Virus record (IMG/VR): IMGVR_UViG_3300023276_000008
Span: 20,952-84,951 of that record
Source of the DNA: a virus
Length of the DNA stretch: 64,000 bases
Direction: 5' to 3' (one strand)
A program made the position numbers and the translations under genes. Shown piece by piece: positions 1 to 64,000 of this stretch. The notes below the pieces were generated by a model. The model had not been told where the DNA came from and ran no database searches. It saw only the letters and a program-made list of their open reading frames with translations. Within the stretch, counting starts at the first letter, position 1, and the number at the start of each line of letters is the position of its first letter.

Positions 1-65
1 AAGTTTTGGGCTATAAATCCGCTAGTGCCAGTTATTAGCACTCGTTTTCCGTTTAGGTCGATCAT
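1..65 (-). CDS. NAD-dependent epimerase/dehydratase, N-terminal fragment (runs off the left edge)
   Basis: Only the first 21 codons are in the window. Read on the minus strand from the ATG at 65 they give MIDLNGKRVLITGTSGFIAQ, a Rossmann-fold dinucleotide-binding start (GTSGFIA in place of GxxGxxG) typical of extended short-chain dehydrogenases that act on nucleotide sugars. The substrate cannot be told. A TTGACC-N17-TAAATT promoter-like pair lies directly upstream, with the -10 box 6 nt before the ATG. With the RmlA/RmlD-like genes at 30894-32439 it suggests a phage sugar-nucleotide pathway. Confidence 0.7.
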   Translation of the reverse strand, partial: MIDLNGKRVLITGTSGFIAQN

Positions 66-71
66 TGAAGA

Positions 72-100
72 AATTTAGCACGATTGCGGGTAATGGTCAA
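72..100 (-). promoter_or_regulatory. Sigma70-like early promoter for the epimerase
   Basis: On the minus strand TTGACC (95-100), 17-nt spacer, TAAATT (72-77), then 6 nt to the ATG at 65. The same bases also read CTAAATT, a degenerate late heptamer, so the class is uncertain. Confidence 0.45.
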
Positions 101-130
101 GTAAATAGTTGTAATTATCTTACAAACCAA

Positions 131-137
131 CTAAATA
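131..137 (+). promoter_or_regulatory. Late promoter, CTAAATA
   Basis: Heptamer 9 nt before the ATG at 147; the spacer is slightly longer than in most copies. Confidence 0.55.
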
Positions 138-146
138 TAAGGGATT

Positions 147-680
147 ATGAGTGATGATATCCTTTCCGAATTTGACGACCTTGATTCTAAAGACCTTGAG
201 AATCCAGAGAATATTGTGAATGTCTTGATGGGTAGTGCAACATTTCCGTCCGATTCAACACCTTCTAGAAAAACTATGAATGTTGAAGACTTGGATGAAT
301 CTGATATTGATGAGTATGTCGTAAAACAAACTGCTACTATTATTGAGAATGTAATGGGTGTTGTTGAAAGTATGTCAGAGAATCCAGATTCATTTACTTA
401 TGATGCAAAGGCACTGGAAGGTTATAATGGTTTAGTTAATGCTGCCACAAGTGCAGTTGCATCTCTTAATAAGATTAAATTGGAGAAATCTAAATTGAAA
501 CAACAAAAAGAACTCAAACAAATTGATATTAATAGTAGAGAGAAAATTGCTCTTAATAGAGAAGAGAATAATAAACAAACTATTAAGTTAACAAGAGAAG
601 AGTTTATTGCATTAATGAGTGATAAAAATGATAATACTGATAATACTGATAATGATAGTATTAAAACAATAGATGTATAA
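147..680 (+). CDS. Possible small terminase subunit (gp16-like), 177 aa
   Basis: An acidic N-terminal third is followed by a helical segment (about residues 55-150) rich in Lys, Gln and Glu, ending with a predicted coiled coil around KQQKELKQIDINSREKIA. This layout, and the run YNGLVNAATSAVASLNKI, resemble small terminase proteins of marine T4-like phages, which form a ring that recognises DNA and regulates gp17. The match is by general pattern only. The large subunit lies 16 kb away on the other strand, whereas in T4 the two genes are adjacent. It could instead be another helical virion protein. A late heptamer precedes the ATG. Confidence 0.4.
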   Translation: MSDDILSEFDDLDSKDLENPENIVNVLMGSATFPSDSTPSRKTMNVEDLDESDIDEYVVKQTATIIENVMGVVESMSENPDSFTYDAKALEGYNGLVNAATSAVASLNKIKLEKSKLKQQKELKQIDINSREKIALNREENNKQTIKLTREEFIALMSDKNDNTDNTDNDSIKTIDV

Positions 681-712
681 TTATATAATATTATTATAAC
701 TATTATACATCT
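671..712. repeat. 10-bp inverted repeat holding two convergent stop codons
   Basis: AGATGTATAA (671-680) and TTATACATCT (703-712) are perfect inverted arms separated by 22 AT-only bases. Each arm contains the last codons and stop of one convergent gene, so both proteins end in Asp-Val. It could be a weak bidirectional terminator, but there is no U-tract. Confidence 0.5.
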
Positions 713-1614
713 AAAGCACCATCAGTAGTATGTATTAAATACTCTTTATTTTCTTCTTCTGTTTCTATTGTAAGCTTGAATGATCTTCTGTCAAGATTAT
801 CTTTCAAAAATCTCAAAATACTGTATTCTAAGTAATTCTCTGACTCCTTTAAAACCTTTATACCCATTGACACTACTGACGTTGACGTGTTATGTTCTTC
901 ATCATATGGGTTATATATCCTATCGTCAAGATATAACCTATATGCCTCATCACCAAGATAACTCTTGACAATATCTAAAATATCGTCCACTATGGCACTA
1001 GATACGTTTTTATAGTATGATACATCAGTAACAGAATAACTTCCATGTGCCTCATCATTAAGTTCTCCTTCAATTTTGTTATATCTTGGGTTCTTATCAA
1101 CCTCATTTAATGTATTATCATAACCAACTTTAGAAAGAATAGATCTCTTATGTACATCAGACACCATCTCTTCTGCATTAACTACCATATCATAAACAGG
1201 CACAGTCATCATCCTAAACATGTCTGGATGTGTTGGGGATAATTGGGGGGAATTTAATACAGGTTCAGTATTTGATTGTGTTCTAGGTGTTCTTGTTACA
1301 GACCCCAGTAATACAGAAGCAGGTTTGAAATACTTACTATCCGTAGTAAGGTCAGCTAATAATTTACCAAATGGACCACTCTGTAGATTGTCCATATAAT
1401 ATTTAATAGTGAATTCGTCTAGATCTTTTCCATCAGACTCAAGCTTCTCAAGAAATTCCTTCAGCTTAGTAATTCCCATCTCATACACCTTCTTAAACTC
1501 AACAATGAATTCAACATCAACATCTTTAACATCCCATGATTTAGGAATATCTAGACGATCCATATCATCTTCAATGCGTACTAAGGCTCTTAATATTTCA
1601 ACTTTATTTCTCAT
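703..1614 (-). CDS. Unknown protein at the end of the baseplate operon, 303 aa
   Basis: No family is recognised. The protein is soluble-looking, mixed charge, with a helical N-terminal third, a proline/threonine-rich linker near residues 105-130 (RTPRTQSNTEPVLNSPQLSP) and an alpha/beta C-terminal half. Its start codon follows the hub-like gene directly (stop and start overlap), with no Shine-Dalgarno, so it is probably translationally coupled to it. The position downstream of gp53- and gp27-like genes suggests a baseplate or hub-associated protein; that is inference from context only. Confidence 0.55.
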   Translation of the reverse strand: MRNKVEILRALVRIEDDMDRLDIPKSWDVKDVDVEFIVEFKKVYEMGITKLKEFLEKLESDGKDLDEFTIKYYMDNLQSGPFGKLLADLTTDSKYFKPASVLLGSVTRTPRTQSNTEPVLNSPQLSPTHPDMFRMMTVPVYDMVVNAEEMVSDVHKRSILSKVGYDNTLNEVDKNPRYNKIEGELNDEAHGSYSVTDVSYYKNVSSAIVDDILDIVKSYLGDEAYRLYLDDRIYNPYDEEHNTSTSVVSMGIKVLKESENYLEYSILRFLKDNLDRRSFKLTIETEEENKEYLIHTTDGALDV

Positions 1615-2957
1615 TATTCTGCGCTATCTGACGGTTTGGATTCGGGGTGGACATATGTTTTCACACCGACTATATCGGTGGCATAGTTATCATTTGAGTA
1701 TGTATGTATTACTTCTGTAAGCAACCATCTACCCAATGCTTTATCATCGAATTTAAATTCCTCTTCACCCTTCTGTGGCACATACGCTGTCGCTCTTGCA
1801 ACATCAAAAAACTTTCCTGATTGTCTAACTGGGTTGCCCTTCTTCGTGAAGTTGCAGTTTATGTTGTGGAAGGTCAATATGTTGTTTATTTCTGACTCAA
1901 CCATTCTCTTACATATAATAAGATCATATGGCATTGTATATGATACGTGGCGTTTCTTAGATTTCTTATTCTCGGAGATAAATCCAGAAACCTCGCCATC
2001 TTGTAGTTTAAATGGTTTCACAAACAATTCTTCCCAATTCTTCTTAATATCATCCAATTTGATAATACCTTGTTCGTGGCTACCCAATACTCTATTATAT
2101 GCATTGATTATCCATTTATGAGTATTCATAATACTCATAAATCCGTGTTGGGGTGTTGATATGTTGAAGTGTAGTAGATCTGAGTCATACTCCATTGCTG
2201 GTGTTGACGATACATCAGGATTCTTACCATACACAAATCCACCTGTACCACCCAACCCACCTTGATCACCCCCCAATGAGAAAGCCTCAATAACATTATC
2301 TTTATTCTTATCAAACAATTCACTTATCTTTGTGAAATTATATACAGACTCTTTTCTATCCCATAATAAAAAACATTTTATATATGTGCTACCCTCTGCA
2401 ACATAATTCTTCTGTAGTATATCTTCCAACAGATCCATATATGTCCAATTTATTGACGGTATGGCAGTGTAGAGTAAGTCGGTCTTCTCAAATGTGCCTT
2501 TGTAATCGGGTAGCAATTCATCAAATAGCTCCTCCAATACTTCACCACAATATCCTGAAAATGTTCGGTTATATGGTATGGTTTCGTTGAATGGTAAAGA
2601 CTTCTTATCAGCCAACACAAATGTCTTAGAGCGCACATCAACATTAGCTGGAGAATATACATTCGACTCATCAAATAGAATGAATGTCTCTTCAATTGTT
2701 TCAGTTATATCCTTCTCGTCAGAAGGTTTCATCATAACACTAAACTCATCTCTTCCATCACCCCTATATGAATATAATGACTCAAACACATAAAACCCAT
2801 CAACAAACTGAACTAATCCAGTCTTGAATGGGTTATACATTGAATCTTTGATAGATAGTGATTTAATTGCCTGATGAGAAACATCTACTTCTCCATCAGG
2901 ACCAGTTAATTTGAATTCAGTATCAAATGCTACTTCATTTATGAAATGTGTTGCCAT
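1614..2957 (-). CDS. 27: Baseplate hub protein, gp27-like, 447 aa
   Basis: The protein begins with FINEVAFDTEFKLTGPDGEVDVSH, a beta-rich hub-type start. It has the mixed beta/alpha composition of T4 gp27, which forms the trimeric hub carrying the gp5 spike (T4 gp27 is 391 aa). The region around FETVLADKK-like text to IPSINWTYMDLLEDIL (about residues 110-180) resembles the tube-domain linker of hub proteins. It overlaps the gp53-like gene by one base (TAATG junction), showing translational coupling. No lysozyme domain is present. The assignment rests on order and general form rather than on a signature motif. Confidence 0.6.
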   Translation of the reverse strand: MATHFINEVAFDTEFKLTGPDGEVDVSHQAIKSLSIKDSMYNPFKTGLVQFVDGFYVFESLYSYRGDGRDEFSVMMKPSDEKDITETIEETFILFDESNVYSPANVDVRSKTFVLADKKSLPFNETIPYNRTFSGYCGEVLEELFDELLPDYKGTFEKTDLLYTAIPSINWTYMDLLEDILQKNYVAEGSTYIKCFLLWDRKESVYNFTKISELFDKNKDNVIEAFSLGGDQGGLGGTGGFVYGKNPDVSSTPAMEYDSDLLHFNISTPQHGFMSIMNTHKWIINAYNRVLGSHEQGIIKLDDIKKNWEELFVKPFKLQDGEVSGFISENKKSKKRHVSYTMPYDLIICKRMVESEINNILTFHNINCNFTKKGNPVRQSGKFFDVARATAYVPQKGEEEFKFDDKALGRWLLTEVIHTYSNDNYATDIVGVKTYVHPESKPSDSAE

Positions 2958-3355
2958 TAAAAATGCTTGTTATCGTATATTGTTTGATTGGTTATATCCG
3001 CATGTATGAGGGATAAATATTCTGGTTTTATATACTTAATTTGTGTGCCCGATTCAATCAAAAAAGGAGCACCCTCAAATTTGTCTACATTACATAGATA
3101 TATTACCCACCAGAGCTTTATATCATTATATAATCTATATGCAATAGTTGGTAGCGCAGTTGGAGCCTTTATTGTTTCCAATTCAATGAATTCCCCATCA
3201 ATATCACCAAAATCCAATTTATTTAATATATTATAAACATTGAATTCTTTATCTTCGATTGAATATTTATACACCTTGAATATTCGATCATAATGCGATA
3301 GGGACACATTATCTATACCATCTACATCGTTTCTAAATTTTCCTACTTCTGTCAT
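2957..3355 (-). CDS. 53: Baseplate wedge protein gp53, 132 aa
   Basis: The segment IAYRLYNDIKLWWVIYLCN (about residues 73-91), followed by a short GTQIKYI element, is the characteristic core of the gp53 family. Gp53 is a small wedge subunit that joins wedges around the hub and ends in a LysM-like module. T4 gp53 is longer (196 aa), so this is a compact form. The start codon overlaps the end of the gp48 gene and the stop overlaps the next start, both without a visible ribosome site. Confidence 0.75.
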   Translation of the reverse strand: MTEVGKFRNDVDGIDNVSLSHYDRIFKVYKYSIEDKEFNVYNILNKLDFGDIDGEFIELETIKAPTALPTIAYRLYNDIKLWWVIYLCNVDKFEGAPFLIESGTQIKYIKPEYLSLIHADITNQTIYDNKHF

Positions 3356-4158
3356 TATTTTATGAGGCTTGAATCTTCTGTTATTAGGGGTGTGAACACC
3401 ATCTGCAATTGATATGCTTCTGGCAATATACCAGAACCTACCATACGCTGAGTACCTAATCCATTAAGCGAAAAGTTACTGCAATATGCCCAAGGAAGAT
3501 CTCTATATCCTGGGATTTTGATCTTACATATTCTACTTGGCTCCATAAATATAGAAGTCTTTCTAGTTGGTTTATTAATTCTTGCTAACTCTCTCACTAA
3601 GTCAATATTTTTATCATATCCTTTAGTTGAGCTAGTGTTTAATAATGTGAATGTCACTGTTATATCACTTGCCTTTTTTCCAAATTGTTGATATTGAGGT
3701 GTCTCTGGATATATAGTTCTACTTTGATCCGATAGACTCTCAAGGGCTGATAGATTTTTTGACCTTACTGCTCCAGCAATTACACCACCAAGTTCTCCCA
3801 TGAATCTAAATTCAGAATGAATATCAGATAACTTATCTCCAATTGCAGCAAGACCTTGCCCATTACCAACATTTCCCATTAAATTATCACTAAATGAATT
3901 TGAATAACTAATGTAGTTTGTGTCAAAGAATGGAAATGTATATGTATCTTCCTTTTCCGTATCATATAGACTATCATAGAAGGCTTTACCTGCTTCTGTG
4001 TTAACACCCTGTTTGATCAGATTCCTAGCCTTTCGAACAACACCCAAATCTTTCATTCGATGAAATTGTATGTGAATTTTGGGACAATCCTTCAGTAGTT
4101 CAGTATCATTAGTATTGATACACCACGGAAAGTCCTTAATTACGTCAACGGTAGCCAT
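3355..4158 (-). CDS. 48: Baseplate tail-tube cap gp48, 267 aa
   Basis: The C-terminal part PWAYCSNFSLNGLGTQRMVG followed by PEAYQLQMVFTPL (about residues 218-258) is the tube-fold signature of gp48, which caps the hub and starts tube polymerisation with gp54. A glycine-rich helical insert lies near residues 95-150. It stands at the head of the 48-53-27 run and has its own late heptamer 5 nt before the ATG. Confidence 0.75.
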   Translation of the reverse strand: MATVDVIKDFPWCINTNDTELLKDCPKIHIQFHRMKDLGVVRKARNLIKQGVNTEAGKAFYDSLYDTEKEDTYTFPFFDTNYISYSNSFSDNLMGNVGNGQGLAAIGDKLSDIHSEFRFMGELGGVIAGAVRSKNLSALESLSDQSRTIYPETPQYQQFGKKASDITVTFTLLNTSSTKGYDKNIDLVRELARINKPTRKTSIFMEPSRICKIKIPGYRDLPWAYCSNFSLNGLGTQRMVGSGILPEAYQLQMVFTPLITEDSSLIK

Positions 4159-4163
4159 ATATT

Positions 4164-4170
4164 TATTTAG
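4164..4170 (-). promoter_or_regulatory. Late promoter, CTAAATA, for gp48
   Basis: CTAAATA on the minus strand, 5 nt before the ATG at 4158. Confidence 0.65.
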
Positions 4171-6038
4171 TAACTGTAAGGGCTGTTGGAATAACTATCT
4201 CTATTATTATTGGCAGCTAATTGAGCCACATTAGATTCCTTTGGTGCTGGGAGAGACATTGGAACAATTGCTGCACCACCACCACTATTTTCTTTTTCTG
4301 CAATTATTTTAGTATATTGTAATAATATATTCATCTGCTCAATTTGCTTCATTAAAATCTTATTGGTTCTTTGTACATGGACTACAGCATTACCACCTTT
4401 AGCACCTTCCATAACTTGTTGAAATGCTCCCCCTGTCTTCATACCAACAACTTCATCTTTATTGCTGAAGGGATATACATTATCTCCTTTAACAATAAAG
4501 TCTTGCATCTCTTTCTTAGGAGTAGCCATCTTAGATATTACATGTGAACCAAACCCACTAACCATTTTTTTAGATAAAAAGTTATTAACCAACATACCAC
4601 CAGCTTTTTTGCCAGCGATGTCGCCAAATACCCCACCTAGAATAGCACCAATGGCGTTACCTGCCACTGGAACCACTGAGCCTAATGCTCCACCCAACAC
4701 AGCACCCAAACCTGCTCCAGCTATACCAGTCACACCCTTAACAACTCTAGTACCTGCTCTCAGATTCAGTTGCTTAGTATCAATTTCGCCATTTGCGTGT
4801 TGTTGCTTTAGTTTCTTTAAATCATTGTGAGTTAATAAGCTTTCAATTAAAGTCCCTATTAATGGCACACGTCTAGCAATACCACCTAAAAGTTTTGATG
4901 GATTTTTTGATACAACACCAAGTGCCTTTTTAAATAATTTCTGCGCAGGACCAAATGCCATCTTTCCAACTGATTTAACACCTTTTACTGCCGCCCCACC
5001 AACTACCTTTATGCCTTTTGCTGCTGTCCCACCAACTGCCTTAGCAGTAGACATAGCTTTACCACCAACTGCCTTAGCAGTAGACATAGCTTTACCACCA
5101 ACTGCCTTAGCAGCGTTCCAAACACCCTTCGCTGGGTTCTTCACAAACTCAACAGCCCTTTTTACAACCTTCTCAGCTTTATCTTTAAGACCTATAATAG
5201 AATCAATAATCCCATTAATAACCTTACCAATACTACCAGTGAGCTTGCCAATAGATTTTACCAATGCTGTTGCAGAAGGTAATTTTCCCAATACTTTGGC
5301 AACCACTGCACCTATCTTCTTACCTAGACTAATAATTTTACCAACAACTTTATTGAAAATACCTTTAATGGTTTTCCATAACGATGCTATCTTCTCTCCT
5401 ATAACTTTGAGATATGGTTTTGCCCATTCTGAGATTCTTCCGAATATTTTGGCAACAAATTTACCAAATCTCTTCATGAATCCCCATATCTTGGTGAATA
5501 CCTTAACTAACACATCCTTAATCTTAGTAAACACTGTTTTAAGTGTACTGGATATAGACTTAGCCATTTTGATAATTGACTTACCAAGTTTACTGTTCTT
5601 AAAGATCTTCCAGACCTTTTTAGCCATTGGTATAATCTTTCCAGATACAGCCATTAATGCAGCTATGATTGAACCAAGACCTAATCCTTGGGCGACATCT
5701 TTCACCACACCACCAACCTTACCACTTCCTTTAGAGGTAGATTTCTTTTTAGTAGTTTTAGCTTTGAGGAATGTATCCTTTTGGGACTTCTTCATCATGT
5801 CCACATATTTTGCAGCAAATATATCCGCAACAACAGCTATATCAGTCTTATCACGACTCGATATGGATTTTCTACCCTTCTTTGTATCAAAGGAACTTCC
5901 CTCACTACTTTTTACAATATTTTTGTCTACAAGTTTAGACCCACCAGAGCTATCTGAGTCTTTATATGCCTCAGACAACTTCTCAGTAGCCTGTGTTTGT
6001 CCTTGCAACACTTCAAGTAATTTAGCAGTAATGTCCAT
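4167..6038 (-). CDS. 29: Probable tail tape-measure protein (gp29-like), 623 aa
   Basis: The protein is long, helical, Lys/Gly/Ala/Val-rich and low in complexity, with many short amphipathic repeats. It contains KAVGGKAMSTA in nearly perfect tandem, and a glycine-rich hydrophobic segment near residues 430-490 (GIAGAGLGAVLGGALGSVVPVAG) that could insert into membrane. The length is close to T4 gp29 (590 aa), which sets tail length and is ejected before the DNA. It sits between hub-assembly genes and gp48, as in T4 (28-29-48-54). Sequence similarity to gp29 itself was not demonstrable by eye. Confidence 0.6.
   Translation of the reverse strand: MDITAKLLEVLQGQTQATEKLSEAYKDSDSSGGSKLVDKNIVKSSEGSSFDTKKGRKSISSRDKTDIAVVADIFAAKYVDMMKKSQKDTFLKAKTTKKKSTSKGSGKVGGVVKDVAQGLGLGSIIAALMAVSGKIIPMAKKVWKIFKNSKLGKSIIKMAKSISSTLKTVFTKIKDVLVKVFTKIWGFMKRFGKFVAKIFGRISEWAKPYLKVIGEKIASLWKTIKGIFNKVVGKIISLGKKIGAVVAKVLGKLPSATALVKSIGKLTGSIGKVINGIIDSIIGLKDKAEKVVKRAVEFVKNPAKGVWNAAKAVGGKAMSTAKAVGGKAMSTAKAVGGTAAKGIKVVGGAAVKGVKSVGKMAFGPAQKLFKKALGVVSKNPSKLLGGIARRVPLIGTLIESLLTHNDLKKLKQQHANGEIDTKQLNLRAGTRVVKGVTGIAGAGLGAVLGGALGSVVPVAGNAIGAILGGVFGDIAGKKAGGMLVNNFLSKKMVSGFGSHVISKMATPKKEMQDFIVKGDNVYPFSNKDEVVGMKTGGAFQQVMEGAKGGNAVVHVQRTNKILMKQIEQMNILLQYTKIIAEKENSGGGAAIVPMSLPAPKESNVAQLAANNNRDSYSNSPYSY
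5029..5113 (-). repeat. 33-bp tandem repeat inside the tape-measure gene
   Basis: About 2.6 copies of a 33-bp unit encode the 11-residue unit KAVGGKAMSTA. An 11-residue (three-turn) period is common in tape-measure proteins; gain or loss of units would alter tail length. Confidence 0.8.
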
Positions 6039-6044
6039 TACTTG

Positions 6045-6051
6045 TATTTAG
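6045..6051 (-). promoter_or_regulatory. Late promoter, CTAAATA, for the tape-measure gene
   Basis: CTAAATA on the minus strand, 6 nt before the ATG at 6038. Confidence 0.65.
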
Positions 6052-6053
6052 TA

Positions 6054-6779
6054 TTAATCCTCTCGTTCGAAGAATAATGTCTCAAAATCAACTAACTTGC
6101 CCTTAACAGTAAGGAGCTTTTCATCATAATCACGAATAGTGGACACAAATTCATGTATATCATCAGTGACAGAGGATGGTAGAGTTTCTATAATTTTCAT
6201 AGTAGTATCAATTGGAATCTCATCGATGATAATATCTTCTCCATTGAATGTGATGCTCTCTACAAATTTAGGTAATTCATATGCTAGAATGATACCAGTA
6301 CATTTACCAATATCATCTTCCCCAACTTTATCAAACTCACGAATGGAAGATTTGTGATATCTAACATCAGTATCTAGTGTGGGAATTCTGAGTTTGATCT
6401 CATATGCATCATATTCGAGAGTTTGTGGTTCAATAACAGCTTTTGAAAAATTATCTCGCAATGCTCCAAGAGTAACTTCCTCGTCTACCTTAAAGTCTGC
6501 CCCCTTCTCAATAAGTTTCATCTGGATTACAATAGGAATCCTATCAAGGATTGTAATATTGCTCGTACTTCCAGTAACATTTTCTTGAATGAGTTTATCA
6601 ACTTCTAACATGAATTTGTTAATAGATGTGATCCCTTCAAGTGTGCTGGTTACAAGAGTCTTCTGCTGTCCAAATGAAATTTGGCTCACCTCTAAGCTAT
6701 CTGAATAATTGCATTCGAATGTGGATGTGGCAACATCTTGCTTGATTGTTGCTAGGAACTGTTTAACTGTATCGCTCAT
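6054..6779 (-). CDS. Baseplate hub assembly protein, gp26/gp51-like, 241 aa
   Basis: An acidic alpha/beta protein with an early segment resembling hub-assembly proteins (SDTVKQFLATIKQDVAT) and central EITFNGE-type text. The size matches T4 gp26 (208 aa) and gp51 (249 aa), which act in building the central hub. The start is taken at the ATG at 6779, 4 nt after the previous stop. An upstream extension to 6818 would overlap the preceding gene by 35 bases and is not supported. Which of the two T4 proteins it corresponds to cannot be decided. Confidence 0.55.
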   Translation of the reverse strand: MSDTVKQFLATIKQDVATSTFECNYSDSLEVSQISFGQQKTLVTSTLEGITSINKFMLEVDKLIQENVTGSTSNITILDRIPIVIQMKLIEKGADFKVDEEVTLGALRDNFSKAVIEPQTLEYDAYEIKLRIPTLDTDVRYHKSSIREFDKVGEDDIGKCTGIILAYELPKFVESITFNGEDIIIDEIPIDTTMKIIETLPSSVTDDIHEFVSTIRDYDEKLLTVKGKLVDFETLFFERED

Positions 6780-6783
6780 AGTA

Positions 6784-7548
6784 TTATATAGTTGAATTGG
6801 TCTGTGTTGCAAGCTCATTTTCCCTATCTGACAGTATAATATCCAATTCTCTTGGAGTTCTAGTCATGACATAATTGGAGTCAGGCATTTGTTTTGATAT
6901 TCCATATACAATGGACGCTAGGCTCTGATAATCATATATATTGAATATTGGTACAATAAATTCAAATATGTCATTTGTATATGGGTTGATTGTTTGGGAC
7001 TCGATTTGAGGGTGATTAAAAACAACACATTTACTCACTTCTTGTGTTATATAATTGTCGATGGATCTGATAACATCTGATGGTATTGCGTCAACTGAGG
7101 TTATATCTTCTCTACCAATCTTCTTGGATTCATTATCTTCTAAATGGATGCTTTCTATAGCATCTCTATATACCTCATCAACATTGTCGCTATATAATGT
7201 ATCTGCTGGTTTGATGGTGTACACATATCCTGAATGGATTATAGTAGTTGAATAGTCATCAGATATGTGTTCCTTTAAATTGTTGAGTATTAACGATATA
7301 AGAACCTTCTTTTGTGTTCCTGTCACTGACACCATGTTGATACTGTGGTCGATGAAATCACTTGCTCCTTTCAACAGGGCATATAACTTCTTCATCTTAG
7401 TATCACATCCAAATAGCTTGTCTTCCAGATACTCTACAATCATTGGATAACAACTATCTTCGTATAGTAGACTAAGGTTCCTACAGTCTGTGAGAGTAAA
7501 TTCCTCCATACCAAATACCTCCCCATTTATAATTGTAACACTCTTCAT
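6784..7548 (-). CDS. Baseplate hub subunit/assembly protein, 254 aa
   Basis: The protein starts MKSVTIINGEVFGMEEFTLTD and has an acidic middle and a C-terminal helical region (IYDYQSLASIVYGISKQMPD). It lies between a tube-fold gene and the gp26/51-like gene, a slot occupied in T4-like phages by hub proteins such as gp51 or gp26. The start is placed at 7548, one base after the preceding stop; the 10-codon extension to 7578 lies inside the upstream gene. No catalytic motif is visible. Confidence 0.5.
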   Translation of the reverse strand: MKSVTIINGEVFGMEEFTLTDCRNLSLLYEDSCYPMIVEYLEDKLFGCDTKMKKLYALLKGASDFIDHSINMVSVTGTQKKVLISLILNNLKEHISDDYSTTIIHSGYVYTIKPADTLYSDNVDEVYRDAIESIHLEDNESKKIGREDITSVDAIPSDVIRSIDNYITQEVSKCVVFNHPQIESQTINPYTNDIFEFIVPIFNIYDYQSLASIVYGISKQMPDSNYVMTRTPRELDIILSDRENELATQTNSTI

Positions 7549-7549
7549 A

Positions 7550-8149
7550 TTAATACACTGAGTAATTTTCGTAACCAAAGGTGACTGATTTTATGCGCAG
7601 TGTGGAATCGTCGGTATCATAGTTCAATGACTGTGCTTCTACAGCATGAGGAAACACTCCTGTGTATTTAAAAGTCTTACGAAGACCTCCATTGGTATTA
7701 TATTGTTTAATAACAACATCTCCTTTGAGATCGTTGTCTGTAATCAACCCCTTGCGTCCAATAGCAATTGTCCATAGTCTAAAATAAGTATCAACAATAT
7801 CTACTTCAGTCTCAATGAAGTTTATAGCTAAACTCATAAATCCAGTACTTCGTTGGGCAAGACCATATCCTGCTAAATATCCACCAGAATTTCCATTTGG
7901 AGATACTTCGAATGCTGATACATCAATTTGTTCTTCTGGTATATTAACAGATTGCGCCAAATACCTAGAACTGGATGACACTGAGCCGCCATTAAACACT
8001 CCAGCTTGTCCATACATAGGAGGGACGAGATTGGATGTAATATTTGGAGCTTTTATAAAGGTGACTTCAAATAATGATTCTAGGGGGATGAAGAAGGATG
8101 GATCATTACTGAATCTATCTAAAAACTGTTGTGCGCTCGGAGTTGACAT
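7550..8149 (-). CDS. Tail-tube-fold protein, gp54-like tube initiator candidate, 199 aa
   Basis: The C-terminal half (VVIKQYNTNGGLRKTFKYTG, then VEAQSLNYDTDDSTLRIKSVTFGYENY) has the beta-strand pattern of the gp19/gp48/gp54 tube superfamily. It sits beside the gp19 gene and upstream of the hub genes, so it may be the tube initiator gp54 or a second tube protein. The start is the ATG at 8149, because a late heptamer lies 6 nt upstream; the TTG at 8152 would be one codon longer. Confidence 0.55.
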   Translation of the reverse strand: MSTPSAQQFLDRFSNDPSFFIPLESLFEVTFIKAPNITSNLVPPMYGQAGVFNGGSVSSSSRYLAQSVNIPEEQIDVSAFEVSPNGNSGGYLAGYGLAQRSTGFMSLAINFIETEVDIVDTYFRLWTIAIGRKGLITDNDLKGDVVIKQYNTNGGLRKTFKYTGVFPHAVEAQSLNYDTDDSTLRIKSVTFGYENYSVY

Positions 8150-8155
8150 CAATTC

Positions 8156-8162
8156 TATTTAG
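8156..8162 (-). promoter_or_regulatory. Late promoter, CTAAATA
   Basis: CTAAATA on the minus strand, 6 nt before the ATG at 8149. Confidence 0.65.
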
Positions 8163-8173
8163 TGGGGCAGTAT

Positions 8174-8212
8174 AAAAAAGGGAAGAGTAATATTGCTATT
8201 ACCCTCCCCTTT
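8174..8212 (-). terminator. Rho-independent terminator after gp19
   Basis: On the minus strand a 15-bp stem with two G-U pairs (AAAGGGGAGGGTAAT against ATTACTCTTCCCTTT) and a 6-base loop is followed by a run of six U. Confidence 0.75.
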
Positions 8213-8235
8213 ATGCATCGCGCTGTGTTAAAATC

Positions 8236-8769
8236 TTATGAAAAGTCTTCGTAGAAGTGATATGCGAATGTACATGGGAAGTTTTTAATCTCACCTGTAC
8301 CATCAGCAATTTGATAATCGATCTCACCTACGTTACGAATACCAACACCGATAAGCTTAATTGTCTCGACAGTAGCTAGTTCTTTATCAATGACCTCTAG
8401 GATCATATAACTATCTCTACCAGCCATACCGTATTCACCAGTTGTTGTTTCGTTATTAAATACTGCTCTTGATGCACCTTCGAGTTTCCTACGAAGATCC
8501 ATTTGTTCATCTACATAGAACTCAATCGTATATGCTTCAGAATTTGGGTATGAGGAAGAACCTGCTACGTTGAAGTTCTGTCCTGCGTAGTTAGCGTTCT
8601 TGTTTGAGATCTCTCTAGCTGGAAGTGCTGCACTTCTTGCATAGATTAGGTCATCTTCTCCAGAGAATGATGCACCTTCGATAACAATTTGCTTTACTCG
8701 AAAGTGGAAATCGCGTGAGAATTGCTTCATGACGGCTTGGTTGAAAAAGTTTTCGATAGTCGTTGCCAT
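8236..8769 (-). CDS. 19: Major tail tube protein gp19, 177 aa
   Basis: Contains the classic T4-type tube features: an N-terminal VMKQFSRDFHFRVKQI segment, then YARSAALPAREISNKNANYAG, then the EFYVDEQMDLRRKLE region, and a C-terminal YHFYEDFS. Length is close to T4 gp19 (163 aa). The protein stacks as hexamers inside the sheath. It has its own late promoter 5 nt before the ATG and a strong terminator, consistent with high late expression as a single-gene unit. A homing endonuclease gene stands immediately upstream. Confidence 0.85.
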   Translation of the reverse strand: MATTIENFFNQAVMKQFSRDFHFRVKQIVIEGASFSGEDDLIYARSAALPAREISNKNANYAGQNFNVAGSSSYPNSEAYTIEFYVDEQMDLRRKLEGASRAVFNNETTTGEYGMAGRDSYMILEVIDKELATVETIKLIGVGIRNVGEIDYQIADGTGEIKNFPCTFAYHFYEDFS

Positions 8770-8773
8770 ACAC

Positions 8774-9631
8774 TTATTTAGCTATTAGGTTGGATATTTT
8801 ATCATAAATATCACGATAAGATTCATTATATTTTAATATAAGTAAATTCTTTTTATATATACAACAATATTGGCGTTTGAGTGAGTCATTCTCCATCTGC
8901 CTATGAAATGAAGATATTCCCCCAAAAAACTCAATTGGTTCATAATGTTGTCTTCCGTTATATTCTATGCATATATTATAGTCTGGTATGTAGAAATCAA
9001 ATCTAAGAAGTCTTTCATTTCTACAATCCTTGAAGGTGTATTCTTCTATATAATCAATATCAATAGAATTTAAAATATTTCTTACCAATAATTCTCCATT
9101 TGATTTAGTATCACATCCACAGGTGGTTCTCTTATCATATAATACGTGATGCATCAACCTACCAAATTTATTACCACATTTACATTGGAATGTGTGAGAT
9201 TTATGAGATCCTTTATAATCATCTACAAGAGATACGTTTAACTTTTCTAATCTTTCATGAATATCATTTATATTCTTCAAACACCCACATGATGATACTT
9301 CACCAGACCAAATATTATTTATTTTAGATTCGAATTCAACACCACAAAAACACATAAACTTATGGCTATTTTTACTTTGAGTATATGGAGATAGTAATAT
9401 TATACCAATATCCAATGTTTTGCCTTCGGCATCTTTTTGTGTAATGGTATTGACACACCCACATGATGTAGTATGACCATTCCATATACTACTTATTCTA
9501 GAACTAAATACCGCACCACAATGACATTGAATGTCATGGATATTCTTACTAGAAGTGTATTTAGATATTAACTCAAACCCTAGATTTTCGCATCTATTTT
9601 TTGCAATATCTTGTGTAATTATTTTACCCAT
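8774..9631 (-). CDS. Free-standing homing endonuclease, Vsr-like (EDxHD type), 285 aa
   Basis: Three tandem modules of about 58 residues each carry a CxCG...CGC zinc-ribbon pattern (CHCG/CGC, CFCG/CGC, CKCG/CGC at about residues 35-58, 94-117 and 153-175). They are followed by a nuclease domain, RFDFYIPDYNICIEYNGRQHYEP, then a late N-D-x-x-K motif. This arrangement matches phage homing endonucleases of the I-Bth0305I group, where repeats bind DNA and a Vsr-like domain cuts. It is inserted just upstream of gp19. Its ATG lies 8 nt downstream of another ATG that has the standard promoter spacing. Confidence 0.8.
   Translation of the reverse strand: MGKIITQDIAKNRCENLGFELISKYTSSKNIHDIQCHCGAVFSSRISSIWNGHTTSCGCVNTITQKDAEGKTLDIGIILLSPYTQSKNSHKFMCFCGVEFESKINNIWSGEVSSCGCLKNINDIHERLEKLNVSLVDDYKGSHKSHTFQCKCGNKFGRLMHHVLYDKRTTCGCDTKSNGELLVRNILNSIDIDYIEEYTFKDCRNERLLRFDFYIPDYNICIEYNGRQHYEPIEFFGGISSFHRQMENDSLKRQYCCIYKKNLLILKYNESYRDIYDKISNLIAK
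8775..8781 (-). promoter_or_regulatory. Late promoter, CTAAATA, for gp19
   Basis: CTAAATA on the minus strand, 5 nt before the ATG at 8769. Confidence 0.7.
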
Positions 9632-9639
9632 CGAGCCAT
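9619..9639 (-). other. Six-codon micro-ORF at the head of the homing endonuclease transcript
   Basis: ATG at 9639 reads Met-Ala-Arg-Trp-Val-Lys-stop and has the standard 5-nt spacing from CTAAATA, whereas the endonuclease ATG is 8 nt further in another frame. It may be the 5' remnant of the gene interrupted by the endonuclease, or it may damp endonuclease translation. Confidence 0.4.
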
Positions 9640-9644
9640 ATACT

Positions 9645-9651
9645 TATTTAG
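9645..9651 (-). promoter_or_regulatory. Late promoter, CTAAATA, before the homing endonuclease
   Basis: CTAAATA on the minus strand, 5 nt before the micro-ORF ATG at 9639. The stretch from promoter to ATG is nearly the same as that before gp19. Confidence 0.6.
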
Positions 9652-9671
9652 TTATTGGTCATGTATTATTA

Positions 9672-9953
9672 CTAAGCTTCAGGCACATTACCTACATCAC
9701 CTTGCATCATAGCTTGGAAATCTGCATAGTCTTCAACAATGTCTGTGCCAAAGTTATATACTGCTATATCTTTCTTCCCCGATTCATCAGTATTCCAGAT
9801 ATATAGATACCAATTATCCCTATGTTTAAATGGTGCTTCACCAGTCATTAGTTCATGAGGATATTCAAAACCTTTATCCCAACCATGAGGTGCTTCCATT
9901 GAAGACTCTACTAGTAGAGACATGGCTTGTTTGTTTTTGTCATATTTGTTCAT
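9672..9953 (-). CDS. Unknown small late protein, 93 aa, possible capsid-targeted
   Basis: Acidic, Trp/Tyr-rich protein of unknown family. Near the N terminus MSLLVESS (residues 11-18) resembles a hydrophobic-x-Glu prohead-protease site, so it may belong to the capsid-targeted group described under findings, though this is one of its weaker members. A late heptamer lies 8 nt before the ATG. No enzyme motif is visible. Confidence 0.6.
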   Translation of the reverse strand: MNKYDKNKQAMSLLVESSMEAPHGWDKGFEYPHELMTGEAPFKHRDNWYLYIWNTDESGKKDIAVYNFGTDIVEDYADFQAMMQGDVGNVPEA

Positions 9954-9961
9954 CTTAATGA

Positions 9962-9968
9962 TATTTAG
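9962..9968 (-). promoter_or_regulatory. Late promoter, CTAAATA
   Basis: CTAAATA on the minus strand, 8 nt before the ATG at 9953. Confidence 0.5.
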
Positions 9969-9976
9969 TGTTTATG

Positions 9977-10765
9977 TTACATCAACTGGTCAGAATAAGG
10001 CTTATCATCGTAGTTATCATCATATTCAAGGGGTTCCACATAGATGTATGGTTCTCCAGAGAAAATTGCAGCTTGAGTTCTATGATTACCATCTCGCATT
10101 ATAGCCCATATTGCACCTAAGTCTCCATCTCCATCTTCTTCAGCCTCTTTCAATCTCTGTAAAATATCCTGCAACTCTGCATACTCAGCTTCATGTTGTT
10201 CTACGATATCGTTAAACTCTTCAATATCATCTTCATACAACTCCTCTTGTAATCTAGGTAAATCTAAAGTATAATCATCATTCAAATACTCTCCCGAATA
10301 TATCATAATATCTCCTATCGCATCATCCCCATTAGCTAGGAATTGATCCAATTCTTCGTCTCCAGTGGTGAACGATCTTGAAATGCCCATATAGTCTGGA
10401 TTGTGTTGAGATGTTTTTACATCATCTAAATCGATATGTCTCACATCTGCGTCAGATGTTCTAAATACCACCCTATCGTCATGATCTCTGATATAATTAG
10501 CCAATACTTTCGCTTTATCATAGTCAAAAATATTATCTTCTCTAGATGTAACATATTCTGAGGGTATTTTTAAAGTTTTACCTGTGTTACCTATCCATAT
10601 TACATTACGCCCATAATATTCATCTTCATACTCATATGCTTCAGGTTTTTTTCCAGAATAATGATCTTCAAATTCTCCATCTCCTTCACTATCGGAAATA
10701 GCTTGTTTATGATATTCGTTGAACTCTTCTGAAACGAGTTTGTTGTAGTTTTTTAATGATATCAT
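9977..10765 (-). CDS. ParB-like domain protein, putative capsid-targeted internal protein, 262 aa
   Basis: The N terminus MISLKNYNKLVSEEF ends in a LVSE motif like the T4 capsid-targeting/gp21 cleavage tag. The body is very acidic. The C-terminal IMRDGNHRTQAAIFSGEPYIYVE (about residues 224-246) resembles the DGNHR core of ParB/sulfiredoxin-like proteins. The remaining ParB motifs are not evident, so activity is uncertain. The start is the ATG at 10765: a late heptamer lies 5 nt upstream, and a longer start at 10786 would translate through that promoter. A T4-type role would be packaging in the head and injection; that is inference. Confidence 0.6.
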   Translation of the reverse strand: MISLKNYNKLVSEEFNEYHKQAISDSEGDGEFEDHYSGKKPEAYEYEDEYYGRNVIWIGNTGKTLKIPSEYVTSREDNIFDYDKAKVLANYIRDHDDRVVFRTSDADVRHIDLDDVKTSQHNPDYMGISRSFTTGDEELDQFLANGDDAIGDIMIYSGEYLNDDYTLDLPRLQEELYEDDIEEFNDIVEQHEAEYAELQDILQRLKEAEEDGDGDLGAIWAIMRDGNHRTQAAIFSGEPYIYVEPLEYDDNYDDKPYSDQLM

Positions 10766-10770
10766 ATGTC

Positions 10771-10777
10771 TATTTAG
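10771..10777 (-). promoter_or_regulatory. Late promoter, CTAAATA
   Basis: CTAAATA on the minus strand, 5 nt before the ATG at 10765. Confidence 0.65.
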
Positions 10778-10786
10778 TACAGACAT

Positions 10787-10819
10787 AAAAAAAGCACTAG
10801 GCTTTTATACCTAGTGCTT
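10787..10819 (-). terminator. Rho-independent terminator after gp18
   Basis: Minus-strand hairpin with a perfect 10-bp stem (AAGCACTAGG/CCTAGTGCTT) and an 8-base loop, followed by a U-run. Confidence 0.85.
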
Positions 10820-10840
10820 GAAATTTTTCTTTATGTCAAC

Positions 10841-13141
10841 TTATCGGATGATCTCTTCGAAGTTAGCATCAGTTCTTGTTGCCACAAACTCAACGATGAT
10901 GAACTCGGCAGATCTTGTTGGCTTGAGTAACACTGTTGCTCTCAATTCGTTGTTATCAATTACTTCAGGAGTGTTAACTCTTTCGTCGGCAATAATCTGA
11001 TAATCATAAACACCACCGTTTTGCTTTGCATATTCCATGATAGGAATCAAAGTGTTTTCGAATCGTGTTCTTGTGAACTCAGTGTTTGGCTCGAATAGGA
11101 AGTATTTGGAAACCTTCTTAGTTGGTCGCTCAAGTGTTAAGAACAATCTACGAACGTTAACTCTATCAAACGCACTTGGCTTTCTGCTTAGAGTCTTCTG
11201 TCCCATTACCACAACACCATCTGCTCTTGAGAAGAAGATTGGGTTTAGGTTAGACTTATAAAGTTCGTCACGCTGCTTCTGGTTGGGTTTAACAGCAATG
11301 TCTAGTACGTTACGCATAAGACCTCTATTAAAGCCAGCAGGGGCTATCCACGGGAATTCGTTGGCATCTGTTTGTGCATAGATAGATCCTAAATGTGCAG
11401 AAAGTGGTGTCCAAATCTTTTGTCCTGTGAATTCATCATAAATCTTACCCCAGTTTGCATAAGCCGCAGCATATGAAGTGTTCTGGAATTCGAATTGGTG
11501 ACGAGTTGCCCAGTAAATGTCCAATTGGAAATTACGTTGCTTGTTATCAATAATCTTATTATCTCTACCAGTTACATAGATGTGTCTTAGTGGATCTGCA
11601 ATGAACATACAGTCACCACGACCACCAGTATTACTTGGTAGGTTACAGAAATTCTCAAACTTATTAAAGATTGTATTATAGTCTTCAATTAGATCAGAAC
11701 TAACTTCCTTAGAAGTACGAATCTTATCAACTGCGTCCTTTAGAACTGTTCCATATGCGAATTCGTCATAAGTAACATCACCAGTAACACTTGCACTACC
11801 ACTTGAAGCTGCCCAAATTGTACCTAGCCCTGCTTCAACCAATACATCAATGTCATAAACTTCGTCGTTCTTAATTGATTCCAACGCTCTAGTAACTTTA
11901 TCTGGCATAATACCAAGTTTTTTGTCTGTAGTGTTTGATACGTTATAGTTACCTAATGCGTACATATTATCACTGAAACCAACTGCTGCTCCTACTGAGG
12001 AGAGAGCTGAATATGTAACTCCGTCAAGAGCTTCACCTGTTGCTGATACTGAACCATAGTTAGTAAGTAGTTCCTCAGTCATAACACGAATCTTCTTAGC
12101 TGGCACTCCATCAACTGCTGGGTTAAAGTTGTTAGCAATATATTCGTTAACATGAACTTCAATGTTTCTGTTGTCTGAGTCTACATATTCAAGGAATAGA
12201 GGTATTGAAGGTCCGCCATTTGGATTAAGTTCTTGTCTGTTTGGATCGATTGAACCAACAAATGCTGAGTCAAGAGTGTAATCAATCTTGAATGCTTCAT
12301 TAGCATATTGAGATCTCTTCAACTTGAAGACACCAACACTTAGAAGATCATCATCTGTTCTTCCATCAATGTTGTAGTCAGTCACATTATCCATGATTTC
12401 TGAAATACTATTTGAAACTCCACCACTATCAGCGGTGAGGTTAAATTGAAGTGTGCCTTGTGGAACATCAGTATAAACATCTGACCCCGCTTGGGTCAAT
12501 GCTTTAACCTGTGTGATGGACTTGTGATCAACTGAAGGATCAACCAATGTATTGTCAGATACACCAATGTAGAAACCTTCAAACTTCTCATTTACAGTAG
12601 TTTGAGCCTTATCGATGACAACCAATGCTGCTCCTGACAATGCTGATACTGCGCTAAATGATGTACCTGCTGTTGAACCCCACTCAAAACCACCTTCTTT
12701 GATAGCATCATACTCATCTTCTGTGATGGACATGTGTGATGGCTCACCAAGAACAATAGTACCTTCTGCAATCGAGAGGTCTGTTGATGCTGATACTGCA
12801 CCACTTTCAATACTTCTTGCAGGATATGCAAGAATGCTATAGTTTGAGCCGAATCCATCGCCACTATCTTCTCCATAAGGAAGACGATATGTGTAAATCT
12901 GTGCTGGTGAATCAATAAGTTCTAAAATTGAGTGATAGAAATATCTTTCAGCACTGTTTTTTGGAACACCGTATATGCTCTCAAGTTCACCCTTCGACGT
13001 AATTTTAATTACCTCGTCGATTGGTCCTTGGTCTGCATAACCTGTCAAGAATATATTAGTTCCTACGTTCTGAGGAGCTATGAGAGAGAGATCTCTCTCA
13101 CGAATCTCTACCGCTGGACTGTTAAAAGTTCTAGTTGCCAT
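10841..13141 (-). CDS. 18: Tail sheath protein gp18, 766 aa
   Basis: The start ATRTFNSPAVEIRERDLS and the segment ERYFYHSILELIDSPAQIY are standard for T4-type sheath proteins. The C-terminal third holds the conserved sheath core (WIAPAGFNRG, then QKTLSRKPSAFDRVNVRRL, and LERPTKKVSKYFLFEPNTEF), which makes the contractile mesh. It is longer than T4 gp18 (659 aa); the extra length lies in the variable, surface-exposed middle (about residues 140-330). It has its own late heptamer and terminator. Confidence 0.95.
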   Translation of the reverse strand: MATRTFNSPAVEIRERDLSLIAPQNVGTNIFLTGYADQGPIDEVIKITSKGELESIYGVPKNSAERYFYHSILELIDSPAQIYTYRLPYGEDSGDGFGSNYSILAYPARSIESGAVSASTDLSIAEGTIVLGEPSHMSITEDEYDAIKEGGFEWGSTAGTSFSAVSALSGAALVVIDKAQTTVNEKFEGFYIGVSDNTLVDPSVDHKSITQVKALTQAGSDVYTDVPQGTLQFNLTADSGGVSNSISEIMDNVTDYNIDGRTDDDLLSVGVFKLKRSQYANEAFKIDYTLDSAFVGSIDPNRQELNPNGGPSIPLFLEYVDSDNRNIEVHVNEYIANNFNPAVDGVPAKKIRVMTEELLTNYGSVSATGEALDGVTYSALSSVGAAVGFSDNMYALGNYNVSNTTDKKLGIMPDKVTRALESIKNDEVYDIDVLVEAGLGTIWAASSGSASVTGDVTYDEFAYGTVLKDAVDKIRTSKEVSSDLIEDYNTIFNKFENFCNLPSNTGGRGDCMFIADPLRHIYVTGRDNKIIDNKQRNFQLDIYWATRHQFEFQNTSYAAAYANWGKIYDEFTGQKIWTPLSAHLGSIYAQTDANEFPWIAPAGFNRGLMRNVLDIAVKPNQKQRDELYKSNLNPIFFSRADGVVVMGQKTLSRKPSAFDRVNVRRLFLTLERPTKKVSKYFLFEPNTEFTRTRFENTLIPIMEYAKQNGGVYDYQIIADERVNTPEVIDNNELRATVLLKPTRSAEFIIVEFVATRTDANFEEIIR

Positions 13142-13146
13142 AAATG

Positions 13147-13153
13147 TATTTAA
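13147..13153 (-). promoter_or_regulatory. Late promoter, TTAAATA, for gp18
   Basis: TTAAATA on the minus strand, 5 nt before the ATG at 13141. Confidence 0.65.
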
Positions 13154-13169
13154 TCATTTTCGATTAAAA

Positions 13170-13772
13170 TTAAGGATGTTCCTTAAATAACTCCTCAGAC
13201 AACAATTCAACGTGCATTTGTGAGAATAGAAAGTCGAATCCTGATATGATACGCATATCTCCCTCTGCTTGTTGATCAAATGTCAATCCTTTCAATGTTG
13301 TTGGAAATGCTTTAGTGAATGTCCACTTAATTCTCTTCTTACCAAACTCATCTAACCCGAAAATAGTAATGTTAGTTTGGTAATCTGAATATGATTGATC
13401 TACTGGCAAATTATCACTATTGTACTGTCCAGTCTTCTGATCATGTAGCAAGTTGATCCACTTGAATATACACCAATAGTTATTATATCCATTATCCACG
13501 GCAAAATCCACTGAAGTTGGCGGGAATGAATCTTTACTATGTGTGGAAAGATATAAGGTACTACCTACATTTCTAACTTCCACGCCTTTGACAGTGACAT
13601 CTGGAATAGCTGTTTTAAATAGAGAATATTGCACACTGTCTGGAATAACTGTGGAATTCTTCCTATTATATTGCGTTTGGTCATCTTTGAGGATTACAGG
13701 TATATCAAACACCATCAAGAATTTGTCTTGAGTGGCTTGATTAAAATAGCTTTGCTTTACTTCCGTAGACAT
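13170..13772 (-). CDS. Tail-tube-fold protein, 200 aa
   Basis: The C-terminal half (TNITIFGLDEFGKKRIKWTF, then FPTTLKGLTFDQQAEGDMRI) follows the strand pattern of gp19-type tube proteins. It lies directly upstream of gp18. Candidates are a tube terminator, a minor tube ring, or another baseplate tube protein; the sequence does not decide. It is one of three tube-fold-like genes within 7 kb. Confidence 0.5.
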   Translation of the reverse strand: MSTEVKQSYFNQATQDKFLMVFDIPVILKDDQTQYNRKNSTVIPDSVQYSLFKTAIPDVTVKGVEVRNVGSTLYLSTHSKDSFPPTSVDFAVDNGYNNYWCIFKWINLLHDQKTGQYNSDNLPVDQSYSDYQTNITIFGLDEFGKKRIKWTFTKAFPTTLKGLTFDQQAEGDMRIISGFDFLFSQMHVELLSEELFKEHP

Positions 13773-13776
13773 ATAT

Positions 13777-14514
13777 CTATTTATCAGTTAAACATATATT
13801 ACCTTCAATATCAAAGATGTTATATGAATCCCCATTTATTTCAGCATTGTGGGCAATTTGTAGATTTGTGTACGACTCGACATCGGGAATAATTTTTTTA
13901 ACTGTCGGATCAGTATATACCTCTTGTCCAGATGATCTATATTCATCTGTTGCAGAGCAATGATAATTAACTCCAGTCCACCCATATACAAAACTTGGTA
14001 TATCTGAGTCTCTCAATAGTATTTTATTGGGATCAATCTTATTTTGAAACTCTTGATCTTCACCATTATTGCAGTCTAGAGCATATCCACCAACATCAAA
14101 CCATAAACTCCTTCGAAATGACCAATTTCCCAAAGCTTGTTGATTGGGGCATAATTTCTCACAATACAAGGAGTGCATATTTTTATCTCTAATGAACTCA
14201 ACATGTTTACTTTTTTTATATATTTCCATGTGACTCTTAATATAATTTGGCAGCATGATACAATCGTCATCTAATGTGAAAATTATGTCATGATATCCAA
14301 ACTGAACCCCTAGATTTCTCTTATGGGGTAACAGAATTTTTTCGCTAATATTCATTATGCGAACATTAGGTACATCACACTCAATAGATAAATTCTTCTG
14401 ATCGTTTATTATCAATAATTCTACTTCATCATATGTCTGTTCTATGAATGATTGAACCACTCTACCCAAATATTCTACTCTATCGTATGTAGGAACTACA
14501 ATCAATGCTCGCAT
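13777..14514 (-). CDS. GT-A glycosyltransferase (family 2 type), 245 aa
   Basis: Begins RALIVVPTYDRVEYLGRVVQS, the nucleotide-sugar-binding start of family-2 transferases, and has an acidic metal-binding motif FTLDDDCIMLP near residue 82. The later ALDCNNGEDQEF text fits the acceptor-side acidic motif. The start is the ATG at 14514: the late heptamer overlaps the in-frame ATG at 14520, which therefore could not be transcribed. Placed between tail and fibre genes, it may modify a virion protein, but DNA or host glycan is also possible. Confidence 0.8.
   Translation of the reverse strand: MRALIVVPTYDRVEYLGRVVQSFIEQTYDEVELLIINDQKNLSIECDVPNVRIMNISEKILLPHKRNLGVQFGYHDIIFTLDDDCIMLPNYIKSHMEIYKKSKHVEFIRDKNMHSLYCEKLCPNQQALGNWSFRRSLWFDVGGYALDCNNGEDQEFQNKIDPNKILLRDSDIPSFVYGWTGVNYHCSATDEYRSSGQEVYTDPTVKKIIPDVESYTNLQIAHNAEINGDSYNIFDIEGNICLTDK
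13778..13784 (-). promoter_or_regulatory. Late promoter, ATAAATA
   Basis: ATAAATA on the minus strand, 5 nt before the ATG at 13772. Confidence 0.65.
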
Positions 14515-14519
14515 GACCA

Positions 14520-14526
14520 TATTTAG
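14520..14526 (-). promoter_or_regulatory. Late promoter, CTAAATA, for the glycosyltransferase
   Basis: CTAAATA on the minus strand, 5 nt before the ATG at 14514; it decides that start. Confidence 0.65.
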
Positions 14527-14614
14527 TCGGGAACTACCTCCCTATAGGTGAATATTGAACATTTGCTAAGTTTATCTCTACCAAATCTGAGAGGTATATA
14601 GATGTATCCTAATA

Positions 14615-15901
14615 TTATCTCTCTTGTATTCTGATGAAGCTTAGTCCTTCAACTGTGACGTTGGTTGTATCTGAGTCATTTGAAACCCTCCAGTACATAA
14701 TGTCGTTAGTGTCTAACTCTACACCCACATTGATGACGAAGAACGCAACATCACGACCACCTTGGAAGTTATTCACTGGTCGCCTCTGTAATGTGTAATC
14801 TAACTCTACCTCAGAACTTGTTGAGTCATCCCACTTGAATACTTTTATTGATAGTTCGTCGTTTGCACCTCCGTCGATATTTAGGTTAGCTGTAACCTCA
14901 AACTCTCGCGGTGTGTCTCCTACGTGCTTCAATCCCCCACCAGCAGGTATCATCTCGAAATGCTGTAAGTCTCTCCCTAGCCATGTTCCATTTAATGGGT
15001 AGTATGCCCCAGATGTGGAAATGGTGGTTTGAGCCTCTAAAACTATCAAAGCTGTACCCCCAACATAGGTATTTGGGATTCCGTTGTTACCTTTCCAATA
15101 ACAGGGTAGATCTGAGTTTAACAAGTTTGGTGAAACATTAGTATCACTGGCATCATACCCACCATCTCTAGTTATCTCACAACCTTTTAATTGCATTGTG
15201 CCAGAGTTTGGGAAGTTGATAGGCTTGAAATCTATGAGTGGCGCAAGTGTTGGGAGGTCGCAGTTAATATCCGTTATGAATCTGGAGTTCATTTGAAACA
15301 ACGTGCCTTCTTTGAATAGAGGCTCTGTCATCGTTCCAGCAAGTGCGCGAACGATTGAGGTTGTGATTCTGAAGCCGCCTAACCATGTACCATGAAGAGT
15401 TAAGGAAGGAGAGCCACCGAAACGCCCTGTGCCATCTTCTAGTCCTTGTCTGTATTCGTAAATATCACCCAAACTTGTGCAGTCAATATAGTTGACGCGC
15501 AACAACTCGAAAGCATTGAAGCCTGTCGCATCATAAAGTTCGTAGACTTTAGAACCTGCGCCATCTGCCGTGATCTTTAGATCTTTCATTAAAAGATTGC
15601 CACTGCCGATAGCGATGGATTCAGATACAAACATGGTGTAGGCATCCTCAGATGATACCAAACCCGAAACATCAAAAGTGTCTCCAATGATAGATAGTCC
15701 AGTTGTAGGAACCGTGATTGACTGGTTGCCCATGTTGATAATCCCATCTAGCTTGTAAACTTTCGTGCTGTCTAAAACTCCGCTCAAGTCTGCTGCTGTC
15801 TTAACTAAGACTATATATTCTTGGTGTAGTTCTTCTAGAGTCACCCCAGAGTTTTTGATACTGTTGCCGCCTGCGCCTAATACTATTTCATTGTCGTTCA
15901 T
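14615..15901 (-). CDS. Putative fibre/tailspike-type virion protein, beta-helix-like, 428 aa
   Basis: Beta-rich with short repeated strands and turns (GNLLMKDLKITADG, RFGGSPSLTLHGTWLGG, GTMQLKGCEITRDGG) as in right-handed beta-helix or beta-solenoid surface proteins. A sandwich-like C-terminal domain follows (residues about 330-428, ending VEGLSFIRIQER). No pectate-lyase or endosialidase residues are identified. It starts immediately after the 55-aa gene (one base from its stop), so the two are probably co-translated. A 94-base gap follows its stop; I see nothing clear in it. Confidence 0.6.
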   Translation of the reverse strand: MNDNEIVLGAGGNSIKNSGVTLEELHQEYIVLVKTAADLSGVLDSTKVYKLDGIINMGNQSITVPTTGLSIIGDTFDVSGLVSSEDAYTMFVSESIAIGSGNLLMKDLKITADGAGSKVYELYDATGFNAFELLRVNYIDCTSLGDIYEYRQGLEDGTGRFGGSPSLTLHGTWLGGFRITTSIVRALAGTMTEPLFKEGTLFQMNSRFITDINCDLPTLAPLIDFKPINFPNSGTMQLKGCEITRDGGYDASDTNVSPNLLNSDLPCYWKGNNGIPNTYVGGTALIVLEAQTTISTSGAYYPLNGTWLGRDLQHFEMIPAGGGLKHVGDTPREFEVTANLNIDGGANDELSIKVFKWDDSTSSEVELDYTLQRRPVNNFQGGRDVAFFVINVGVELDTNDIMYWRVSNDSDTTNVTVEGLSFIRIQER

Positions 15902-16069
15902 TTATGTTTCTATTTGGGGGTTTCCGAGTTCGTCGAATTGGATGTTTCCTAGTGTGTCAGTAATGTAATTATCAAATAATACTGGGGGTAATAAACTAGG
16001 ATTTAGAACACCAGTTATACCCCACGGGGATGATGTGTTAATACTCGATATATTTGGTATAAGATTCAT
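15902..16069 (-). CDS. Small virion-region protein, 55 aa
   Basis: The reading frame starts MNLIPNISSINTSSPWGITG and ends DTLGNIQFDELGNPQIET; the stop is directly next to the ATG of the fibre-like gene. The LGNIQFDELGNP text resembles short beta-repeat segments of fibre proteins. A CTAAATA heptamer lies 10 nt before its ATG. Too short to assign; it could be a fibre-anchoring piece or the former N terminus of the next gene. Confidence 0.55.
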   Translation of the reverse strand: MNLIPNISSINTSSPWGITGVLNPSLLPPVLFDNYITDTLGNIQFDELGNPQIET

Positions 16070-16079
16070 TACTATACAT

Positions 16080-16086
16080 TATTTAG
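16080..16086 (-). promoter_or_regulatory. Late promoter, CTAAATA, for the 55-aa/fibre pair
   Basis: CTAAATA on the minus strand, 10 nt before the ATG at 16069. Confidence 0.5.
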
Positions 16087-16123
16087 TTGATCACACACAT
16101 TATTTATAATGCGCATCATTTTG

Positions 16124-16130
16124 ATAAATA
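16124..16130 (+). promoter_or_regulatory. Late promoter, ATAAATA
   Basis: ATAAATA 5 nt before the ATG at 16136; it sits inside a longer possible reading frame from 16109 and so decides the start. Confidence 0.6.
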
Positions 16131-16135
16131 TTAAT

Positions 16136-16435
16136 ATGTCAAATTATGAACATACAGATGACCCAAAATCATTCAAACAAGAACTCACCACAACTTTCAC
16201 ACAATTGAGTGCTCACGCATGTAGCGAGGTGTTAATTCTCAATAGGGCTGGAGGCAGCATTATGGTATTTGATAATAATAATTTTGGTGCAGATAATCAC
16301 ATCCTTCTATTAAATGGAGAGAGTATCATACTTCGTGGACTCAATAACTCTAATGAAGTAAGTGCTCAGACGTTAACTGCTACAGGTGATATCTACTATA
16401 GAGCAAATTACTTTAGTAACACGCCTTCACGTTAA
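16136..16435 (+). CDS. Small virion-type protein, 99 aa
   Basis: Starts MSNYEHTDDPKSFKQEL. The body EVLILNRAGGSIMVFDNNNF and GESIILRGLNNSNEVSA is a compact beta domain of the sort found in small decoration or fibre-associated proteins of marine phages; I cannot name the family. The last codons overlap the end of gp17 by 4 bases (convergent). The start at 16136 is chosen from the promoter spacing rather than the ATG at 16109. Confidence 0.6.
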   Translation: MSNYEHTDDPKSFKQELTTTFTQLSAHACSEVLILNRAGGSIMVFDNNNFGADNHILLLNGESIILRGLNNSNEVSAQTLTATGDIYYRANYFSNTPSR

Positions 16436-19296
16436 AGGAAATACTTTTCCATTGCTGGATCATATTCTTCCCAACCAGAGTCTAATCCTTCAACACCGCC
16501 AGCTACTGGAACCCATCCTGCATCAACCATTGATTCATACTCAGTGTCAGATTCTGACGATTGTGTAAACATCACTGGCTGCACTGTAGGGTCTGATGTT
16601 CCATCCAAATCATTGTATAAAGAATTACTGACCATATAATCACCAAGTCCCATATCAATATCCGTTATTTCTAGAGGTTTTCCGTGATCATCCAACTTCT
16701 CGATTTCGAAGTATTCTTCAGTAATTTCATTATGTAGTATCATCAATGCCCATATCACAGACATAACTCTATCATCGTGTTTACCTTCTTCAGCTTTCCA
16801 TGATCCATTCTTAGATCTGGCGAATGTTTTGAATTCTTCCAGAGTCTCAATATCTCTAAATGTAACTGCTCGTAATTCATTGATATAATATCTCTGATTG
16901 ACAACACCCTTATATTTTGAGTTCTGGTTAGCTCTAATACCCATTGTACCAGCAGTACCTTTTGCATTTGCAGAATCTGCACCCCATGCAACTAATTTAG
17001 GGTATTTGTAATCGTAAAATAGACGCTCTACGACACCTACACCAGCAGCATTACGCTCAACTAGTGCTGGTGGTAGACCCCACTGTTCAAGGATCTCGTA
17101 GCATACATCAGCGAACTCATATGGAGATATTCTATTGTTGTGATATATGGCGACCTGTTCAATTTCCCTAAGATCTGTAATATCGAAAATTTGTATAACT
17201 GAAGCGTCTCTACCAACACCTTCAGCAATGTCTACGCCAGCAACATATAATCTATCTTGAGGTGCTGCACTTTTCCAGACTTTATAACAGTCATCCATGA
17301 AGAAACCTTTTGGTGGTAAACATTTCATCTTCATCTCTGCAAATAGTTCTTCATTCAATGTAGAGGACCCATCATCAAGGAATGTATTATCAAATTCTTG
17401 TAAAAATGATCTTAGACTTCCAAGAGCTGCAATTTGTTCTTCTCTCCATTCTTCATCACGTCCTGGGATATCATTCCATTCTATTCGATGAGGGTAGAAG
17501 CCATTTGTACCTGCAAGCGCATCTGCATAAAGTTTGTAGAAGAGATTACCTTTTCCATTTGGAGTGGATGCAACAACTACTTTTGATTTACTTGATCTTG
17601 AAATTGTTGGATATACAGCCTTCCAGAATTCATCAACAATGTGAGAATCGAGGAATGCCATCTCGTCAATAATCAACATGTTAAGTGATTTACCACGAAT
17701 AGCGTTTGTTGTTGTGGCTGTGATACCAATAGATGAACCATTCCCAAATGTAGCAGATGTTTTCTGATATTCTACTGTGGCTGGCTTCAACCAGTTGGGA
17801 AGTTCTTCATATGCAAGACGAACACGTTTAAATATCTCCGCAGCAGTTGCTTCTTTGTTCGCAGCAATGATGATTGATTTATGATTGAAGAAACATGCTT
17901 CATGTAGTGCTGCAATAGTCATCAAGGTTGTATTTGAGGTAGGGATATGAGTTTTTCCCACCAAATATAAACTATCTGGAGAATCAACTGTAATACAACG
18001 CATTGGCACAGATTTACATGGTCTTATATCTTTAATATAATGCCATTGATTTCTTTTATTGTTTTCTGGATATGTTATGTCGTTGACCTCTATACGATCT
18101 GATTTATGGGATAAATATGCCACTTTCTCTCTTGGGTAGAATGAGACGTAAGAACACATTCCATATTCCTTATCCCCTATCTTAGCCATCTTTTGTCTAA
18201 ATGTTGCCTTATATCCTAATGTGATGGCAAGTTCTTGTACTTGCCTAGCAAGCATTTCATTCATTTGAGAGAATACACATTCTCCTCTTGGCGATACATC
18301 TCCATCAGAATCAATAAGACCTCTCATTAATTCTAAGCGTTGATCTCTTGAAGCAAGAAGATATATGTCTGGAATATGTTTATTATTATATAGATTTTCC
18401 TCCTTTAATAATGTAATCCGCGGTAGTAGAGTTTTATCATGTTTGGACGATAATCTAATAATACCACATCTATCAGGAGACGTTTTCCCTTTATATACAT
18501 TTAGGTGAGGATTTCTCTCAGACAACATCAATAATTGTTCATCTATGTGTATATTATCTACGGAGATTGACATGCCATCTGAATTTCCATCCCCCAACCA
18601 TAATCCAAAGGTATATGGTTCTATTGGTAGGGAGTCATCATAAACCCCAGACACCCCATTAACACATGATGGTATTCTATAGAATGGTTCAGGATTCTTG
18701 GTATTGGTCATGAAATTTGAGAACATTTCTTCTGTAGTATATTTCTCTCCACGATATGTATATAATTCCTCTTCTGTTGGTGTGGAACCCTTTCTCCTAA
18801 TCCATCTAAGTTTTTCTCTATGTGTTTTTGTCTGAGCAAACCATAAATGTTCTGAACAAGCTTTCATAACAACACCATTATCAAATTCAATTTCATATGT
18901 CGGAGAATCTTCTACGATGTCCCACGCTTTAACAACATTGCACGGATTTCCATCTTGACCATAGATCACATCTCCATCTTTAAGATCTCCATTCCTAAGA
19001 TATCCAGATGGTGATGGTATAAGTTCATCACAATCTAAACGCTTACCAGCCTGACGAGGACTTAGGAGAATATTGAATCTATTATCATTACAACCTGCAA
19101 GGATCTTCTTCTGAACATCATATAGATTGATATTTACCTTACCTTCATCAGGATCAATGATGTAGAAATAGTTCTCTGCAAAATATAACATGGAAGCTTT
19201 ACACTTCTCAATCTCTTCATATTGTTCGGGTGTATATTCGAAGGTAGCATCTATTGTAGGGAGATGCTTATTACCCATATATCCTTGTTCAGCCAT
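16432..19296 (-). CDS. 17: Terminase large subunit gp17 with an in-frame intein, 954-aa precursor
   Basis: The ATP-driven packaging motor. The Walker A loop is split: SPRQAGK (residues 79-85) is separated from TTLMT (456-460) by a 370-residue intein. After it come Walker B LNMLIIDE (538-545), coupling motif VASTPNGKGN (575-584), and the RNase H-like nuclease with VAGVDIAEGVGRDAS (Asp689) and C-terminal KHDDRVMSVIWALM. The spliced protein would be 584 aa, near T4 gp17 (610 aa). ATPase activity requires splicing, because the intein sits between Lys and Thr of the P-loop. Confidence 0.95.
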   Translation of the reverse strand: MAEQGYMGNKHLPTIDATFEYTPEQYEEIEKCKASMLYFAENYFYIIDPDEGKVNINLYDVQKKILAGCNDNRFNILLSPRQAGKRLDCDELIPSPSGYLRNGDLKDGDVIYGQDGNPCNVVKAWDIVEDSPTYEIEFDNGVVMKACSEHLWFAQTKTHREKLRWIRRKGSTPTEEELYTYRGEKYTTEEMFSNFMTNTKNPEPFYRIPSCVNGVSGVYDDSLPIEPYTFGLWLGDGNSDGMSISVDNIHIDEQLLMLSERNPHLNVYKGKTSPDRCGIIRLSSKHDKTLLPRITLLKEENLYNNKHIPDIYLLASRDQRLELMRGLIDSDGDVSPRGECVFSQMNEMLARQVQELAITLGYKATFRQKMAKIGDKEYGMCSYVSFYPREKVAYLSHKSDRIEVNDITYPENNKRNQWHYIKDIRPCKSVPMRCITVDSPDSLYLVGKTHIPTSNTTLMTIAALHEACFFNHKSIIIAANKEATAAEIFKRVRLAYEELPNWLKPATVEYQKTSATFGNGSSIGITATTTNAIRGKSLNMLIIDEMAFLDSHIVDEFWKAVYPTISRSSKSKVVVASTPNGKGNLFYKLYADALAGTNGFYPHRIEWNDIPGRDEEWREEQIAALGSLRSFLQEFDNTFLDDGSSTLNEELFAEMKMKCLPPKGFFMDDCYKVWKSAAPQDRLYVAGVDIAEGVGRDASVIQIFDITDLREIEQVAIYHNNRISPYEFADVCYEILEQWGLPPALVERNAAGVGVVERLFYDYKYPKLVAWGADSANAKGTAGTMGIRANQNSKYKGVVNQRYYINELRAVTFRDIETLEEFKTFARSKNGSWKAEEGKHDDRVMSVIWALMILHNEITEEYFEIEKLDDHGKPLEITDIDMGLGDYMVSNSLYNDLDGTSDPTVQPVMFTQSSESDTEYESMVDAGWVPVAGGVEGLDSGWEEYDPAMEKYFL
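17932..19041 (-). mobile_element. Intein with LAGLIDADG homing endonuclease in the gp17 P-loop
   Basis: Residues 86-455 of the precursor. It opens RLDCDELIPSPSGYLRNGDL without a Cys/Ser at position 1, has Trp in ACSEHLW (block B), Cys in MRCITVDSPD (block F) and Thr in IPTSN just before the junction: the Trp-Cys-Thr set of class 3 inteins. Two endonuclease motifs are seen, FGLWLGDG (about 230-237) and LMRGLIDSDGD (about 323-333). The penultimate residue is Ser in place of the usual His. Precise removal restores GKTT. Confidence 0.9.
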
Positions 19297-19299
19297 AAT

Positions 19300-19791
19300 C
19301 TATTTTCTCATTTCTACCACGTAACCTTTTTTGGTTAGAAGTTTATATGTAGTAGTTGATCCAGACTCATAGATTCCAATTATCTTATAGTCTTCAACAG
19401 TATCAAAAAATCCCGCAGTATCTATATTTAGAGGAATTTTGAAATAATTTGTGTTTCCATTACTATATGTAATAAGAGCTTGTATGATTGTTGATAGAGA
19501 ACTAGCCTCTGAATGAGGGTATATTACATGGTCATATAGTTGTCTAGCGAACGCAGATTCCTTCCCTCCGACAATACTCGGTATGACATTATTTGAGCCT
19601 AATATTTCACTAGCCTCAAACTCTTCAATAATCCCATCACCCCAGTCAATAACTAATGTGGTTGGTGGTATAGTCTCGTCAATACCACTCAAAGATATCC
19701 CAACAGTAGTGATATCATTTAAAGATATCTCTGGAAGTGTTTCTACATGGTTTGAGGAATTAGATGATAGTAATATTGTGTAAGTATTCAT
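19300..19791 (-). CDS. PKD-like baseplate-operon protein, 163 aa
   Basis: LVIDWGDGIIEEFEASE (about residues 47-63) is a PKD-domain core (WxWGDG type). PKD folds are found in surface proteins and bind proteins or sugars. The gene lies between the 944-aa structural gene and gp17, sharing a TAATG-type junction upstream, and is probably a virion part. No exact family is recognised. Confidence 0.5.
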   Translation of the reverse strand: MNTYTILLSSNSSNHVETLPEISLNDITTVGISLSGIDETIPPTTLVIDWGDGIIEEFEASEILGSNNVIPSIVGGKESAFARQLYDHVIYPHSEASSLSTIIQALITYSNGNTNYFKIPLNIDTAGFFDTVEDYKIIGIYESGSTTTYKLLTKKGYVVEMRK

Positions 19792-22625
19792 TAGATGATT
19801 AATATACCTCCTTGTGTTGATAATGGGGAGGATGATAATGTTATAGTTGTCGCAACTGACTGATAATCAGCGAAGAACATGGAATTCATACTATCGGTCG
19901 GTTTGTGAAGTTCATACTCAATGAAATCCACATCTGGGTATAAATTAAATTTATAATCGTGTAGATGGGGCATTCCATTCAAATCTTTTAGTAATGTAGT
20001 TAACGTAAATCTATTTGTGTGGGGAGAGAAGTTCATGTACACATCTGAGCAGTTGATATATTTAGTGGAAGTTTGTAATACTTCGAACTCATCTACATTT
20101 GATGAATTTAATGGGAATATCAATTCATTTGTGTTGCTAGGTATATTGTATTTAAATATAATAGGAACTGCTGAGAAATCGTTACCACTTATCTCGGTTG
20201 AGTTGGTGCTTAATGTGGAAAAATATACATCTCCTCCAAGTCTGAAGGTATTTGACAATTTATCAAACTCCCCAACATTCTCTCTTAATACAACTGGTGT
20301 AGTTCCACCCAAAATAAACGTGTCATCTATGGATAGGCTAATCTTATCGATTATTAGATAATTTCTAGTCTTGATGAATATAGTATCACTATAGATACTG
20401 AAATCAACCACATCGTTCGCAATTTCAACTGATGGGGCATATACCACATCTCCATTGTCTTTAACGATCTCAGTCATGCCAGTATCTTCTCCTTGATTAC
20501 CATAAGAGTAATTAACTACTGTTGAAGGATATCTTGAAACATAGTTTGTGAATATATCGGTAAATCTGTGAACCTCACCATCTTTGATGGTTTTTATCCA
20601 CAACACACCCCCAGTTTCTTTACGGATAAATAATTCATCAGTAGGGTTGGATGAGGTAGACTCATACGTGGTGACTGCCTCACTCGCAGGTATATATAGA
20701 TAATCTGGCTCGAATTCGATTAGACCTGATCCTATTTCAGTATTAATATCTACGAACCCAAATTTATCAAGTATCCATCCACCATCATACACATTAACAT
20801 TATTAGTTGGAGTATTTCTTGGAGATATGGTTAGATCACCATCCAATCCAGATAGAGGCACTATTCGTGTGCCTCCAGTTAATTCTGTATATGAGGAAAC
20901 GCCTCCCTCTGCCACAGTGTCGTAATATGTACTTGCTGTTATTGGACCATTGACAGGTGTTGTTGGATCATCTGACGATACCAATTCCACTAAGGGATTC
21001 CCTAAACTATCTACGAATGAAATACCATCCAATATAACCTCGTTTATCACTAATACTGGATCAGTGGGGTCTATTGGTTGGTTGTCATCCTTGAATGTCA
21101 AAAAGTTTAATGTATAGTGTCCAGATAGAGGATCGAAATCTTCTGTTAATGAGGATAATCCAGACCTATGCAGTTCATCATATGTCAATATATCAGATAC
21201 ACTATAATCAAATGAAGAACCTTCTGTAAAAAGAGTATCATAATAGGCATAACCATCCAATATTAGATTTTTTGTGATTGGGGTATTTGAAAACGAATCT
21301 TCGAAGGATTTTGTGAAATCCTGTGAATTTGATAATAGGGAGAACATGTTTCCATATATATCATACTTTGAATCTTTGACTGCTCCCTCGTTGAAAAGAT
21401 TATCGACAAATTTCTTCGTCTCTGGGGTGATATTAGATGTATATCCATGTGTTGATATATCCATCTTACCGAGTATTGGCTCATCTGCTATTAATCCAGA
21501 TGTGCCATTCCTTTTAACAAAATTTAAATCAAAAAAGAATGAGAGTACAGGATTAGCGTTTCCTGTCACATTTGGATCTGGGAAATAATATATTGAATCT
21601 GGTAATAGTTTACTAGTGTCTACTTCATAGCTATTAGTTTTACCCTCCACAAATAGTAGAGATGTGTTGGATGGTCGGAAGAACCCCATTTCTTCAACTG
21701 TATCGAATATAGTTGGAGCTGTTGCTACATTAGTAGGATTATATATATTTTGGTAGTCATTATAATCGTTCACACCCTTATCAAAAAGTGCTCCTGATAC
21801 ATACTCAGTACCTGTTGAGTTTGTGCTAAGATAATGAAACTCTGTTCCAATATACTTCTTAGACATCGATCTCTGATTATCTAACAAATCATCAACTTCT
21901 TTCAGACTTTTTAGCTCGTCCGACATATCGCCAAATAATTCTTCAATTATTACCGAATTATCTTTTAGGAAAATATCTGCTCCATAATCAAGACTCTTGG
22001 CATCATAGACAGCAGCATCGTAGGGAAGATTGAATGAATAGTCGTTAGTGTATAGTTCACGAATATCGACGAATATTTTCTCCTTGATCCTTTCAACATC
22101 ATATATGATACGAGAATCTTGCACGTTTTCGATATAATTTATTATATTTTCAATTATAGCTCGTTCAAGACCAAACGAAGTCCCCTTTATCTTTCTCTCA
22201 GTTATTCCATTCTTAATCAACTCTCGTTGATTATTGTAGTACCCCACAATTTCTTTCAACTTGCGTGTGAATATTGGTGTTGCTAATTCCAATTCGAGGG
22301 GGTTGGTGTAATCTAAATTGCTTAGATATTCTCTCTCTTCAATCGTGGTATAGTTTATAGATAGATCTTTGATAAAATCTCTATACAGTTGAGTAATAAT
22401 CACCTTTGAATCCACCGACGAAGTTTGTGTGGTAGTAGCCCAAGCCTTTAGATAGAAACTATAATAATTTTTAATAGTTTCTGGTTCAAAGGTTACTTTG
22501 ATTAACTTAATGAATTCTAGGAACCCAAATGGGGAATGTTGATCTAAAACATCAACATCCTTAACATTTTGGTTTGTTATTGATCTTGATACTGGAGGGT
22601 ATCCTATTTGACTGGCTTGTGACAT
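19791..22625 (-). CDS. Large baseplate/virion structural protein, 944 aa (gp7-like candidate)
   Basis: The N-terminal 230 residues are helical and charged (FLEFIKLIKVTFEPETIKNY; YLSNLDYTNPLELELATPIF), the rest is beta-rich with repeated short domains. In T4, gp7 (1032 aa) follows gp6 and is the wedge organiser; this gene stands two places after gp6 and is similar in size, hence the suggestion. The motif evidence is weak and an adhesin-like role is possible. It has its own late heptamer. Confidence 0.45.
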   Translation of the reverse strand: MSQASQIGYPPVSRSITNQNVKDVDVLDQHSPFGFLEFIKLIKVTFEPETIKNYYSFYLKAWATTTQTSSVDSKVIITQLYRDFIKDLSINYTTIEEREYLSNLDYTNPLELELATPIFTRKLKEIVGYYNNQRELIKNGITERKIKGTSFGLERAIIENIINYIENVQDSRIIYDVERIKEKIFVDIRELYTNDYSFNLPYDAAVYDAKSLDYGADIFLKDNSVIIEELFGDMSDELKSLKEVDDLLDNQRSMSKKYIGTEFHYLSTNSTGTEYVSGALFDKGVNDYNDYQNIYNPTNVATAPTIFDTVEEMGFFRPSNTSLLFVEGKTNSYEVDTSKLLPDSIYYFPDPNVTGNANPVLSFFFDLNFVKRNGTSGLIADEPILGKMDISTHGYTSNITPETKKFVDNLFNEGAVKDSKYDIYGNMFSLLSNSQDFTKSFEDSFSNTPITKNLILDGYAYYDTLFTEGSSFDYSVSDILTYDELHRSGLSSLTEDFDPLSGHYTLNFLTFKDDNQPIDPTDPVLVINEVILDGISFVDSLGNPLVELVSSDDPTTPVNGPITASTYYDTVAEGGVSSYTELTGGTRIVPLSGLDGDLTISPRNTPTNNVNVYDGGWILDKFGFVDINTEIGSGLIEFEPDYLYIPASEAVTTYESTSSNPTDELFIRKETGGVLWIKTIKDGEVHRFTDIFTNYVSRYPSTVVNYSYGNQGEDTGMTEIVKDNGDVVYAPSVEIANDVVDFSIYSDTIFIKTRNYLIIDKISLSIDDTFILGGTTPVVLRENVGEFDKLSNTFRLGGDVYFSTLSTNSTEISGNDFSAVPIIFKYNIPSNTNELIFPLNSSNVDEFEVLQTSTKYINCSDVYMNFSPHTNRFTLTTLLKDLNGMPHLHDYKFNLYPDVDFIEYELHKPTDSMNSMFFADYQSVATTITLSSSPLSTQGGILII

Positions 22626-22631
22626 CGATTA

Positions 22632-22638
22632 TATTTAT
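22632..22638 (-). promoter_or_regulatory. Late promoter, ATAAATA
   Basis: ATAAATA on the minus strand, 6 nt before the ATG at 22625. Confidence 0.6.
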
Positions 22639-22651
22639 TGTAATAATATGA

Positions 22652-24805
22652 TTATTCAACAACTCTTGTTGATAAAACATCAGTTAATGTATCGTACATG
22701 ATTACATCGAACAAATTGTATTGACCTTCCTTCTTAGACTTGAACTCATCGTGTGATACACTTGTCTGTTCAAACTCGAAATTAATGTTTCCTCCAAGAA
22801 TGGTATCATCGTATTCTGGAGTAAACTCAAAGAATCTATAGAATTTAGGAATATCGTCCAAAGTGTTAGAATCGTTTAGTACCAACCCCCATCCGAAATC
22901 CTCATTATATGAACTTAGTGGATATTGAGAAGCACTCAATGATTCAGTTGGTTGGTAAGTATTCAATCTCATGTATTCTCCACTGAATTTCTCTAACGCT
23001 ACAATATCTATACCCGCAGAGCATTCATAGGTATATAAGTCGATCTCATCACCCAAATTTTTACCATAAGTCAATCTGTCTGTATGTCCTCTAGAATCGA
23101 AATTCTCTTGGAATTTATTCTTATACCCAATTAAACCTCCATCATCTATAGAGAACATATTAACGTGTCTTGATATGGTATCTGGAAAATTCATAATGCT
23201 AGAATCAAATACGTTGATTGTTTTACCAACCATATTATTAGCAGAGTTGAGTGCGAATATATCACACTTATCAACATTCACATTATTATCCACGAAGTTT
23301 GTTATTTTTTCGTGGGTTTTTACCCCGAAATTATTATTAACATCCCCGCCAGCGTCCCCCATAATAGATCCGATGAATTCATCAAATAATACTGGTTGAT
23401 TTAGCATAGACTCTTGGAAAGTGAGGCTTTTGATAGTTTCTATAGGTGAAAATTCTTCGCCATATTTATAAAGTTTGTAGGGATTCTCATTATATACTCT
23501 AAGCTCGACATGTTCTCCCGATACACTGGCAGATGACATATTATATCCTGATATAGTAATATCCGCATATTCCCCACTAAGTTGATTAAACTTTAAAGTA
23601 TATCTATGTGCCCACACATTTTCAGTATCAATTGCTCCACTTAGAGGAACCTGAGTGAGTTCATATAACTCAACAGGAACTGCGCCACCAGCAGAGTATG
23701 ATATAACGATTTCTGGTGTAAATTCTAGAGGATTAGATACCGCGCCAATGTCTGCTGGATTCCCCCCGACATCATATAACTCATCTACATATTTTATAGT
23801 GTATGGGAAATTAGGGTTTCTGCCAGTTACCATAAATTGGAATGGGGTGTTAATGTACTTGATATCAGATACTTGGAATGTGTCAACGCCCAGACCCTCA
23901 CCTAACATGCCATTAGATGATATCCCGATGGTTACATCCCCATCAGACTCATATGCTAATGAATTATATACATTTATCCCTATTTTTAAGAATGTTGTAT
24001 TATGTACGTTTGACTCTACTCCATAGGACTCACTGAATACATATTGATCATTGTCATAATATAGAGACAGTGTTAGATCTTCTTGAGGTGTGTCGTGACT
24101 AAGATAGACATCTTGTGATGCGGTCATCCCTGCATAGAATGAGGAATCTACGAATTCGCTAGATTGTACAACCTCGCCTGAATCGTCCATAATCACATAA
24201 ACTGGATCATATACAAATTCGATATAATCAACCTTATCGTATTGATGGGTTGCTAAAATATTATTATATATCTTCTTGTGTAGTGTGTAGAATAGGTCTA
24301 AATGCGCATACGGAGTGCTCTTTATGTCTCTCCATGCTTTACAATCTTCGCTATTGTCAATATGATAATTAACATTGATTGCCGTTTGATAATGGGGTAC
24401 AGTTGTTGTGATGGTGAGAGCGTCTGATATAATAGCAGCAGATAATGTTTCTATGGAAGTAGTATCTCCAGTAGTGAAATTGAGTGGTATAAAATCAAGT
24501 ATAACCACCTCCTGTGTGTATGTGGAGTATATCACCTTATTGCCACAACCATACACCACAAGCTGAACCAAATAGCTTCCAGCCCTATCGTAGTGCTTTA
24601 TGGGAGAGAAATCATTGGAAGTGGTTCCATCACCAAATATCCATTCGATATTGCCTCTATATTTCTCATTAGCGTTTGGGATAAATTTTAAAAACGTTTG
24701 TTCGAAGCTATACGCACTTAACGTAGGTGATCCTGTGTGATCCTCTACCTCAAATGTGATTAAGTCTATATTTATACCTTCTGTTTGTTGGTCTGTGTTA
24801 CTCAT
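22652..24805 (-). CDS. PKD-domain baseplate-operon protein, 717 aa
   Basis: Residues about 40-100 form a clear PKD domain (GNIEWIFGDGTTSNDFSPIK, then YDRAGSYLVQLVVYG). Downstream are beta-sandwich-type repeats and a C-terminal NFEFEQTSVSHDEF region. It overlaps gp6 by 8 bases, so it is co-translated with the wedge protein and is likely a baseplate-peripheral part. PKD domains suggest surface contact or inter-subunit packing; no enzyme residues are seen. Confidence 0.55.
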   Translation of the reverse strand: MSNTDQQTEGINIDLITFEVEDHTGSPTLSAYSFEQTFLKFIPNANEKYRGNIEWIFGDGTTSNDFSPIKHYDRAGSYLVQLVVYGCGNKVIYSTYTQEVVILDFIPLNFTTGDTTSIETLSAAIISDALTITTTVPHYQTAINVNYHIDNSEDCKAWRDIKSTPYAHLDLFYTLHKKIYNNILATHQYDKVDYIEFVYDPVYVIMDDSGEVVQSSEFVDSSFYAGMTASQDVYLSHDTPQEDLTLSLYYDNDQYVFSESYGVESNVHNTTFLKIGINVYNSLAYESDGDVTIGISSNGMLGEGLGVDTFQVSDIKYINTPFQFMVTGRNPNFPYTIKYVDELYDVGGNPADIGAVSNPLEFTPEIVISYSAGGAVPVELYELTQVPLSGAIDTENVWAHRYTLKFNQLSGEYADITISGYNMSSASVSGEHVELRVYNENPYKLYKYGEEFSPIETIKSLTFQESMLNQPVLFDEFIGSIMGDAGGDVNNNFGVKTHEKITNFVDNNVNVDKCDIFALNSANNMVGKTINVFDSSIMNFPDTISRHVNMFSIDDGGLIGYKNKFQENFDSRGHTDRLTYGKNLGDEIDLYTYECSAGIDIVALEKFSGEYMRLNTYQPTESLSASQYPLSSYNEDFGWGLVLNDSNTLDDIPKFYRFFEFTPEYDDTILGGNINFEFEQTSVSHDEFKSKKEGQYNLFDVIMYDTLTDVLSTRVVE

Positions 24806-26615
24806 CTACAATCTCAATTTTATTAATTAGTGCGTTTGGTGCATATAGGTATGGGAATTTGAAGAAGTCTAATGTGGTGGTCTGATTCAATAGATTTATG
24901 TCAGATCCTTCAAAAACTGGATTCCATGTGATGAAGCTCAAACCTTCAAACGTGATAGATTCGTCAGTATTTGTAGTTACTATTTTCTTAACCCCCTCCA
25001 ATGATAATATAGAGGATACCAAATCGGTTAATTGAATTGTACCTCCTAAAGTATTATTAGATGATTTAAAAAACTCCGTTATTAGGTTATATATACTACC
25101 TTTTAGGTTTTCTTTGGAAATTTTGTTGTTCCTCTCTCTAGTCACCCTAATCACTGAGTAGTCCTTACTAGTCGTATCATCAGCAACGTTGGTAAACCCA
25201 ACATCGAATGCTATATAGATGGGATCTCTTGGAACAACCTCATGGCTAAGTATCTTCTTATCTAAAGAAGATGTCTTTATGACAGATTTGAAGTTGTTGC
25301 TAAGAAATTCGGGGTATTGTCCATCCACAGTGTTTGTGAATGCTGGTACACAGAACACGTTCACATTATTATAGTCGCATGAGTCTGCATAATTGACTTG
25401 GTTCAATAAAACTCTATTGACTTTATTTGGATCTACACATATGTCATAGAAGTATTGTATGTAAGAGGCTTGGAATGTGGTATTATCGACAACCTTAACA
25501 TCGTTTAGGACTGATGGCATAGTCTTCTTGTAAAATGCTTCATAGTCTTCAGTTGTTACTAATCGTAGTTGGTTGCTTAAGAATAGAGATGCATTATCAC
25601 GAATATCATCCACACCTTCTTCATCAGAAGGTACTGTTGAATTTGTCGTATTGTTGAATAATATATTGTTTGATATGGTGTTATCAATTGATATATCATT
25701 ATCGAGATTGATATCATCATATATCTCAGTGAATCTGGATGTGTTGTATTGAAAGATTTTCTTGCCACTTAGTGCATTCTTACTAATTATGCCCTTTTGG
25801 TTGTCACTGAGAATATAGTATATAGCAACTTCATCATCTGTAGATAATTGTCTACCAAATGTGCCATTACCAAACTTGATTACATAGTGACCATGTTCGT
25901 TCAACCTAATTTCATAACTGCGTCCTTTAATCTCAGATAGGTATAGGGAATCCACTTCATCATATTGTCTCCATGCACCAGTCTCCTTCTCCTTAACATA
26001 TACAACTACGCTACCGTGGGATATGAACCTATCATCAGCATTATCTACTATATTATCAACAGCTATAGTCACCTTCTCGAATGTTTCTCCTTCAGCAACA
26101 TATGTTGGATATTCTCCAATCTTACCCTGTTGCAAAATAGTATTATTTGATACGCTATCTATATATTGCTCCCCTGTCGCGGTTTTCTCAAAGGATACAT
26201 CATCCTCTAAAGTGTATTGAATATTATCAATAAGGAAATATGAAAATTTTCGAAGCTTATACGCCCCGATATCCAATGAAGCCTTGGCTGTAGCCTCTAG
26301 CGGTATAATTGATGTCTGCTTACCTGTTGGTTTATAGTCAATCAACTTCACGATATTATTCATGTTCTCGTATAGAGAAGATTGGGAGAATAAACTTTCT
26401 GATGATGTTTGGTTTAGGTAGAATAGAAGGGTGTGGTTATAATACCCCAATATTTCAATTATTGCGTTTAGGTTACTACCTGCATATACTTGATCGGTAA
26501 AGTCAGTGTTGTTACTGAGCTGTTCGATCATAAAATCCCTCAATGAAATTGCATCGAAGTTCGCATACGCATTCTGAGGTAATTTATATTCTAAAGATTG
26601 ATTTTCTATACTCAT
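24798..26615 (-). CDS. 6: Baseplate wedge protein gp6, 605 aa
   Basis: The N-terminal block SLRDFMIEQLSNNTDFTDQV, then GYYNHTLLFYLNQTSSESLF, then YENMNNIVKLIDYKPTGKQT is the hallmark of gp6, which forms the wedge ring that transmits the contraction signal. The gpJ-like region (DNASLFLSNQLRLVTTEDYE) follows near residue 335. Length is near T4 gp6 (660 aa). It follows gp25, as in many contractile systems. Confidence 0.92.
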   Translation of the reverse strand: MSIENQSLEYKLPQNAYANFDAISLRDFMIEQLSNNTDFTDQVYAGSNLNAIIEILGYYNHTLLFYLNQTSSESLFSQSSLYENMNNIVKLIDYKPTGKQTSIIPLEATAKASLDIGAYKLRKFSYFLIDNIQYTLEDDVSFEKTATGEQYIDSVSNNTILQQGKIGEYPTYVAEGETFEKVTIAVDNIVDNADDRFISHGSVVVYVKEKETGAWRQYDEVDSLYLSEIKGRSYEIRLNEHGHYVIKFGNGTFGRQLSTDDEVAIYYILSDNQKGIISKNALSGKKIFQYNTSRFTEIYDDINLDNDISIDNTISNNILFNNTTNSTVPSDEEGVDDIRDNASLFLSNQLRLVTTEDYEAFYKKTMPSVLNDVKVVDNTTFQASYIQYFYDICVDPNKVNRVLLNQVNYADSCDYNNVNVFCVPAFTNTVDGQYPEFLSNNFKSVIKTSSLDKKILSHEVVPRDPIYIAFDVGFTNVADDTTSKDYSVIRVTRERNNKISKENLKGSIYNLITEFFKSSNNTLGGTIQLTDLVSSILSLEGVKKIVTTNTDESITFEGLSFITWNPVFEGSDINLLNQTTTLDFFKFPYLYAPNALINKIEIVDE

Positions 26616-26621
26616 TGGATC

Positions 26622-26628
26622 TATTTAA
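26622..26628 (-). promoter_or_regulatory. Late promoter, TTAAATA, for gp6
   Basis: TTAAATA on the minus strand, 6 nt before the ATG at 26615. Confidence 0.6.
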
Positions 26629-26630
26629 TG

Positions 26631-27116
26631 TTAAATGACGGCATATCCAGCAGAATTCAATTTACTTTTGATTGATAGACCATATATGTTCAAAGTTGGT
26701 ATGTTTAGCTGCATTACGATGTATATTTCGTTTTTGTCAGGATCAGCAGATACCAACACTTCATCTACAGTCACTCTAGGTTCAAATCTAGGTAATTCTC
26801 GAAGAATATCTGATTCAATTGCGAATAATGTGGAATCGTTGATAGGTTCGAACAAATAACTCCTCAGATCGACCCCATATTCAGGTTCTAATATCTTTTC
26901 CCCCTTAGCTGTGGTGAATGCTGTTCCAATACTCACTAATATTGATTCTTTGTCGTACTGCGCCTGCACATCCTCCAATTTCTGAGATTGGTTGAGGTGT
27001 GCAGAAAAACGAGTCTGATTGTTTAAATCAAGAAGAATATCTTTGTATAAAAAATCAGACTCGATGCTTTTTTCGGTCTTTTTTGACTTACTGATAGATT
27101 TAATTTTGATTGCCAT
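26631..27116 (-). CDS. 25: Baseplate wedge protein gp25, 161 aa
   Basis: Contains the gp25/gpW pattern: SILVSIGTAFTTAKGEKILE, PEYGVDLRSYLFEPI (EPR-type sheath-docking region) and SDILRELPRFEPRVTVDEV. Gp25 anchors the first sheath ring to the baseplate. T4 gp25 is 132 aa; the extra residues are an N-terminal basic stretch. Late heptamer 6 nt before the ATG. Confidence 0.92.
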   Translation of the reverse strand: MAIKIKSISKSKKTEKSIESDFLYKDILLDLNNQTRFSAHLNQSQKLEDVQAQYDKESILVSIGTAFTTAKGEKILEPEYGVDLRSYLFEPINDSTLFAIESDILRELPRFEPRVTVDEVLVSADPDKNEIYIVMQLNIPTLNIYGLSIKSKLNSAGYAVI

Positions 27117-27122
27117 CAGTAG

Positions 27123-27129
27123 TATTTAG
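27123..27129 (-). promoter_or_regulatory. Late promoter, CTAAATA, for gp25
   Basis: CTAAATA on the minus strand, 6 nt before the ATG at 27116. Confidence 0.65.
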
Positions 27130-27143
27130 GAGTTTGGTTAAAT

Positions 27144-28619
27144 CTATACTCTCTTAGTAATTTTTTTATTGGCTTTGAGGCTTTCACACACTTGCATCAG
27201 ATCTAGAGTCATATCATCTACATCTAGGTTATGAATATTAGACATATAGCTTTCCGCGATTGAATCAAATGATTCTTCCAATTCATATGGAATCTGAGCC
27301 TTACCAAATAAGTTATTTGGATCTCTTGTATATGCCAAGGATTTTATGTGTTTGATGTGGTGGGGTTGCAACCTACCATCTGATTCTGATCCTGCTCCAC
27401 CCATCACATCAGCGTTCTTTAAAAACGAAACTATGTTATTCATAGCATCATTGTGATCTTTGGGGCTATTGTAATAGTCCTCATAGTCTAGTAATATATC
27501 TTCGAGGGATATACTGGCTAATACTGCTTCTTTTCCTAATAGAGCATCAAATTCTGCATTCATCTCCTCTGCCTTTGCAGTTAAATCCTCACTATCACGA
27601 ATTGCTTTCTTTGCTACCCCACTAGGTTTAGCTGATCTCCCCTTAATACCCAGAGCACTAGTTAACGCTTTATTGCTTTTTTTATCAACAATAGATTGTT
27701 TAAGTTTATCTAATCGACCTTTTGCTTTTCCAGAGTTGTTGATGATTTTACCATATAGACTAGTTACAAAATTTTCCGCATTGAATCTGTTCATCACCCT
27801 TGAAATACCATTCATGCTGCCACTATCTTCAGTATTCCATAGATAATCTTTAAATGAATCTAATTTGTCTTTAACGTCTTCTTTAGATAATTTCATAATC
27901 CAATTAAGTGGATTTCTAGAATCTTCATACTCATATTCAAGAATGTTTCTGATGATAGGTGTCATACTGGATGGGTCGGAACTTAGGTATTTAAACAACT
28001 CTTTATTATCCATGTTCTCCAGTTTATCCATTATACCAGCATGTCTATCCAACTCTGCTTGAACCATTGCAGCTTCTCCATCATCAAGCCCTTCTAAACT
28101 TCCACCTAATGCTAAAGCATTCTTGGCAGAATCGCTTAACTCCATGTTATCAATATCATCTTCTAATGTACTTGCCAGTTCAGAAGTCATGTTATCAACT
28201 GCTTTGGAAATTTCTTCCTGTAGATAAGTCCAGTGAGTATTTAGGAGAATATCATAATTTCTCTCCCAGTGGTTTTTTGAAATATTATCCGCAGTAGATT
28301 GCATTGCTCCGTCTACACTAGCTCCCAATGCATCCATTTCTCGTTCTGTGGCAGACACTTCCTTCTCTTCTCCTTTACCTTGTGAAATGGTTCTATCAAC
28401 TTCATCACTCAATGTACCTAATACATATTGAGGATTCTCAGAAGGGTCAATATGTTTAGCTATATTATTAACAAATTCCTTATCAGCGGCTAATAATTCC
28501 ACTGCGAACTGCTGAATGCCTTGTCGGTCCTTTTCCATACCTAATGCACTATTATCATTCAGCCCACGCTTATGATATCTTTCATCAGTTGCTTCTGCTA
28601 TTAATTTATTCAAGCTCAT
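27144..28619 (-). CDS. Putative capsid-targeted internal head protein, 491 aa
   Basis: Starts MSLNKLIAEATDERY; LIAE|A at residues 6-10 matches the cleavage end of T4 internal-protein tags (FIAE|A). The rest is almost fully helical, acidic in the first half, with a basic segment at about residues 295-345 (KAKGRLDKLKQSIVDKKSNK) that could contact DNA. No enzyme motif. It is upstream of gp25 but has its own late promoter, so it need not be a tail protein. Confidence 0.6.
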   Translation of the reverse strand: MSLNKLIAEATDERYHKRGLNDNSALGMEKDRQGIQQFAVELLAADKEFVNNIAKHIDPSENPQYVLGTLSDEVDRTISQGKGEEKEVSATEREMDALGASVDGAMQSTADNISKNHWERNYDILLNTHWTYLQEEISKAVDNMTSELASTLEDDIDNMELSDSAKNALALGGSLEGLDDGEAAMVQAELDRHAGIMDKLENMDNKELFKYLSSDPSSMTPIIRNILEYEYEDSRNPLNWIMKLSKEDVKDKLDSFKDYLWNTEDSGSMNGISRVMNRFNAENFVTSLYGKIINNSGKAKGRLDKLKQSIVDKKSNKALTSALGIKGRSAKPSGVAKKAIRDSEDLTAKAEEMNAEFDALLGKEAVLASISLEDILLDYEDYYNSPKDHNDAMNNIVSFLKNADVMGGAGSESDGRLQPHHIKHIKSLAYTRDPNNLFGKAQIPYELEESFDSIAESYMSNIHNLDVDDMTLDLMQVCESLKANKKITKRV

Positions 28620-28624
28620 ATCCC

Positions 28625-28631
28625 TATTTAA
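28625..28631 (-). promoter_or_regulatory. Late promoter, TTAAATA
   Basis: TTAAATA on the minus strand, 5 nt before the ATG at 28619; back-to-back with the plus-strand promoter at 28644. Confidence 0.6.
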
Positions 28632-28643
28632 TGAATTAAAAAG

Positions 28644-28650
28644 GTAAATA
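28644..28650 (+). promoter_or_regulatory. Late promoter, GTAAATA
   Basis: GTAAATA 5 nt before the ATG at 28656. Confidence 0.6.
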
Positions 28651-28655
28651 TAGGT

Positions 28656-29201
28656 ATGACTTCCAAATTCAATGAATTATACGAATCTTACTCAAAGCGA
28701 TACGAGCTTGGAGGCTTTTTAGTTGGCGATTTCGTGGTATTCAGACCAGATTATAAAAACAATGAATCTTATAAGGCTATGAATAGTGTTATGAAGACAC
28801 ATGTTGACCAAGTAGTTGATTCAGGTGTACCACTTCGAGTTAGTGGACTAGGTAATAAGTATGGCACTAATACCAACTTAGAGCGTTATATCAAGCCCGA
28901 TGATGCAGTAGTTACTGTGTCTGTCGATGAAGGTGGTGGACGCTGGTTAGGTAAGATTTCAGTAGGTGCTGGTATGTTAGACATTGCAACCAACACAAGA
29001 TTTTGTGGGGTTGGTGATGAAAACAAAAAACCTCTTAAAAAAGGAGAAACTTGGACACATGGTGAATATGAAGTTGATGAAGACCACATTACTCGCCAAA
29101 CCGATAAAGGTAATGGCAAAAACTCTAAAACAAATATTAAGTTGGAACACACTTCTGACTTAAATGACATCGTAACCAATTTATTAAACGAAAAAGTATA
29201 A
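28656..29201 (+). CDS. Putative head/internal protein, 181 aa
   Basis: N terminus MTSKFNELYESYSKRY carries a LYE|S motif at residues 8-11 like a prohead-protease site. The next segment GGFLVGDFVVFRPDY resembles an SH3-like beta barrel. The C-terminal third is charged and polar. It is followed after 8 bases by another tagged gene. No catalytic motif is seen. Confidence 0.55.
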   Translation: MTSKFNELYESYSKRYELGGFLVGDFVVFRPDYKNNESYKAMNSVMKTHVDQVVDSGVPLRVSGLGNKYGTNTNLERYIKPDDAVVTVSVDEGGGRWLGKISVGAGMLDIATNTRFCGVGDENKKPLKKGETWTHGEYEVDEDHITRQTDKGNGKNSKTNIKLEHTSDLNDIVTNLLNEKV

Positions 29202-29204
29202 ATA
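29197..29204 (+). promoter_or_regulatory. Late promoter, TATAAATA (exact T4 consensus)
   Basis: The only perfect T4-type octamer among the assigned promoters; 5 nt before the ATG at 29210. It overlaps the stop codon of the preceding gene. Confidence 0.75.
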
Positions 29205-29209
29205 CTGAT

Positions 29210-29896
29210 ATGTATAAGAGAAATTCGTACAAGTTACTTTCAGAGCAATATGATGTGATGCTCCTTAAAGAATCCGCGCCATCATTAAATATTTATGAAC
29301 TACAATCTAAGATTGGGTACATGAATTTGTCTGAAGCTACGTGGACTGCTGAATTCTCCGAAAAGATTCTTAATGAATTCTTTGGTGGTGGTGTAAAAGC
29401 TCTTGGTAAAGGTATTGGTGGTGCAATTGGCGGTGCTGCAAAAAAGGCTGGTGGGAAGCTTAGACAAGCTGGAGCAGATAAAGCAGCAGATTTGGCTGGA
29501 AAAGCTAAGGCTGGCGCACAAGCTGGAATGGATAAACTCCAAGCAGGTGCAGATGCAGTTAAAGGCAAAGTTCAGGATGGTGCTGACGCAGTTAGAGATG
29601 GTATCGACAATGTTAAGGATCGTGCTGGTAATATGATGGATGATGTTAAAGATGTTTATCAACAAGGTGGACATGAAGCACAACTTCAGAAAGCACAACA
29701 ACGAGCTGAGAAGACAGTTGGCGATCTTATGTCAATCCTTCAAATGGCAGAACAGGAATATGGTCTTGCATTCAGTGGTCCAGTTGAACAACTCCCACTT
29801 GGTGAAGTTGTTAGTGAGCTAGTCAATGCGGCTAAGGGTGCTGGAAATATTAAACGTTCCGCACAAAGAAAACTAGGTAAGTTTGGAGCTAGATAA
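29210..29896 (+). CDS. Ala/Gly-rich 11-mer repeat protein, putative internal head protein, 228 aa
   Basis: The N terminus MYKRNSYKLLSEQY has a LLSE|Q tag, with a second LLKE|S at residues 18-22. Residues about 62-150 are amphipathic 11-residue repeats (AGADKAADLAGKAK, GADAVKGKVQDGADAVRDG) like LEA/apolipoprotein helices, preceded by a glycine-rich hinge (GKGIGGAIGGAAKKAGG). Such proteins may bind membranes or condense DNA. A T4-type head-core role is another possibility. A bidirectional terminator follows. Confidence 0.6.
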   Translation: MYKRNSYKLLSEQYDVMLLKESAPSLNIYELQSKIGYMNLSEATWTAEFSEKILNEFFGGGVKALGKGIGGAIGGAAKKAGGKLRQAGADKAADLAGKAKAGAQAGMDKLQAGADAVKGKVQDGADAVRDGIDNVKDRAGNMMDDVKDVYQQGGHEAQLQKAQQRAEKTVGDLMSILQMAEQEYGLAFSGPVEQLPLGEVVSELVNAAKGAGNIKRSAQRKLGKFGAR

Positions 29897-29907
29897 ATAA
29901 GTTTAAC

Positions 29908-29944
29908 AAAAAGGGCGAGGTTTAATAACCTCGCCCTTTTTTTT
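29908..29944. terminator. Bidirectional terminator between the repeat protein and gp44
   Basis: Perfect hairpin AAAGGGCGAGGTT-TAAT-AACCTCGCCCTTT with A/T runs on both sides, serving the convergent genes. Confidence 0.9.
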
Positions 29945-29958
29945 GTCGCTGTATTAGT

Positions 29959-30897
29959 CTATTCCATTAAACTTTTCTCCATATTGAGTATACAGGCATA
30001 GCAGTTGATCTCCTTATTGAGAACAACCTCATGTTTCTCCATATGTTGAGCAACTATCATCATTAGAGACTTTTTATAGTGTTCTTGTATAGCATTGTCG
30101 CTATATATCACCTCAAACATATCATCCATTAGCTTTCTATAGTCATTGGAGAACATATCAGTAGAATCCTTGATAATACCTCTAAGATGTTCCATTTTGC
30201 CAGTGATCACACTATTTATAATTTGTTTAGCTAGAGATGAATCATCCACAGCAGCTTTATTGAGAAGTATGTTACCTGTAGCACACACTTTCTGCAATTC
30301 GTTGATTACTTTACGAAAATCGGGCATATGTCTCTTAATCAACGCTCCCAACGATTTGAGATCGTCTGCGGTATAACTAATACCTTCCTCCTTAAGTATT
30401 TTATCACATCTTCTAAGACAATCGTTCAAAGGGTTCTTAATGTTGACTGCTACACATCTAGAAGCAATAGCATCTTGAATTTTGTGTTGAAAATTCCCTG
30501 TGATGATAAATCTGATATTTGATTGAGCATTCTCCATCAAATTACGAAGACATTTCTGTCCATCAACAGTAGTTCCATCGAATTCATCTAATATAGCCAC
30601 TTTAATACCACCATTGGAACTTCGAGTCTTGGCAAACTTCATTACCTTGTCTCGAATGGTATCAATTCCGTTTTCGTCAGAGGCATTGATATATAGATGG
30701 TCACATTTCATGATATCATCCACAATTATCCTCGCTAACGAGGTTTTTCCTATACCTGCTGTACCCACCAACATTAAATGGGGTATACACACTTCTTCCG
30801 AGAAGGTTTCGAGATATGTCCTTGATGCATCATCAAGGATTAGATCGTCTAAACATTTCGGTCTATATTTCTCAGTCCATAATTCACTATATTTCAT
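29959..30897 (-). CDS. 44: Clamp loader ATPase subunit gp44, 312 aa
   Basis: AAA+ ATPase with N-terminal LWTEKYRPKCLDDLI box, Walker A GTAGIGKT (45-52), Walker B DEFD (104-107), sensor-1 TGN (133-135) and the clamp-loader SRC motif (146-148). It loads the gp45 clamp. T4 gp44 is 319 aa. Its ATG overlaps the rmlA-like stop (ATGA-type), so it is the last gene of a sugar-nucleotide operon and not next to gp45 as in T4. The partner gp62 is not found in the window. Confidence 0.95.
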   Translation of the reverse strand: MKYSELWTEKYRPKCLDDLILDDASRTYLETFSEEVCIPHLMLVGTAGIGKTSLARIIVDDIMKCDHLYINASDENGIDTIRDKVMKFAKTRSSNGGIKVAILDEFDGTTVDGQKCLRNLMENAQSNIRFIITGNFQHKIQDAIASRCVAVNIKNPLNDCLRRCDKILKEEGISYTADDLKSLGALIKRHMPDFRKVINELQKVCATGNILLNKAAVDDSSLAKQIINSVITGKMEHLRGIIKDSTDMFSNDYRKLMDDMFEVIYSDNAIQEHYKKSLMMIVAQHMEKHEVVLNKEINCYACILNMEKSLME

Positions 30898-31613
30898 ATT
30901 TGGATATTTGTTCTTGTTTTGTACGCTGCAACTAGATTTGCGCAGTCTAAAAGACTATCAAACGTACCAACGTCGAACCACATCCTATCATCCACGTTCA
31001 CAATGTCAACCTTTTCTTTCGTAGACATGGCGTTAATCACATCGACAATCTCAACCTCACCTCGTTCAGATGGGAGGACGTTTTTTGCGATTTCAACACA
31101 GCTATTTGTGAATGAATATAGACCAACTACAGCCTGTGTAGATATAAATTCTTGAGGCTTCTCAACTACACAATCTAATGTCCCATCGTCGCTAAATTTA
31201 GCAACCCCATATCGATTTGGATCATTGACGGAGTATGTATATATAGTATTAGCCTGTAGATCGAATTCATTCTGCAAAAAGATGTTATCGCCCAATATTA
31301 GAGTCACGTCATCATCCCCAATGAATGTTTCTCCAATGATAAATGCTTCAGCTAGACCCTTTGGATCTTGTTGTAGCGCATATTCGAGTTTAACACCCCA
31401 TTTATCCCCATTACCAAGATATTCTTTAAGCATTGGCAACCCATCTAAGGATGAGATGATTAGAATCTCAGTAATTCCTGATTTAATGAGTGTTTGTAGA
31501 GGATAATAGATGATTGGTCTATCGTATAGAGGTAATAGTTGTTTAACTATACCGAATTCTGTTAATGGGTAAAGCCTAGTTGCTTTACCTCCTGCTAAAA
31601 TGATTCCTTTCAT
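30894..31613 (-). CDS. rmlA: Sugar-1-phosphate nucleotidylyltransferase, RmlA-like, 239 aa
   Basis: Starts KGIILAGGKATRLYPLTEFG, the signature of nucleotide transfer onto hexose-1-phosphate, followed by LLPLYDRPIIYYPLQTLI and the metal-binding LILGDNIFL. It would make dTDP-glucose or a similar NDP-sugar. It is shorter than the common 290-aa enzyme, lacking the C-terminal allosteric extension; the usual GSGTRL is GKATRL. It follows the rmlD-like gene by one base and overlaps gp44 by four. Confidence 0.85.
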   Translation of the reverse strand: MKGIILAGGKATRLYPLTEFGIVKQLLPLYDRPIIYYPLQTLIKSGITEILIISSLDGLPMLKEYLGNGDKWGVKLEYALQQDPKGLAEAFIIGETFIGDDDVTLILGDNIFLQNEFDLQANTIYTYSVNDPNRYGVAKFSDDGTLDCVVEKPQEFISTQAVVGLYSFTNSCVEIAKNVLPSERGEVEIVDVINAMSTKEKVDIVNVDDRMWFDVGTFDSLLDCANLVAAYKTRTNIQI

Positions 31614-31614
31614 A

Positions 31615-32439
31615 TTATTTGCTCAGTAGGTCTAAAAGTGCGTCCTTTTCTGATCGTAAAGGATATACTGTGAGTGCTTTAATGTTGTTCAGTTGACAAT
31701 TACTACGAGGTGCAACTATATCAAGGTCTGATAAAGGTACGAATTTCCAGTTTGGGTTATTATACCCACACTCCTGCATGATATCAACTACTGACGATGT
31801 ATATAAAGGGTCGCCATTGACTACATTATAAATATCTTGTCCGTTTGGAATCATTTCTTTATCAATTAAGGTCTTTATGAATAAAGAAACATCTTCTGTA
31901 CTACTCTTGGAGTTTTTATAATCAATTAGGTTGTCATATTTGTGTATTTTGGTCAAATATGATCTCTCATCCCCCACTTTACTAAATGGCATCCGTAACC
32001 GCAATATAAAAAGCTTATTGCGTCTAGTTACAAGCTCAAACATGTGTTTTGACTTGGAATATGTTGATGATTGGTCATATATACCGAAATCTGGTTTATC
32101 CTCTTCGGTATATACTCGTCCATATCCACTATAAATGCATCCAGAACTCAAATGAATTAGTGTCACACCAACCTCATCACATACATCTGCTACCATTTTG
32201 GGTGATACCACATTCAGATACATACACTCATCCACTTTATGTTCAGCTTCATCTACATTTGGTCTACCTGTAAACCCGCTACAGTTTATTACATGGGTGT
32301 ATTGACCCACATATAATAAATTTTGGAGCACTTTGGGGCAATGGTAATTATATGCCGAACTGCTAATTATTCTAGCTTCTGGTATATATTGCTTGATTTC
32401 ATTAGCCATATACCCATTTCCAAGTATAATTACTTTCAT
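31615..32439 (-). CDS. NAD(P)-dependent sugar reductase/epimerase, RmlD-like, 274 aa
   Basis: Rossmann start MKVIILGNGYMANEI, then HVINCSGFTGRPNVDEAE (RmlD-like NxAAxTxVDxAE region), IHLSSGCIYSGYG and the catalytic YSKSK (YxxxK). These are features of dTDP-4-dehydrorhamnose reductases and related NDP-sugar enzymes. With the RmlA-like gene it covers two steps of an NDP-6-deoxysugar route; the intermediate dehydratase/epimerase may be host-made or the gene at 1-65. It overlaps the small upstream gene (TAATG). Confidence 0.8.
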   Translation of the reverse strand: MKVIILGNGYMANEIKQYIPEARIISSSAYNYHCPKVLQNLLYVGQYTHVINCSGFTGRPNVDEAEHKVDECMYLNVVSPKMVADVCDEVGVTLIHLSSGCIYSGYGRVYTEEDKPDFGIYDQSSTYSKSKHMFELVTRRNKLFILRLRMPFSKVGDERSYLTKIHKYDNLIDYKNSKSSTEDVSLFIKTLIDKEMIPNGQDIYNVVNGDPLYTSSVVDIMQECGYNNPNWKFVPLSDLDIVAPRSNCQLNNIKALTVYPLRSEKDALLDLLSK

Positions 32440-32660
32440 TATCCAGCCTCCTCTTCGAGTGATTCAACGTGATATTCAATAATATCTTGTAATTCTTGTA
32501 ATTCTTCCTCCTCTAGTAGAGTAGTTACCACTTCTTTAAAATTTTCAAAACTTTGTGAGATGTTATCATCCTCATAATCTAGAATTTTATCATATAATAC
32601 GTCAATTGCTTGATATATACTATTTTTAATTTTTGCTATTTCTTTAATTTCTTTCGACAT
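32439..32660 (-). CDS. Small acidic helical protein, 73 aa
   Basis: Starts MSKEIKEIAKIKNSIY and ends with an acidic helix rich in Glu (LLEEEELQELQDIIEYHVES). It is the first gene of the rmlD-rmlA-gp44 operon. A longer start at 32768 would run back through the divergent promoter region and the neighbouring gene and is rejected. Function unknown. Confidence 0.6.
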   Translation of the reverse strand: MSKEIKEIAKIKNSIYQAIDVLYDKILDYEDDNISQSFENFKEVVTTLLEEEELQELQDIIEYHVESLEEEAG

Positions 32661-32662
32661 GA

Positions 32663-32669
32663 CTAAATA
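32663..32669 (+). promoter_or_regulatory. Late promoter, CTAAATA, with a 37-nt leader
   Basis: CTAAATA 37 nt before the ATG at 32707, the longest leader among the late genes. The leader region (32673-32694) contains an imperfect inverted repeat with TTGATA/TATCAA ends. Confidence 0.45.
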
Positions 32670-32706
32670 TTTGATAGTATATAGTATATCAAACCACACA
32701 AATCCA

Positions 32707-33033
32707 ATGAAAACTTTCAAAAAATTTATATTAGAATATCGCGCTAATCTAGAAGACGGCACTCCCAAACCATCAGTTCAAGTACATAATGGAAAAAATC
32801 CCAATAGGATGAATAAAAAGAAGCTTCATACAGTTGGGGATTATCAGCCTGTGAATGGAGATGCCCATAAAGTGGGTAAGATGCTAACTGGTGCAGAATT
32901 AGACAACCTATTAACTGATCATGGATTTGATTTTATCGATGGAGAGACTCATGGTATTAATAATTCGGGAAATGCTCTATATATGTACTCAGTAAATGGA
33001 CAAAAGATCGGTAAGATCGTTGATAATAAGTAA
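32707..33033 (+). CDS. Putative capsid-targeted internal protein, 108 aa
   Basis: N terminus MKTFKKFILEYRANLEDG matches the T4 internal-protein tag MKTYQEFIAEA position by position over ten residues, with the predicted cut after Glu10. The mature part is basic at first (NGKNPNRMNKKKLHTVGDYQ), then mixed, ending GQKIGKIVDNK. By analogy with T4 IPs it would be packaged in the head and injected. The start is the ATG at 32707; an upstream ATG at 32659 would include the promoter. Confidence 0.65.
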   Translation: MKTFKKFILEYRANLEDGTPKPSVQVHNGKNPNRMNKKKLHTVGDYQPVNGDAHKVGKMLTGAELDNLLTDHGFDFIDGETHGINNSGNALYMYSVNGQKIGKIVDNK

Positions 33034-33036
33034 ATA
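33030..33036 (+). promoter_or_regulatory. Late promoter, GTAAATA, for gp14
   Basis: GTAAATA 5 nt before the ATG at 33042. Confidence 0.6.
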
Positions 33037-33041
33037 TTAAT

Positions 33042-33947
33042 ATGGATAACCACTGCCCAACGACACCACTTTCTTGTTTAGAACCTAGTAATATTTTTGC
33101 AGGTGTTTATAAAAAGGAATGTTCAAATTTTGCAAATCCAAATAATTTTCAAGCAGAAAGATCTATTTTCAATAGCTTAATTAATGAGAAAATTAACAAT
33201 TTTGGTATAGATATAGACTATTATGTACACACATACAATTTATCAAGTGCTGATAACTTCTATGGAGAAGACCTAGATGCTCCATATTATGGACCTATTT
33301 CTCTTCGTGTTGAGAAGGATTATACATTCTCAGGAGTCCCATTAGGTATTCATGGGTTTGATTCAAATGACGAAATTACTTTTTATGTGACGTTTGATAC
33401 CTTTGAGGAGGCATTTGGCGACCATAGGGTTCATGAAGAGAGTGGGCAACGAATTGAGCCGAAGGCAGATGATATGTTCATCATCAAAACTTGGGGATGT
33501 GATAGACCTAATGGTAGAACTGCTAAGAAATTTGTGGTTACTGAGGCTATAGATGAAGATCCAGAGGATTTGAATGTATTGATGGGGCACTATGTTTGGA
33601 AAGTGACTGCTCGACGTTATGACTACTCCTACGAAGCTAATATTCCAGCTAGTGATGACAAATACCAAGTTTATGATAATACATTCTCAGGAGTATTAAC
33701 TAGCGATATATCTATAAAGGGTCCATTGGAAGGATTAGTAGATAGTGAAGGAGATTTATTGATCGGGTTTGGTGGGGAGACTTTAGTTACCCAAACTACT
33801 AGTCAACAATTATCTTCTGACGACAAACCATATGATTATGATGTGGATGTCGAGGTTGAGGATGAGATATATGATCAGAGTATTAATGATCAACGAATCT
33901 ACGGAAACACTGACCAAGATTCATCTCCTTATGGAGACTACTACTAG
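33042..33947 (+). CDS. 14: Neck protein gp14-like, 301 aa
   Basis: INEKINNFGIDIDYYVHTYN, then NFYGEDLDAPYYGPISLRVE, DDMFIIKTWGCDRPNGRT and DLNVLMGHYVWKVTARRYDY follow the conserved order of T4-type gp14, one of the neck subunits joining head and tail. T4 gp14 is 256 aa. The C terminus is an acidic, Tyr/Asp-rich tail. It stands alone with its own late promoter and terminator; gp13 is not in the window. Confidence 0.75.
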   Translation: MDNHCPTTPLSCLEPSNIFAGVYKKECSNFANPNNFQAERSIFNSLINEKINNFGIDIDYYVHTYNLSSADNFYGEDLDAPYYGPISLRVEKDYTFSGVPLGIHGFDSNDEITFYVTFDTFEEAFGDHRVHEESGQRIEPKADDMFIIKTWGCDRPNGRTAKKFVVTEAIDEDPEDLNVLMGHYVWKVTARRYDYSYEANIPASDDKYQVYDNTFSGVLTSDISIKGPLEGLVDSEGDLLIGFGGETLVTQTTSQQLSSDDKPYDYDVDVEVEDEIYDQSINDQRIYGNTDQDSSPYGDYY

Positions 33948-33969
33948 TAGTTATTCATTTTTATATTTA

Positions 33970-34013
33970 ACAAAAAAAAAGCGTGATCTTAATCGATCAC
34001 GCTTTTTTTTTGT
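33970..34013. terminator. Bidirectional terminator between gp14 and the acidic head protein
   Basis: Hairpin GCGTGATC-TTAATC-GATCACGC framed by nine A on one side and nine T on the other. Confidence 0.9.
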
Positions 34014-34031
34014 TAAATTGTGTGTGGATTA

Positions 34032-34517
34032 TTATGAGAAGAACTCTTGACCAGCCTTGAGCTTGCCAACTTTGTTCTGCTTACCGTTATCGATATTCTC
34101 TTTACCCTTTTCAGTACCAGTTTTATCAGTATACTTGCTATCTGCTGTGCGCTTCTTAGGCTTCACTTTGCCTTTAACTAGCATATCTTTATTCTTAGCA
34201 ACTACATCAGTGTCAGCAACTTCTTCTTCATCTTCTTCAAAATCAAGACCAAATTCATCACCTTCTTCTTCGCCACCTTCTTCACCGAATTCGTCTTCTG
34301 ATTCTTCTTCACCGCCAACAGCAGCTTGGATTACCTCAAGAAGTTTTTCAGCAGTAGCCTTATCAAGAGTGAGAGTAACCTCATCACCTTCTTCATCACC
34401 AAAGTCTTCACCTAAGTCGAAGTCATCACTATCTTCTACACCAAGTGCATCTAGTTCTTCTTCTTCTCCGAATGATTCTTTGAATACTTTTTTATAAATT
34501 GCGTTGAAACTATCCAT
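34032..34517 (-). CDS. Acidic putative prohead core protein, 161 aa
   Basis: Starts MDSFNAIYKKVFKESFGEEEE with a VFKE|S tag. Long Glu/Asp runs (about residues 20-110) are followed by a basic tail KPKKRTADSKYTDKTG. This resembles T4 core proteins such as gp67, which are acidic and are cut by the prohead protease. The start is the ATG at 34517, 5 nt after a late heptamer. Similarity is by composition and tag only. Confidence 0.6.
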   Translation of the reverse strand: MDSFNAIYKKVFKESFGEEEELDALGVEDSDDFDLGEDFGDEEGDEVTLTLDKATAEKLLEVIQAAVGGEEESEDEFGEEGGEEEGDEFGLDFEEDEEEVADTDVVAKNKDMLVKGKVKPKKRTADSKYTDKTGTEKGKENIDNGKQNKVGKLKAGQEFFS

Positions 34518-34522
34518 ACATC

Positions 34523-34529
34523 TATTTAG
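34523..34529 (-). promoter_or_regulatory. Late promoter, CTAAATA
   Basis: CTAAATA on the minus strand, 5 nt before the ATG at 34517. Confidence 0.65.
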
Positions 34530-34588
34530 TATTATTGAAAATAAAATCAAGTTTTTGTAGAAATAATTTCACAATCACTCTCATTGGA

Positions 34589-34595
34589 TTAAATA
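34589..34595 (+). promoter_or_regulatory. Late promoter, TTAAATA, before a GTG start
   Basis: TTAAATA 5 nt before the GTG at 34601; same spacing as for ATG genes, which supports GTG as the start. Confidence 0.6.
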
Positions 34596-34600
34596 AAATT

Positions 34601-36829
34601 GTGAACAAAGTCGTATCATCATTTTCAGATCTACATCCAGTGCCTTTAAAGGATCATGGGAATTATACATTCAAACAATTCCAACGCTCTTATAGTGGTG
34701 GTTACTCTATGAATTTTGCCAACGCTTTATCTGGAGTTGTCGATAGCAAGACTAAGAATAGTTCCGAAGTTAATATCAGCAACTTCTATAAACTCACAGA
34801 TATAATTAATATCGACAACGATACAGCCAAACCTAGTATATATAAAACAACCTTATCTCTTGGTGATAAATATGTGAGATTTTATGAGATTGACCCCACC
34901 CCCTATATAATAAATGATATTAGTAGAGACGCACTATTATATGGAGCTATTGGATTATCGTTAGATGGTGATATAGACACATTGTTTGAAATTGAATATA
35001 TTGATGTTAATGTGGCAACTATATCATTCACTAACGGGTTGGGGGAGAGATTTTTACTTTGTTCAACCTCTGACATAAAGTTAGCCTTTGTGTTGGAAGA
35101 TGAATTAATATTAGATAATGTGATATTCCGCCCCCAACATTTCCTTTATAATTACAATCCGTTGGTGAATGGAATCACATTATCTAAACCCGATGATTAT
35201 GTGGTTATAGTTGAGGGAGATTCCCTTTTATTGAGACAATATGGTAGTGGCATGTCTCAGATTATAAAAAACAACACCTTTATACTTTCTAGAAATGTCA
35301 CCGACCAAAATACCTATCATAATATGAACTCATCATTCATCACATACACAGACAGTTCTCTGGCGACAGATGTAGATGGCATTGTATATGATAAGAGTAA
35401 TAATTTTGTTATACATAGATCATTGGAAGACGATAGGGCTTCCATTGTGTTCGCTAAAAATAGGTTAGATGAGAATGGGACATCCTTCACCTTCCAAACC
35501 TCAGATAGTTTCACAAATAATTTGAATGGAGACAATCTAAACAATCATAGGGTATATTCTGCCATATTTCAGGACATAGATACTAAGGAAGATGATACCC
35601 TCAATCTTGGGTATGTGACATATGATCGTGCATACCCCATCAAAACTGGTTATACCCCATTCAGGACACCAACATCAATGTATCCCTATACATCGATTGA
35701 CATCAACGACACCTCATTCTCAAAGACTGGAGCATTCTATAGTGATAGTCCTATATATGCAGATAAGATAAGAACTGATATAGTTCCTACCGAAGACGGT
35801 TACCAATATGCATGTACTTGGCTCAGTGGCAACTTTGTGGATGATGCTGTGTGGGTAGATAGATATTATTATCCTAATTACATTCAGAAGGAAGAAGCTA
35901 TTTCACTCAACAGCGCATTACTAGTAACGTATAATGAGTATGTTGAAGATTTAATCAGAAATAACTCCAACTTCAGAGATGAGATTATCAAATCCACTAT
36001 TTTTGACAAGAGGAGTGATATGAATATATTACCAGACACTGAATATGTATATGATAGACTAACTTTATTGGACGAAGATATTCATCCTGAATGTATTGAG
36101 CTATTAGACATGTATAAGGCAGTAAATAACTCTAATGCAATGTCAATGGATTTTACTTTCTATGGATCTAATGACGATTGGGTATTAAAGAGTGATAGGA
36201 ATGATATCGATGCAGGTATCACTATTACCAAGAGTGGAACTACTATCAAATTTGAGTATGTAGTTTATATAAGGACTTCTGGCACATATGATACTTATGT
36301 AGTGGAGGAATCATATGATCGCTTCTCTGATAATTTATTTGCATTTACGTTTAATAGTAAAAATGGTCTTGGTTATGTGGTACTCAATAACAAAATCATA
36401 CTTGAATTGAATCTGAATCCGTATAAATATGGACAGGATAGGTTATTGCAGGGGGATTTTCTATTCGATGGCGAATTCTTCACAGGTAGTAATGATTATA
36501 TCAAAACCTTCATCCTCGAAGATAAATCTATCACAAAATCAAGAATATCTATACTGTCATACATAAGAGGAATCACGGCTGCTAACGATATGTCTATATA
36601 TATACCTTGTGGACAAGTAAATATGACTGATTCAGTTGGACAACTACACACTCTATGTGGTAATAAGGGTAGTAAGAGTGATAATATTACAATTGGTGTT
36701 GGCAATCTTCATATTGAAAACAATGAAAGTCTGACAAACGCCATCTCTGGTGTTATTATTAACACATTTGCCGACAACACACCTCTAAACTCCTCTCTCA
36801 ATAACATTACATTCAACAATTACGATTAA
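34601..36829 (+). CDS. Large fibre-region virion protein, GTG start, 742 aa
   Basis: Starts (GTG) MNKVVSSFSDLHPVPLKDHG. Beta-rich and Tyr/Asp/Asn-rich throughout, with a possible lectin-like domain at about residues 530-660 (WVLKSDRNDIDAGITITKSG; GYVVLNNKIILELNLN). It heads a run of five tightly spaced surface-protein genes. No known domain is identified. The start is fixed by the promoter spacing; a TTG at 34535 would extend it across the divergent promoter. Confidence 0.55.
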   Translation: MNKVVSSFSDLHPVPLKDHGNYTFKQFQRSYSGGYSMNFANALSGVVDSKTKNSSEVNISNFYKLTDIINIDNDTAKPSIYKTTLSLGDKYVRFYEIDPTPYIINDISRDALLYGAIGLSLDGDIDTLFEIEYIDVNVATISFTNGLGERFLLCSTSDIKLAFVLEDELILDNVIFRPQHFLYNYNPLVNGITLSKPDDYVVIVEGDSLLLRQYGSGMSQIIKNNTFILSRNVTDQNTYHNMNSSFITYTDSSLATDVDGIVYDKSNNFVIHRSLEDDRASIVFAKNRLDENGTSFTFQTSDSFTNNLNGDNLNNHRVYSAIFQDIDTKEDDTLNLGYVTYDRAYPIKTGYTPFRTPTSMYPYTSIDINDTSFSKTGAFYSDSPIYADKIRTDIVPTEDGYQYACTWLSGNFVDDAVWVDRYYYPNYIQKEEAISLNSALLVTYNEYVEDLIRNNSNFRDEIIKSTIFDKRSDMNILPDTEYVYDRLTLLDEDIHPECIELLDMYKAVNNSNAMSMDFTFYGSNDDWVLKSDRNDIDAGITITKSGTTIKFEYVVYIRTSGTYDTYVVEESYDRFSDNLFAFTFNSKNGLGYVVLNNKIILELNLNPYKYGQDRLLQGDFLFDGEFFTGSNDYIKTFILEDKSITKSRISILSYIRGITAANDMSIYIPCGQVNMTDSVGQLHTLCGNKGSKSDNITIGVGNLHIENNESLTNAISGVIINTFADNTPLNSSLNNITFNNYD

Positions 36830-36832
36830 CCG

Positions 36833-38488
36833 ATGAATATATACTTTAAATACACAGCGGGGGAGTCTTTTACCCTAAATTCCGAAGATTATGTTGGATA
36901 TTTCCACGTAATTGATGGAATAGCTTATACAGGTAGGGGGAATGATGTAAATTCGTCAACTCTCACCCCAAAACAGACATTTTTGACCGAATTTTACCTA
37001 AAGGAGTTGGATTTTAGTTATGATAGTGATAATTTACCTATTTTGGAGTATATTCCTATATCTAGAATGGATATTATGGATGAGTCTAAGCTACTAGAAG
37101 TATTAGAGGTTCTAAACTATAATAATTTACAGATATATTCTTATTTGTTCCGACCCAGTATTCAGAATTTGGCAATGACTCCCACAAATACTTACTTTTA
37201 TGGAGTATCATCCAGTCCTGTAGATAGCAGAAATGATGATATTCCTACTGGTAAGAATACTTATACTCATATAGATCCGCTATCATACTATCCACCTCTT
37301 GACTTCTTAGATGATTGTAGACCTTTGAACCTATTAGTCAACGAAGACGAGACTTTCTACTACACTTGCGCATCAGACACTACACAATACTCTCTTACTG
37401 GGTCATTTGTAGATAAAGAGGAACCTTTAACGCTCGTTGATCAAGAAGATGATATTGTTTTGATCGATTCATTCTTTGATACAGAGTTTAATTATCTAAT
37501 TCTTCGAGATATCGACAAGATTAGTATATATGATTACACAGATTTTCATATTTGTCAAACTAAATTCTTGATTGACAGCTTCGATATGGACCCACAGATT
37601 CAATTATCGTTTGGTAATAGATATAGAGGCGAGATATTAGGTGATATACTCACAGTTAAACAAAAATATACCAACGTTATCACTCACCAATACAATTTAA
37701 GCAAATATAATATAGGTGAAGTAGTTGCGATGGACGTTAGATCATCAGATGATGCCATTATCATGGTGGACGATAGTGGACAATTCATATATTCCAACCT
37801 AGATACTTTTGAGGAGGAGTTAACTATACAGACTATCGATGATATTGACCCAGCCAGCATAGAATACATACAATTCTACACTCTAGACTCCAATATTTTC
37901 ACAATTAGGTTTGATGATGATATTAGATATAGATATATTAAGGATGTTGATGTTTATATACCTGTCCCTGTTCGCAATAAAACACTATATTACCTCGATG
38001 ACTACATATATAATGATGTTTTTGAGAAACATAACAAGATTCCGATTAAACACAACTCAAATAACATGTTGTCCAACACTTATACCAATAATGGCATCAT
38101 TGAAGTACCTAGAGGAGAGCATATTTATCGCATAACACATAACATTGGGCGTATTTATATGACTTCTGATGAATTAATAGCCGCAGTTGGTATAGTATCA
38201 GACTCAGTTTATAAGAAATACCTCTCAAAAATCTCTTGTGAGAAGTCATCTATAGGATTTTCCATCAATATGGAGGTTAAGAAGGTCATGGATGACGTAT
38301 TAACACTATATAAAACATGTGCAGCCATCCCACAATACTCTGAGGATGGATTCTCCCTCAAGGTAGTGCCTGAATTTGATGTTGATTTGCTTAATACTAA
38401 GTTGCACGAGAATGAGGGTATTAATGTTTCTACATTAGAACGAATATTTTATTCAATTTTCAGTTTACAGAAACAGTTTTTTGATTAA
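36833..38488 (+). CDS. Fibre-region virion protein, 551 aa
   Basis: Three bases after the preceding stop, so co-transcribed with it and very likely the same structure. Mixed beta-rich protein with repeated short strands (VAMDVRSSDDAIIMVDDSGQ; VDVYIPVPVRNKTLYYLDDY), suggestive of a beta-propeller or adhesin body. The C terminus is helical. No catalytic motif found. Confidence 0.55.
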   Translation: MNIYFKYTAGESFTLNSEDYVGYFHVIDGIAYTGRGNDVNSSTLTPKQTFLTEFYLKELDFSYDSDNLPILEYIPISRMDIMDESKLLEVLEVLNYNNLQIYSYLFRPSIQNLAMTPTNTYFYGVSSSPVDSRNDDIPTGKNTYTHIDPLSYYPPLDFLDDCRPLNLLVNEDETFYYTCASDTTQYSLTGSFVDKEEPLTLVDQEDDIVLIDSFFDTEFNYLILRDIDKISIYDYTDFHICQTKFLIDSFDMDPQIQLSFGNRYRGEILGDILTVKQKYTNVITHQYNLSKYNIGEVVAMDVRSSDDAIIMVDDSGQFIYSNLDTFEEELTIQTIDDIDPASIEYIQFYTLDSNIFTIRFDDDIRYRYIKDVDVYIPVPVRNKTLYYLDDYIYNDVFEKHNKIPIKHNSNNMLSNTYTNNGIIEVPRGEHIYRITHNIGRIYMTSDELIAAVGIVSDSVYKKYLSKISCEKSSIGFSINMEVKKVMDDVLTLYKTCAAIPQYSEDGFSLKVVPEFDVDLLNTKLHENEGINVSTLERIFYSIFSLQKQFFD

Positions 38489-38491
38489 ATA
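38485..38491 (+). promoter_or_regulatory. Late promoter, TTAAATA
   Basis: TTAAATA 15 nt before the ATG at 38507; it overlaps the preceding stop codon. Confidence 0.45.
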
Positions 38492-38506
38492 CCTCTATAT
38501 ACTATT

Positions 38507-39172
38507 ATGACACCGAATCCACCAGAAGATAAATCAAATATAGGGTCTGAATCATTAACTGACCAGTTCATTGCAGACACCTATTATGGGGAACTGCATA
38601 CGAAGAACGTTCCTATAACAGGAGAGAGATTTCCGCATGTTTTTGATGGCTATGGAAACCAATCAAGTCTACAAATGGGCGTAAGTTCTATAAAGGTGAA
38701 TGGTTTAGAGTTTCCTCAAGCATTTATCGACATGTTATATCCAGTAGGTGCAATATATCTGTCTTCAGACGACATAAACCCAAGCAACCATATACCATAC
38801 ACCTCATGGGTGAGAGTTTCCCAAGGTAGATTTTTGGCTGGAGTTGGTAGTGCTATAGATGCAGACTCCAAATCACAGTCAATTGGATCTGGAGATGATA
38901 ATGTGGGAGTTTATAATCAGACGATGACTGTGGATGAGATGCCATCACATAGACATGACCCAGACACTGAGAAATCAGACTTCAAATACTTCGTAACATG
39001 GTATAAAGAGGGTCGTGTAGCCAGACAAGAGGCTGGTGGGGATGATAATAGCTCATATAGTTTCCCCGATAAACCTTTTTATACAGGTGGGATGACTCAA
39101 GAAGGTGGGGGTGAAGCACACAACAACCTCCCGCCAACATTTGGCATATATGTGTGGAAAAGAATAAATTAA
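38507..39172 (+). CDS. Tail-collar domain protein (gp12/receptor-binding type), 221 aa
   Basis: LYPVGAIYLSSDDINPSNHI, then VRVSQGRFLAGVGSAIDADS, the metal-binding-type MPSHRHDPD and C-terminal HNNLPPTFGIYVWKRIN are the collar-domain signature seen in T4 gp12 and microcystin-dependent proteins. It would form trimeric fibre tips. The short upstream segment may anchor it to neighbouring fibre proteins. It begins a five-gene tail-fibre cluster. Confidence 0.85.
   Translation: MTPNPPEDKSNIGSESLTDQFIADTYYGELHTKNVPITGERFPHVFDGYGNQSSLQMGVSSIKVNGLEFPQAFIDMLYPVGAIYLSSDDINPSNHIPYTSWVRVSQGRFLAGVGSAIDADSKSQSIGSGDDNVGVYNQTMTVDEMPSHRHDPDTEKSDFKYFVTWYKEGRVARQEAGGDDNSSYSFPDKPFYTGGMTQEGGGEAHNNLPPTFGIYVWKRIN
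39164..39170 (+). promoter_or_regulatory. Degenerate late promoter, ATAAATT
   Basis: ATAAATT 5 nt before the ATG at 39176, inside the end of the preceding gene. Confidence 0.35.
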
Positions 39173-39175
39173 GAC

Positions 39176-40291
39176 ATGGCAGATATTAAAATAGCTAAAA
39201 TTAAGATAAGGAGAGGTCTAGATGCGGATAGAAAAACTGTAATTTTCGATCAAGGGGAACCTGTGTATTCGCAGGACACTGATAGATTATATATTGGAGA
39301 TGGTGTTAGTGCTGGAGGATTACATATTAGCAACAAAACTCACCCACCCATACTAAATGTGCAATCCTTAACAGCATTAAACGCAGAGAGGGGAGATATT
39401 TGTTATGCTGATGGGATCATTTATCAATTAACTGCTGCCGACTCACAAATATTTACAAATTGGTCCAACATATCCCCTAGGTTGGATGATAATACTGTCA
39501 TATATAATGGATCATCCACTATTAGTATTGCTCCTAGTGGTGTCGGATTAGCTCAGATAGATCCACTTTCATTTGATAGAGGAATTGAGCATATTGGAAC
39601 TAGTATTAGGTTAAAACATTCCACATCATTCAATTCCTCTTCAGCAAATACTCTCATGTTATCCGATGGTGGTGTTGATGAGATGCATTTAACCTCAACC
39701 ATAACTAATGGTGTTATTGTTGGTGGTGCTGGTGATAAAATAGAATTAAATTATGATTCTACATACTTTTTAGAGAACACTGCTGGAGAATTGACACTTG
39801 TGGATACTCCATCCTTCGGATATCCTGATATGGACCCAAATTTATATGGTGTTGGTTTCTATTTCAATAATGTAGCCGAAACAATCAACCATTACATCAA
39901 CGATGTCAAAGACACTGGATCTATTGTTAAGGATGGTAATTATAATATCGATTTAGAAACATTATATTTATCTTCAAACAATTCTGCTCCATTCTCTGAC
40001 ATATCTGTTGATGTGTATGGGCGTGTCTCTGGGTTAAGCACCTCAATTAATGACACTTTGAGTGCGTTAAGTGCCGCAGACTCCTCAACACACTTTAATG
40101 GAACTCCAAACCAGACTGTGGAAGGATATCCCATAACTGATCTCACTCAGGTAACAGGATTATCCTCAAATGGGGTCACAAGTGTCTCTGTGGAACTATC
40201 TAGTGCTGGATTTATCACATTTGATGGAGAAGTTGATGCCAAAAGCGGTAAAACTATCCCAAGATTCGCAATTCCTATATACACATTCTAA
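39176..40291 (+). CDS. Tail-fibre protein with N-terminal RRG/GDG repeat, 371 aa
   Basis: KIRRGLDADRKTVIFDQGEP followed by RLYIGDGVSAGGLHISNK is the hyaluronidase/tropism-determinant-type N-terminal fibre module. The remainder is a beta-rich shaft. It is a paralogue of the next gene: the GDGVSAGG core is identical in both. The shaft sequences have diverged, as expected for host-range parts. Confidence 0.8.
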   Translation: MADIKIAKIKIRRGLDADRKTVIFDQGEPVYSQDTDRLYIGDGVSAGGLHISNKTHPPILNVQSLTALNAERGDICYADGIIYQLTAADSQIFTNWSNISPRLDDNTVIYNGSSTISIAPSGVGLAQIDPLSFDRGIEHIGTSIRLKHSTSFNSSSANTLMLSDGGVDEMHLTSTITNGVIVGGAGDKIELNYDSTYFLENTAGELTLVDTPSFGYPDMDPNLYGVGFYFNNVAETINHYINDVKDTGSIVKDGNYNIDLETLYLSSNNSAPFSDISVDVYGRVSGLSTSINDTLSALSAADSSTHFNGTPNQTVEGYPITDLTQVTGLSSNGVTSVSVELSSAGFITFDGEVDAKSGKTIPRFAIPIYTF

Positions 40292-40294
40292 ATA
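40288..40294 (+). promoter_or_regulatory. Late promoter, CTAAATA
   Basis: CTAAATA 12 nt before the ATG at 40307; a closer CTAAAC is also present. Confidence 0.45.
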
Positions 40295-40306
40295 TAACTA
40301 CTAAAC

Positions 40307-41839
40307 ATGAATTCAATTAACATATTAGAAGATACTATTCTCAAATTAATAGTTCGACAAGGGGCTGATGCAGATCGTTTAGCCACTGTATTAGATAGTG
40401 GTGAGCTTGGCTACACATCAGACACCAAAAGACTCTTTGTGGGTGATGGTGTGAGTGCTGGTGGGGTTCTTATAGGAAATAAGTTCCTAGGTAGTGCTAT
40501 GGATGTAACTACACTATCTCCTGCTGAAGTAGGTGACTGCGTATTTGACGAAAATACTAACAACCTTTTGATATTATCTACAAATACTGGATCTGTATTA
40601 ACGGATTGGAGTCCTGTAGGTGGATTATATACTCCTACAGATGGGAGTATTGTCGTATCAGCTAGTAATGGTGTATCTGTGGGTAGTTTATCTGCTGGAC
40701 ATGTATCTGAAGACCTTCTAGGGAGTAATTTTACATTAGATGTTGGTGAAAGGATCACATTGACAGACACAATCTCAGTTACTACTATCCAAGGAACAAA
40801 TTCGGACCCTCTTATAATTGAAGGTAAAGTAAATCTTGGTGGTCTAACATATACATATCCCACAACTAGAAGTAATGACGGATATCTACAGACAGATGGT
40901 GTTGGAAACCTTGTTTGGGACACTTTAAAGGCTGAAGCTACATATTTTGTGGCTAATAGTGCTGGTTCTTTGCCGATTGGTACGATTACCGCCACCGTGT
41001 CTAATACTATAGGCTCTAAATGGCTACTATGTGATGGGTCATCATATGATACTAGTGTATATGCTGATCTTTTTGCGGAAATTGGATACACTTATGGTGG
41101 ATCTGGTTCTAATTTCAATGTACCAGACTACGCAAATAGTATATTATATGGCGATGATGGAGGGTCAACAGTTTATGACCTATTGGCAGACCTTGGACCG
41201 AGTGCGTTTACAGTTGTCCCGACTAATTACTTCATTAAGAGTGAAGCTGATGATGTATTCGAGAGTACGTGGACATTTGAAGCTCCTCTTTCGGCTACTA
41301 TAGGCGGTGTTGATGTTACTGGAACTACAATCAACCCACTTTCAGGAGATTTAGTAGTTTCTATGCCAGATTCTACATCAATTAAAGCTAACGTATCCTT
41401 CAATCAAGAAGGCACGGTAATTAAAGGATATAATGTAACATCGGTTGCGTTGACAAGCAGGTCTGTCGCAAATACTGAGATATTTCTCCCATATGGATCA
41501 GTATTCGAAGAATATGATGTCGTTACTCCCTCTATATATTATGATGGTAGTGGTTATACTGGAGCATACATACTTAATCTCACAGAACCTTTGTCCAATC
41601 CAGATACCGCAGTTATAGATATTGCAGCATATAATTATTATCCCGAATCTATGGATGTTCCTACGACTAACACATTCCAAAAGTTTGATTATGTAGTCTT
41701 GGATGACACTACTATATTGGTAACAATATCAAATACTCATCGTATAGTTGGTGAAAGTGTGAATAGGGTGTTTTTGGATTCTGGTTATGACTATAATTCA
41801 CTTATTAGTGGTACAAGATTCAATGTGACCATTAAATAG
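40307..41839 (+). CDS. Tail-fibre protein: RRG/GDG module plus collar domain, 510 aa
   Basis: N-terminal LIVRQGADADRLATVLDSGE and LFVGDGVSAGGVLIGNKFLG repeat the module of the preceding protein. The middle part TITATVSNTIGSKWLLCDGS followed by YADLFAEIGYTYGGSGSNFN and VPDYANSILYG (about residues 220-280) is a collar domain. A beta-rich C-terminal tip follows. This two-module organisation is typical of receptor-binding fibres. Confidence 0.85.
   Translation: MNSINILEDTILKLIVRQGADADRLATVLDSGELGYTSDTKRLFVGDGVSAGGVLIGNKFLGSAMDVTTLSPAEVGDCVFDENTNNLLILSTNTGSVLTDWSPVGGLYTPTDGSIVVSASNGVSVGSLSAGHVSEDLLGSNFTLDVGERITLTDTISVTTIQGTNSDPLIIEGKVNLGGLTYTYPTTRSNDGYLQTDGVGNLVWDTLKAEATYFVANSAGSLPIGTITATVSNTIGSKWLLCDGSSYDTSVYADLFAEIGYTYGGSGSNFNVPDYANSILYGDDGGSTVYDLLADLGPSAFTVVPTNYFIKSEADDVFESTWTFEAPLSATIGGVDVTGTTINPLSGDLVVSMPDSTSIKANVSFNQEGTVIKGYNVTSVALTSRSVANTEIFLPYGSVFEEYDVVTPSIYYDGSGYTGAYILNLTEPLSNPDTAVIDIAAYNYYPESMDVPTTNTFQKFDYVVLDDTTILVTISNTHRIVGESVNRVFLDSGYDYNSLISGTRFNVTIK
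41832..41838 (+). promoter_or_regulatory. Late promoter, TTAAATA
   Basis: TTAAATA 6 nt before the ATG at 41845; overlaps the preceding stop. Confidence 0.55.
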
Positions 41840-41844
41840 ATGTA

Positions 41845-42636
41845 ATGAAGGCTACGGGATTTATAGATAGTACAAAATTATACACATCACCACACGATAT
41901 CGTGTGGTCGTTTGATTATAATCTTGTTGGTGTGGGAGATGATTATGCTATTGGCACATATCTAGTACCCGCTGTATCTATTCCGATATATACCCTACAT
42001 GAGTTGGAAAATCTATCAATAACATCTATTGATGGTGATGTGTTTCTCCTTGATGATAATACATCTGAGATGTTAACGGACGAGAGTGGTAATCTGTTAA
42101 TACAGGAAGAAGAAACCAATACTCCTCTAATTTCCATAATTTTTGACTCCACTGGGTATAACGCACTATCTAGCGTGGATAAGGATGGTGTTGGGGTGAA
42201 TTCTATTAAATCTGATAGTTTAATTGTTAGGGGTCCAAGTAACAATCTACTATATAATGAGTCATTGAGTGCGATACATGATGATTTTATAATACCAACC
42301 CCAGAAGATGTGTTCAAATCGTTGAGATTTAAATATTCTAACGTGGGTAAACTATTAACTATATCTCAGGGATATGGTTCTGAATATGTTACCATGATTG
42401 AATTGGTATTAGACACCAACGAGGTTCCATTAGGTCATTGTTATCCAGCATTTGCATACACTTCCCCAGTTTCTTCTACAGACACAGGTGATCAAGGAAT
42501 GTCCATATCTAAATTACAATCAGTTGGTGATGTGAATGCATATACGACACACGTTAACGACTTTGTTCCCCTATCATCAGATATAGATGCATTATTCACC
42601 ACTATTTCTGGTATATCTGCTGATATATTAGTTTAA
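41845..42636 (+). CDS. Fibre-region surface protein, 263 aa
   Basis: Beta-rich protein with small strand repeats (DGDVFLLDDNTSEMLTDESG; NLLIQEEE). The segment NVGKLLTISQGYGSEYVTMI is a possible sandwich strand pair. No domain is recognised; placement between a fibre gene and the mucin-like gene suggests an adhesin or fibre tip. Confidence 0.5.
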   Translation: MKATGFIDSTKLYTSPHDIVWSFDYNLVGVGDDYAIGTYLVPAVSIPIYTLHELENLSITSIDGDVFLLDDNTSEMLTDESGNLLIQEEETNTPLISIIFDSTGYNALSSVDKDGVGVNSIKSDSLIVRGPSNNLLYNESLSAIHDDFIIPTPEDVFKSLRFKYSNVGKLLTISQGYGSEYVTMIELVLDTNEVPLGHCYPAFAYTSPVSSTDTGDQGMSISKLQSVGDVNAYTTHVNDFVPLSSDIDALFTTISGISADILV

Positions 42637-42663
42637 ATGTATATCATCCAATTAATAACTTAA

Positions 42664-42670
42664 CTAAATA
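42664..42670 (+). promoter_or_regulatory. Late promoter, CTAAATA, for the mucin-like protein
   Basis: CTAAATA 5 nt before the ATG at 42676. Confidence 0.65.
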
Positions 42671-42675
42671 TATTT

Positions 42676-43578
42676 ATGGCTGTATGTACTGATTGTTATC
42701 CCGATGAATTGATATGTGGTGGTTGGTGGGACGGATATTATGGAGGTGATGTCAACATACAAAATGTTCGATTTGATGTTCCTATATTTCCTACTGGAGC
42801 GACTTCCTATTATGGGGAAGAAATATACGGTAGTATGGGGGATTCATTCCTTGATGGTGTTCGAGTTAAATGTAATGCATATTTGTACGACAATTTCGGG
42901 ACAAATGCATGGTTTATTACAGTAACCGTTGAATCGCTTGATGAATTTGGGTCTATTATATATACAGAAGTAAAAGATCATAGTGCAGATCGAGTTATTG
43001 ATTTTGGACCACCTGTGGTAACTGACGCTTGTTACCCTGATATGAATACTTTTGATTATATGGTAGTCAGTGGACCAGATTCTATATATGATGTTGGAAT
43101 TTATTGTGGGGGCGCGACTACATCATCCACCTCATCATTTACATCCTCATTTACATCCTCATTTACGTCATCGTCTACTATACCCCCAACTACTACACCC
43201 ACATCATCTACTACACCCACGTCATTTACATCATCGTCTACATCATCGTCTACATCATCGTCTACAACTACTATTGATACTACGACTGGGACTGGGACTG
43301 GTACGCAGACTACGTTGCCACCATGCGCTCCCTGTGTACACCCCACAGTTACCACGTTCATACCCCCATTCCCTACATACCCTCCAGTAACAAGTAATCC
43401 TCCAGATAGACCAGAGAATCCTATTATAATTGATGTGCCTCTAAACAATTCATTCCCTATTATCTTAACAACTCTGACTACAATTACTACTACGGAGGCT
43501 CCAACGACAACGCCACTACCTATTAATAAATTTATACCTAAATGTGATGATAAGTCTTGCAATCACTTGGGATTCTAA
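42676..43578 (+). CDS. Ser/Thr-rich mucin-like surface protein, 300 aa
   Basis: A Cys-containing N-terminal domain (1-146; CTDCYPDELICGGWW) is followed by 65 residues that are almost all Ser and Thr with Phe and Pro (148-213), then a Pro/Cys-rich linker (PPCAPCVHP) and a second Thr-rich run near residue 275. A short CDDKSCNHLGF end closes it. The block looks like a mucin-type O-glycosylation region. The next gene is a GalNAc-transferase-like enzyme, which suggests enzyme and substrate. Confidence 0.6.
   Translation: MAVCTDCYPDELICGGWWDGYYGGDVNIQNVRFDVPIFPTGATSYYGEEIYGSMGDSFLDGVRVKCNAYLYDNFGTNAWFITVTVESLDEFGSIIYTEVKDHSADRVIDFGPPVVTDACYPDMNTFDYMVVSGPDSIYDVGIYCGGATTSSTSSFTSSFTSSFTSSSTIPPTTTPTSSTTPTSFTSSSTSSSTSSSTTTIDTTTGTGTGTQTTLPPCAPCVHPTVTTFIPPFPTYPPVTSNPPDRPENPIIIDVPLNNSFPIILTTLTTITTTEAPTTTPLPINKFIPKCDDKSCNHLGF
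43131..43265 (+). repeat. Tandem DNA repeats coding the Ser/Thr block
   Basis: Two short-period repeats: about three copies of a 12-bp TTTACATCCTCA-type unit from 43139 and three or more of ATCATCGTCTAC near 43228-43264. Such arrays readily gain or lose units, which would change the length of the Ser/Thr block. Confidence 0.8.
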
Positions 43579-43585
43579 GTAAATC
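43579..43585 (+). promoter_or_regulatory. Degenerate late promoter, GTAAATC
   Basis: GTAAATC 5 nt before the ATG at 43591. Confidence 0.35.
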
Positions 43586-43590
43586 CATAT

Positions 43591-44415
43591 ATGAGAAAGC
43601 TTACAATCGGCATGGCAACCCATGATGACTTTGATGGAGTATATTTCACTATACAGTCTATACGTTTATTCCATCCCGAAATATTGGATGATGTTGAATG
43701 GGTAATTATTGACAACAATCCAAAGTCCAGCCATAGTAAATGTATTAGAGACTTGATGAATTGGATTAAAGAGCCAGTTCAGTATCTACCATATACAAAT
43801 AAACAGTCTACTACAGTGCGCAATAAGATATTTGACCTCGCTGAGACTCCTTATGTCATATCAGTGGATTGTCATGTGATGTTTGCCGCTGGATCACTAA
43901 AAAAACTCATTGATTACTATGATTTGGGTCTGGATGCTGGTAATTTATTACAAGGACCCCTACTATATGATGATGGAGAGACTATTAGTACTCATTTTGA
44001 TCATACATGGAGTGGTAATATGTGGGGTACATGGCAAACTGACGATAGGGGTAAAGACCCAAATGCTCAACCTTTCGAAATACCTTCACAGGGGTGCGGA
44101 ATCTTTAGTTCTAGGAAGGATTCTTGGTTGAGATTCAATGACAACTTTGATGGGTTTGGGGGGGAGGAAGGATACATCCACGAAAAATATAGACAACATG
44201 GTAAGAAGGCAATATGTCTTCCTTATCTTCGCTGGATGCATAGATTCTTTCGACCAGAGAAGGTATCTTATCCAAATGATCTCAAACAGAGGTTCGCTAA
44301 CTATGTAATTGGGTTTGAAGAACTTGGTTTAGATAAAACCGAACTCATTGACCATTTTTCAAAAAGTATTGGGCGAGCCTCTGTAGATAGAATTCTAAAA
44401 AATACTCTTACCTGA
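43591..44415 (+). CDS. Glycosyltransferase, polypeptide GalNAc-transferase-like, 274 aa
   Basis: GT-A start KLTIGMATHDDFDGVYFTIQ, then the metal motif SVDCHVMF (DxH, Asp93-His95) rather than the usual DxD, and GFGGEEGYIHEKYRQHGKKA (from 188) with His217 after it. DxH and a GGE-type acceptor motif are characters of the GT27 polypeptide GalNAc-transferases, which start mucin-type O-glycans. Sugar donor and acceptor remain unproven. It follows the mucin-like gene by 12 bases and overlaps the convergent gene by 21. Confidence 0.75.
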   Translation: MRKLTIGMATHDDFDGVYFTIQSIRLFHPEILDDVEWVIIDNNPKSSHSKCIRDLMNWIKEPVQYLPYTNKQSTTVRNKIFDLAETPYVISVDCHVMFAAGSLKKLIDYYDLGLDAGNLLQGPLLYDDGETISTHFDHTWSGNMWGTWQTDDRGKDPNAQPFEIPSQGCGIFSSRKDSWLRFNDNFDGFGGEEGYIHEKYRQHGKKAICLPYLRWMHRFFRPEKVSYPNDLKQRFANYVIGFEELGLDKTELIDHFSKSIGRASVDRILKNTLT

Positions 44416-44625
44416 GTATAATTCTTGTTGAAGTTGTTGATATCGACCATACACATACTCACGAAGTACATCGTGACTCATTTTTGAATCAACATCAACA
44501 TCTTCCCTGCCATACAATACCCTTTCTTTATTGATATTGTCTACGATAGACATACCTTCAATCATATACAACACTTTATAGTAATATGATTGGGGGTTGT
44601 TTGAAACATTCTCTCTATTGACCAT
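44395..44625 (-). CDS. Unknown early protein, 76 aa
   Basis: Starts MVNRENVSNNPQSYYYKV; the ATG is inside the end of the upstream gene, with AGGAGG 3 nt before it, one of the few good Shine-Dalgarno sequences in the window. A start at 44691 would be fully inside the upstream gene and is not supported. Tyr/Asp-rich, no domain recognised. It is the second gene of a short early operon. Confidence 0.6.
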   Translation of the reverse strand: MVNRENVSNNPQSYYYKVLYMIEGMSIVDNINKERVLYGREDVDVDSKMSHDVLREYVYGRYQQLQQELYSGKSIF

Positions 44626-45082
44626 TCTCCTCCTCAATAGCAGAAATTTGTTCAGTGACTTCATCAAATATCTGTTCAGATGTCTTTTCATCTGGCAGAA
44701 GAGTTATTTGTGGTTGGAATGAGATACTTAATGTTTCTTTACATGATTCACATTTGACTTCGTTGGGTTCGTTGACCACAAAGACTCCAACAAATGTGTT
44801 TTTCCCGCAAGGGCATTCAACATTAATCTCTTGACCCTCCAGAACTTCTAATAATTCTTCATTTTGTCCTTGCAGAGCCATATACTGACCCTCTAATTCA
44901 CTAAATTCATCGGATACAGTATCCGATTCAATTTTTAGTTCATCTAACTCCTTTTGTAAACTATCTTCAACAGTAACTACTGCGGGAAGTTTCTTATTCT
45001 TTTTATTTGCGATTACATAAGCTCCTATCAGACCAACTATAGTCATTATTAGGAACAGTATTACGGTATTGGTGTTCGTCAT
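44615..45082 (-). CDS. Membrane-anchored zinc-ribbon/coiled-coil protein, 155 aa
   Basis: Starts MTNTNTVILFLIMTIVGLIG, a single N-terminal membrane segment (about residues 7-25), then a basic stop-transfer run, a coiled coil (EDSLQKELDELKIESDTVSD; about 38-85) and a CPCG...CESC zinc ribbon (from about 90). It probably sits in the inner membrane with the ribbon in the cytoplasm. The ATG lies 6 nt after a strong early -10 box. Function unknown; interference with a host membrane process is only a guess. Confidence 0.65.
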   Translation of the reverse strand: MTNTNTVILFLIMTIVGLIGAYVIANKKNKKLPAVVTVEDSLQKELDELKIESDTVSDEFSELEGQYMALQGQNEELLEVLEGQEINVECPCGKNTFVGVFVVNEPNEVKCESCKETLSISFQPQITLLPDEKTSEQIFDEVTEQISAIEEENGQ

Positions 45083-45088
45083 GGGCGT

Positions 45089-45116
45089 ATTGTACCCCAA
45101 ACTGATATATTGTCAA
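45089..45116 (-). promoter_or_regulatory. Strong sigma70-type early promoter
   Basis: TTGACA (45111-45116), 16-nt spacer, TACAAT (45089-45094) on the minus strand; the ATG at 45082 is 6 nt from the -10 box, so the transcript start would fall on it. Confidence 0.75.
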
Positions 45117-45127
45117 CTATAAACGAC

Positions 45128-45463
45128 CTAAATCGCAGTTTTTGCCAAAATGGGGTCTACGTTCATGATCAAATAGTCAATCATCTTCTCAATAGCGATC
45201 TGTAGAGCTTGTAAATCTTCATCGCTCTGGTGTTTCCCCGAATCGATGGCATTTTGAAGGATTCCAGCCACAATTACGCCATTATCTACCATAGGTGCAA
45301 TTAAGTCAGGTATGTGTTGCAATTCATGGGGTAACTTCTTATCACCAAGGCGTTTCTTCCATTCATCAGAGTATTTATTCTCTTGAGATGTGGTTGGTAA
45401 GGAGTGCTGAATAGCATCTGTAGCTAATCCAGTCGAATATGGTGATTTATCTTGTCCAAACAT
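45128..45463 (-). CDS. Unknown late protein, 111 aa
   Basis: Starts MFGQDKSPYSTGLATDAIQH; polar, helical, ending VDPILAKTAI. No tag or motif. Late heptamer 6 nt before the ATG, back-to-back with the promoter of the next gene. Function unknown. Confidence 0.6.
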   Translation of the reverse strand: MFGQDKSPYSTGLATDAIQHSLPTTSQENKYSDEWKKRLGDKKLPHELQHIPDLIAPMVDNGVIVAGILQNAIDSGKHQSDEDLQALQIAIEKMIDYLIMNVDPILAKTAI

Positions 45464-45469
45464 TACATA

Positions 45470-45476
45470 TATTTAG
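45470..45476 (-). promoter_or_regulatory. Late promoter, CTAAATA
   Basis: CTAAATA on the minus strand, 6 nt before the ATG at 45463. Confidence 0.6.
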
Positions 45477-45496
45477 TAATTTTGTTTACATAATCG

Positions 45497-45503
45497 TTAA
45501 ATA
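45497..45503 (+). promoter_or_regulatory. Late promoter, TTAAATA
   Basis: TTAAATA 5 nt before the ATG at 45509; an ATG at 45503 overlaps the heptamer and is therefore unlikely. Confidence 0.6.
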
Positions 45504-45508
45504 TGTAT

Positions 45509-45958
45509 ATGAGTAGATATTCAGCTAAATTTAAGAAGATTGTTACCGAAGATTTCGATGAAGAATTAGATAATTTAGACTTCAGTGATGAAGCTAAGTC
45601 TAGTGCTATTGATGATTTTGCTGATTCTGATACAAATCCAGATGATCTACGCGCTACAGATGTTCCTGAACCTGATGATGAAATTACTGCGGCATTGGAT
45701 AGAAAGAATCAGATGATGATTGATACTATCGAAGAGTGGATTAGCACATTTGATGAATTCCTTGAGTATATCAATGGAGAGAGTGAAGAAAGTATTCAAA
45801 GTATCTTAGCAGGTGCAGAACCAGACACTATTATGGACAAAATGAAGCAGTCTCAACAAACAAAGATTGCGCGTGTTGCATCTGATGTTGCATCTCTACA
45901 CCAATCATTCCTTGGATTCCGTGCGCAGACTCGCAATGCAAAATTCAAGTATGTGTGA
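45509..45958 (+). CDS. Putative head core/internal protein, 149 aa
   Basis: N terminus MSRYSAKFKKIVTEDFDEEL carries IVTE|D, a prohead-protease-like site after a basic amphipathic stretch. An acidic segment (residues about 18-60) is followed by a helical domain. The layout resembles T4 core proteins (gp67/gp68-like) or an internal protein. A terminator follows. Confidence 0.55.
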   Translation: MSRYSAKFKKIVTEDFDEELDNLDFSDEAKSSAIDDFADSDTNPDDLRATDVPEPDDEITAALDRKNQMMIDTIEEWISTFDEFLEYINGESEESIQSILAGAEPDTIMDKMKQSQQTKIARVASDVASLHQSFLGFRAQTRNAKFKYV

Positions 45959-46002
45959 ATGCCAAGTTTAAGTATGTCATTAAGTCATACTTATATTTCA
46001 GT

Positions 46003-46030
46003 AAAAAGGAGCCAATTGGCTCCTTTTTTT
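46003..46030. terminator. Bidirectional terminator after the 149-aa gene
   Basis: Palindromic hairpin AAAAAGGAGCCAATTGGCTCC followed by T9; an additional weaker hairpin (AAGTATG/CATACTT) lies at 45970-45992. Confidence 0.85.
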
Positions 46031-46034
46031 TTGT

Positions 46035-46856
46035 TTAGTTGAACACCTTATTCACTTTAACACCTTTATTATCAAATATAATACATAGGAATTTGTGTTT
46101 CTTCCTACAAGCCTTGGCTTTCGATATATTCATATCTAAATTGTTCTCATAAGTGTATTCACATTTTACCTCAATCACCAGATCATCTTTAGCTATATAT
46201 AAATCTGGATGATATCTCCTACGATCTCCATCCATATAATAACTTATACTGCTTCCACTATATGTTTCAATATCATTCACATCATATCCCATCTCTTCAA
46301 CAAGATATTCTATTGCTTGTGGTTCATATCCTTGTAGGTGAGTGAAATCTCTACCCCCATAAGAGTGTTCTTTGTATTTAAACCTATTAGTATTACTCTT
46401 CTTAAAGATATCAGGATCTTGCATTGGATTATCTACACCATACTTCTCCACAATAGTCTTAACACGCTTCTCCTTAGCATTAACAGCACTATCTTTCATA
46501 GTTCTCAGCTCAATACCCCACTTCAATAGCTTCTTTCGTATAGTAACTGCGCTAGTATCGAACATATTACCCAATTCAGTGAGCGTAGACCCCTCTTCAT
46601 AGAGTTTGATTACAGTTTCCTTATCCTCTTCACTCCCAAGGGTCTTTGATCCTCTTACATAGCTCTTATTGTTCACAACTTCCTTTGCAGATCGCTTTGG
46701 AATCTTGTTATTTATGAATATTGAGTCTGTTGCAGCTCTACCAGCTTCATATTGTTTGGCTATATCTGTAATAGATACACCCTTTTGATATAAAGCTACG
46801 ATTTCTTCTTCATTTCCCTTTAAATTAGGGTTTTTGCTTCTCCATGTGATGCTCAT
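46035..46856 (-). CDS. Putative homing endonuclease with HTH repeats and PD-(D/E)XK-like domain, 273 aa
   Basis: Two N-terminal helix-turn-helix units (EEIVALYQKGVSITDIAKQY; KLYEEGSTLTELGNMFDTSA), a linker with KYGVDNPMQDPDIFKKSN, and a nuclease-like core YHPDLYIAKDDLVIEVKCEY (Asp, then ExK) near residues 213-235. These are characters of phage-borne homing endonucleases with restriction-type folds. It sits between head-protein and primase-operon genes and has its own late heptamer. Confidence 0.75.
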   Translation of the reverse strand: MSITWRSKNPNLKGNEEEIVALYQKGVSITDIAKQYEAGRAATDSIFINNKIPKRSAKEVVNNKSYVRGSKTLGSEEDKETVIKLYEEGSTLTELGNMFDTSAVTIRKKLLKWGIELRTMKDSAVNAKEKRVKTIVEKYGVDNPMQDPDIFKKSNTNRFKYKEHSYGGRDFTHLQGYEPQAIEYLVEEMGYDVNDIETYSGSSISYYMDGDRRRYHPDLYIAKDDLVIEVKCEYTYENNLDMNISKAKACRKKHKFLCIIFDNKGVKVNKVFN

Positions 46857-46861
46857 GAAGG

Positions 46862-46868
46862 TATTTAA
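46862..46868 (-). promoter_or_regulatory. Late promoter, TTAAATA
   Basis: TTAAATA on the minus strand, 5 nt before the ATG at 46856. Confidence 0.6.
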
Positions 46869-46904
46869 TCATTTCTGCGCGAAATGTCAAGTTAAACTTT
46901 GCAT

Positions 46905-47213
46905 TTAAACTTTGAGTTCCTTCTCCTTAAATGGGGTAGTGCATATGGTGGGTGGTTCATCCTCCCAGTCATCCATAATATATGAATCCCCTTTATATAC
47001 ACCCATCCAATCCCCATTATGTACATAGAATCTGCCATATTCTTCAAATGTGACGTGTAAGCATCCATTAATAATGCCTTTCGTTTTGGGTCTTGGAATA
47101 TCATTAACTTCATACCACATCGCAGACAATGTTATTAATCGGTCGTTGGCTTCTCTGATAGTAGCATGAGTTTCCTCAAACCACTCATCCAATTGTTTAG
47201 GTGTGATTTTCAT
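46905..47213 (-). CDS. Unknown protein downstream of primase, 102 aa
   Basis: Starts MKITPKQLDEWFEETHATIR, a helical beginning, then a beta-rich part (GCLHVTFEEYGRFYVHNGDW). Its ATG overlaps the stop of the 50-aa gene. Part of the replication operon; function unknown. Confidence 0.6.
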   Translation of the reverse strand: MKITPKQLDEWFEETHATIREANDRLITLSAMWYEVNDIPRPKTKGIINGCLHVTFEEYGRFYVHNGDWMGVYKGDSYIMDDWEDEPPTICTTPFKEKELKV

Positions 47214-47362
47214 AATTTATATTCTATTTCTCTCTCAATTTGTTCTATTATATCCAAATCCAAATCCGACATAATCATCAATAAAGTCTTTTCACTCAGT
47301 TCTTCCGCCACATCTTCTATAAGAAGTTCAGCGTCCGTCTTCATAGTCCAATCAATTTTCAT
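47210..47362 (-). CDS. Small acidic helical protein, 50 aa
   Basis: The frame reads MKIDWTMKTDAELLIEDVAE and ends IEREIEYKL, a single acidic helix protein. It starts 4 nt after the primase stop with GAGGG about 6 nt before its ATG, and its TGA overlaps the next ATG (ATGA). The tight packing and ribosome site support it as real. Function unknown. Confidence 0.65.
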   Translation of the reverse strand: MKIDWTMKTDAELLIEDVAEELSEKTLLMIMSDLDLDIIEQIEREIEYKL

Positions 47363-47365
47363 ATA

Positions 47366-48481
47366 TTACCCTCTTCTTTTTATTTTATCCAACATTAAAC
47401 TGGCTTCTCCACCAGAGTAACTGTGTTTGATTATGTATTCTTCGCTAATGCCCTTTACACCCTTATCAACACACATCTTATTGAGGTCTTTATACTTAAA
47501 GTTCTCTGGATAAATGAATATAGTCTCCCCCAATTCAATTAGTATGTCGGATTTCAATAGGGAAGCTTCATCACCCCATTGATTATCCAATACCCATATG
47601 CGTTTCATATGAAATAGTGATTGAAGTTGTTGTTTTTGACTGGGTGTGAATAATAATTTCTTTGATTCGCTGATTCCAGCTACACCCATTGCATTTCTTA
47701 GACTATATGCATCAATCGGACCTTCAGTTATGAAGTAATGTTCCTTGGATCTGTCCAGATTTTCAATATTCGATAGTGTTTTTAAACTCTTAGACTTGGA
47801 CAGGTATCTGATCTTATCAAATTTGCGAATAGATCTGCTTTGGAAGTGTAATATCTTCTCTCCATCTGCATCATAGAAGGGAATTATTAGTCTATGTCTA
47901 TGTGCGCCCTTCAGTGCAAAGAATATTTTCTTGGGGGCATTGATCATCTGTAGGATCTTACGCTCTTTGAGGTAATCTAATGCTAATCTTACTTGATAAT
48001 TGTTCTTATAGTATTCAACTTGTATAGGGTCTGAGAGATCTACAGCACCATCAGGCAGTCCCATATCATCTAAGACCTCTATAACGTCCACATCCTCGTC
48101 AGATTCATCTAAACGTAGTATTCTACAGTTCTTATCTATGGTTGGAATGGTATCATCATTCTTAATGTCTGATAATATCTCTTTATGAGAAAATCCAGTG
48201 ATTTCTCGTACAAAATTGTATGGTTTGCTACTCCAACCACAGTTATGACAGAATACTAAGTCCTTGTCTGGTATAAAGTAACATCTTTTCTTGAAACCCC
48301 AAGAGGAATCTTCTCTACAGATGGGACAACCACAATTATATGTCTTGTTTATATTGCTATACTCTACACCATTACCATATTCATATAATTTGTCAATAGT
48401 GTAGTCTTCAGGAACTTCGATGTAGGTCGGCTGATGCAATTGGGTCGCAGCCACCTTCAATTTTTCTAGAATGTTCTTCAT
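47366..48481 (-). CDS. 61: DNA primase gp61, 371 aa
   Basis: DnaG-type primase. A zinc ribbon lies at C52-x2-C55 and C78-x2-C81 (CPIC; CHNCGW), and the TOPRIM catalytic part is HYFITEGPIDAYSL at about residues 250-265. With the gp41 helicase it forms the primosome and makes Okazaki primers. T4 gp61 is 342 aa. The first 25 codons overlap the upstream gene by 74 bases, unusually long here; a later non-ATG start is possible. Confidence 0.9.
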   Translation of the reverse strand: MKNILEKLKVAATQLHQPTYIEVPEDYTIDKLYEYGNGVEYSNINKTYNCGCPICREDSSWGFKKRCYFIPDKDLVFCHNCGWSSKPYNFVREITGFSHKEILSDIKNDDTIPTIDKNCRILRLDESDEDVDVIEVLDDMGLPDGAVDLSDPIQVEYYKNNYQVRLALDYLKERKILQMINAPKKIFFALKGAHRHRLIIPFYDADGEKILHFQSRSIRKFDKIRYLSKSKSLKTLSNIENLDRSKEHYFITEGPIDAYSLRNAMGVAGISESKKLLFTPSQKQQLQSLFHMKRIWVLDNQWGDEASLLKSDILIELGETIFIYPENFKYKDLNKMCVDKGVKGISEEYIIKHSYSGGEASLMLDKIKRRG

Positions 48482-48722
48482 ATAGTTCGTTTATTGTATC
48501 AAAATGTTCATTTGGTAGGGTTTCCACTTTATTAAGTAGTTCTCCCTCGATTCCTCGCATAAAAGACTCCATTGGAATCTTGTGTATGGTGTTGGTGGGT
48601 ATGGCGAAACAATTCACCACTTCCTCTACTCCAATTTCAATTACAACAAACATCTGACCAATGTATTGACCTGCTGTTGCTATAAATATATCTTTTCTTG
48701 TTGGTTTAATTTCCCCACTCAT
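48408..48722 (-). CDS. Unknown replication-operon protein, 104 aa
   Basis: Starts MSGEIKPTRKDIFIATAGQY; beta-rich N-terminal half (FVVIEIGVEEVVNCFAIPTN), helical and charged end. It overlaps the upstream gene by 17 bases and the primase by 74. No family recognised. Confidence 0.6.
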   Translation of the reverse strand: MSGEIKPTRKDIFIATAGQYIGQMFVVIEIGVEEVVNCFAIPTNTIHKIPMESFMRGIEGELLNKVETLPNEHFDTINELYEEHSRKIEGGCDPIASADLHRSS

Positions 48723-49035
48723 CTTGTTTATTATTTGACATTAGTTTTGAAAATTCAGAGACAAACATATTATCCAAAGCCCCCTTTTCCATAGAATTTT
48801 GATGGGATTCGATATTTATTTCATTTCCATGTATATCGAATCCCATTATTCTATAGCAGGGGAGGAACTCAGATAATATATTCTCAATATGTATCCTTGT
48901 ATCTTGTGTTGATTTACTTTTCTTTGCAATTCTAGTGATTTCGTCAAACTCTCCAAAGTCATCAAACTCGAAATTATTTTGGCTGTTAACTTCTTGTATT
49001 AATTCATTCAATAACTTATCATCAGGTTCATTCAT
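48706..49035 (-). CDS. Unknown replication-operon protein, 109 aa
   Basis: Starts MNEPDDKLLNELIQEVNSQN; acidic and helical. The start at 49035 is chosen because an ATAAATA heptamer lies 5 nt upstream; a start at 49068 would include that motif. Function unknown. Confidence 0.6.
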   Translation of the reverse strand: MNEPDDKLLNELIQEVNSQNNFEFDDFGEFDEITRIAKKSKSTQDTRIHIENILSEFLPCYRIMGFDIHGNEINIESHQNSMEKGALDNMFVSEFSKLMSNNKQDEWGN

Positions 49036-49040
49036 ACATG

Positions 49041-49047
49041 TATTTAT
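49041..49047 (-). promoter_or_regulatory. Late promoter, ATAAATA
   Basis: ATAAATA on the minus strand, 5 nt before the ATG at 49035. Confidence 0.55.
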
Positions 49048-49068
49048 CATGTATTTCAAGGATTTCAA

Positions 49069-49428
49069 TCATTTAGGCTTGTTAGCCGCTGGCTTAACGA
49101 AGAGAGGGACGTTTCGTTCAACTAAATTAGTAATAATCACTTCCATGCTGACAGTTTTTATGGAAAAGTTCATGGGGAATAAGTTGCCTCCGTCATTGAA
49201 CTCGTATTGATAATCATCAGGTTCAGTCCTATTCTTATAACAGGTTATGATTAGATTAATACCCTTTGGATCAAGTAATACTGTCCATTTGCGAGGATCT
49301 GTGTCGATATATCCATTATATAGATTAACTACATCATATCCACAATCTCTCAACCTCTTAACGAAGTATGATCGAGTATCAATTCTATTCCCCTTCTTCA
49401 CTTTAACTAACTTCGCTTGCCACAACAT
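49069..49428 (-). CDS. Unknown protein after the clamp gene, 119 aa
   Basis: Basic N-terminal half (MLWQAKLVKVKKGNRIDTRS), aromatic-rich middle. It overlaps the end of gp45 by 26 bases. In T4 the next genes after gp45 are 44, 62 and regA; the size is like RegA (122 aa), but no RegA sequence features are seen, so I leave it unnamed. Confidence 0.6.
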   Translation of the reverse strand: MLWQAKLVKVKKGNRIDTRSYFVKRLRDCGYDVVNLYNGYIDTDPRKWTVLLDPKGINLIITCYKNRTEPDDYQYEFNDGGNLFPMNFSIKTVSMEVIITNLVERNVPLFVKPAANKPK

Positions 49429-50161
49429 AAATCATATCATTTTTAACATTACTATCATTAACCTTCAACATACCAATACCCATTTCGGTTGCTAATTGAA
49501 AGTCAATACTAATCTTAGTAGGGTTCATGAACCTGTTAAAATTAGCTACATCAACAATGAAGTCGCTATCTGGCATTCCTTCATATGTTCCACCTAAAAC
49601 TGTGGAGGCATCCACATTCTTTACAGTTTTGTCCGTAAGTGTATACTTAACCAGATCATCAGAGCATCCAATATATACCTTACTGCTATCCTTAAAGATT
49701 TTTGAAAGCTGTAGAACAGATTTCAATGTGTCTGCCTCAAGTTGGAATTCCATGTCCCATTTTATCTTCTCAAGTTGTTTAGTTGTGAGTTTAGGAACAC
49801 TAACTAACCCATCATCAATTAGATGATATTTAAATCTAAACTTGTCACCAACATATTTGATGTGATTCTCTGCAATACCAAATGAAATCTCTTCATCTTT
49901 GATTGTTTTGATTGCTTTCAATAACTTAGTTACGCTTCCAAGATTAATATTGTAGTCTTGAATATCCTCAACCTCTTCATCATCGTCCAGATCAACATCA
50001 ACATCAAACTCTGTGAACAATGAGATGGTTTTGTCATCGGATTGCACTACAGTCTTGATGGTAGATGTTTTTTCTTTGAATTGTAGGGATGCCACATCAT
50101 TAATTTTAGCGATGCTGCCCAGCATTAGGTTTAGCTCCTTTGTTTTAAATCTTAAATTCAT
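49403..50161 (-). CDS. 45: Sliding clamp gp45, 252 aa
   Basis: Starts MNLRFKTKELNLMLGSIAKI; the beta-alpha-beta clamp repeats end KVNDSNVKNDMIYVVASEVS. Gp45 is the trimeric DNA polymerase clamp (T4: 228 aa) and in T4 also activates late transcription via gp33/gp55, relevant to the many late promoters here. It lies 3 nt after the preceding gene. Its loader gp44 is 20 kb away. Confidence 0.8.
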   Translation of the reverse strand: MNLRFKTKELNLMLGSIAKINDVASLQFKEKTSTIKTVVQSDDKTISLFTEFDVDVDLDDDEEVEDIQDYNINLGSVTKLLKAIKTIKDEEISFGIAENHIKYVGDKFRFKYHLIDDGLVSVPKLTTKQLEKIKWDMEFQLEADTLKSVLQLSKIFKDSSKVYIGCSDDLVKYTLTDKTVKNVDASTVLGGTYEGMPDSDFIVDVANFNRFMNPTKISIDFQLATEMGIGMLKVNDSNVKNDMIYVVASEVS

Positions 50162-50163
50162 AA

Positions 50164-50847
50164 TTATCCGTTATATTTCTCTCGAACTTCATCTTCTACG
50201 GAAACATCTAGTCCATTCACAGTAGGTGCAGTGTGCGCCTCAACAACCTCAAGCAGTGCTTGTAGTGTCAGATGAATTTTATTTAGGATGATCCTCGAAT
50301 CCTTAGTCTCCTTGTAGATATCCTTTAGTATATCTTCGTTTTCGTTAAAGTCAAACGATAACTGAGGGTCTGGAGCAGATTCTTGGACTGGTGCTGGAAC
50401 CACATAAGGTAATGGCACTGCTGCTGGAACGTGATCGTGTTGGATTCGTCTAACTCTTTCATCAACCTGCATTGTTGCTACATCATCAAAGATGGTTTGT
50501 GGTAATGTAGGTTGAACAACTGGTGGTTGAACAACTGGTGGTTGAACAACTACAGGATTTGTAACTTGTGGATGTGGATCTGGCAGACCATTCAATCTTG
50601 CATCAAGGGAAGCTTCACGCTCTTGCAAAATGCGCTCCTTTTCTTGCATACGTTGTTCAGCTCTTTTGTCAGCTAGTTGTTTATCCATATTAGCAATCTG
50701 TCTCTTTGCTTCGTCTGCAATGTTAACTGCATCTCCTCGTTGGGATGGATCAACCATCTTATCCAGTTGGGTTGCTTGGTTAATAAAGGGTCCCATGAAT
50801 GCAGCAAATGCTTCTGCGTCTTCTCTGTTTATGATTTCGTCACTCAT
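50164..50847 (-). CDS. Unknown replication-operon protein with PVVQP repeats, 227 aa
   Basis: Helical N-terminal half with a coiled coil (NMDKQLADKRAEQRMQEKER), then a proline-rich linker with three PVVQP units, then a helical C terminus. It stands between gp32 and gp45 with its own early promoter. Possibly a scaffold for protein contacts at the replisome; that is speculation. Confidence 0.65.
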   Translation of the reverse strand: MSDEIINREDAEAFAAFMGPFINQATQLDKMVDPSQRGDAVNIADEAKRQIANMDKQLADKRAEQRMQEKERILQEREASLDARLNGLPDPHPQVTNPVVVQPPVVQPPVVQPTLPQTIFDDVATMQVDERVRRIQHDHVPAAVPLPYVVPAPVQESAPDPQLSFDFNENEDILKDIYKETKDSRIILNKIHLTLQALLEVVEAHTAPTVNGLDVSVEDEVREKYNG

Positions 50848-50854
50848 ATATATT

Positions 50855-50883
50855 ATATTACTAAAAAACCACTATCTTGTCAA
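50855..50883 (-). promoter_or_regulatory. Early promoter overlapping the gp32 terminator
   Basis: TTGACA (50878-50883), 17-nt spacer, TAATAT (50855-50860) on the minus strand, 7 nt before the ATG at 50847. The -35 box lies in the loop of the gp32 terminator hairpin. Confidence 0.6.
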
Positions 50884-50898
50884 TAAGATAGTGGTTTT
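50865..50898 (-). terminator. Rho-independent terminator after gp32
   Basis: Perfect 14-bp stem AAAACCACTATCTT/AAGATAGTGGTTTT with a 6-base loop and a U-run on the minus strand. Confidence 0.85.
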
Positions 50899-50920
50899 AG
50901 TTTGATTTCATTATTCGAAT

Positions 50921-51874
50921 TTAGTCTTCACCAAATTCACCAAGTAGATCACCTACAAAATTAGATTCATCTGGCGCATCATCGTCTTCAACTTCAACCT
51001 TTTTTGCTTTAGGTTTAGCTTTTGACTTAGTTGCATCTTCTTCCCCGAAAGGAATTTCATCTTCTTCGTCGATCACTTCTTTCCTTTTTGGAGCTGTACG
51101 TTCACGCTTCACATCAGCCTTCGCTTGGCGATCTTCGACAAGTTCAAGAAGATCAAGATTCTCACCAGCGAACCAGTGTTCATCAAGGATCTCTTTGAGT
51201 TCATCATATGATTTGATCTCACCGATTTGGTCTTTGAGAACAAAACGCTTTCCGTAAATTTCATCAACTTCTTCATCAGAAAGTTTAACAACAGGTTTTG
51301 TTACAAACTTAGACTTATCATATGAAATGAATGGTCCTTTTTTGTATGCAGGAATCTTTAATACTACTCCATCATCATACCCAAATACGCGCTCACCACC
51401 AAACTCTTCGTAATCATCTCCACCCTCTAAAAGAGCAGCATCGATAATTTCTTTAATTTGACGAGAGAACTTTAGAACCTTAACAGTTCCGTCATTTTCG
51501 GGATTCACTGAATCTGAAACCACATAAACATTAAGAAGATGCTTATCTCTACGAGAAAGCTTCTTATAACGCTCCTTCACATCTTCATCAGTAGATTTGA
51601 TACCAGTCCAGAATGCATCTGAAATAGGATCAGGTTCACTAAATGATTGAAGGGATACTGTTGTCATAAAACGACCTGTTGAGAAAGATTCCCAACCATG
51701 TTCGAAATATGTATATGTGGTGTCTTCGGGTGCTTCTGGATCGCAGAGCAACTTCAGCACATATGTACCTTCTTGTGAAATGCGAAGGAAATTAGGATTA
51801 CCTCCACCACCACCTCCAGCAGTTTTTTCTAGAGACTCTTGGATTTTGCTAAACATTGATTTATTGAATTTCAT
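50921..51874 (-). CDS. 32: Single-stranded DNA-binding protein gp32, 317 aa
   Basis: N-terminal MKFNKSMFSKIQESLEKTAG is the cooperative domain, followed by a glycine linker, the OB-fold core (YTYFEHGWESFSTGRFMTTV, then HLLNVYVVSDSVNPENDGTV) and an acidic C-terminal tail ending FVGDLLGEFGED, the contact site for replication partners. T4 gp32 has a zinc site (H64, C77, C87, C90) in the core; here the matching region has no Cys pair. Downstream terminator and upstream A/U-only leader suggest separate control. Confidence 0.9.
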   Translation of the reverse strand: MKFNKSMFSKIQESLEKTAGGGGGGNPNFLRISQEGTYVLKLLCDPEAPEDTTYTYFEHGWESFSTGRFMTTVSLQSFSEPDPISDAFWTGIKSTDEDVKERYKKLSRRDKHLLNVYVVSDSVNPENDGTVKVLKFSRQIKEIIDAALLEGGDDYEEFGGERVFGYDDGVVLKIPAYKKGPFISYDKSKFVTKPVVKLSDEEVDEIYGKRFVLKDQIGEIKSYDELKEILDEHWFAGENLDLLELVEDRQAKADVKRERTAPKRKEVIDEEDEIPFGEEDATKSKAKPKAKKVEVEDDDAPDESNFVGDLLGEFGED

Positions 51875-51917
51875 ATTATCTTATCTTTTAATTAATTTTT
51901 TTATTTATTTTTTTAAT
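51875..51917 (-). promoter_or_regulatory. A/U-rich leader of gp32, candidate autogenous operator
   Basis: About 43 bases before the gp32 ATG are almost only A and T on the minus strand and include an AATAAATA late-type motif (near 51897-51904). T4 gp32 represses its own mRNA by binding an unstructured A/U-rich leader; this stretch has the same character. Confidence 0.45.
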
Positions 51918-52541
51918 GCCATTATCGGCTACAACCTTCATTACCTTCGAAGTCATGAACTTCCCTCGACTTAGCGAGAGCATTTCATAAAAGTTTGGGT
52001 AAATCAAGTCCGTCATATTCGATCTTATACTACCTCCGCTCTTTGTCAAGGCGCAAATAGTATAAAATGAAATCTTTTTGTGTTTTAGATGACTTAGAAA
52101 GTCTTCGATCTTCGAGCCTGAACCCTTGAACGCCAAATACTCGTCTAATTTTATCTGATTGTCAATACAAAACTCCATTACAAACTCCAAAGACTCAGCG
52201 AATTTGGTTAGAATGAATCTAGTATCGGGATCGACTGTGTTTAATACAGTCTGAAATTGTGTATAAGCTTTGATAGCTCGTCGTGTAGTGTAAAAGTGTA
52301 TCTTAACGTAGTCATTACTATCATAAACCACGAATGGTGCTTTGAAAAAGTCATCAACTGCAATAGTTGGGTAGTCTTTAAAGAATAACGTTAGTTTCCT
52401 TAATGTGAACTTAATATCCTTCTCCAAATTGGAAAAATCTTTTCTATATCGGAATGGTTTGCCCTGTGACTGTCTTAGAGTCTTTAGGTATGTGTTGTAG
52501 TAGCCTTCTTCAGTTCTAGATAAGATAATTTCGTCGTCCAT
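51888..52541 (-). CDS. 59: Helicase loader gp59, 217 aa
   Basis: Same length as T4 gp59 (217 aa) and the same place, between gp33-like and gp32 genes. Helical, basic protein; N-terminal EEGYYNTYLKTLRQSQGKPF then FTLRKLTLFFKDYPTIAVDD, matching the two-domain helical loader that places gp41 helicase on gp32-coated forks. Assigned on synteny, size and general pattern. Confidence 0.75.
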   Translation of the reverse strand: MDDEIILSRTEEGYYNTYLKTLRQSQGKPFRYRKDFSNLEKDIKFTLRKLTLFFKDYPTIAVDDFFKAPFVVYDSNDYVKIHFYTTRRAIKAYTQFQTVLNTVDPDTRFILTKFAESLEFVMEFCIDNQIKLDEYLAFKGSGSKIEDFLSHLKHKKISFYTICALTKSGGSIRSNMTDLIYPNFYEMLSLSRGKFMTSKVMKVVADNGIKKINKKIN

Positions 52542-52829
52542 TTAGTATATCAAGTTTAATTTCTTCGACTCTGGAGAGTTTAGAAACTTAGATATGTACT
52601 TACTGTTTACTATCGTTGGGTCATATTGGATAAACATCTGGACTAATTCCATGTCCGTCTCTAAAGAGAGTAGACTTTTAAATATTCTCCTATATTTTTC
52701 CTCTTTAAGTAAAGTGATAAATACGTTTTGTAGGCTAAGTTTCTTTCCTTCACAATTTGATATGAATGTGCATAGGCACAGCATCAAATGTGAGCTTTCT
52801 TCGTCGATTAAGTTCGTTCTTGGGTCCAT
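52542..52829 (-). CDS. 33: Late-transcription coactivator gp33-like, 95 aa
   Basis: Small helical protein directly before gp59, the T4 position of gp33 (112 aa), which links the gp45 clamp to RNA polymerase at late promoters. The sequence (DEESSHLMLCLCTFISNCEG; FKSLLSLETDMELVQMFIQY) is not distinctive by eye, so the call rests mainly on the 33-59-32 order and on the presence of many T4-type late promoters. Confidence 0.55.
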   Translation of the reverse strand: MDPRTNLIDEESSHLMLCLCTFISNCEGKKLSLQNVFITLLKEEKYRRIFKSLLSLETDMELVQMFIQYDPTIVNSKYISKFLNSPESKKLNLIY

Positions 52830-52856
52830 AATACTGATTAAATTGGTTTCGTCAAC

Positions 52857-53717
52857 CTAAATCTCCATGAAATCTTCCGAAATCTTTTGAAAACTGGTTG
52901 TGATTGTTCCGTAACCCACTGCGCCACAGGTAGTTCCGTCGAAATATCGAGTGGCTACATAGTCTATATCGTGTTTGAGGGTTTCTTTGCCTCCAAATAT
53001 AGTCACCTTCTTTGTATTTGGGTTAACCATTAGATATAAATCATATTTTTTATCTTTTGGTAGGTATACTGTGCGATAAATGTGGGGGCATGTGGATTCT
53101 AAGAACACTACATACACTGAGAGATCTTGTATATGTCCTTCATACTCACATTTATGTTTCTCTTCGCTTATTAGCTTACTCTTTGATCGTTGCAGTATGG
53201 CTTTCTCCCCATCTGTGAAGTGTCTGAGTCCCTTTTTATATAAATTAGCAATCTTAGCCTTAGTTTTGGTTGGATATTCGTTAAAATACATCAGATGTGG
53301 CATCAGAAGGCTTATATCTGGATTTGGTCTATACAATTCGTCGCAAACAAATCCTAATTCATCGAATCTACTGCTAGTATTGAGACGTTCTTTAAAAATA
53401 TTATATAAATGGGTGGTTAGGGATGTATATCTATCCATTGTGTATGTCTTACCCATCCTAAGATTTAATCTATGTACACATATGAGGACTATATTAGGGT
53501 TATCAATCGAATTTGCGAAATCTTGACTCACATTGAACCCTAGTAGGTAAATCTTATCATATTTATCAGATGATTTATCAAACCATTCCTTGAATGATGT
53601 CTCCATTTCATCAGGGGTGCAGTAAAAATGCGATATGTGTTTATCTACGTCTTTAAATATCGATGCAGATGCGAATCCGTCGATATTTGAACATGTCCAT
53701 ATGGCATTCTTACTCAT
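52857..53717 (-). CDS. Degenerate DHH-type phosphoesterase-like protein, 286 aa
   Basis: N-terminal AIWTCSNIDGFASASIFKDV resembles the first motif of DHH phosphoesterases (HxDxDG..SA) but lacks the His and first Asp. C-terminal GGKETLKHDIDYVATRYFDG..TTCGAVGYG resembles a DHHA1 domain. The fold may be kept without catalysis, for example as a nucleic-acid-binding partner. It lies between gp41 and gp33 genes. Confidence 0.55.
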   Translation of the reverse strand: MSKNAIWTCSNIDGFASASIFKDVDKHISHFYCTPDEMETSFKEWFDKSSDKYDKIYLLGFNVSQDFANSIDNPNIVLICVHRLNLRMGKTYTMDRYTSLTTHLYNIFKERLNTSSRFDELGFVCDELYRPNPDISLLMPHLMYFNEYPTKTKAKIANLYKKGLRHFTDGEKAILQRSKSKLISEEKHKCEYEGHIQDLSVYVVFLESTCPHIYRTVYLPKDKKYDLYLMVNPNTKKVTIFGGKETLKHDIDYVATRYFDGTTCGAVGYGTITTSFQKISEDFMEI

Positions 53718-53723
53718 TGTCCG

Positions 53724-53730
53724 TATTTAG
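53724..53730 (-). promoter_or_regulatory. Late promoter, CTAAATA
   Basis: CTAAATA on the minus strand, 6 nt before the ATG at 53717. Confidence 0.6.
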
Positions 53731-53748
53731 TGGACAATTTACCCTAGA

Positions 53749-55152
53749 TCAACTGTTAAATATGTCTAATTTAGCCAATATATCCTTTGATCTGTCTAAT
53801 ATATTTGCATCTGTAATACCACCATCATCGCTACTCCCATATGCCATATCGTATTCCCCTTCTGAATCCATTTGAACCATAGTAAGAGTAGCATAATGCA
53901 TACGCATAGCTTGTACAAACCCCCTTGGACCGAATCGATTCTTAATAACGCCCATTCTAATAACTCCAAGCTCCATATCTTCTTCATTTTGGAACAATGT
54001 CATGATTGCATCTGCTGTAGCAGCAGTTCCAGAGGATTCAGAGAGGTGTTCTAGAGATGGATTACCTTTCTTTGTACCATAACCATCTTTATTCAACTGT
54101 GTGGCTGTTATAATGGGCACAGAGAACGTATAACTGATGGCGCGAAGTTGCTCACACACATATTTGATGCGTTCGTATGAGTTATTACCCATCGTAGATT
54201 TAACGAGATTAAGATAGTCAACAACAATTGCATCAATTTTCTCCCCACTTTCAATTACTTTCTTAACAAATGCAGAAATTTGGGATGGTGTTACTGTAGA
54301 CGGAGGGAATTCTTTAATAAATATCTTACCATAGTCCTTTTGTTTGATTTTCATCTCTTTGGATAGCTTTGTAGTATATTCACCAAAGCTATTAAGTTCG
54401 ATCTGTGTAATTCCTGATGAAATACGCTTACCATATAGGATTTCGGGCATTTCTAAGGTAATGAGTAGAACATTCTTCTTCTGTTTAGCTATATTCTCAC
54501 AAACATTACCTAAACAGATGGATTTACCGATGTTTGGTTCTCCAGAGAATACATACATAGCTCGACCATCAGATAAATAACCACCCCCAAGCGCATTATC
54601 GAGAAATTCCCACCCTGTAGAGATTACGGATGTGGTTCTAGCCAAATCATCAGTGATTCTATCGAAATCTTTAAACAATTCGAATCCCATATCGGTGTTT
54701 AGGGAGATTAAACAACTTTCTTCGAACATACTAAGCACTTTAGCAGGGTCAATTTCCCCTACTTGCATACCTTGAACCACTTTCAACACATTATGTGTTA
54801 ATGACTTCTCTTTAAGGAACTGTTCTGTGGTTTTGAATAGGTGGTCTTCGTCGATTACCTGATCTATATCCCCAGTCCATGACTTAATAAGGGCTTTGAA
54901 CTGATCTACTTCCTTTTTTGTCTCCAAATGCGCTCTAACTTCAACTAATTTGGGTAGTTTTTGGTAATCATCATAAAAATTCTTAACAATTTCAAAATAT
55001 TTTCCTATTATGGCATTCTCAAAGAAGTCTTTGTCGATATAATCAGCTATACTATTGAGATATACGCTGTTTTTCATGGATTGAAACGCCATAACGTGTT
55101 CAAATTCGTCGTGGTTTAGTGTTTCCAAAGGTTTGTGTTCTGTATTGGTCAT
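53749..55152 (-). CDS. 41: Replicative DNA helicase gp41, 467 aa
   Basis: DnaB-family helicase: RecA core with Walker A GEPNIGKS (204-211), Walker B AIVVDYLNLV and the ITATQLNKDGYGTKKGNPSL region typical of the family, including the arginine-finger part FGPRGF. Length is near T4 gp41 (475 aa). It unwinds the fork on the lagging strand. The start is the ATG at 55152 with GGGAG before it; the ATG at 55164 is formed by the promoter's -10 box and would not be transcribed. Confidence 0.93.
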   Translation of the reverse strand: MTNTEHKPLETLNHDEFEHVMAFQSMKNSVYLNSIADYIDKDFFENAIIGKYFEIVKNFYDDYQKLPKLVEVRAHLETKKEVDQFKALIKSWTGDIDQVIDEDHLFKTTEQFLKEKSLTHNVLKVVQGMQVGEIDPAKVLSMFEESCLISLNTDMGFELFKDFDRITDDLARTTSVISTGWEFLDNALGGGYLSDGRAMYVFSGEPNIGKSICLGNVCENIAKQKKNVLLITLEMPEILYGKRISSGITQIELNSFGEYTTKLSKEMKIKQKDYGKIFIKEFPPSTVTPSQISAFVKKVIESGEKIDAIVVDYLNLVKSTMGNNSYERIKYVCEQLRAISYTFSVPIITATQLNKDGYGTKKGNPSLEHLSESSGTAATADAIMTLFQNEEDMELGVIRMGVIKNRFGPRGFVQAMRMHYATLTMVQMDSEGEYDMAYGSSDDGGITDANILDRSKDILAKLDIFNS

Positions 55153-55162
55153 TTCTCCCACC

Positions 55163-55190
55163 ATTCTACTAGCTTTTTGGAGCTTGTCAA
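55163..55190 (-). promoter_or_regulatory. Sigma70-type early promoter for the gp41 operon
   Basis: TTGACA (55185-55190), 16-nt spacer, TAGAAT (55163-55168) on the minus strand, 10 nt before the ATG at 55152. It abuts a plus-strand late heptamer, so early and late transcription diverge from one short region. Confidence 0.7.
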
Positions 55191-55197
55191 CTAAATA
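55191..55197 (+). promoter_or_regulatory. Late promoter, CTAAATA
   Basis: CTAAATA 5 nt before the ATG at 55203. Confidence 0.7.
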
Positions 55198-55202
55198 CTG
55201 AT

Positions 55203-58031
55203 ATGTCAGATTTCACATTCGACCAATTCACCAAACGACTAGTGTTTGCAGAGAAGAAAGAAACCTTCAATCCTGCGAATATGGAGTTGAGTCCAGAGAG
55301 TATAGCCGATATAAAAGGAATTAATGATTTTATCCATAATAGTTTAGACGATATCATTAAGGATGGTTTATCCTCAGTAGATCTAGAAAATAGAGTGACC
55401 TATAATGGGAATACAAAGGCATTATATGTCCCAATTTGGTTGACCGCAGTTATGAAGAATGTAATTCTTGGTAAGGTTGATATGCCTGAGAGATTGAATG
55501 ATCAGAAACAGGTAGTCACTAATAATATGATCAATGACGCTCATAAGATCTTAGATGAAATCAGGGTGTATGATGGCAAAATTCTTTCGGACTTCTCTAT
55601 AGATAAAAATAGTTCTGGAGAATATAATATTCCCAAAGGTTCAAATGTCAAAGCTCTCACAACTCTCATTAAGAATATTGTAATGAGTTTAGCACAGTTG
55701 TCTGGTACAGATAGTAAACACGCAGATACATTATCTAACTATGCGAAAAGGATCACCCATGTACCCACATATGCTACTGATTCAGATGGAGATTCTCCAT
55801 TCACATCATGGCTTGGTGACCTTAGAGTACGTGCCAATCCACGAAAGAAAGTTTCCAAGATAAATGATGATGGATCTTCTACAGAGGAAGTAGATGTAAA
55901 ATATACAAATGCTCAACGTAAAAAGGATCTAGCAAGAGATCTTGCTACCATAGATGTTCCATATGATAACTTAACGAAAGTTCAAAAGAATCTACAGACT
56001 ATAGCAACACAACTGAGGAAAGGGTTGTTGGGTAGTGTGAAGGTTCAGCGAATGATGAACAAGGATATAAATCGCAGAAAGATAATAAAAGCTATTGATC
56101 GTAGTGTGAATGTACTTGATAAGGAAAATGATGATATGAGTCGAGGTATTGACGATATGTTCGGTAATTTAGATCAAATATTATCATCTGCAACTGATTT
56201 AGATGTAGATAATCAGGCTATATCAGCATTTAGTGGCAAAGGGTCAATGAATGCTATTAATATAGTCCACACTGTTTTGATAGCTCTATATGGGGTGAAT
56301 CCAAGTAGTGATGAATTGACTCAATATGCTACTAATTTGTTACAGGCTTCTGGTAGATTACGTGAAAGTATGTCAAAAAATGACATTACCACATTTAATG
56401 ATTTTGATGATATACTACAAGGTAGAGATGAAGTGATACCAAACGTTAATCTTGGGTCTGCATATGATAGATCAAAGAAAATTATAGAACATGCAAATAA
56501 TGCAGAATCTGACTACTATTTCGACCCCTCTGATAATAACGATGTATCATCTATGGCACACATGCTCGATTCTGGACAAGTGACAGACTTCCTATATTCT
56601 GTAATAAAAGTACATCTTCAATTCGCCCTAGGTCATTATGTTAATGATGATCAAGCTTCTTATCAGGCAGACTCTGAATTGACTATACCTGAACAGAAAA
56701 TGATTATTCGTGCAGTAGCTATAAATCAAATACATGTCTCTGGAGGATATCCAAAGGGAATATCTAAAGCTAAATACTTAAATGATCATATCAATAAATT
56801 ATATGAAGATGATCCAGACTTAGCATATAAAATATTAGATCATAATAATGCTCACCACGAATTAGTTGACGCTAATGCCGCAATTGAATCTCAGCAGAGT
56901 AGCGATAGGCAAGAACGATTGGCTCATGAAAGAGATGTTGCCGTTGGTGATGTTATAGAACTTGCGAAGGAAGATGGTGCTGGTGACGCGAAGGTTAATA
57001 GTATAAAACGTAAATTGTATGCAATATTAGAGCCTTTAAACTCTGTAGAGGGTATTCATGACGCTAAAAGAAAGTATTTACACGATAATGCCTCTAGATT
57101 CACTGATATGGAGAATAAACAGTTTGTTTCTCCAGAAGCTATTGACAACCAACTCAAAGAGATGATTAAGTGGATGGATGGTGAGTTCAAAGCTATGGGA
57201 AATCAGTTAGTAAGATCTCATGAAGTTATGTCAGAGGTTGATAATACTGGTGGTATTCCTAGTAGAGATGTGGCGCGAGTAAATCTACACGGAACTTATG
57301 ATGATATACTTTTTGATATGATGGAAGATAAATCTGGAAGTAATCTTCTAGAAAAATCAGTTCTTTATAACGGAACTTCCGCATTTTCAATATTTAATAT
57401 GGGGTCACAGAACGTACATAAGGAATATAGACCATATTATAATTATATATATGATGTAGATCCGAATGCCTTTGAACGTATGCTTGATAACCGTGACGAA
57501 AAATCAAAAAATATATATATTGATAGTTTCAACGAAGTAGATCCTAATTCCCTATATCTTTTCAAATCATTTGATGATTTTGTGAAGAATTCTGAAGATG
57601 GGGACTCTGTACATACAGCATTATCTCCAGTTACTACAGAATTAGAGGGGTTGAGATCTACATTACCGAAGGCAATGAATGTTTATAATGCTATTATAGC
57701 ATTGGAAGCTATTCAAGAGAGATCTGATCGTGGTGAAAAAATACAGCGATCTGAATTCGCTAAATATTCCCAAATCGCACTACACAATATTTCTAAGGGT
57801 CGTGGTCGAGCACCAGCAGGACATGTTGCACGAACACAGGCTGCGGAGAATATGTTGGATGCTAAGAAATATGGTATAAATGAAAATTCTAATGATATAT
57901 TTGATCAATATATGACACCATTCCATAAACGAAAGATGGGTCAGCGTGAAGACCGTGGAATCATATCTGAAAATTCTAGTCTACATAGGAAACGCCAATC
58001 ATTGGGAGATATGATTGACGATATTATATAA
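55203..58031 (+). CDS. Giant unknown helical protein, putative internal head protein, 942 aa
   Basis: N terminus MSDFTFDQFTKRLVFAEKKE contains VFAE|K at residues 14-18, a tag-like end. The rest is mostly helical, acidic overall, with basic stretches near residues 215-245 and 820-880 (RGEKIQRSEFAKYSQ; RGRAPAGHVARTQAAENM). No enzyme motif was identified, including no clear ADP-ribosyltransferase triad as in T4 Alt. A monocistronic late unit with its own promoter and terminator, it could be a large injected protein; that is inference. Confidence 0.55.
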   Translation: MSDFTFDQFTKRLVFAEKKETFNPANMELSPESIADIKGINDFIHNSLDDIIKDGLSSVDLENRVTYNGNTKALYVPIWLTAVMKNVILGKVDMPERLNDQKQVVTNNMINDAHKILDEIRVYDGKILSDFSIDKNSSGEYNIPKGSNVKALTTLIKNIVMSLAQLSGTDSKHADTLSNYAKRITHVPTYATDSDGDSPFTSWLGDLRVRANPRKKVSKINDDGSSTEEVDVKYTNAQRKKDLARDLATIDVPYDNLTKVQKNLQTIATQLRKGLLGSVKVQRMMNKDINRRKIIKAIDRSVNVLDKENDDMSRGIDDMFGNLDQILSSATDLDVDNQAISAFSGKGSMNAINIVHTVLIALYGVNPSSDELTQYATNLLQASGRLRESMSKNDITTFNDFDDILQGRDEVIPNVNLGSAYDRSKKIIEHANNAESDYYFDPSDNNDVSSMAHMLDSGQVTDFLYSVIKVHLQFALGHYVNDDQASYQADSELTIPEQKMIIRAVAINQIHVSGGYPKGISKAKYLNDHINKLYEDDPDLAYKILDHNNAHHELVDANAAIESQQSSDRQERLAHERDVAVGDVIELAKEDGAGDAKVNSIKRKLYAILEPLNSVEGIHDAKRKYLHDNASRFTDMENKQFVSPEAIDNQLKEMIKWMDGEFKAMGNQLVRSHEVMSEVDNTGGIPSRDVARVNLHGTYDDILFDMMEDKSGSNLLEKSVLYNGTSAFSIFNMGSQNVHKEYRPYYNYIYDVDPNAFERMLDNRDEKSKNIYIDSFNEVDPNSLYLFKSFDDFVKNSEDGDSVHTALSPVTTELEGLRSTLPKAMNVYNAIIALEAIQERSDRGEKIQRSEFAKYSQIALHNISKGRGRAPAGHVARTQAAENMLDAKKYGINENSNDIFDQYMTPFHKRKMGQREDRGIISENSSLHRKRQSLGDMIDDII

Positions 58032-58033
58032 AG

Positions 58034-58065
58034 TAAAAGGGGGTTATATAACCCCCTTTTTTTTT
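58034..58065. terminator. Bidirectional terminator after the 942-aa gene
   Basis: Hairpin AAAAGGGGGTTATATAACCCCC followed by T9. It also touches the stop of the convergent glycosyltransferase. Confidence 0.9.
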
Positions 58066-58708
58066 ATCCATGTTTGTTTTTGAAATATGTTTGTCCTTTG
58101 AGGAACTCTTCATCGTCTAGTGATTTAAGTCCTCCAGATGCATGAATCAGTGGAATATTAATAGCCAATGGCTTAAATCCCTCCCTCCACGCTCTTAAAG
58201 AGAAGTCTATGTCGTAGAAATGAAACTTTGATGGGATATCTTCATCATATCGAAGTCCTGACTGCATTAACTTCTTAGATAGTACTACAAATACTCCGTC
58301 TAGATTAATAACCTGTGCTGGTGTCGGACCAAAGAATGTTGATATGTGATTATCAACTGTTCCATGCTCTACATTCCCCCTCAAGTTACCTTCACCGCCC
58401 ATAATGTGCCATAAACAAGGTTCTGTCACATGGCAGTTGGTTGCACCTGCCACTCCCAACATATCATTAGTCTTTAGATACATTTCGATGATAGGTCTTG
58501 GATCAGACTTCAAGGTCACATCGTCATGACATAGAATTAGATAGTCCTCATCTTGATATCTATCAATTAATTGATTGTATATTTCTGATATAGATTCTGT
58601 GTTATCGATAACTCCATGTAGATCTATATCTATATCTAGATGTGTTAGAGACTTACATAGGTCAGTCTTTCTGATATCATTTTGTGGGGTAACTGTACAG
58701 ATTTTCAT
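58064..58708 (-). CDS. Glycosyltransferase, GT-A family-2 type, 214 aa
   Basis: Starts MKICTVTPQNDIRKTDLCKS. LILCHDDVTL (about residues 67-76) is the DxD-like metal motif, IMGGEGNLRGNVEHG a possible acceptor loop and FHFYDIDFSLRAWREGFKP the catalytic acidic motif. It overlaps the previous glycosyltransferase gene by 32 bases, so the two are probably co-translated and act in one pathway. Substrate unknown. Confidence 0.8.
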   Translation of the reverse strand: MKICTVTPQNDIRKTDLCKSLTHLDIDIDLHGVIDNTESISEIYNQLIDRYQDEDYLILCHDDVTLKSDPRPIIEMYLKTNDMLGVAGATNCHVTEPCLWHIMGGEGNLRGNVEHGTVDNHISTFFGPTPAQVINLDGVFVVLSKKLMQSGLRYDEDIPSKFHFYDIDFSLRAWREGFKPLAINIPLIHASGGLKSLDDEEFLKGQTYFKNKHG

Positions 58709-59489
58709 TTTTATTTTTGTAATTTTGTTTTATTGTTGTAAGAGCTTCATCCTCGGAAACCTTTGGAATATCTAATAGGTTGATTCCGTGTTTTGTTTCG
58801 AATACATCTAACCCAGCTCTGAATAGTTTAGTCTGATCGTTAGCACTTGCAATCACTGATTGTTCTGGCGACCATCCATCGTCACCAATATATTCCCATG
58901 AACTACTAATATCTGCAAAGTACCAGAAATTTGGATGAAGATTCTTTTGAATACCCATATAAGTATGATCAATGTGTTCGATAGCGTTGTAATATTTATT
59001 ATCAAGTAATCCAACCTCCTCTATATAATGCAGAGTGTAATAAGAGAAGGCTCCTACACAGTTTTCATAAAATTGTACTGTTGTGTCATTAAATGAGACT
59101 GCTAGTTTTGGGTCAGGAACACCTTGTCGGGTTTGGTTGGCTTTACCATGTTGGGAGAAGTTTAAGTGATGGATTCCACTATCTTTGGCAGTATGGATGT
59201 ACATATCAAACACATTTGGATCTTTAATATACATATCATCTTCAATTAAGAAGAAATCTGTACATCCTCTAGCGTATAATTCCCTAAGACATGCATTCTT
59301 AGCAAACCCAACTCCCCTACCTCCCAGATTCATACAATTGGATGATTTTGTGACTTCGTTTGGGGTTCCGTCATTAACTATCACCATCTCGTCAACTACT
59401 CCAGTTGGGATTGATTTGATAAGTTTCTGTAAAGTGCGGGGTCTGTTATATGTCACTATACCCACCCCAATTTTTCTTTTATTTGTCAT
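58677..59489 (-). CDS. Glycosyltransferase, GT-A family-2 type, 270 aa
   Basis: Starts MTNKRKIGVGIVTYNRPRTL, with MVIVNDGTPNE and the metal motif FFLIEDDMYIKDP near residues 88-100. CVGAFSYYTLHYIEEVGLLD and NAIEHIDHTYMG fit the acceptor half. It shares one base with the upstream kinase stop. It belongs to an early-promoter operon, so it may act early (host or DNA modification) rather than on virions; this is uncertain. Confidence 0.8.
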   Translation of the reverse strand: MTNKRKIGVGIVTYNRPRTLQKLIKSIPTGVVDEMVIVNDGTPNEVTKSSNCMNLGGRGVGFAKNACLRELYARGCTDFFLIEDDMYIKDPNVFDMYIHTAKDSGIHHLNFSQHGKANQTRQGVPDPKLAVSFNDTTVQFYENCVGAFSYYTLHYIEEVGLLDNKYYNAIEHIDHTYMGIQKNLHPNFWYFADISSSWEYIGDDGWSPEQSVIASANDQTKLFRAGLDVFETKHGINLLDIPKVSEDEALTTIKQNYKNKNENLYSYPTK

Positions 59490-60226
59490 TATTTTCCAAA
59501 TCTCTCGTCGATTGCGTTCTGTTTTGCTCTGATTTCTTTATCTGCGATAGCTGCTGCTTCTTGATCCTGCATCATATCTTCCATGAGGTTTAAATTGTCT
59601 CCATCTAATACTGATTCAGTGGATTCTACAATCTCGCCTTGTGAGTCAACAATTGACGTAACAAACTCAAGACGCTCTTTAACAGTATCACCAAAGATCT
59701 CTAATAGAGCTGGACAATCTTCTTTGGGGAAGAAAACATCACTCTCGAAGTTATCAGTATATGATTTGAATATAGAGTCGTATAGTTCATCGATTTCTTT
59801 AATAAACTCTGGATCTAAATCTCTTCCTTCACGCTCAACCATCGGTATATGACTTGCTCTTGGTTGATAGAAAATGATATCATAATCTCGCATACGTTCT
59901 CTAATTAAACCTATCATTGCTGACATGGTTAGATCACTAATTCTTCCTTTTGAATTTGCGTGTAGACTGTAAATAAGAACATCTACGAGACATCTATCAA
60001 ACACCAAATTTACATTTGATGGACTATTATCGAGTTGTTGTAGCATCGCTGCTAAGATAGTGCTTTGAGTATCTTCATCAGTCATTGACGAATGCTCAAG
60101 TTGTTTTGCTTTTAGTACATCTCTAAAATCCTTTTCGAATTTTGTGAAACTTCCATATTCTTCTAGTAATGCTTCAACTAGAGTTGTTTTTCCTGTATTT
60201 GCTGGACCTGTAAATGCGATCTTCAT
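59489..60226 (-). CDS. P-loop nucleotide kinase-like protein (AAA_28 type), 245 aa
   Basis: Walker A GPANTGKT (residues 7-14) at the N terminus, FDRCLVDVLIYSLHA (about residues 85-99, lid-like/DRxxxD motif) and IIFYQPRA. These match the AAA_28/NadR-like kinase group common in phages, thought to phosphorylate nucleosides or nicotinamide nucleosides. The C-terminal 60 residues are an acidic helical extension. First gene of the early glycosyltransferase operon. Confidence 0.75.
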   Translation of the reverse strand: MKIAFTGPANTGKTTLVEALLEEYGSFTKFEKDFRDVLKAKQLEHSSMTDEDTQSTILAAMLQQLDNSPSNVNLVFDRCLVDVLIYSLHANSKGRISDLTMSAMIGLIRERMRDYDIIFYQPRASHIPMVEREGRDLDPEFIKEIDELYDSIFKSYTDNFESDVFFPKEDCPALLEIFGDTVKERLEFVTSIVDSQGEIVESTESVLDGDNLNLMEDMMQDQEAAAIADKEIRAKQNAIDERFGK

Positions 60227-60233
60227 AACTGAA

Positions 60234-60262
60234 TGATATCATCATTCCTATCCTTTGTCAAG
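60234..60262 (-). promoter_or_regulatory. Sigma70-type early promoter for the kinase-glycosyltransferase operon
   Basis: TTGACA, 17-nt spacer, TATCAT on the minus strand, 6 nt before the kinase ATG (positions approximate to one base). The transcript start would fall on the ATG. Confidence 0.7.
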
Positions 60263-60306
60263 TTATTATTTATATAATAAAGAGCTTGTAAATCCTTATA
60301 TTATAT

Positions 60307-60313
60307 GTAAATA
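60307..60313 (+). promoter_or_regulatory. Late promoter, GTAAATA, for phoH
   Basis: GTAAATA 7 nt before the ATG at 60321. Confidence 0.5.
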
Positions 60314-60320
60314 ATAGTGT

Positions 60321-61112
60321 ATGTCAAACAAGAGAACTGCAAGACGAAAAGCTTTGAGTGCTGAAGCTTCTGAACTTAACAACGCATTCAAAGGTAATTT
60401 CGAATTAGGCGATATTAATATTAAAGAGCCATATGAGATGACTGAAACACAACTCGATTGTCTATATCAACTAAATGCCCCAAAGACTAATATGGTTTTT
60501 GTGGATGGTCCAGCGGGGAGCATGAAAACTTTCCTAGGTGTATATAGTGGTATTTGTCATCTACAAAACACAAACAATAATATTCGGAATTTAATTTATA
60601 TACGTTCTGCGGTGGAGAGTTCTTCAACTTCTTTGGGAGCAATTCCTGGAGAAATCGAAGATAAGTTTTCTCCATACTCTATTCCTTTAAAAGAAAAGTT
60701 ACGAGAAATTATTCCAGCTAATGAAGTGGATATGTTATTTCTAAATAAACATGTTGAGGCGATACCTATTAACTTTGTTCGAGGAAGAACATTTAAGAAT
60801 GCTATTGTTATTGTTGACGAAGCTCAGAACATGAATAAATCTGAATTGACTACGATTCTAACTAGAATTGGTTCAAACTGTAAATATTATGTGTGTGGAG
60901 ATACTTTCCAAAGTGATATTCGTGATAGTGGATTTGAATATATTAAGAATGCCTTCGATACGGAACATTCTGAGAAGAATAACATCTTCACTCATGACTT
61001 TGATGTATCAGATATCTCTAGATCAAAGATCTTACAACACGTTACTGAGGTTCTACAATCTAAAGCTGAAAAGCAGCGAGAACGTAAAGAACATAAATTA
61101 ATTACAGAGTAA
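60321..61112 (+). CDS. phoH: PhoH-like P-loop ATPase, 263 aa
   Basis: Walker A GPAGSMKT (63-70), then YIRSAVESSSTSLGAIPGEI (PhoH loop), FVRGRTFKN, Walker B IVIVDEAQ (162-169) and YVCGDTFQSDI. PhoH-like proteins are common in marine phages; their role is unsettled (RNA or phosphate-stress related). Basic C-terminal tail. Late promoter upstream and bidirectional terminator after it. Confidence 0.9.
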   Translation: MSNKRTARRKALSAEASELNNAFKGNFELGDINIKEPYEMTETQLDCLYQLNAPKTNMVFVDGPAGSMKTFLGVYSGICHLQNTNNNIRNLIYIRSAVESSSTSLGAIPGEIEDKFSPYSIPLKEKLREIIPANEVDMLFLNKHVEAIPINFVRGRTFKNAIVIVDEAQNMNKSELTTILTRIGSNCKYYVCGDTFQSDIRDSGFEYIKNAFDTEHSEKNNIFTHDFDVSDISRSKILQHVTEVLQSKAEKQRERKEHKLITE

Positions 61113-61117
61113 AAACA

Positions 61118-61147
61118 AAAAGGAGGCTTATTTAAAGCCTCCTTTTT
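61118..61147. terminator. Bidirectional terminator after phoH
   Basis: Hairpin AAAAGGAGGCTT-ATTTA-AAGCCTCCTTTT with T-run; it serves phoH and the convergent 512-aa gene. Confidence 0.9.
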
Positions 61148-61152
61148 TTCGT

Positions 61153-62691
61153 CTATTCTAAAACTTGCCCCGACCAATTAACCAGTCTATCAGCATCTTC
61201 GTCAGTGAATCCCCATTCCTCTTCCTGCAATACATTACTCTCCATATATTCGACAATTATATCGTCTATGTTGATTAATGCGTCTGTAACAGAGCTTGCA
61301 AAGTAATTGTGGTTGCGATCAAACTCTATGAACATCTCTTCGTGAGGTTGTCCATCATATTCTTCATATATACTCTTAGGAATAAACCTAAATGGGTTAT
61401 ATTCAACATGATCGGCATATATGTTTAGGAAATCGTCTTCGTAAAAGTACTCCCATGTCTTTTGATCCTTATCTCCTTCGTAAATGAATGATCTTTCGAT
61501 TATAGATTGGAGTAGACCATCATTATACTGACCATCCATTCCTAAAATTGCTTTTCTTGTGAGAACATATAGAACTTCGTCTGGTAATGCCTTTAAATTA
61601 GGTAATTTATTAAAATCTACCTTAGTTAGTAGACCAAATACATCATTGTCATGCTCATCTAGAGTAAGTTCCATGTTTTTCATCTTATCTGATATACCTT
61701 TGAAGTATATAGATGCATCATATTCAGGTTCTCTTGATAATTGGTCATAATATGCACCTTCTGCTCTATCATATCCATCCTCGCCACTTCTATCAATCTC
61801 GAAATTAAGTTCATCTTCAACAAATTTCTCAACTATCTCATAAAAATCGTCTTCAGCTCGACCATGAATATCCTCACCCATGATATATTCGAATTCTGGA
61901 CCTTCTCCATACACTTTTGCAGCAGGATAAATCATTATTCTACTCAAAGGCTTCTTCAACATGTCTTTACCACTCTTTAAATCACTTTCCTTAACCAAAT
62001 ATGCTGCTAGATAGGGATATTTCAGAGATGCTGCTAGAGTTTGTGCATTACAACCAGCTTCAGTGTGATCCGCATCCATTTTTTTGGAATTGTAACGCTT
62101 ATTTGTTTGTTGGATACAGGAAGTCCAGTCTCGATCTGTTGATCCTCCGATAACATCGTAGGGGTGCTTACTGATTACAACGTGGCGAGGCTCGTTAATA
62201 CCACTACTAAACTCTTGATCTCTCAATTGTGTTTGATAGTCCACTGCGTAGTCTAGCATTGCTTCTGCTTCGATGTAATCATCGGGATCTCCGCTAACTT
62301 CATCACCCCCTTCAAACTTAGAAAGTATTTTCTTTAGAGCTTTGACTAGTTTAACTGGTCTTCCTCTCGAATCCATACCAGTATTGTCTGCATATAGTTC
62401 AGGACTTGTCTGTATGTCATGACTAGCGAGGAATGTGTGTATGATTCTATATGTATGATTCTTAGATATCCTAATAACATCTTCATCAGACACTTTTTTA
62501 CCATTACTTTCGCCATATTTCCCAATAATTTTACGATGTTTGCCATTAAATTGCTCTTTAAAGGTATTTTTATAGTCCCATAGCTCAACATCTTTAAGGA
62601 TATCCTTGAATTTTGAGATGGAAATGGCTTCATTTAATAGATTACTGCCAGTTAATCTGGAAATACTCTTTAATTTTCTCAAATTGAACAT
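61153..62691 (-). CDS. Conserved-type unknown protein, possible capsid-targeted protein, 512 aa
   Basis: N terminus MFNLRKLKSISRLTGSNLLN followed by Glu-Ala gives LLNE|A at residues 18-22, close to the T4 cut-site pattern. The segment VVISKHPYDVIGGSTDRDWT followed by SC (about residues 172-193), then AYLVKESDLKSGKDMLKKPL, resembles a motif I recall from other large phages (HPYDI..STDRGWTSC); its function is not known to me. The C-terminal half is acidic. It follows the 279-aa gene by 4 bases. Confidence 0.6.
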   Translation of the reverse strand: MFNLRKLKSISRLTGSNLLNEAISISKFKDILKDVELWDYKNTFKEQFNGKHRKIIGKYGESNGKKVSDEDVIRISKNHTYRIIHTFLASHDIQTSPELYADNTGMDSRGRPVKLVKALKKILSKFEGGDEVSGDPDDYIEAEAMLDYAVDYQTQLRDQEFSSGINEPRHVVISKHPYDVIGGSTDRDWTSCIQQTNKRYNSKKMDADHTEAGCNAQTLAASLKYPYLAAYLVKESDLKSGKDMLKKPLSRIMIYPAAKVYGEGPEFEYIMGEDIHGRAEDDFYEIVEKFVEDELNFEIDRSGEDGYDRAEGAYYDQLSREPEYDASIYFKGISDKMKNMELTLDEHDNDVFGLLTKVDFNKLPNLKALPDEVLYVLTRKAILGMDGQYNDGLLQSIIERSFIYEGDKDQKTWEYFYEDDFLNIYADHVEYNPFRFIPKSIYEEYDGQPHEEMFIEFDRNHNYFASSVTDALINIDDIIVEYMESNVLQEEEWGFTDEDADRLVNWSGQVLE

Positions 62692-62695
62692 GATT

Positions 62696-63535
62696 TTATG
62701 TAATACTCTTTAATTGGTATGTATTTGGGTCGATTAGACCTGTATGCATCGTATTATTTATCATATGCATCATCGGGATAGCAAAATCAGTTCCCTGCAT
62801 TTGAAAATGTTTGATGTTCTGCGGATTTGGTGGAATAGCCATATATTGCTCTCCATTATATTCTACACCACCTTCCAGAGCTTTAAATACGTTATCTGAA
62901 TTGGGATCTTGTTGAAATGCTGTAATATCATCTGCAATATGTCTAGGATTCTCACCAATCTGTAATTGTTGGGTTTGTTGTTGCCTAGCATCATTTCGTT
63001 GTGTTAAAGGATTTTCTCTACCAGCACCATCATTGGTTGGGGTAGGTTGTTGATCATTCGACTGCTGCATATTTGTCGCCATAGGGGTAGGATCTTTCAC
63101 CTGCGAACCATCCTGTGCGCCTTCCTGACCCTCAATTGGTTCTGACGTAGGATCAGCATCTAGAGACGACTTGGATACCCCTTGTTGCTCCTGTTTTGCT
63201 ATCTTCTCAGCACCTATTTCATCCCTCGCAGAATTCACAACATCTAAACCTTTAAAAACCGCATCAGCAGTTGTTGGCATAAACGCGCTTGCTGCTCCTT
63301 TTACCGCTCCTTTTGCGAATTTTTTTAATGATCTAGCAGCAACTTTATCTCTATCTGTATTACCAACCCATTTTTTATCTAATGCATCTCTATTTTTACG
63401 CTGTCTGGCATTTTTATCAACTTCTTCTTTATCAGATATCTCATTAGGTTGTCGATCTCCTGATCCTGCTGGATGTTTAGGTGTGAATCCTTCTCTTAGG
63501 AATTTTAATGTTTCTATCTTACTTAACTTCTTCAT
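62696..63535 (-). CDS. Putative internal head protein, basic then disordered, 279 aa
   Basis: N terminus MKKLSKIETLKFLREGFTPK has FLRE|G at residues 12-16. A basic region (residues about 60-95, ARSLKKFAKGAVKGAASAFM) is followed by about 100 residues of low-complexity Gln/Asn/Pro/Asp text, then a C-terminal ordered part. Composition suggests a DNA-contacting internal protein. It overlaps the end of the retropepsin-like gene by 17 bases. Confidence 0.6.
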   Translation of the reverse strand: MKKLSKIETLKFLREGFTPKHPAGSGDRQPNEISDKEEVDKNARQRKNRDALDKKWVGNTDRDKVAARSLKKFAKGAVKGAASAFMPTTADAVFKGLDVVNSARDEIGAEKIAKQEQQGVSKSSLDADPTSEPIEGQEGAQDGSQVKDPTPMATNMQQSNDQQPTPTNDGAGRENPLTQRNDARQQQTQQLQIGENPRHIADDITAFQQDPNSDNVFKALEGGVEYNGEQYMAIPPNPQNIKHFQMQGTDFAIPMMHMINNTMHTGLIDPNTYQLKSIT

Positions 63536-63962
63536 TTTCTGATGCGTTATTAGTTTTAGCTACATCAATCAATGCATTTAGATCATTTTGGATGAAGGTT
63601 TTTGATATGAGTGCTTTTTTGGCGTTCTCAGATCTATCAGATAAACTAAAGGGAACATTCTTATACGTGTCGCTCCCCATACTTACGTTGAACATAACAA
63701 CAGGTCGATCTTCGCTATTTCCTCCACCCACATTAATTTTTATCATTTCGCTCATTGTTTTTTCTAATTTTATGTCATTAACCGTATTGAATCGTATAAT
63801 ATTATTACCTATAGGTTGAATCTCTGTGGCATGAAGTACATTATATCCACCATTGCCAGTATCTAACTTGGCTGAGATTGTTCCAATCTCTGGTATAGTT
63901 ATGTCTTCTTCGATGCCAAGGACTCTCTTTTCTAGATAAAATTCCTTAAAACTTTGTTTCAT
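63519..63962 (-). CDS. Retropepsin-like (RimB/PF05618-type) protein with a capsid tag, 147 aa
   Basis: N terminus MKQSFKEFYLEKRVLG carries YLE|K. It then reads GIEEDITIPEIGTISAKLDTGNGG (in part residues 16-40), the start of RimB-type aspartic proteases with the DTG catalytic triplet (Asp34), and later RPVVMFNVSMGSDTYKNVPF then LSDRSE, the matching second half. RimB-type proteases trim peptide tails. The usual DTGA is DTGN. The tag suggests it is packed into the head and injected, or acts on core proteins during maturation. Confidence 0.7.
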   Translation of the reverse strand: MKQSFKEFYLEKRVLGIEEDITIPEIGTISAKLDTGNGGYNVLHATEIQPIGNNIIRFNTVNDIKLEKTMSEMIKINVGGGNSEDRPVVMFNVSMGSDTYKNVPFSLSDRSENAKKALISKTFIQNDLNALIDVAKTNNASENEEVK

Positions 63963-63967
63963 ACATC

Positions 63968-63974
63968 TATTTAC
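63968..63974 (-). promoter_or_regulatory. Late promoter, GTAAATA, for the retropepsin-like gene
   Basis: GTAAATA on the minus strand, 5 nt before the ATG at 63962. Confidence 0.6.
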
Positions 63975-64000
63975 TCACCACACCCATGATCACAACCATG
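63971..64000 (-). CDS. Possible C-terminal end of a gene continuing past the right edge
   Basis: In the minus frame entering from the edge the codons read HGCDHGCGE-stop (stop at 63971-63973). A His/Cys-rich end and the stop overlapping the next late promoter, as elsewhere in this genome, make a real gene end plausible, but ten codons cannot prove it. Confidence 0.35.
   Translation of the reverse strand, partial: HGCDHGCGE

Follow-up and report, generated by a model that had tools for sequence, protein, structure and literature searches.

Gene content and setting of the pair

The window analysed here is a stretch of 64,000 nucleotides from an 84,951-bp virus record (IMGVR_UViG_3300023276_000008). 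Its genes give family matches to a tail sheath, a baseplate wedge, a terminase, a gp44-like clamp loader, a gp32-like protein and a DnaB-like helicase, which together mark this uncultured virus as a T4-like, contractile-tailed phage. A plus-strand cluster of fibre genes ends with the gene of a mucin-like protein of 300 residues and, as its last gene, that of a glycosyltransferase of 274 residues (Table 1). Both reading frames are open and the spacing between them is exactly 12 bp (42676-43578 and 43591-44415), as given in the preliminary description of this DNA. Relatives display a similar kind of gene order beside the enzyme. Elsewhere in the window, the minus strand encodes a protein with HTH_7 and DUF7487 matches (46035-46856), probably a homing-type endonuclease, and two more glycosyltransferase-like proteins (58064-58708, PF13712; 13777-14520, PF00535).

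Table 1. Positions, in window coordinates, of the gene pair, its parts and associated features.
Feature	Position	Strand	Basis
RmlA-like and RmlD-like pair, possible sugar-nucleotide supply	30894..32439 (RmlA-like 30894-31613; RmlD-like 31615-32439)	-	family matches
Fibre/baseplate genes upstream of the pair: gp10-C-like, Mtd_N, Mtd_N + tail collar, fibre-like	38507..42636	+	domain matches
TAAATA box, 5 bp ahead of the substrate start codon, T4-late-promoter-like	42665..42670	+	TAAATH scan
Mucin-like Ser/Thr/Pro-rich protein, 300 aa, proposed glycosylation substrate	42676..43578	+	ORF; counterpart in 21/21 clade phages
N-terminal non-repetitive domain, codons 1-147, probably carrier part	42676..43116	+	no detected relatives
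Ser/Thr tract, codons 148-213, 51/66 Ser/Thr	43117..43314	+	composition, tandem repeats
Conserved C-terminal tail CDDKSCNHLGF, codons 290-300, C-x(n)-C[NKL]xLx[FY]	43543..43575	+	shared by 21/21 clade neighbours
TAAATC box, 5 bp ahead of the enzyme start codon	43580..43585	+	TAAATH scan
GT-A glycosyltransferase, 274 aa, structurally GT27-like	43591..44415	+	Pfam PF00535 6.6e-6; model pLDDT 96; PDB matches
D93-C94-H95, DxH metal motif (GalNAc-T2 D224/H226)	43867..43875	+	D93, H95 invariant in 77 sequences; alignment
GFGGEEG, residues 188-194; E192 ~ GalNAc-T2 E334 (donor contact), F189 ~ W331	44152..44172	+	family alignment, GT27 alignment
WMHRFFR, residues 215-221; H217 ~ GalNAc-T2 H359, third Mn ligand	44233..44253	+	family alignment, GT27 alignment

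The 300-residue protein has no Pfam or PHROG match, and searches with its N-terminal domain returned neither a family nor a homologue. Ser and Thr make up 77% of residues 148-213 (binomial p about 8e-31 at 14% Ser/Thr). This tract had been described as 65 nearly uninterrupted Ser/Thr residues encoded by expandable short repeats. Its density is evident, but the count is 51 of 66, with interruptions by F, P, I, D, G and Q; tandem repeats of 12, 18 and 24 bp are present, but they make up only part of the tract. The maximal Ser/Thr fraction per 40 residues is 0.82 in this protein, compared to 0.42 in the runner-up among 65 non-overlapping ORFs of the window, and the first 21.5 kb of the same virus record holds no Ser/Thr-rich ORF. 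The mucin-like proteins write Thr with three to four codons and Ser with up to six. This mixed usage points to selection on the protein and to a composition that is more than a simple microsatellite. As in mucin-like (PTS) domains, the region is Ser/Thr/Pro-rich and tandemly repeated, with its composition conserved and its sequence not. Since the protein carries no known domain, its location in the virion is read from gene position; lying beside gp10-C-like, Mtd_N and tail-collar genes, the product is likely a tail protein, as it had been named.

Each gene of the pair is preceded by a TAAATH box, which resembles the T4 late promoter TATAAATA. Such a box lies no more than 18 bp from the start codon in 20 of the 42 window genes, compared to 2.7% at random (p 2e-20). 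Examples are the starts of 10841-13141 (minus strand), 41845, 42676 and 43591, and the forms seen are TAAATA, TAAATC and TAAATT. In most relatives the enzyme gene has TAATAATTA or TGATAATTA at the box position, overlapping the substrate stop codon. The boxes ahead of substrate and enzyme fit late expression with the structural genes. Shine-Dalgarno-like motifs are rare (4 of 42 window genes), and if the TAAATH box does act as a late promoter, leaderless or almost leaderless transcripts would be common among the late mRNAs.

Predicted fold and active site of the enzyme

The only Pfam match of the enzyme is to PF00535 (6.6e-6), and searches of PHROG, PDB sequences and isolate phages gave no match even at E 10. 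The enzyme is absent from all 50,697 isolate phage records searched, which places it out of sight of culture-based work. Relatives number at least 154 in IMG/VR, of which 80 were kept, and 17 in GTDB genomes. On genome contigs (L083-L099; L-numbers denote loci of enzyme relatives), the bacterial relatives often form part of longer proteins, with TPR in L083 and a GT25-like part in L088, and in L088 and L098 the next gene encodes a Thr-rich protein. The family alignment comprised 77 relatives with 36-68% identity to the window enzyme; D93, H95, G188, G190, E192, E193, W215 and H217 are among its invariant residues.

An AlphaFold2 model built from this alignment (pLDDT 96, pTM 0.92) has the shape of a compact GT-A domain with a helical C-terminal end; an earlier model from four sequences was poor (pLDDT 49) and was discarded. 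A structure search against GT27 had been set beforehand as a test of the enzyme's affinity, with an unrelated glycosyltransferase group as the contrary outcome. In the Foldseek search against the PDB, all of the 50 best matches were polypeptide GalNAc-transferases (GT27), at E 2e-13 to 9e-11 and query-normalised TM of 0.63-0.75. The matched structures are T1, T2, T4, T7, T10, T12, fly PGANT9 and Toxoplasma T3. The nearest viral structure, A0A6J7WYC1 (BFVD; TM 0.90/0.85, 28% identity), is a GT-A protein of an uncultured Caudovirales phage and probably belongs to the same family as the window enzyme. The label "Glycosyltransferase, GlcNAc", as for GT60-like proteins, recurs among the viral structural neighbours; GT60 is also a protein-acting family.

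The active site of GalNAc-T2 has D224, H226 and H359 as Mn ligands, and E334 contacts GalNAc (PMC4388629 Table 2). When the family was aligned with four PDB GT27 sequences in MAFFT, D93, H95, H217 and E192 coincided with D224, H226, H359 and E334, and F189 with W331. DCH at residues 93-95 and GFGGEEG at 188-194, both taken earlier as marks of GalNAc-transferases, are accordingly in register with GalNAc-T2. Similarity at the profile level was marginal. The hhalign comparison of the family with the four GT27 sequences gave E 7e-4 and a probability of 27%, that with the single GalNAc-T2 sequence stayed below significance, and neither hmmsearch of the PDB with the family profile nor phmmer returned a GT27 chain. 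In view of this marginal similarity, we describe the enzyme as GT27-like by fold and active site and not as a proven GT27 member.

Animal polypeptide GalNAc-transferases start mucin sugar chains. The phage pair is like that system in its GT-A catalytic domain, whose best structural matches are of the GT27 type, in its metal site (DxH and a third His), in the donor-contact Glu and in having a Ser/Thr/Pro-rich candidate substrate. The differences are of several kinds. The Trp of the WGGEN motif (W331) is replaced by Phe, both here and in about 99% of the enzyme family. The C-terminal ricin-type lectin domain, usual though not universal in GT27, is missing, as the enzyme stops at residue 274 and has no such Pfam match. 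The phage enzyme also lacks a membrane anchor, and its gene adjoins that of the presumed substrate.

Conservation of the pair and other gene contexts

We compared the neighbourhoods of enzyme relatives, with the clade set defined as dereplicated loci that have upstream sequence and an enzyme identity of at least 59%. The upstream gene was scored on the strand of the enzyme; an antisense ORF overlies the substrate of L013. In all 21 distinct clade phages, the gene located 10-12 bp upstream of the enzyme encodes a Ser/Thr/Pro-rich protein with the tail C-x(n)-C[N/K/L]xLx[F/Y], and the pair is thereby known from no fewer than 20 distinct phages of aquatic origin besides the source phage. The N-terminal parts of these proteins differ from phage to phage, while the Ser/Thr content and the tail persist. 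The Ser/Thr part is short in L004, L022 and L024, and six phages (L014, L022, L023, L025, L026 and L028) have two mucin-like proteins in tandem. A content of 60% Ser/Thr in 40 residues was reached by 17 of the 21 upstream genes. Among 740 control ORFs flanking PhoH in other phage contigs, not one attained it; the contrast (p = 3e-31) is indicative only, because the loci are related. PhoH was taken as the control query and the GT2 gene at 13777-14520, which found near-identical copies only, was dropped.

The tail itself appears specific to this class of proteins. We scanned 15 records for its pattern at the DNA level, an approach that detects copies before TAA or TAG stops and not those before TGA, and on long ORFs the pattern occurred only at these partner proteins. 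The tail of L037 is found on a 1490-residue protein, after a right-handed beta-helix (PF13229), which suggests a spike. In the enzyme tree the tagged loci cluster, with 2 state changes compared to 8.7 in shuffles.

Several distant relatives occur in larger cassettes. L031 (1-8911) encodes an Ig-like protein whose tail is a long Ser/Thr stretch (T(n), (SP)n, S(n)), followed by a TylF-like methyltransferase, GT8, the enzyme, and GT4-type and GT9-type proteins. A Ser/Thr-tailed protein is accompanied by further glycosyltransferases in the cassette of L043, and L044 combines a Ser/Thr-tailed fibre, a GT2-FkbM protein and the enzyme fused to an F5/8C domain. The enzyme has large Ser/Thr-rich neighbours in L045 and L078. 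In L034 and L040 it occupies the same gene order next to a fibre-like gene, but a mucin-like gene is absent, and in a sister clade (L046-L073, IMG/VR) it adjoins a PD-(D/E)XK exonuclease or a terminase, with no Ser/Thr-rich neighbour. These last two contexts indicate that the enzyme family may have other acceptors too.

Proposed function, alternatives and significance

The predicted fold, the aligned catalytic ligands and the pairing in 21 of 21 phages support the preliminary description of a mucin-like protein beside a GalNAc-transferase-like enzyme. On the strength of sequence comparison and modelling, it is probable that the phage encodes the O-glycosylation of a mucin-like, likely virion, neighbour protein by a GT27-like enzyme. 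In the mechanism that we infer for the pair, from activity, donor and acceptor to virion location and purpose, enzyme and dedicated substrate would constitute a two-gene O-glycosylation module. Late in infection, in the cytoplasm, the enzyme would bind a metal ion via D93, H95 and H217. Ser/Thr hydroxyls in the mucin-like stretch of its neighbour would receive a sugar, a HexNAc being the likeliest, which the enzyme would take from a nucleotide-sugar donor. In the neighbour, the N-terminal domain would act as a variable carrier and the Ser/Thr region would accept the sugar; the conserved tail at the C-terminus would serve as a docking tag for the enzyme or as an assembly anchor. Once decorated, the protein would become part of the tail-fibre or baseplate region, as a hydrophilic bristle that resists proteases and may serve attachment, shielding or stiffening.

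RmlA- and RmlD-like genes, mentioned earlier as a possible source of donor, are indeed present in the window. They adjoin the clamp-loader gene and score under the NCBIfam cut-offs. Both families recur in many relatives of this phage; they were found in 9 of 15 records and not in the other six searched, two of which exceed 130 kb. The genes belong to a dTDP-sugar type of pathway and are a possible donor supply for the enzyme; UDP-HexNAc from the host is equally likely to fill this role. Chances are about even that the transferred sugar is a HexNAc, and GalNAc specifically is a doubtful guess.

The enzyme could instead glycosylate folded fibre domains or other virion proteins, with the Ser/Thr region as a flexible linker or spacer. 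L034 and L040, in which the enzyme lies beside a fibre-like gene and no mucin-like gene is present, fit such a role, and unmodified Ser/Thr-rich linkers are plausible as spacers. We nonetheless regard this as improbable: the invariable linkage in the clade is to a gene that shares mainly its Ser/Thr content and its C-terminal tail, substrates are duplicated next to one enzyme, and the known members of the GT27-like fold act on Ser/Thr of unstructured peptides. DNA modification is frequent among phage glycosyltransferases (cited in PMC12619734), and the distant relatives that adjoin an exonuclease or terminase would suit a glucosylation-type hypermodification of phage DNA. For the clade enzyme this is very improbable, given its place as the last gene of a fibre cluster, its late-promoter-like box, its conserved partner gene, and best structural matches that are all protein O-GalNAc-transferases.

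Action on a host surface glycan, in serotype conversion or superinfection exclusion, is known for other phage glycosyltransferases, and the window contains the RmlA/RmlD-like and further GT2 genes. It is highly unlikely for an enzyme modelled as a compact GT-A domain with a helical C-terminal end, adjoined by no flippase- or Gtr-like gene and encoded next to a conserved Ser/Thr protein in the late fibre cluster. The two genes might also have stayed linked by hitch-hiking, the late region being conserved and syntenic, with the tract a neutral microsatellite expansion; many of the loci are syntenic relatives and the tract does contain tandem repeats. This explanation is hardly credible in the face of a Ser/Thr content and tail that outlast the turnover of the N-terminal domains, of mixed Thr and Ser codons, and of the recurrence of the combination in non-syntenic contexts (L031, L037, L043, L044 and L045).

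Precedents for parts of the proposed O-glycosylation exist. Phage-encoded glycosyltransferases glycosylate virion proteins of mycobacteriophages Che8, Corndog and Myrna (Freeman et al. 2023, per PMC12363180, PMC12619734), with the glycans described at the C-termini of capsid and tail-tube subunits. Phage glycosyltransferases, in our case with a putative action on a virion protein, are common to both systems, whereas the targets there are capsid and tail tube and here would be a dedicated mucin-like protein. Close kinship with the Che8 virion glycosyltransferases was rejected, as hhalign gave nothing for gp109 and gp110 and only a 61-column local GT-A stretch for gp108. In Streptococcus mutans, the Thr-rich surface protein Cnm is modified by PgfS, a GT-A enzyme encoded immediately downstream (cnm-pgfS; PMC5856776). 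The arrangement of a Ser/Thr-rich protein gene beside that of the modifying glycosyltransferase is similar, but Cnm is a bacterial surface adhesin and PgfS is membrane-bound. Serine-rich repeat adhesins are likewise encoded beside their glycosyltransferase, GtfA/GtfB; they are bacterial surface adhesins that use accessory Sec export (PMC6973325). The phage enzyme has a predicted GT-A fold. The accessible descriptions of both systems (PMC5856776, PMC6973325) contain neither a GT27-like enzyme nor a C-terminal tail of the phage-pair type.

The preliminary description knew of no phage system of this kind, and our search of the open-access literature, incomplete in coverage, also found no description of a phage mucin-like protein with a GT27-like enzyme. 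Virion glycosylation is already known in a few mycobacteriophages, and the combination of mucin-like substrate and GT27-like enzyme is probably new as far as searched. Somewhat better than even, in our judgement, is the prospect of a phage mucin-type O-glycosylation system in many uncultured aquatic phages, in which a GT27-like enzyme acts on a dedicated, rapidly evolving mucin-like virion protein with a pair-specific tail, and which is expandable to multi-enzyme glycan cassettes. Animal GT27 may share ancestry with this prokaryotic and viral family or have converged on it. If true, such a system would offer an enzyme and its substrate, both genetically encoded and both soluble cytoplasmic proteins, as a tool for O-glycosylation in bacteria. 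It would also account for the Ser/Thr-rich "low complexity" proteins that recur as a class in phages, and would inform ideas on how mucin-type glycosylation arose.
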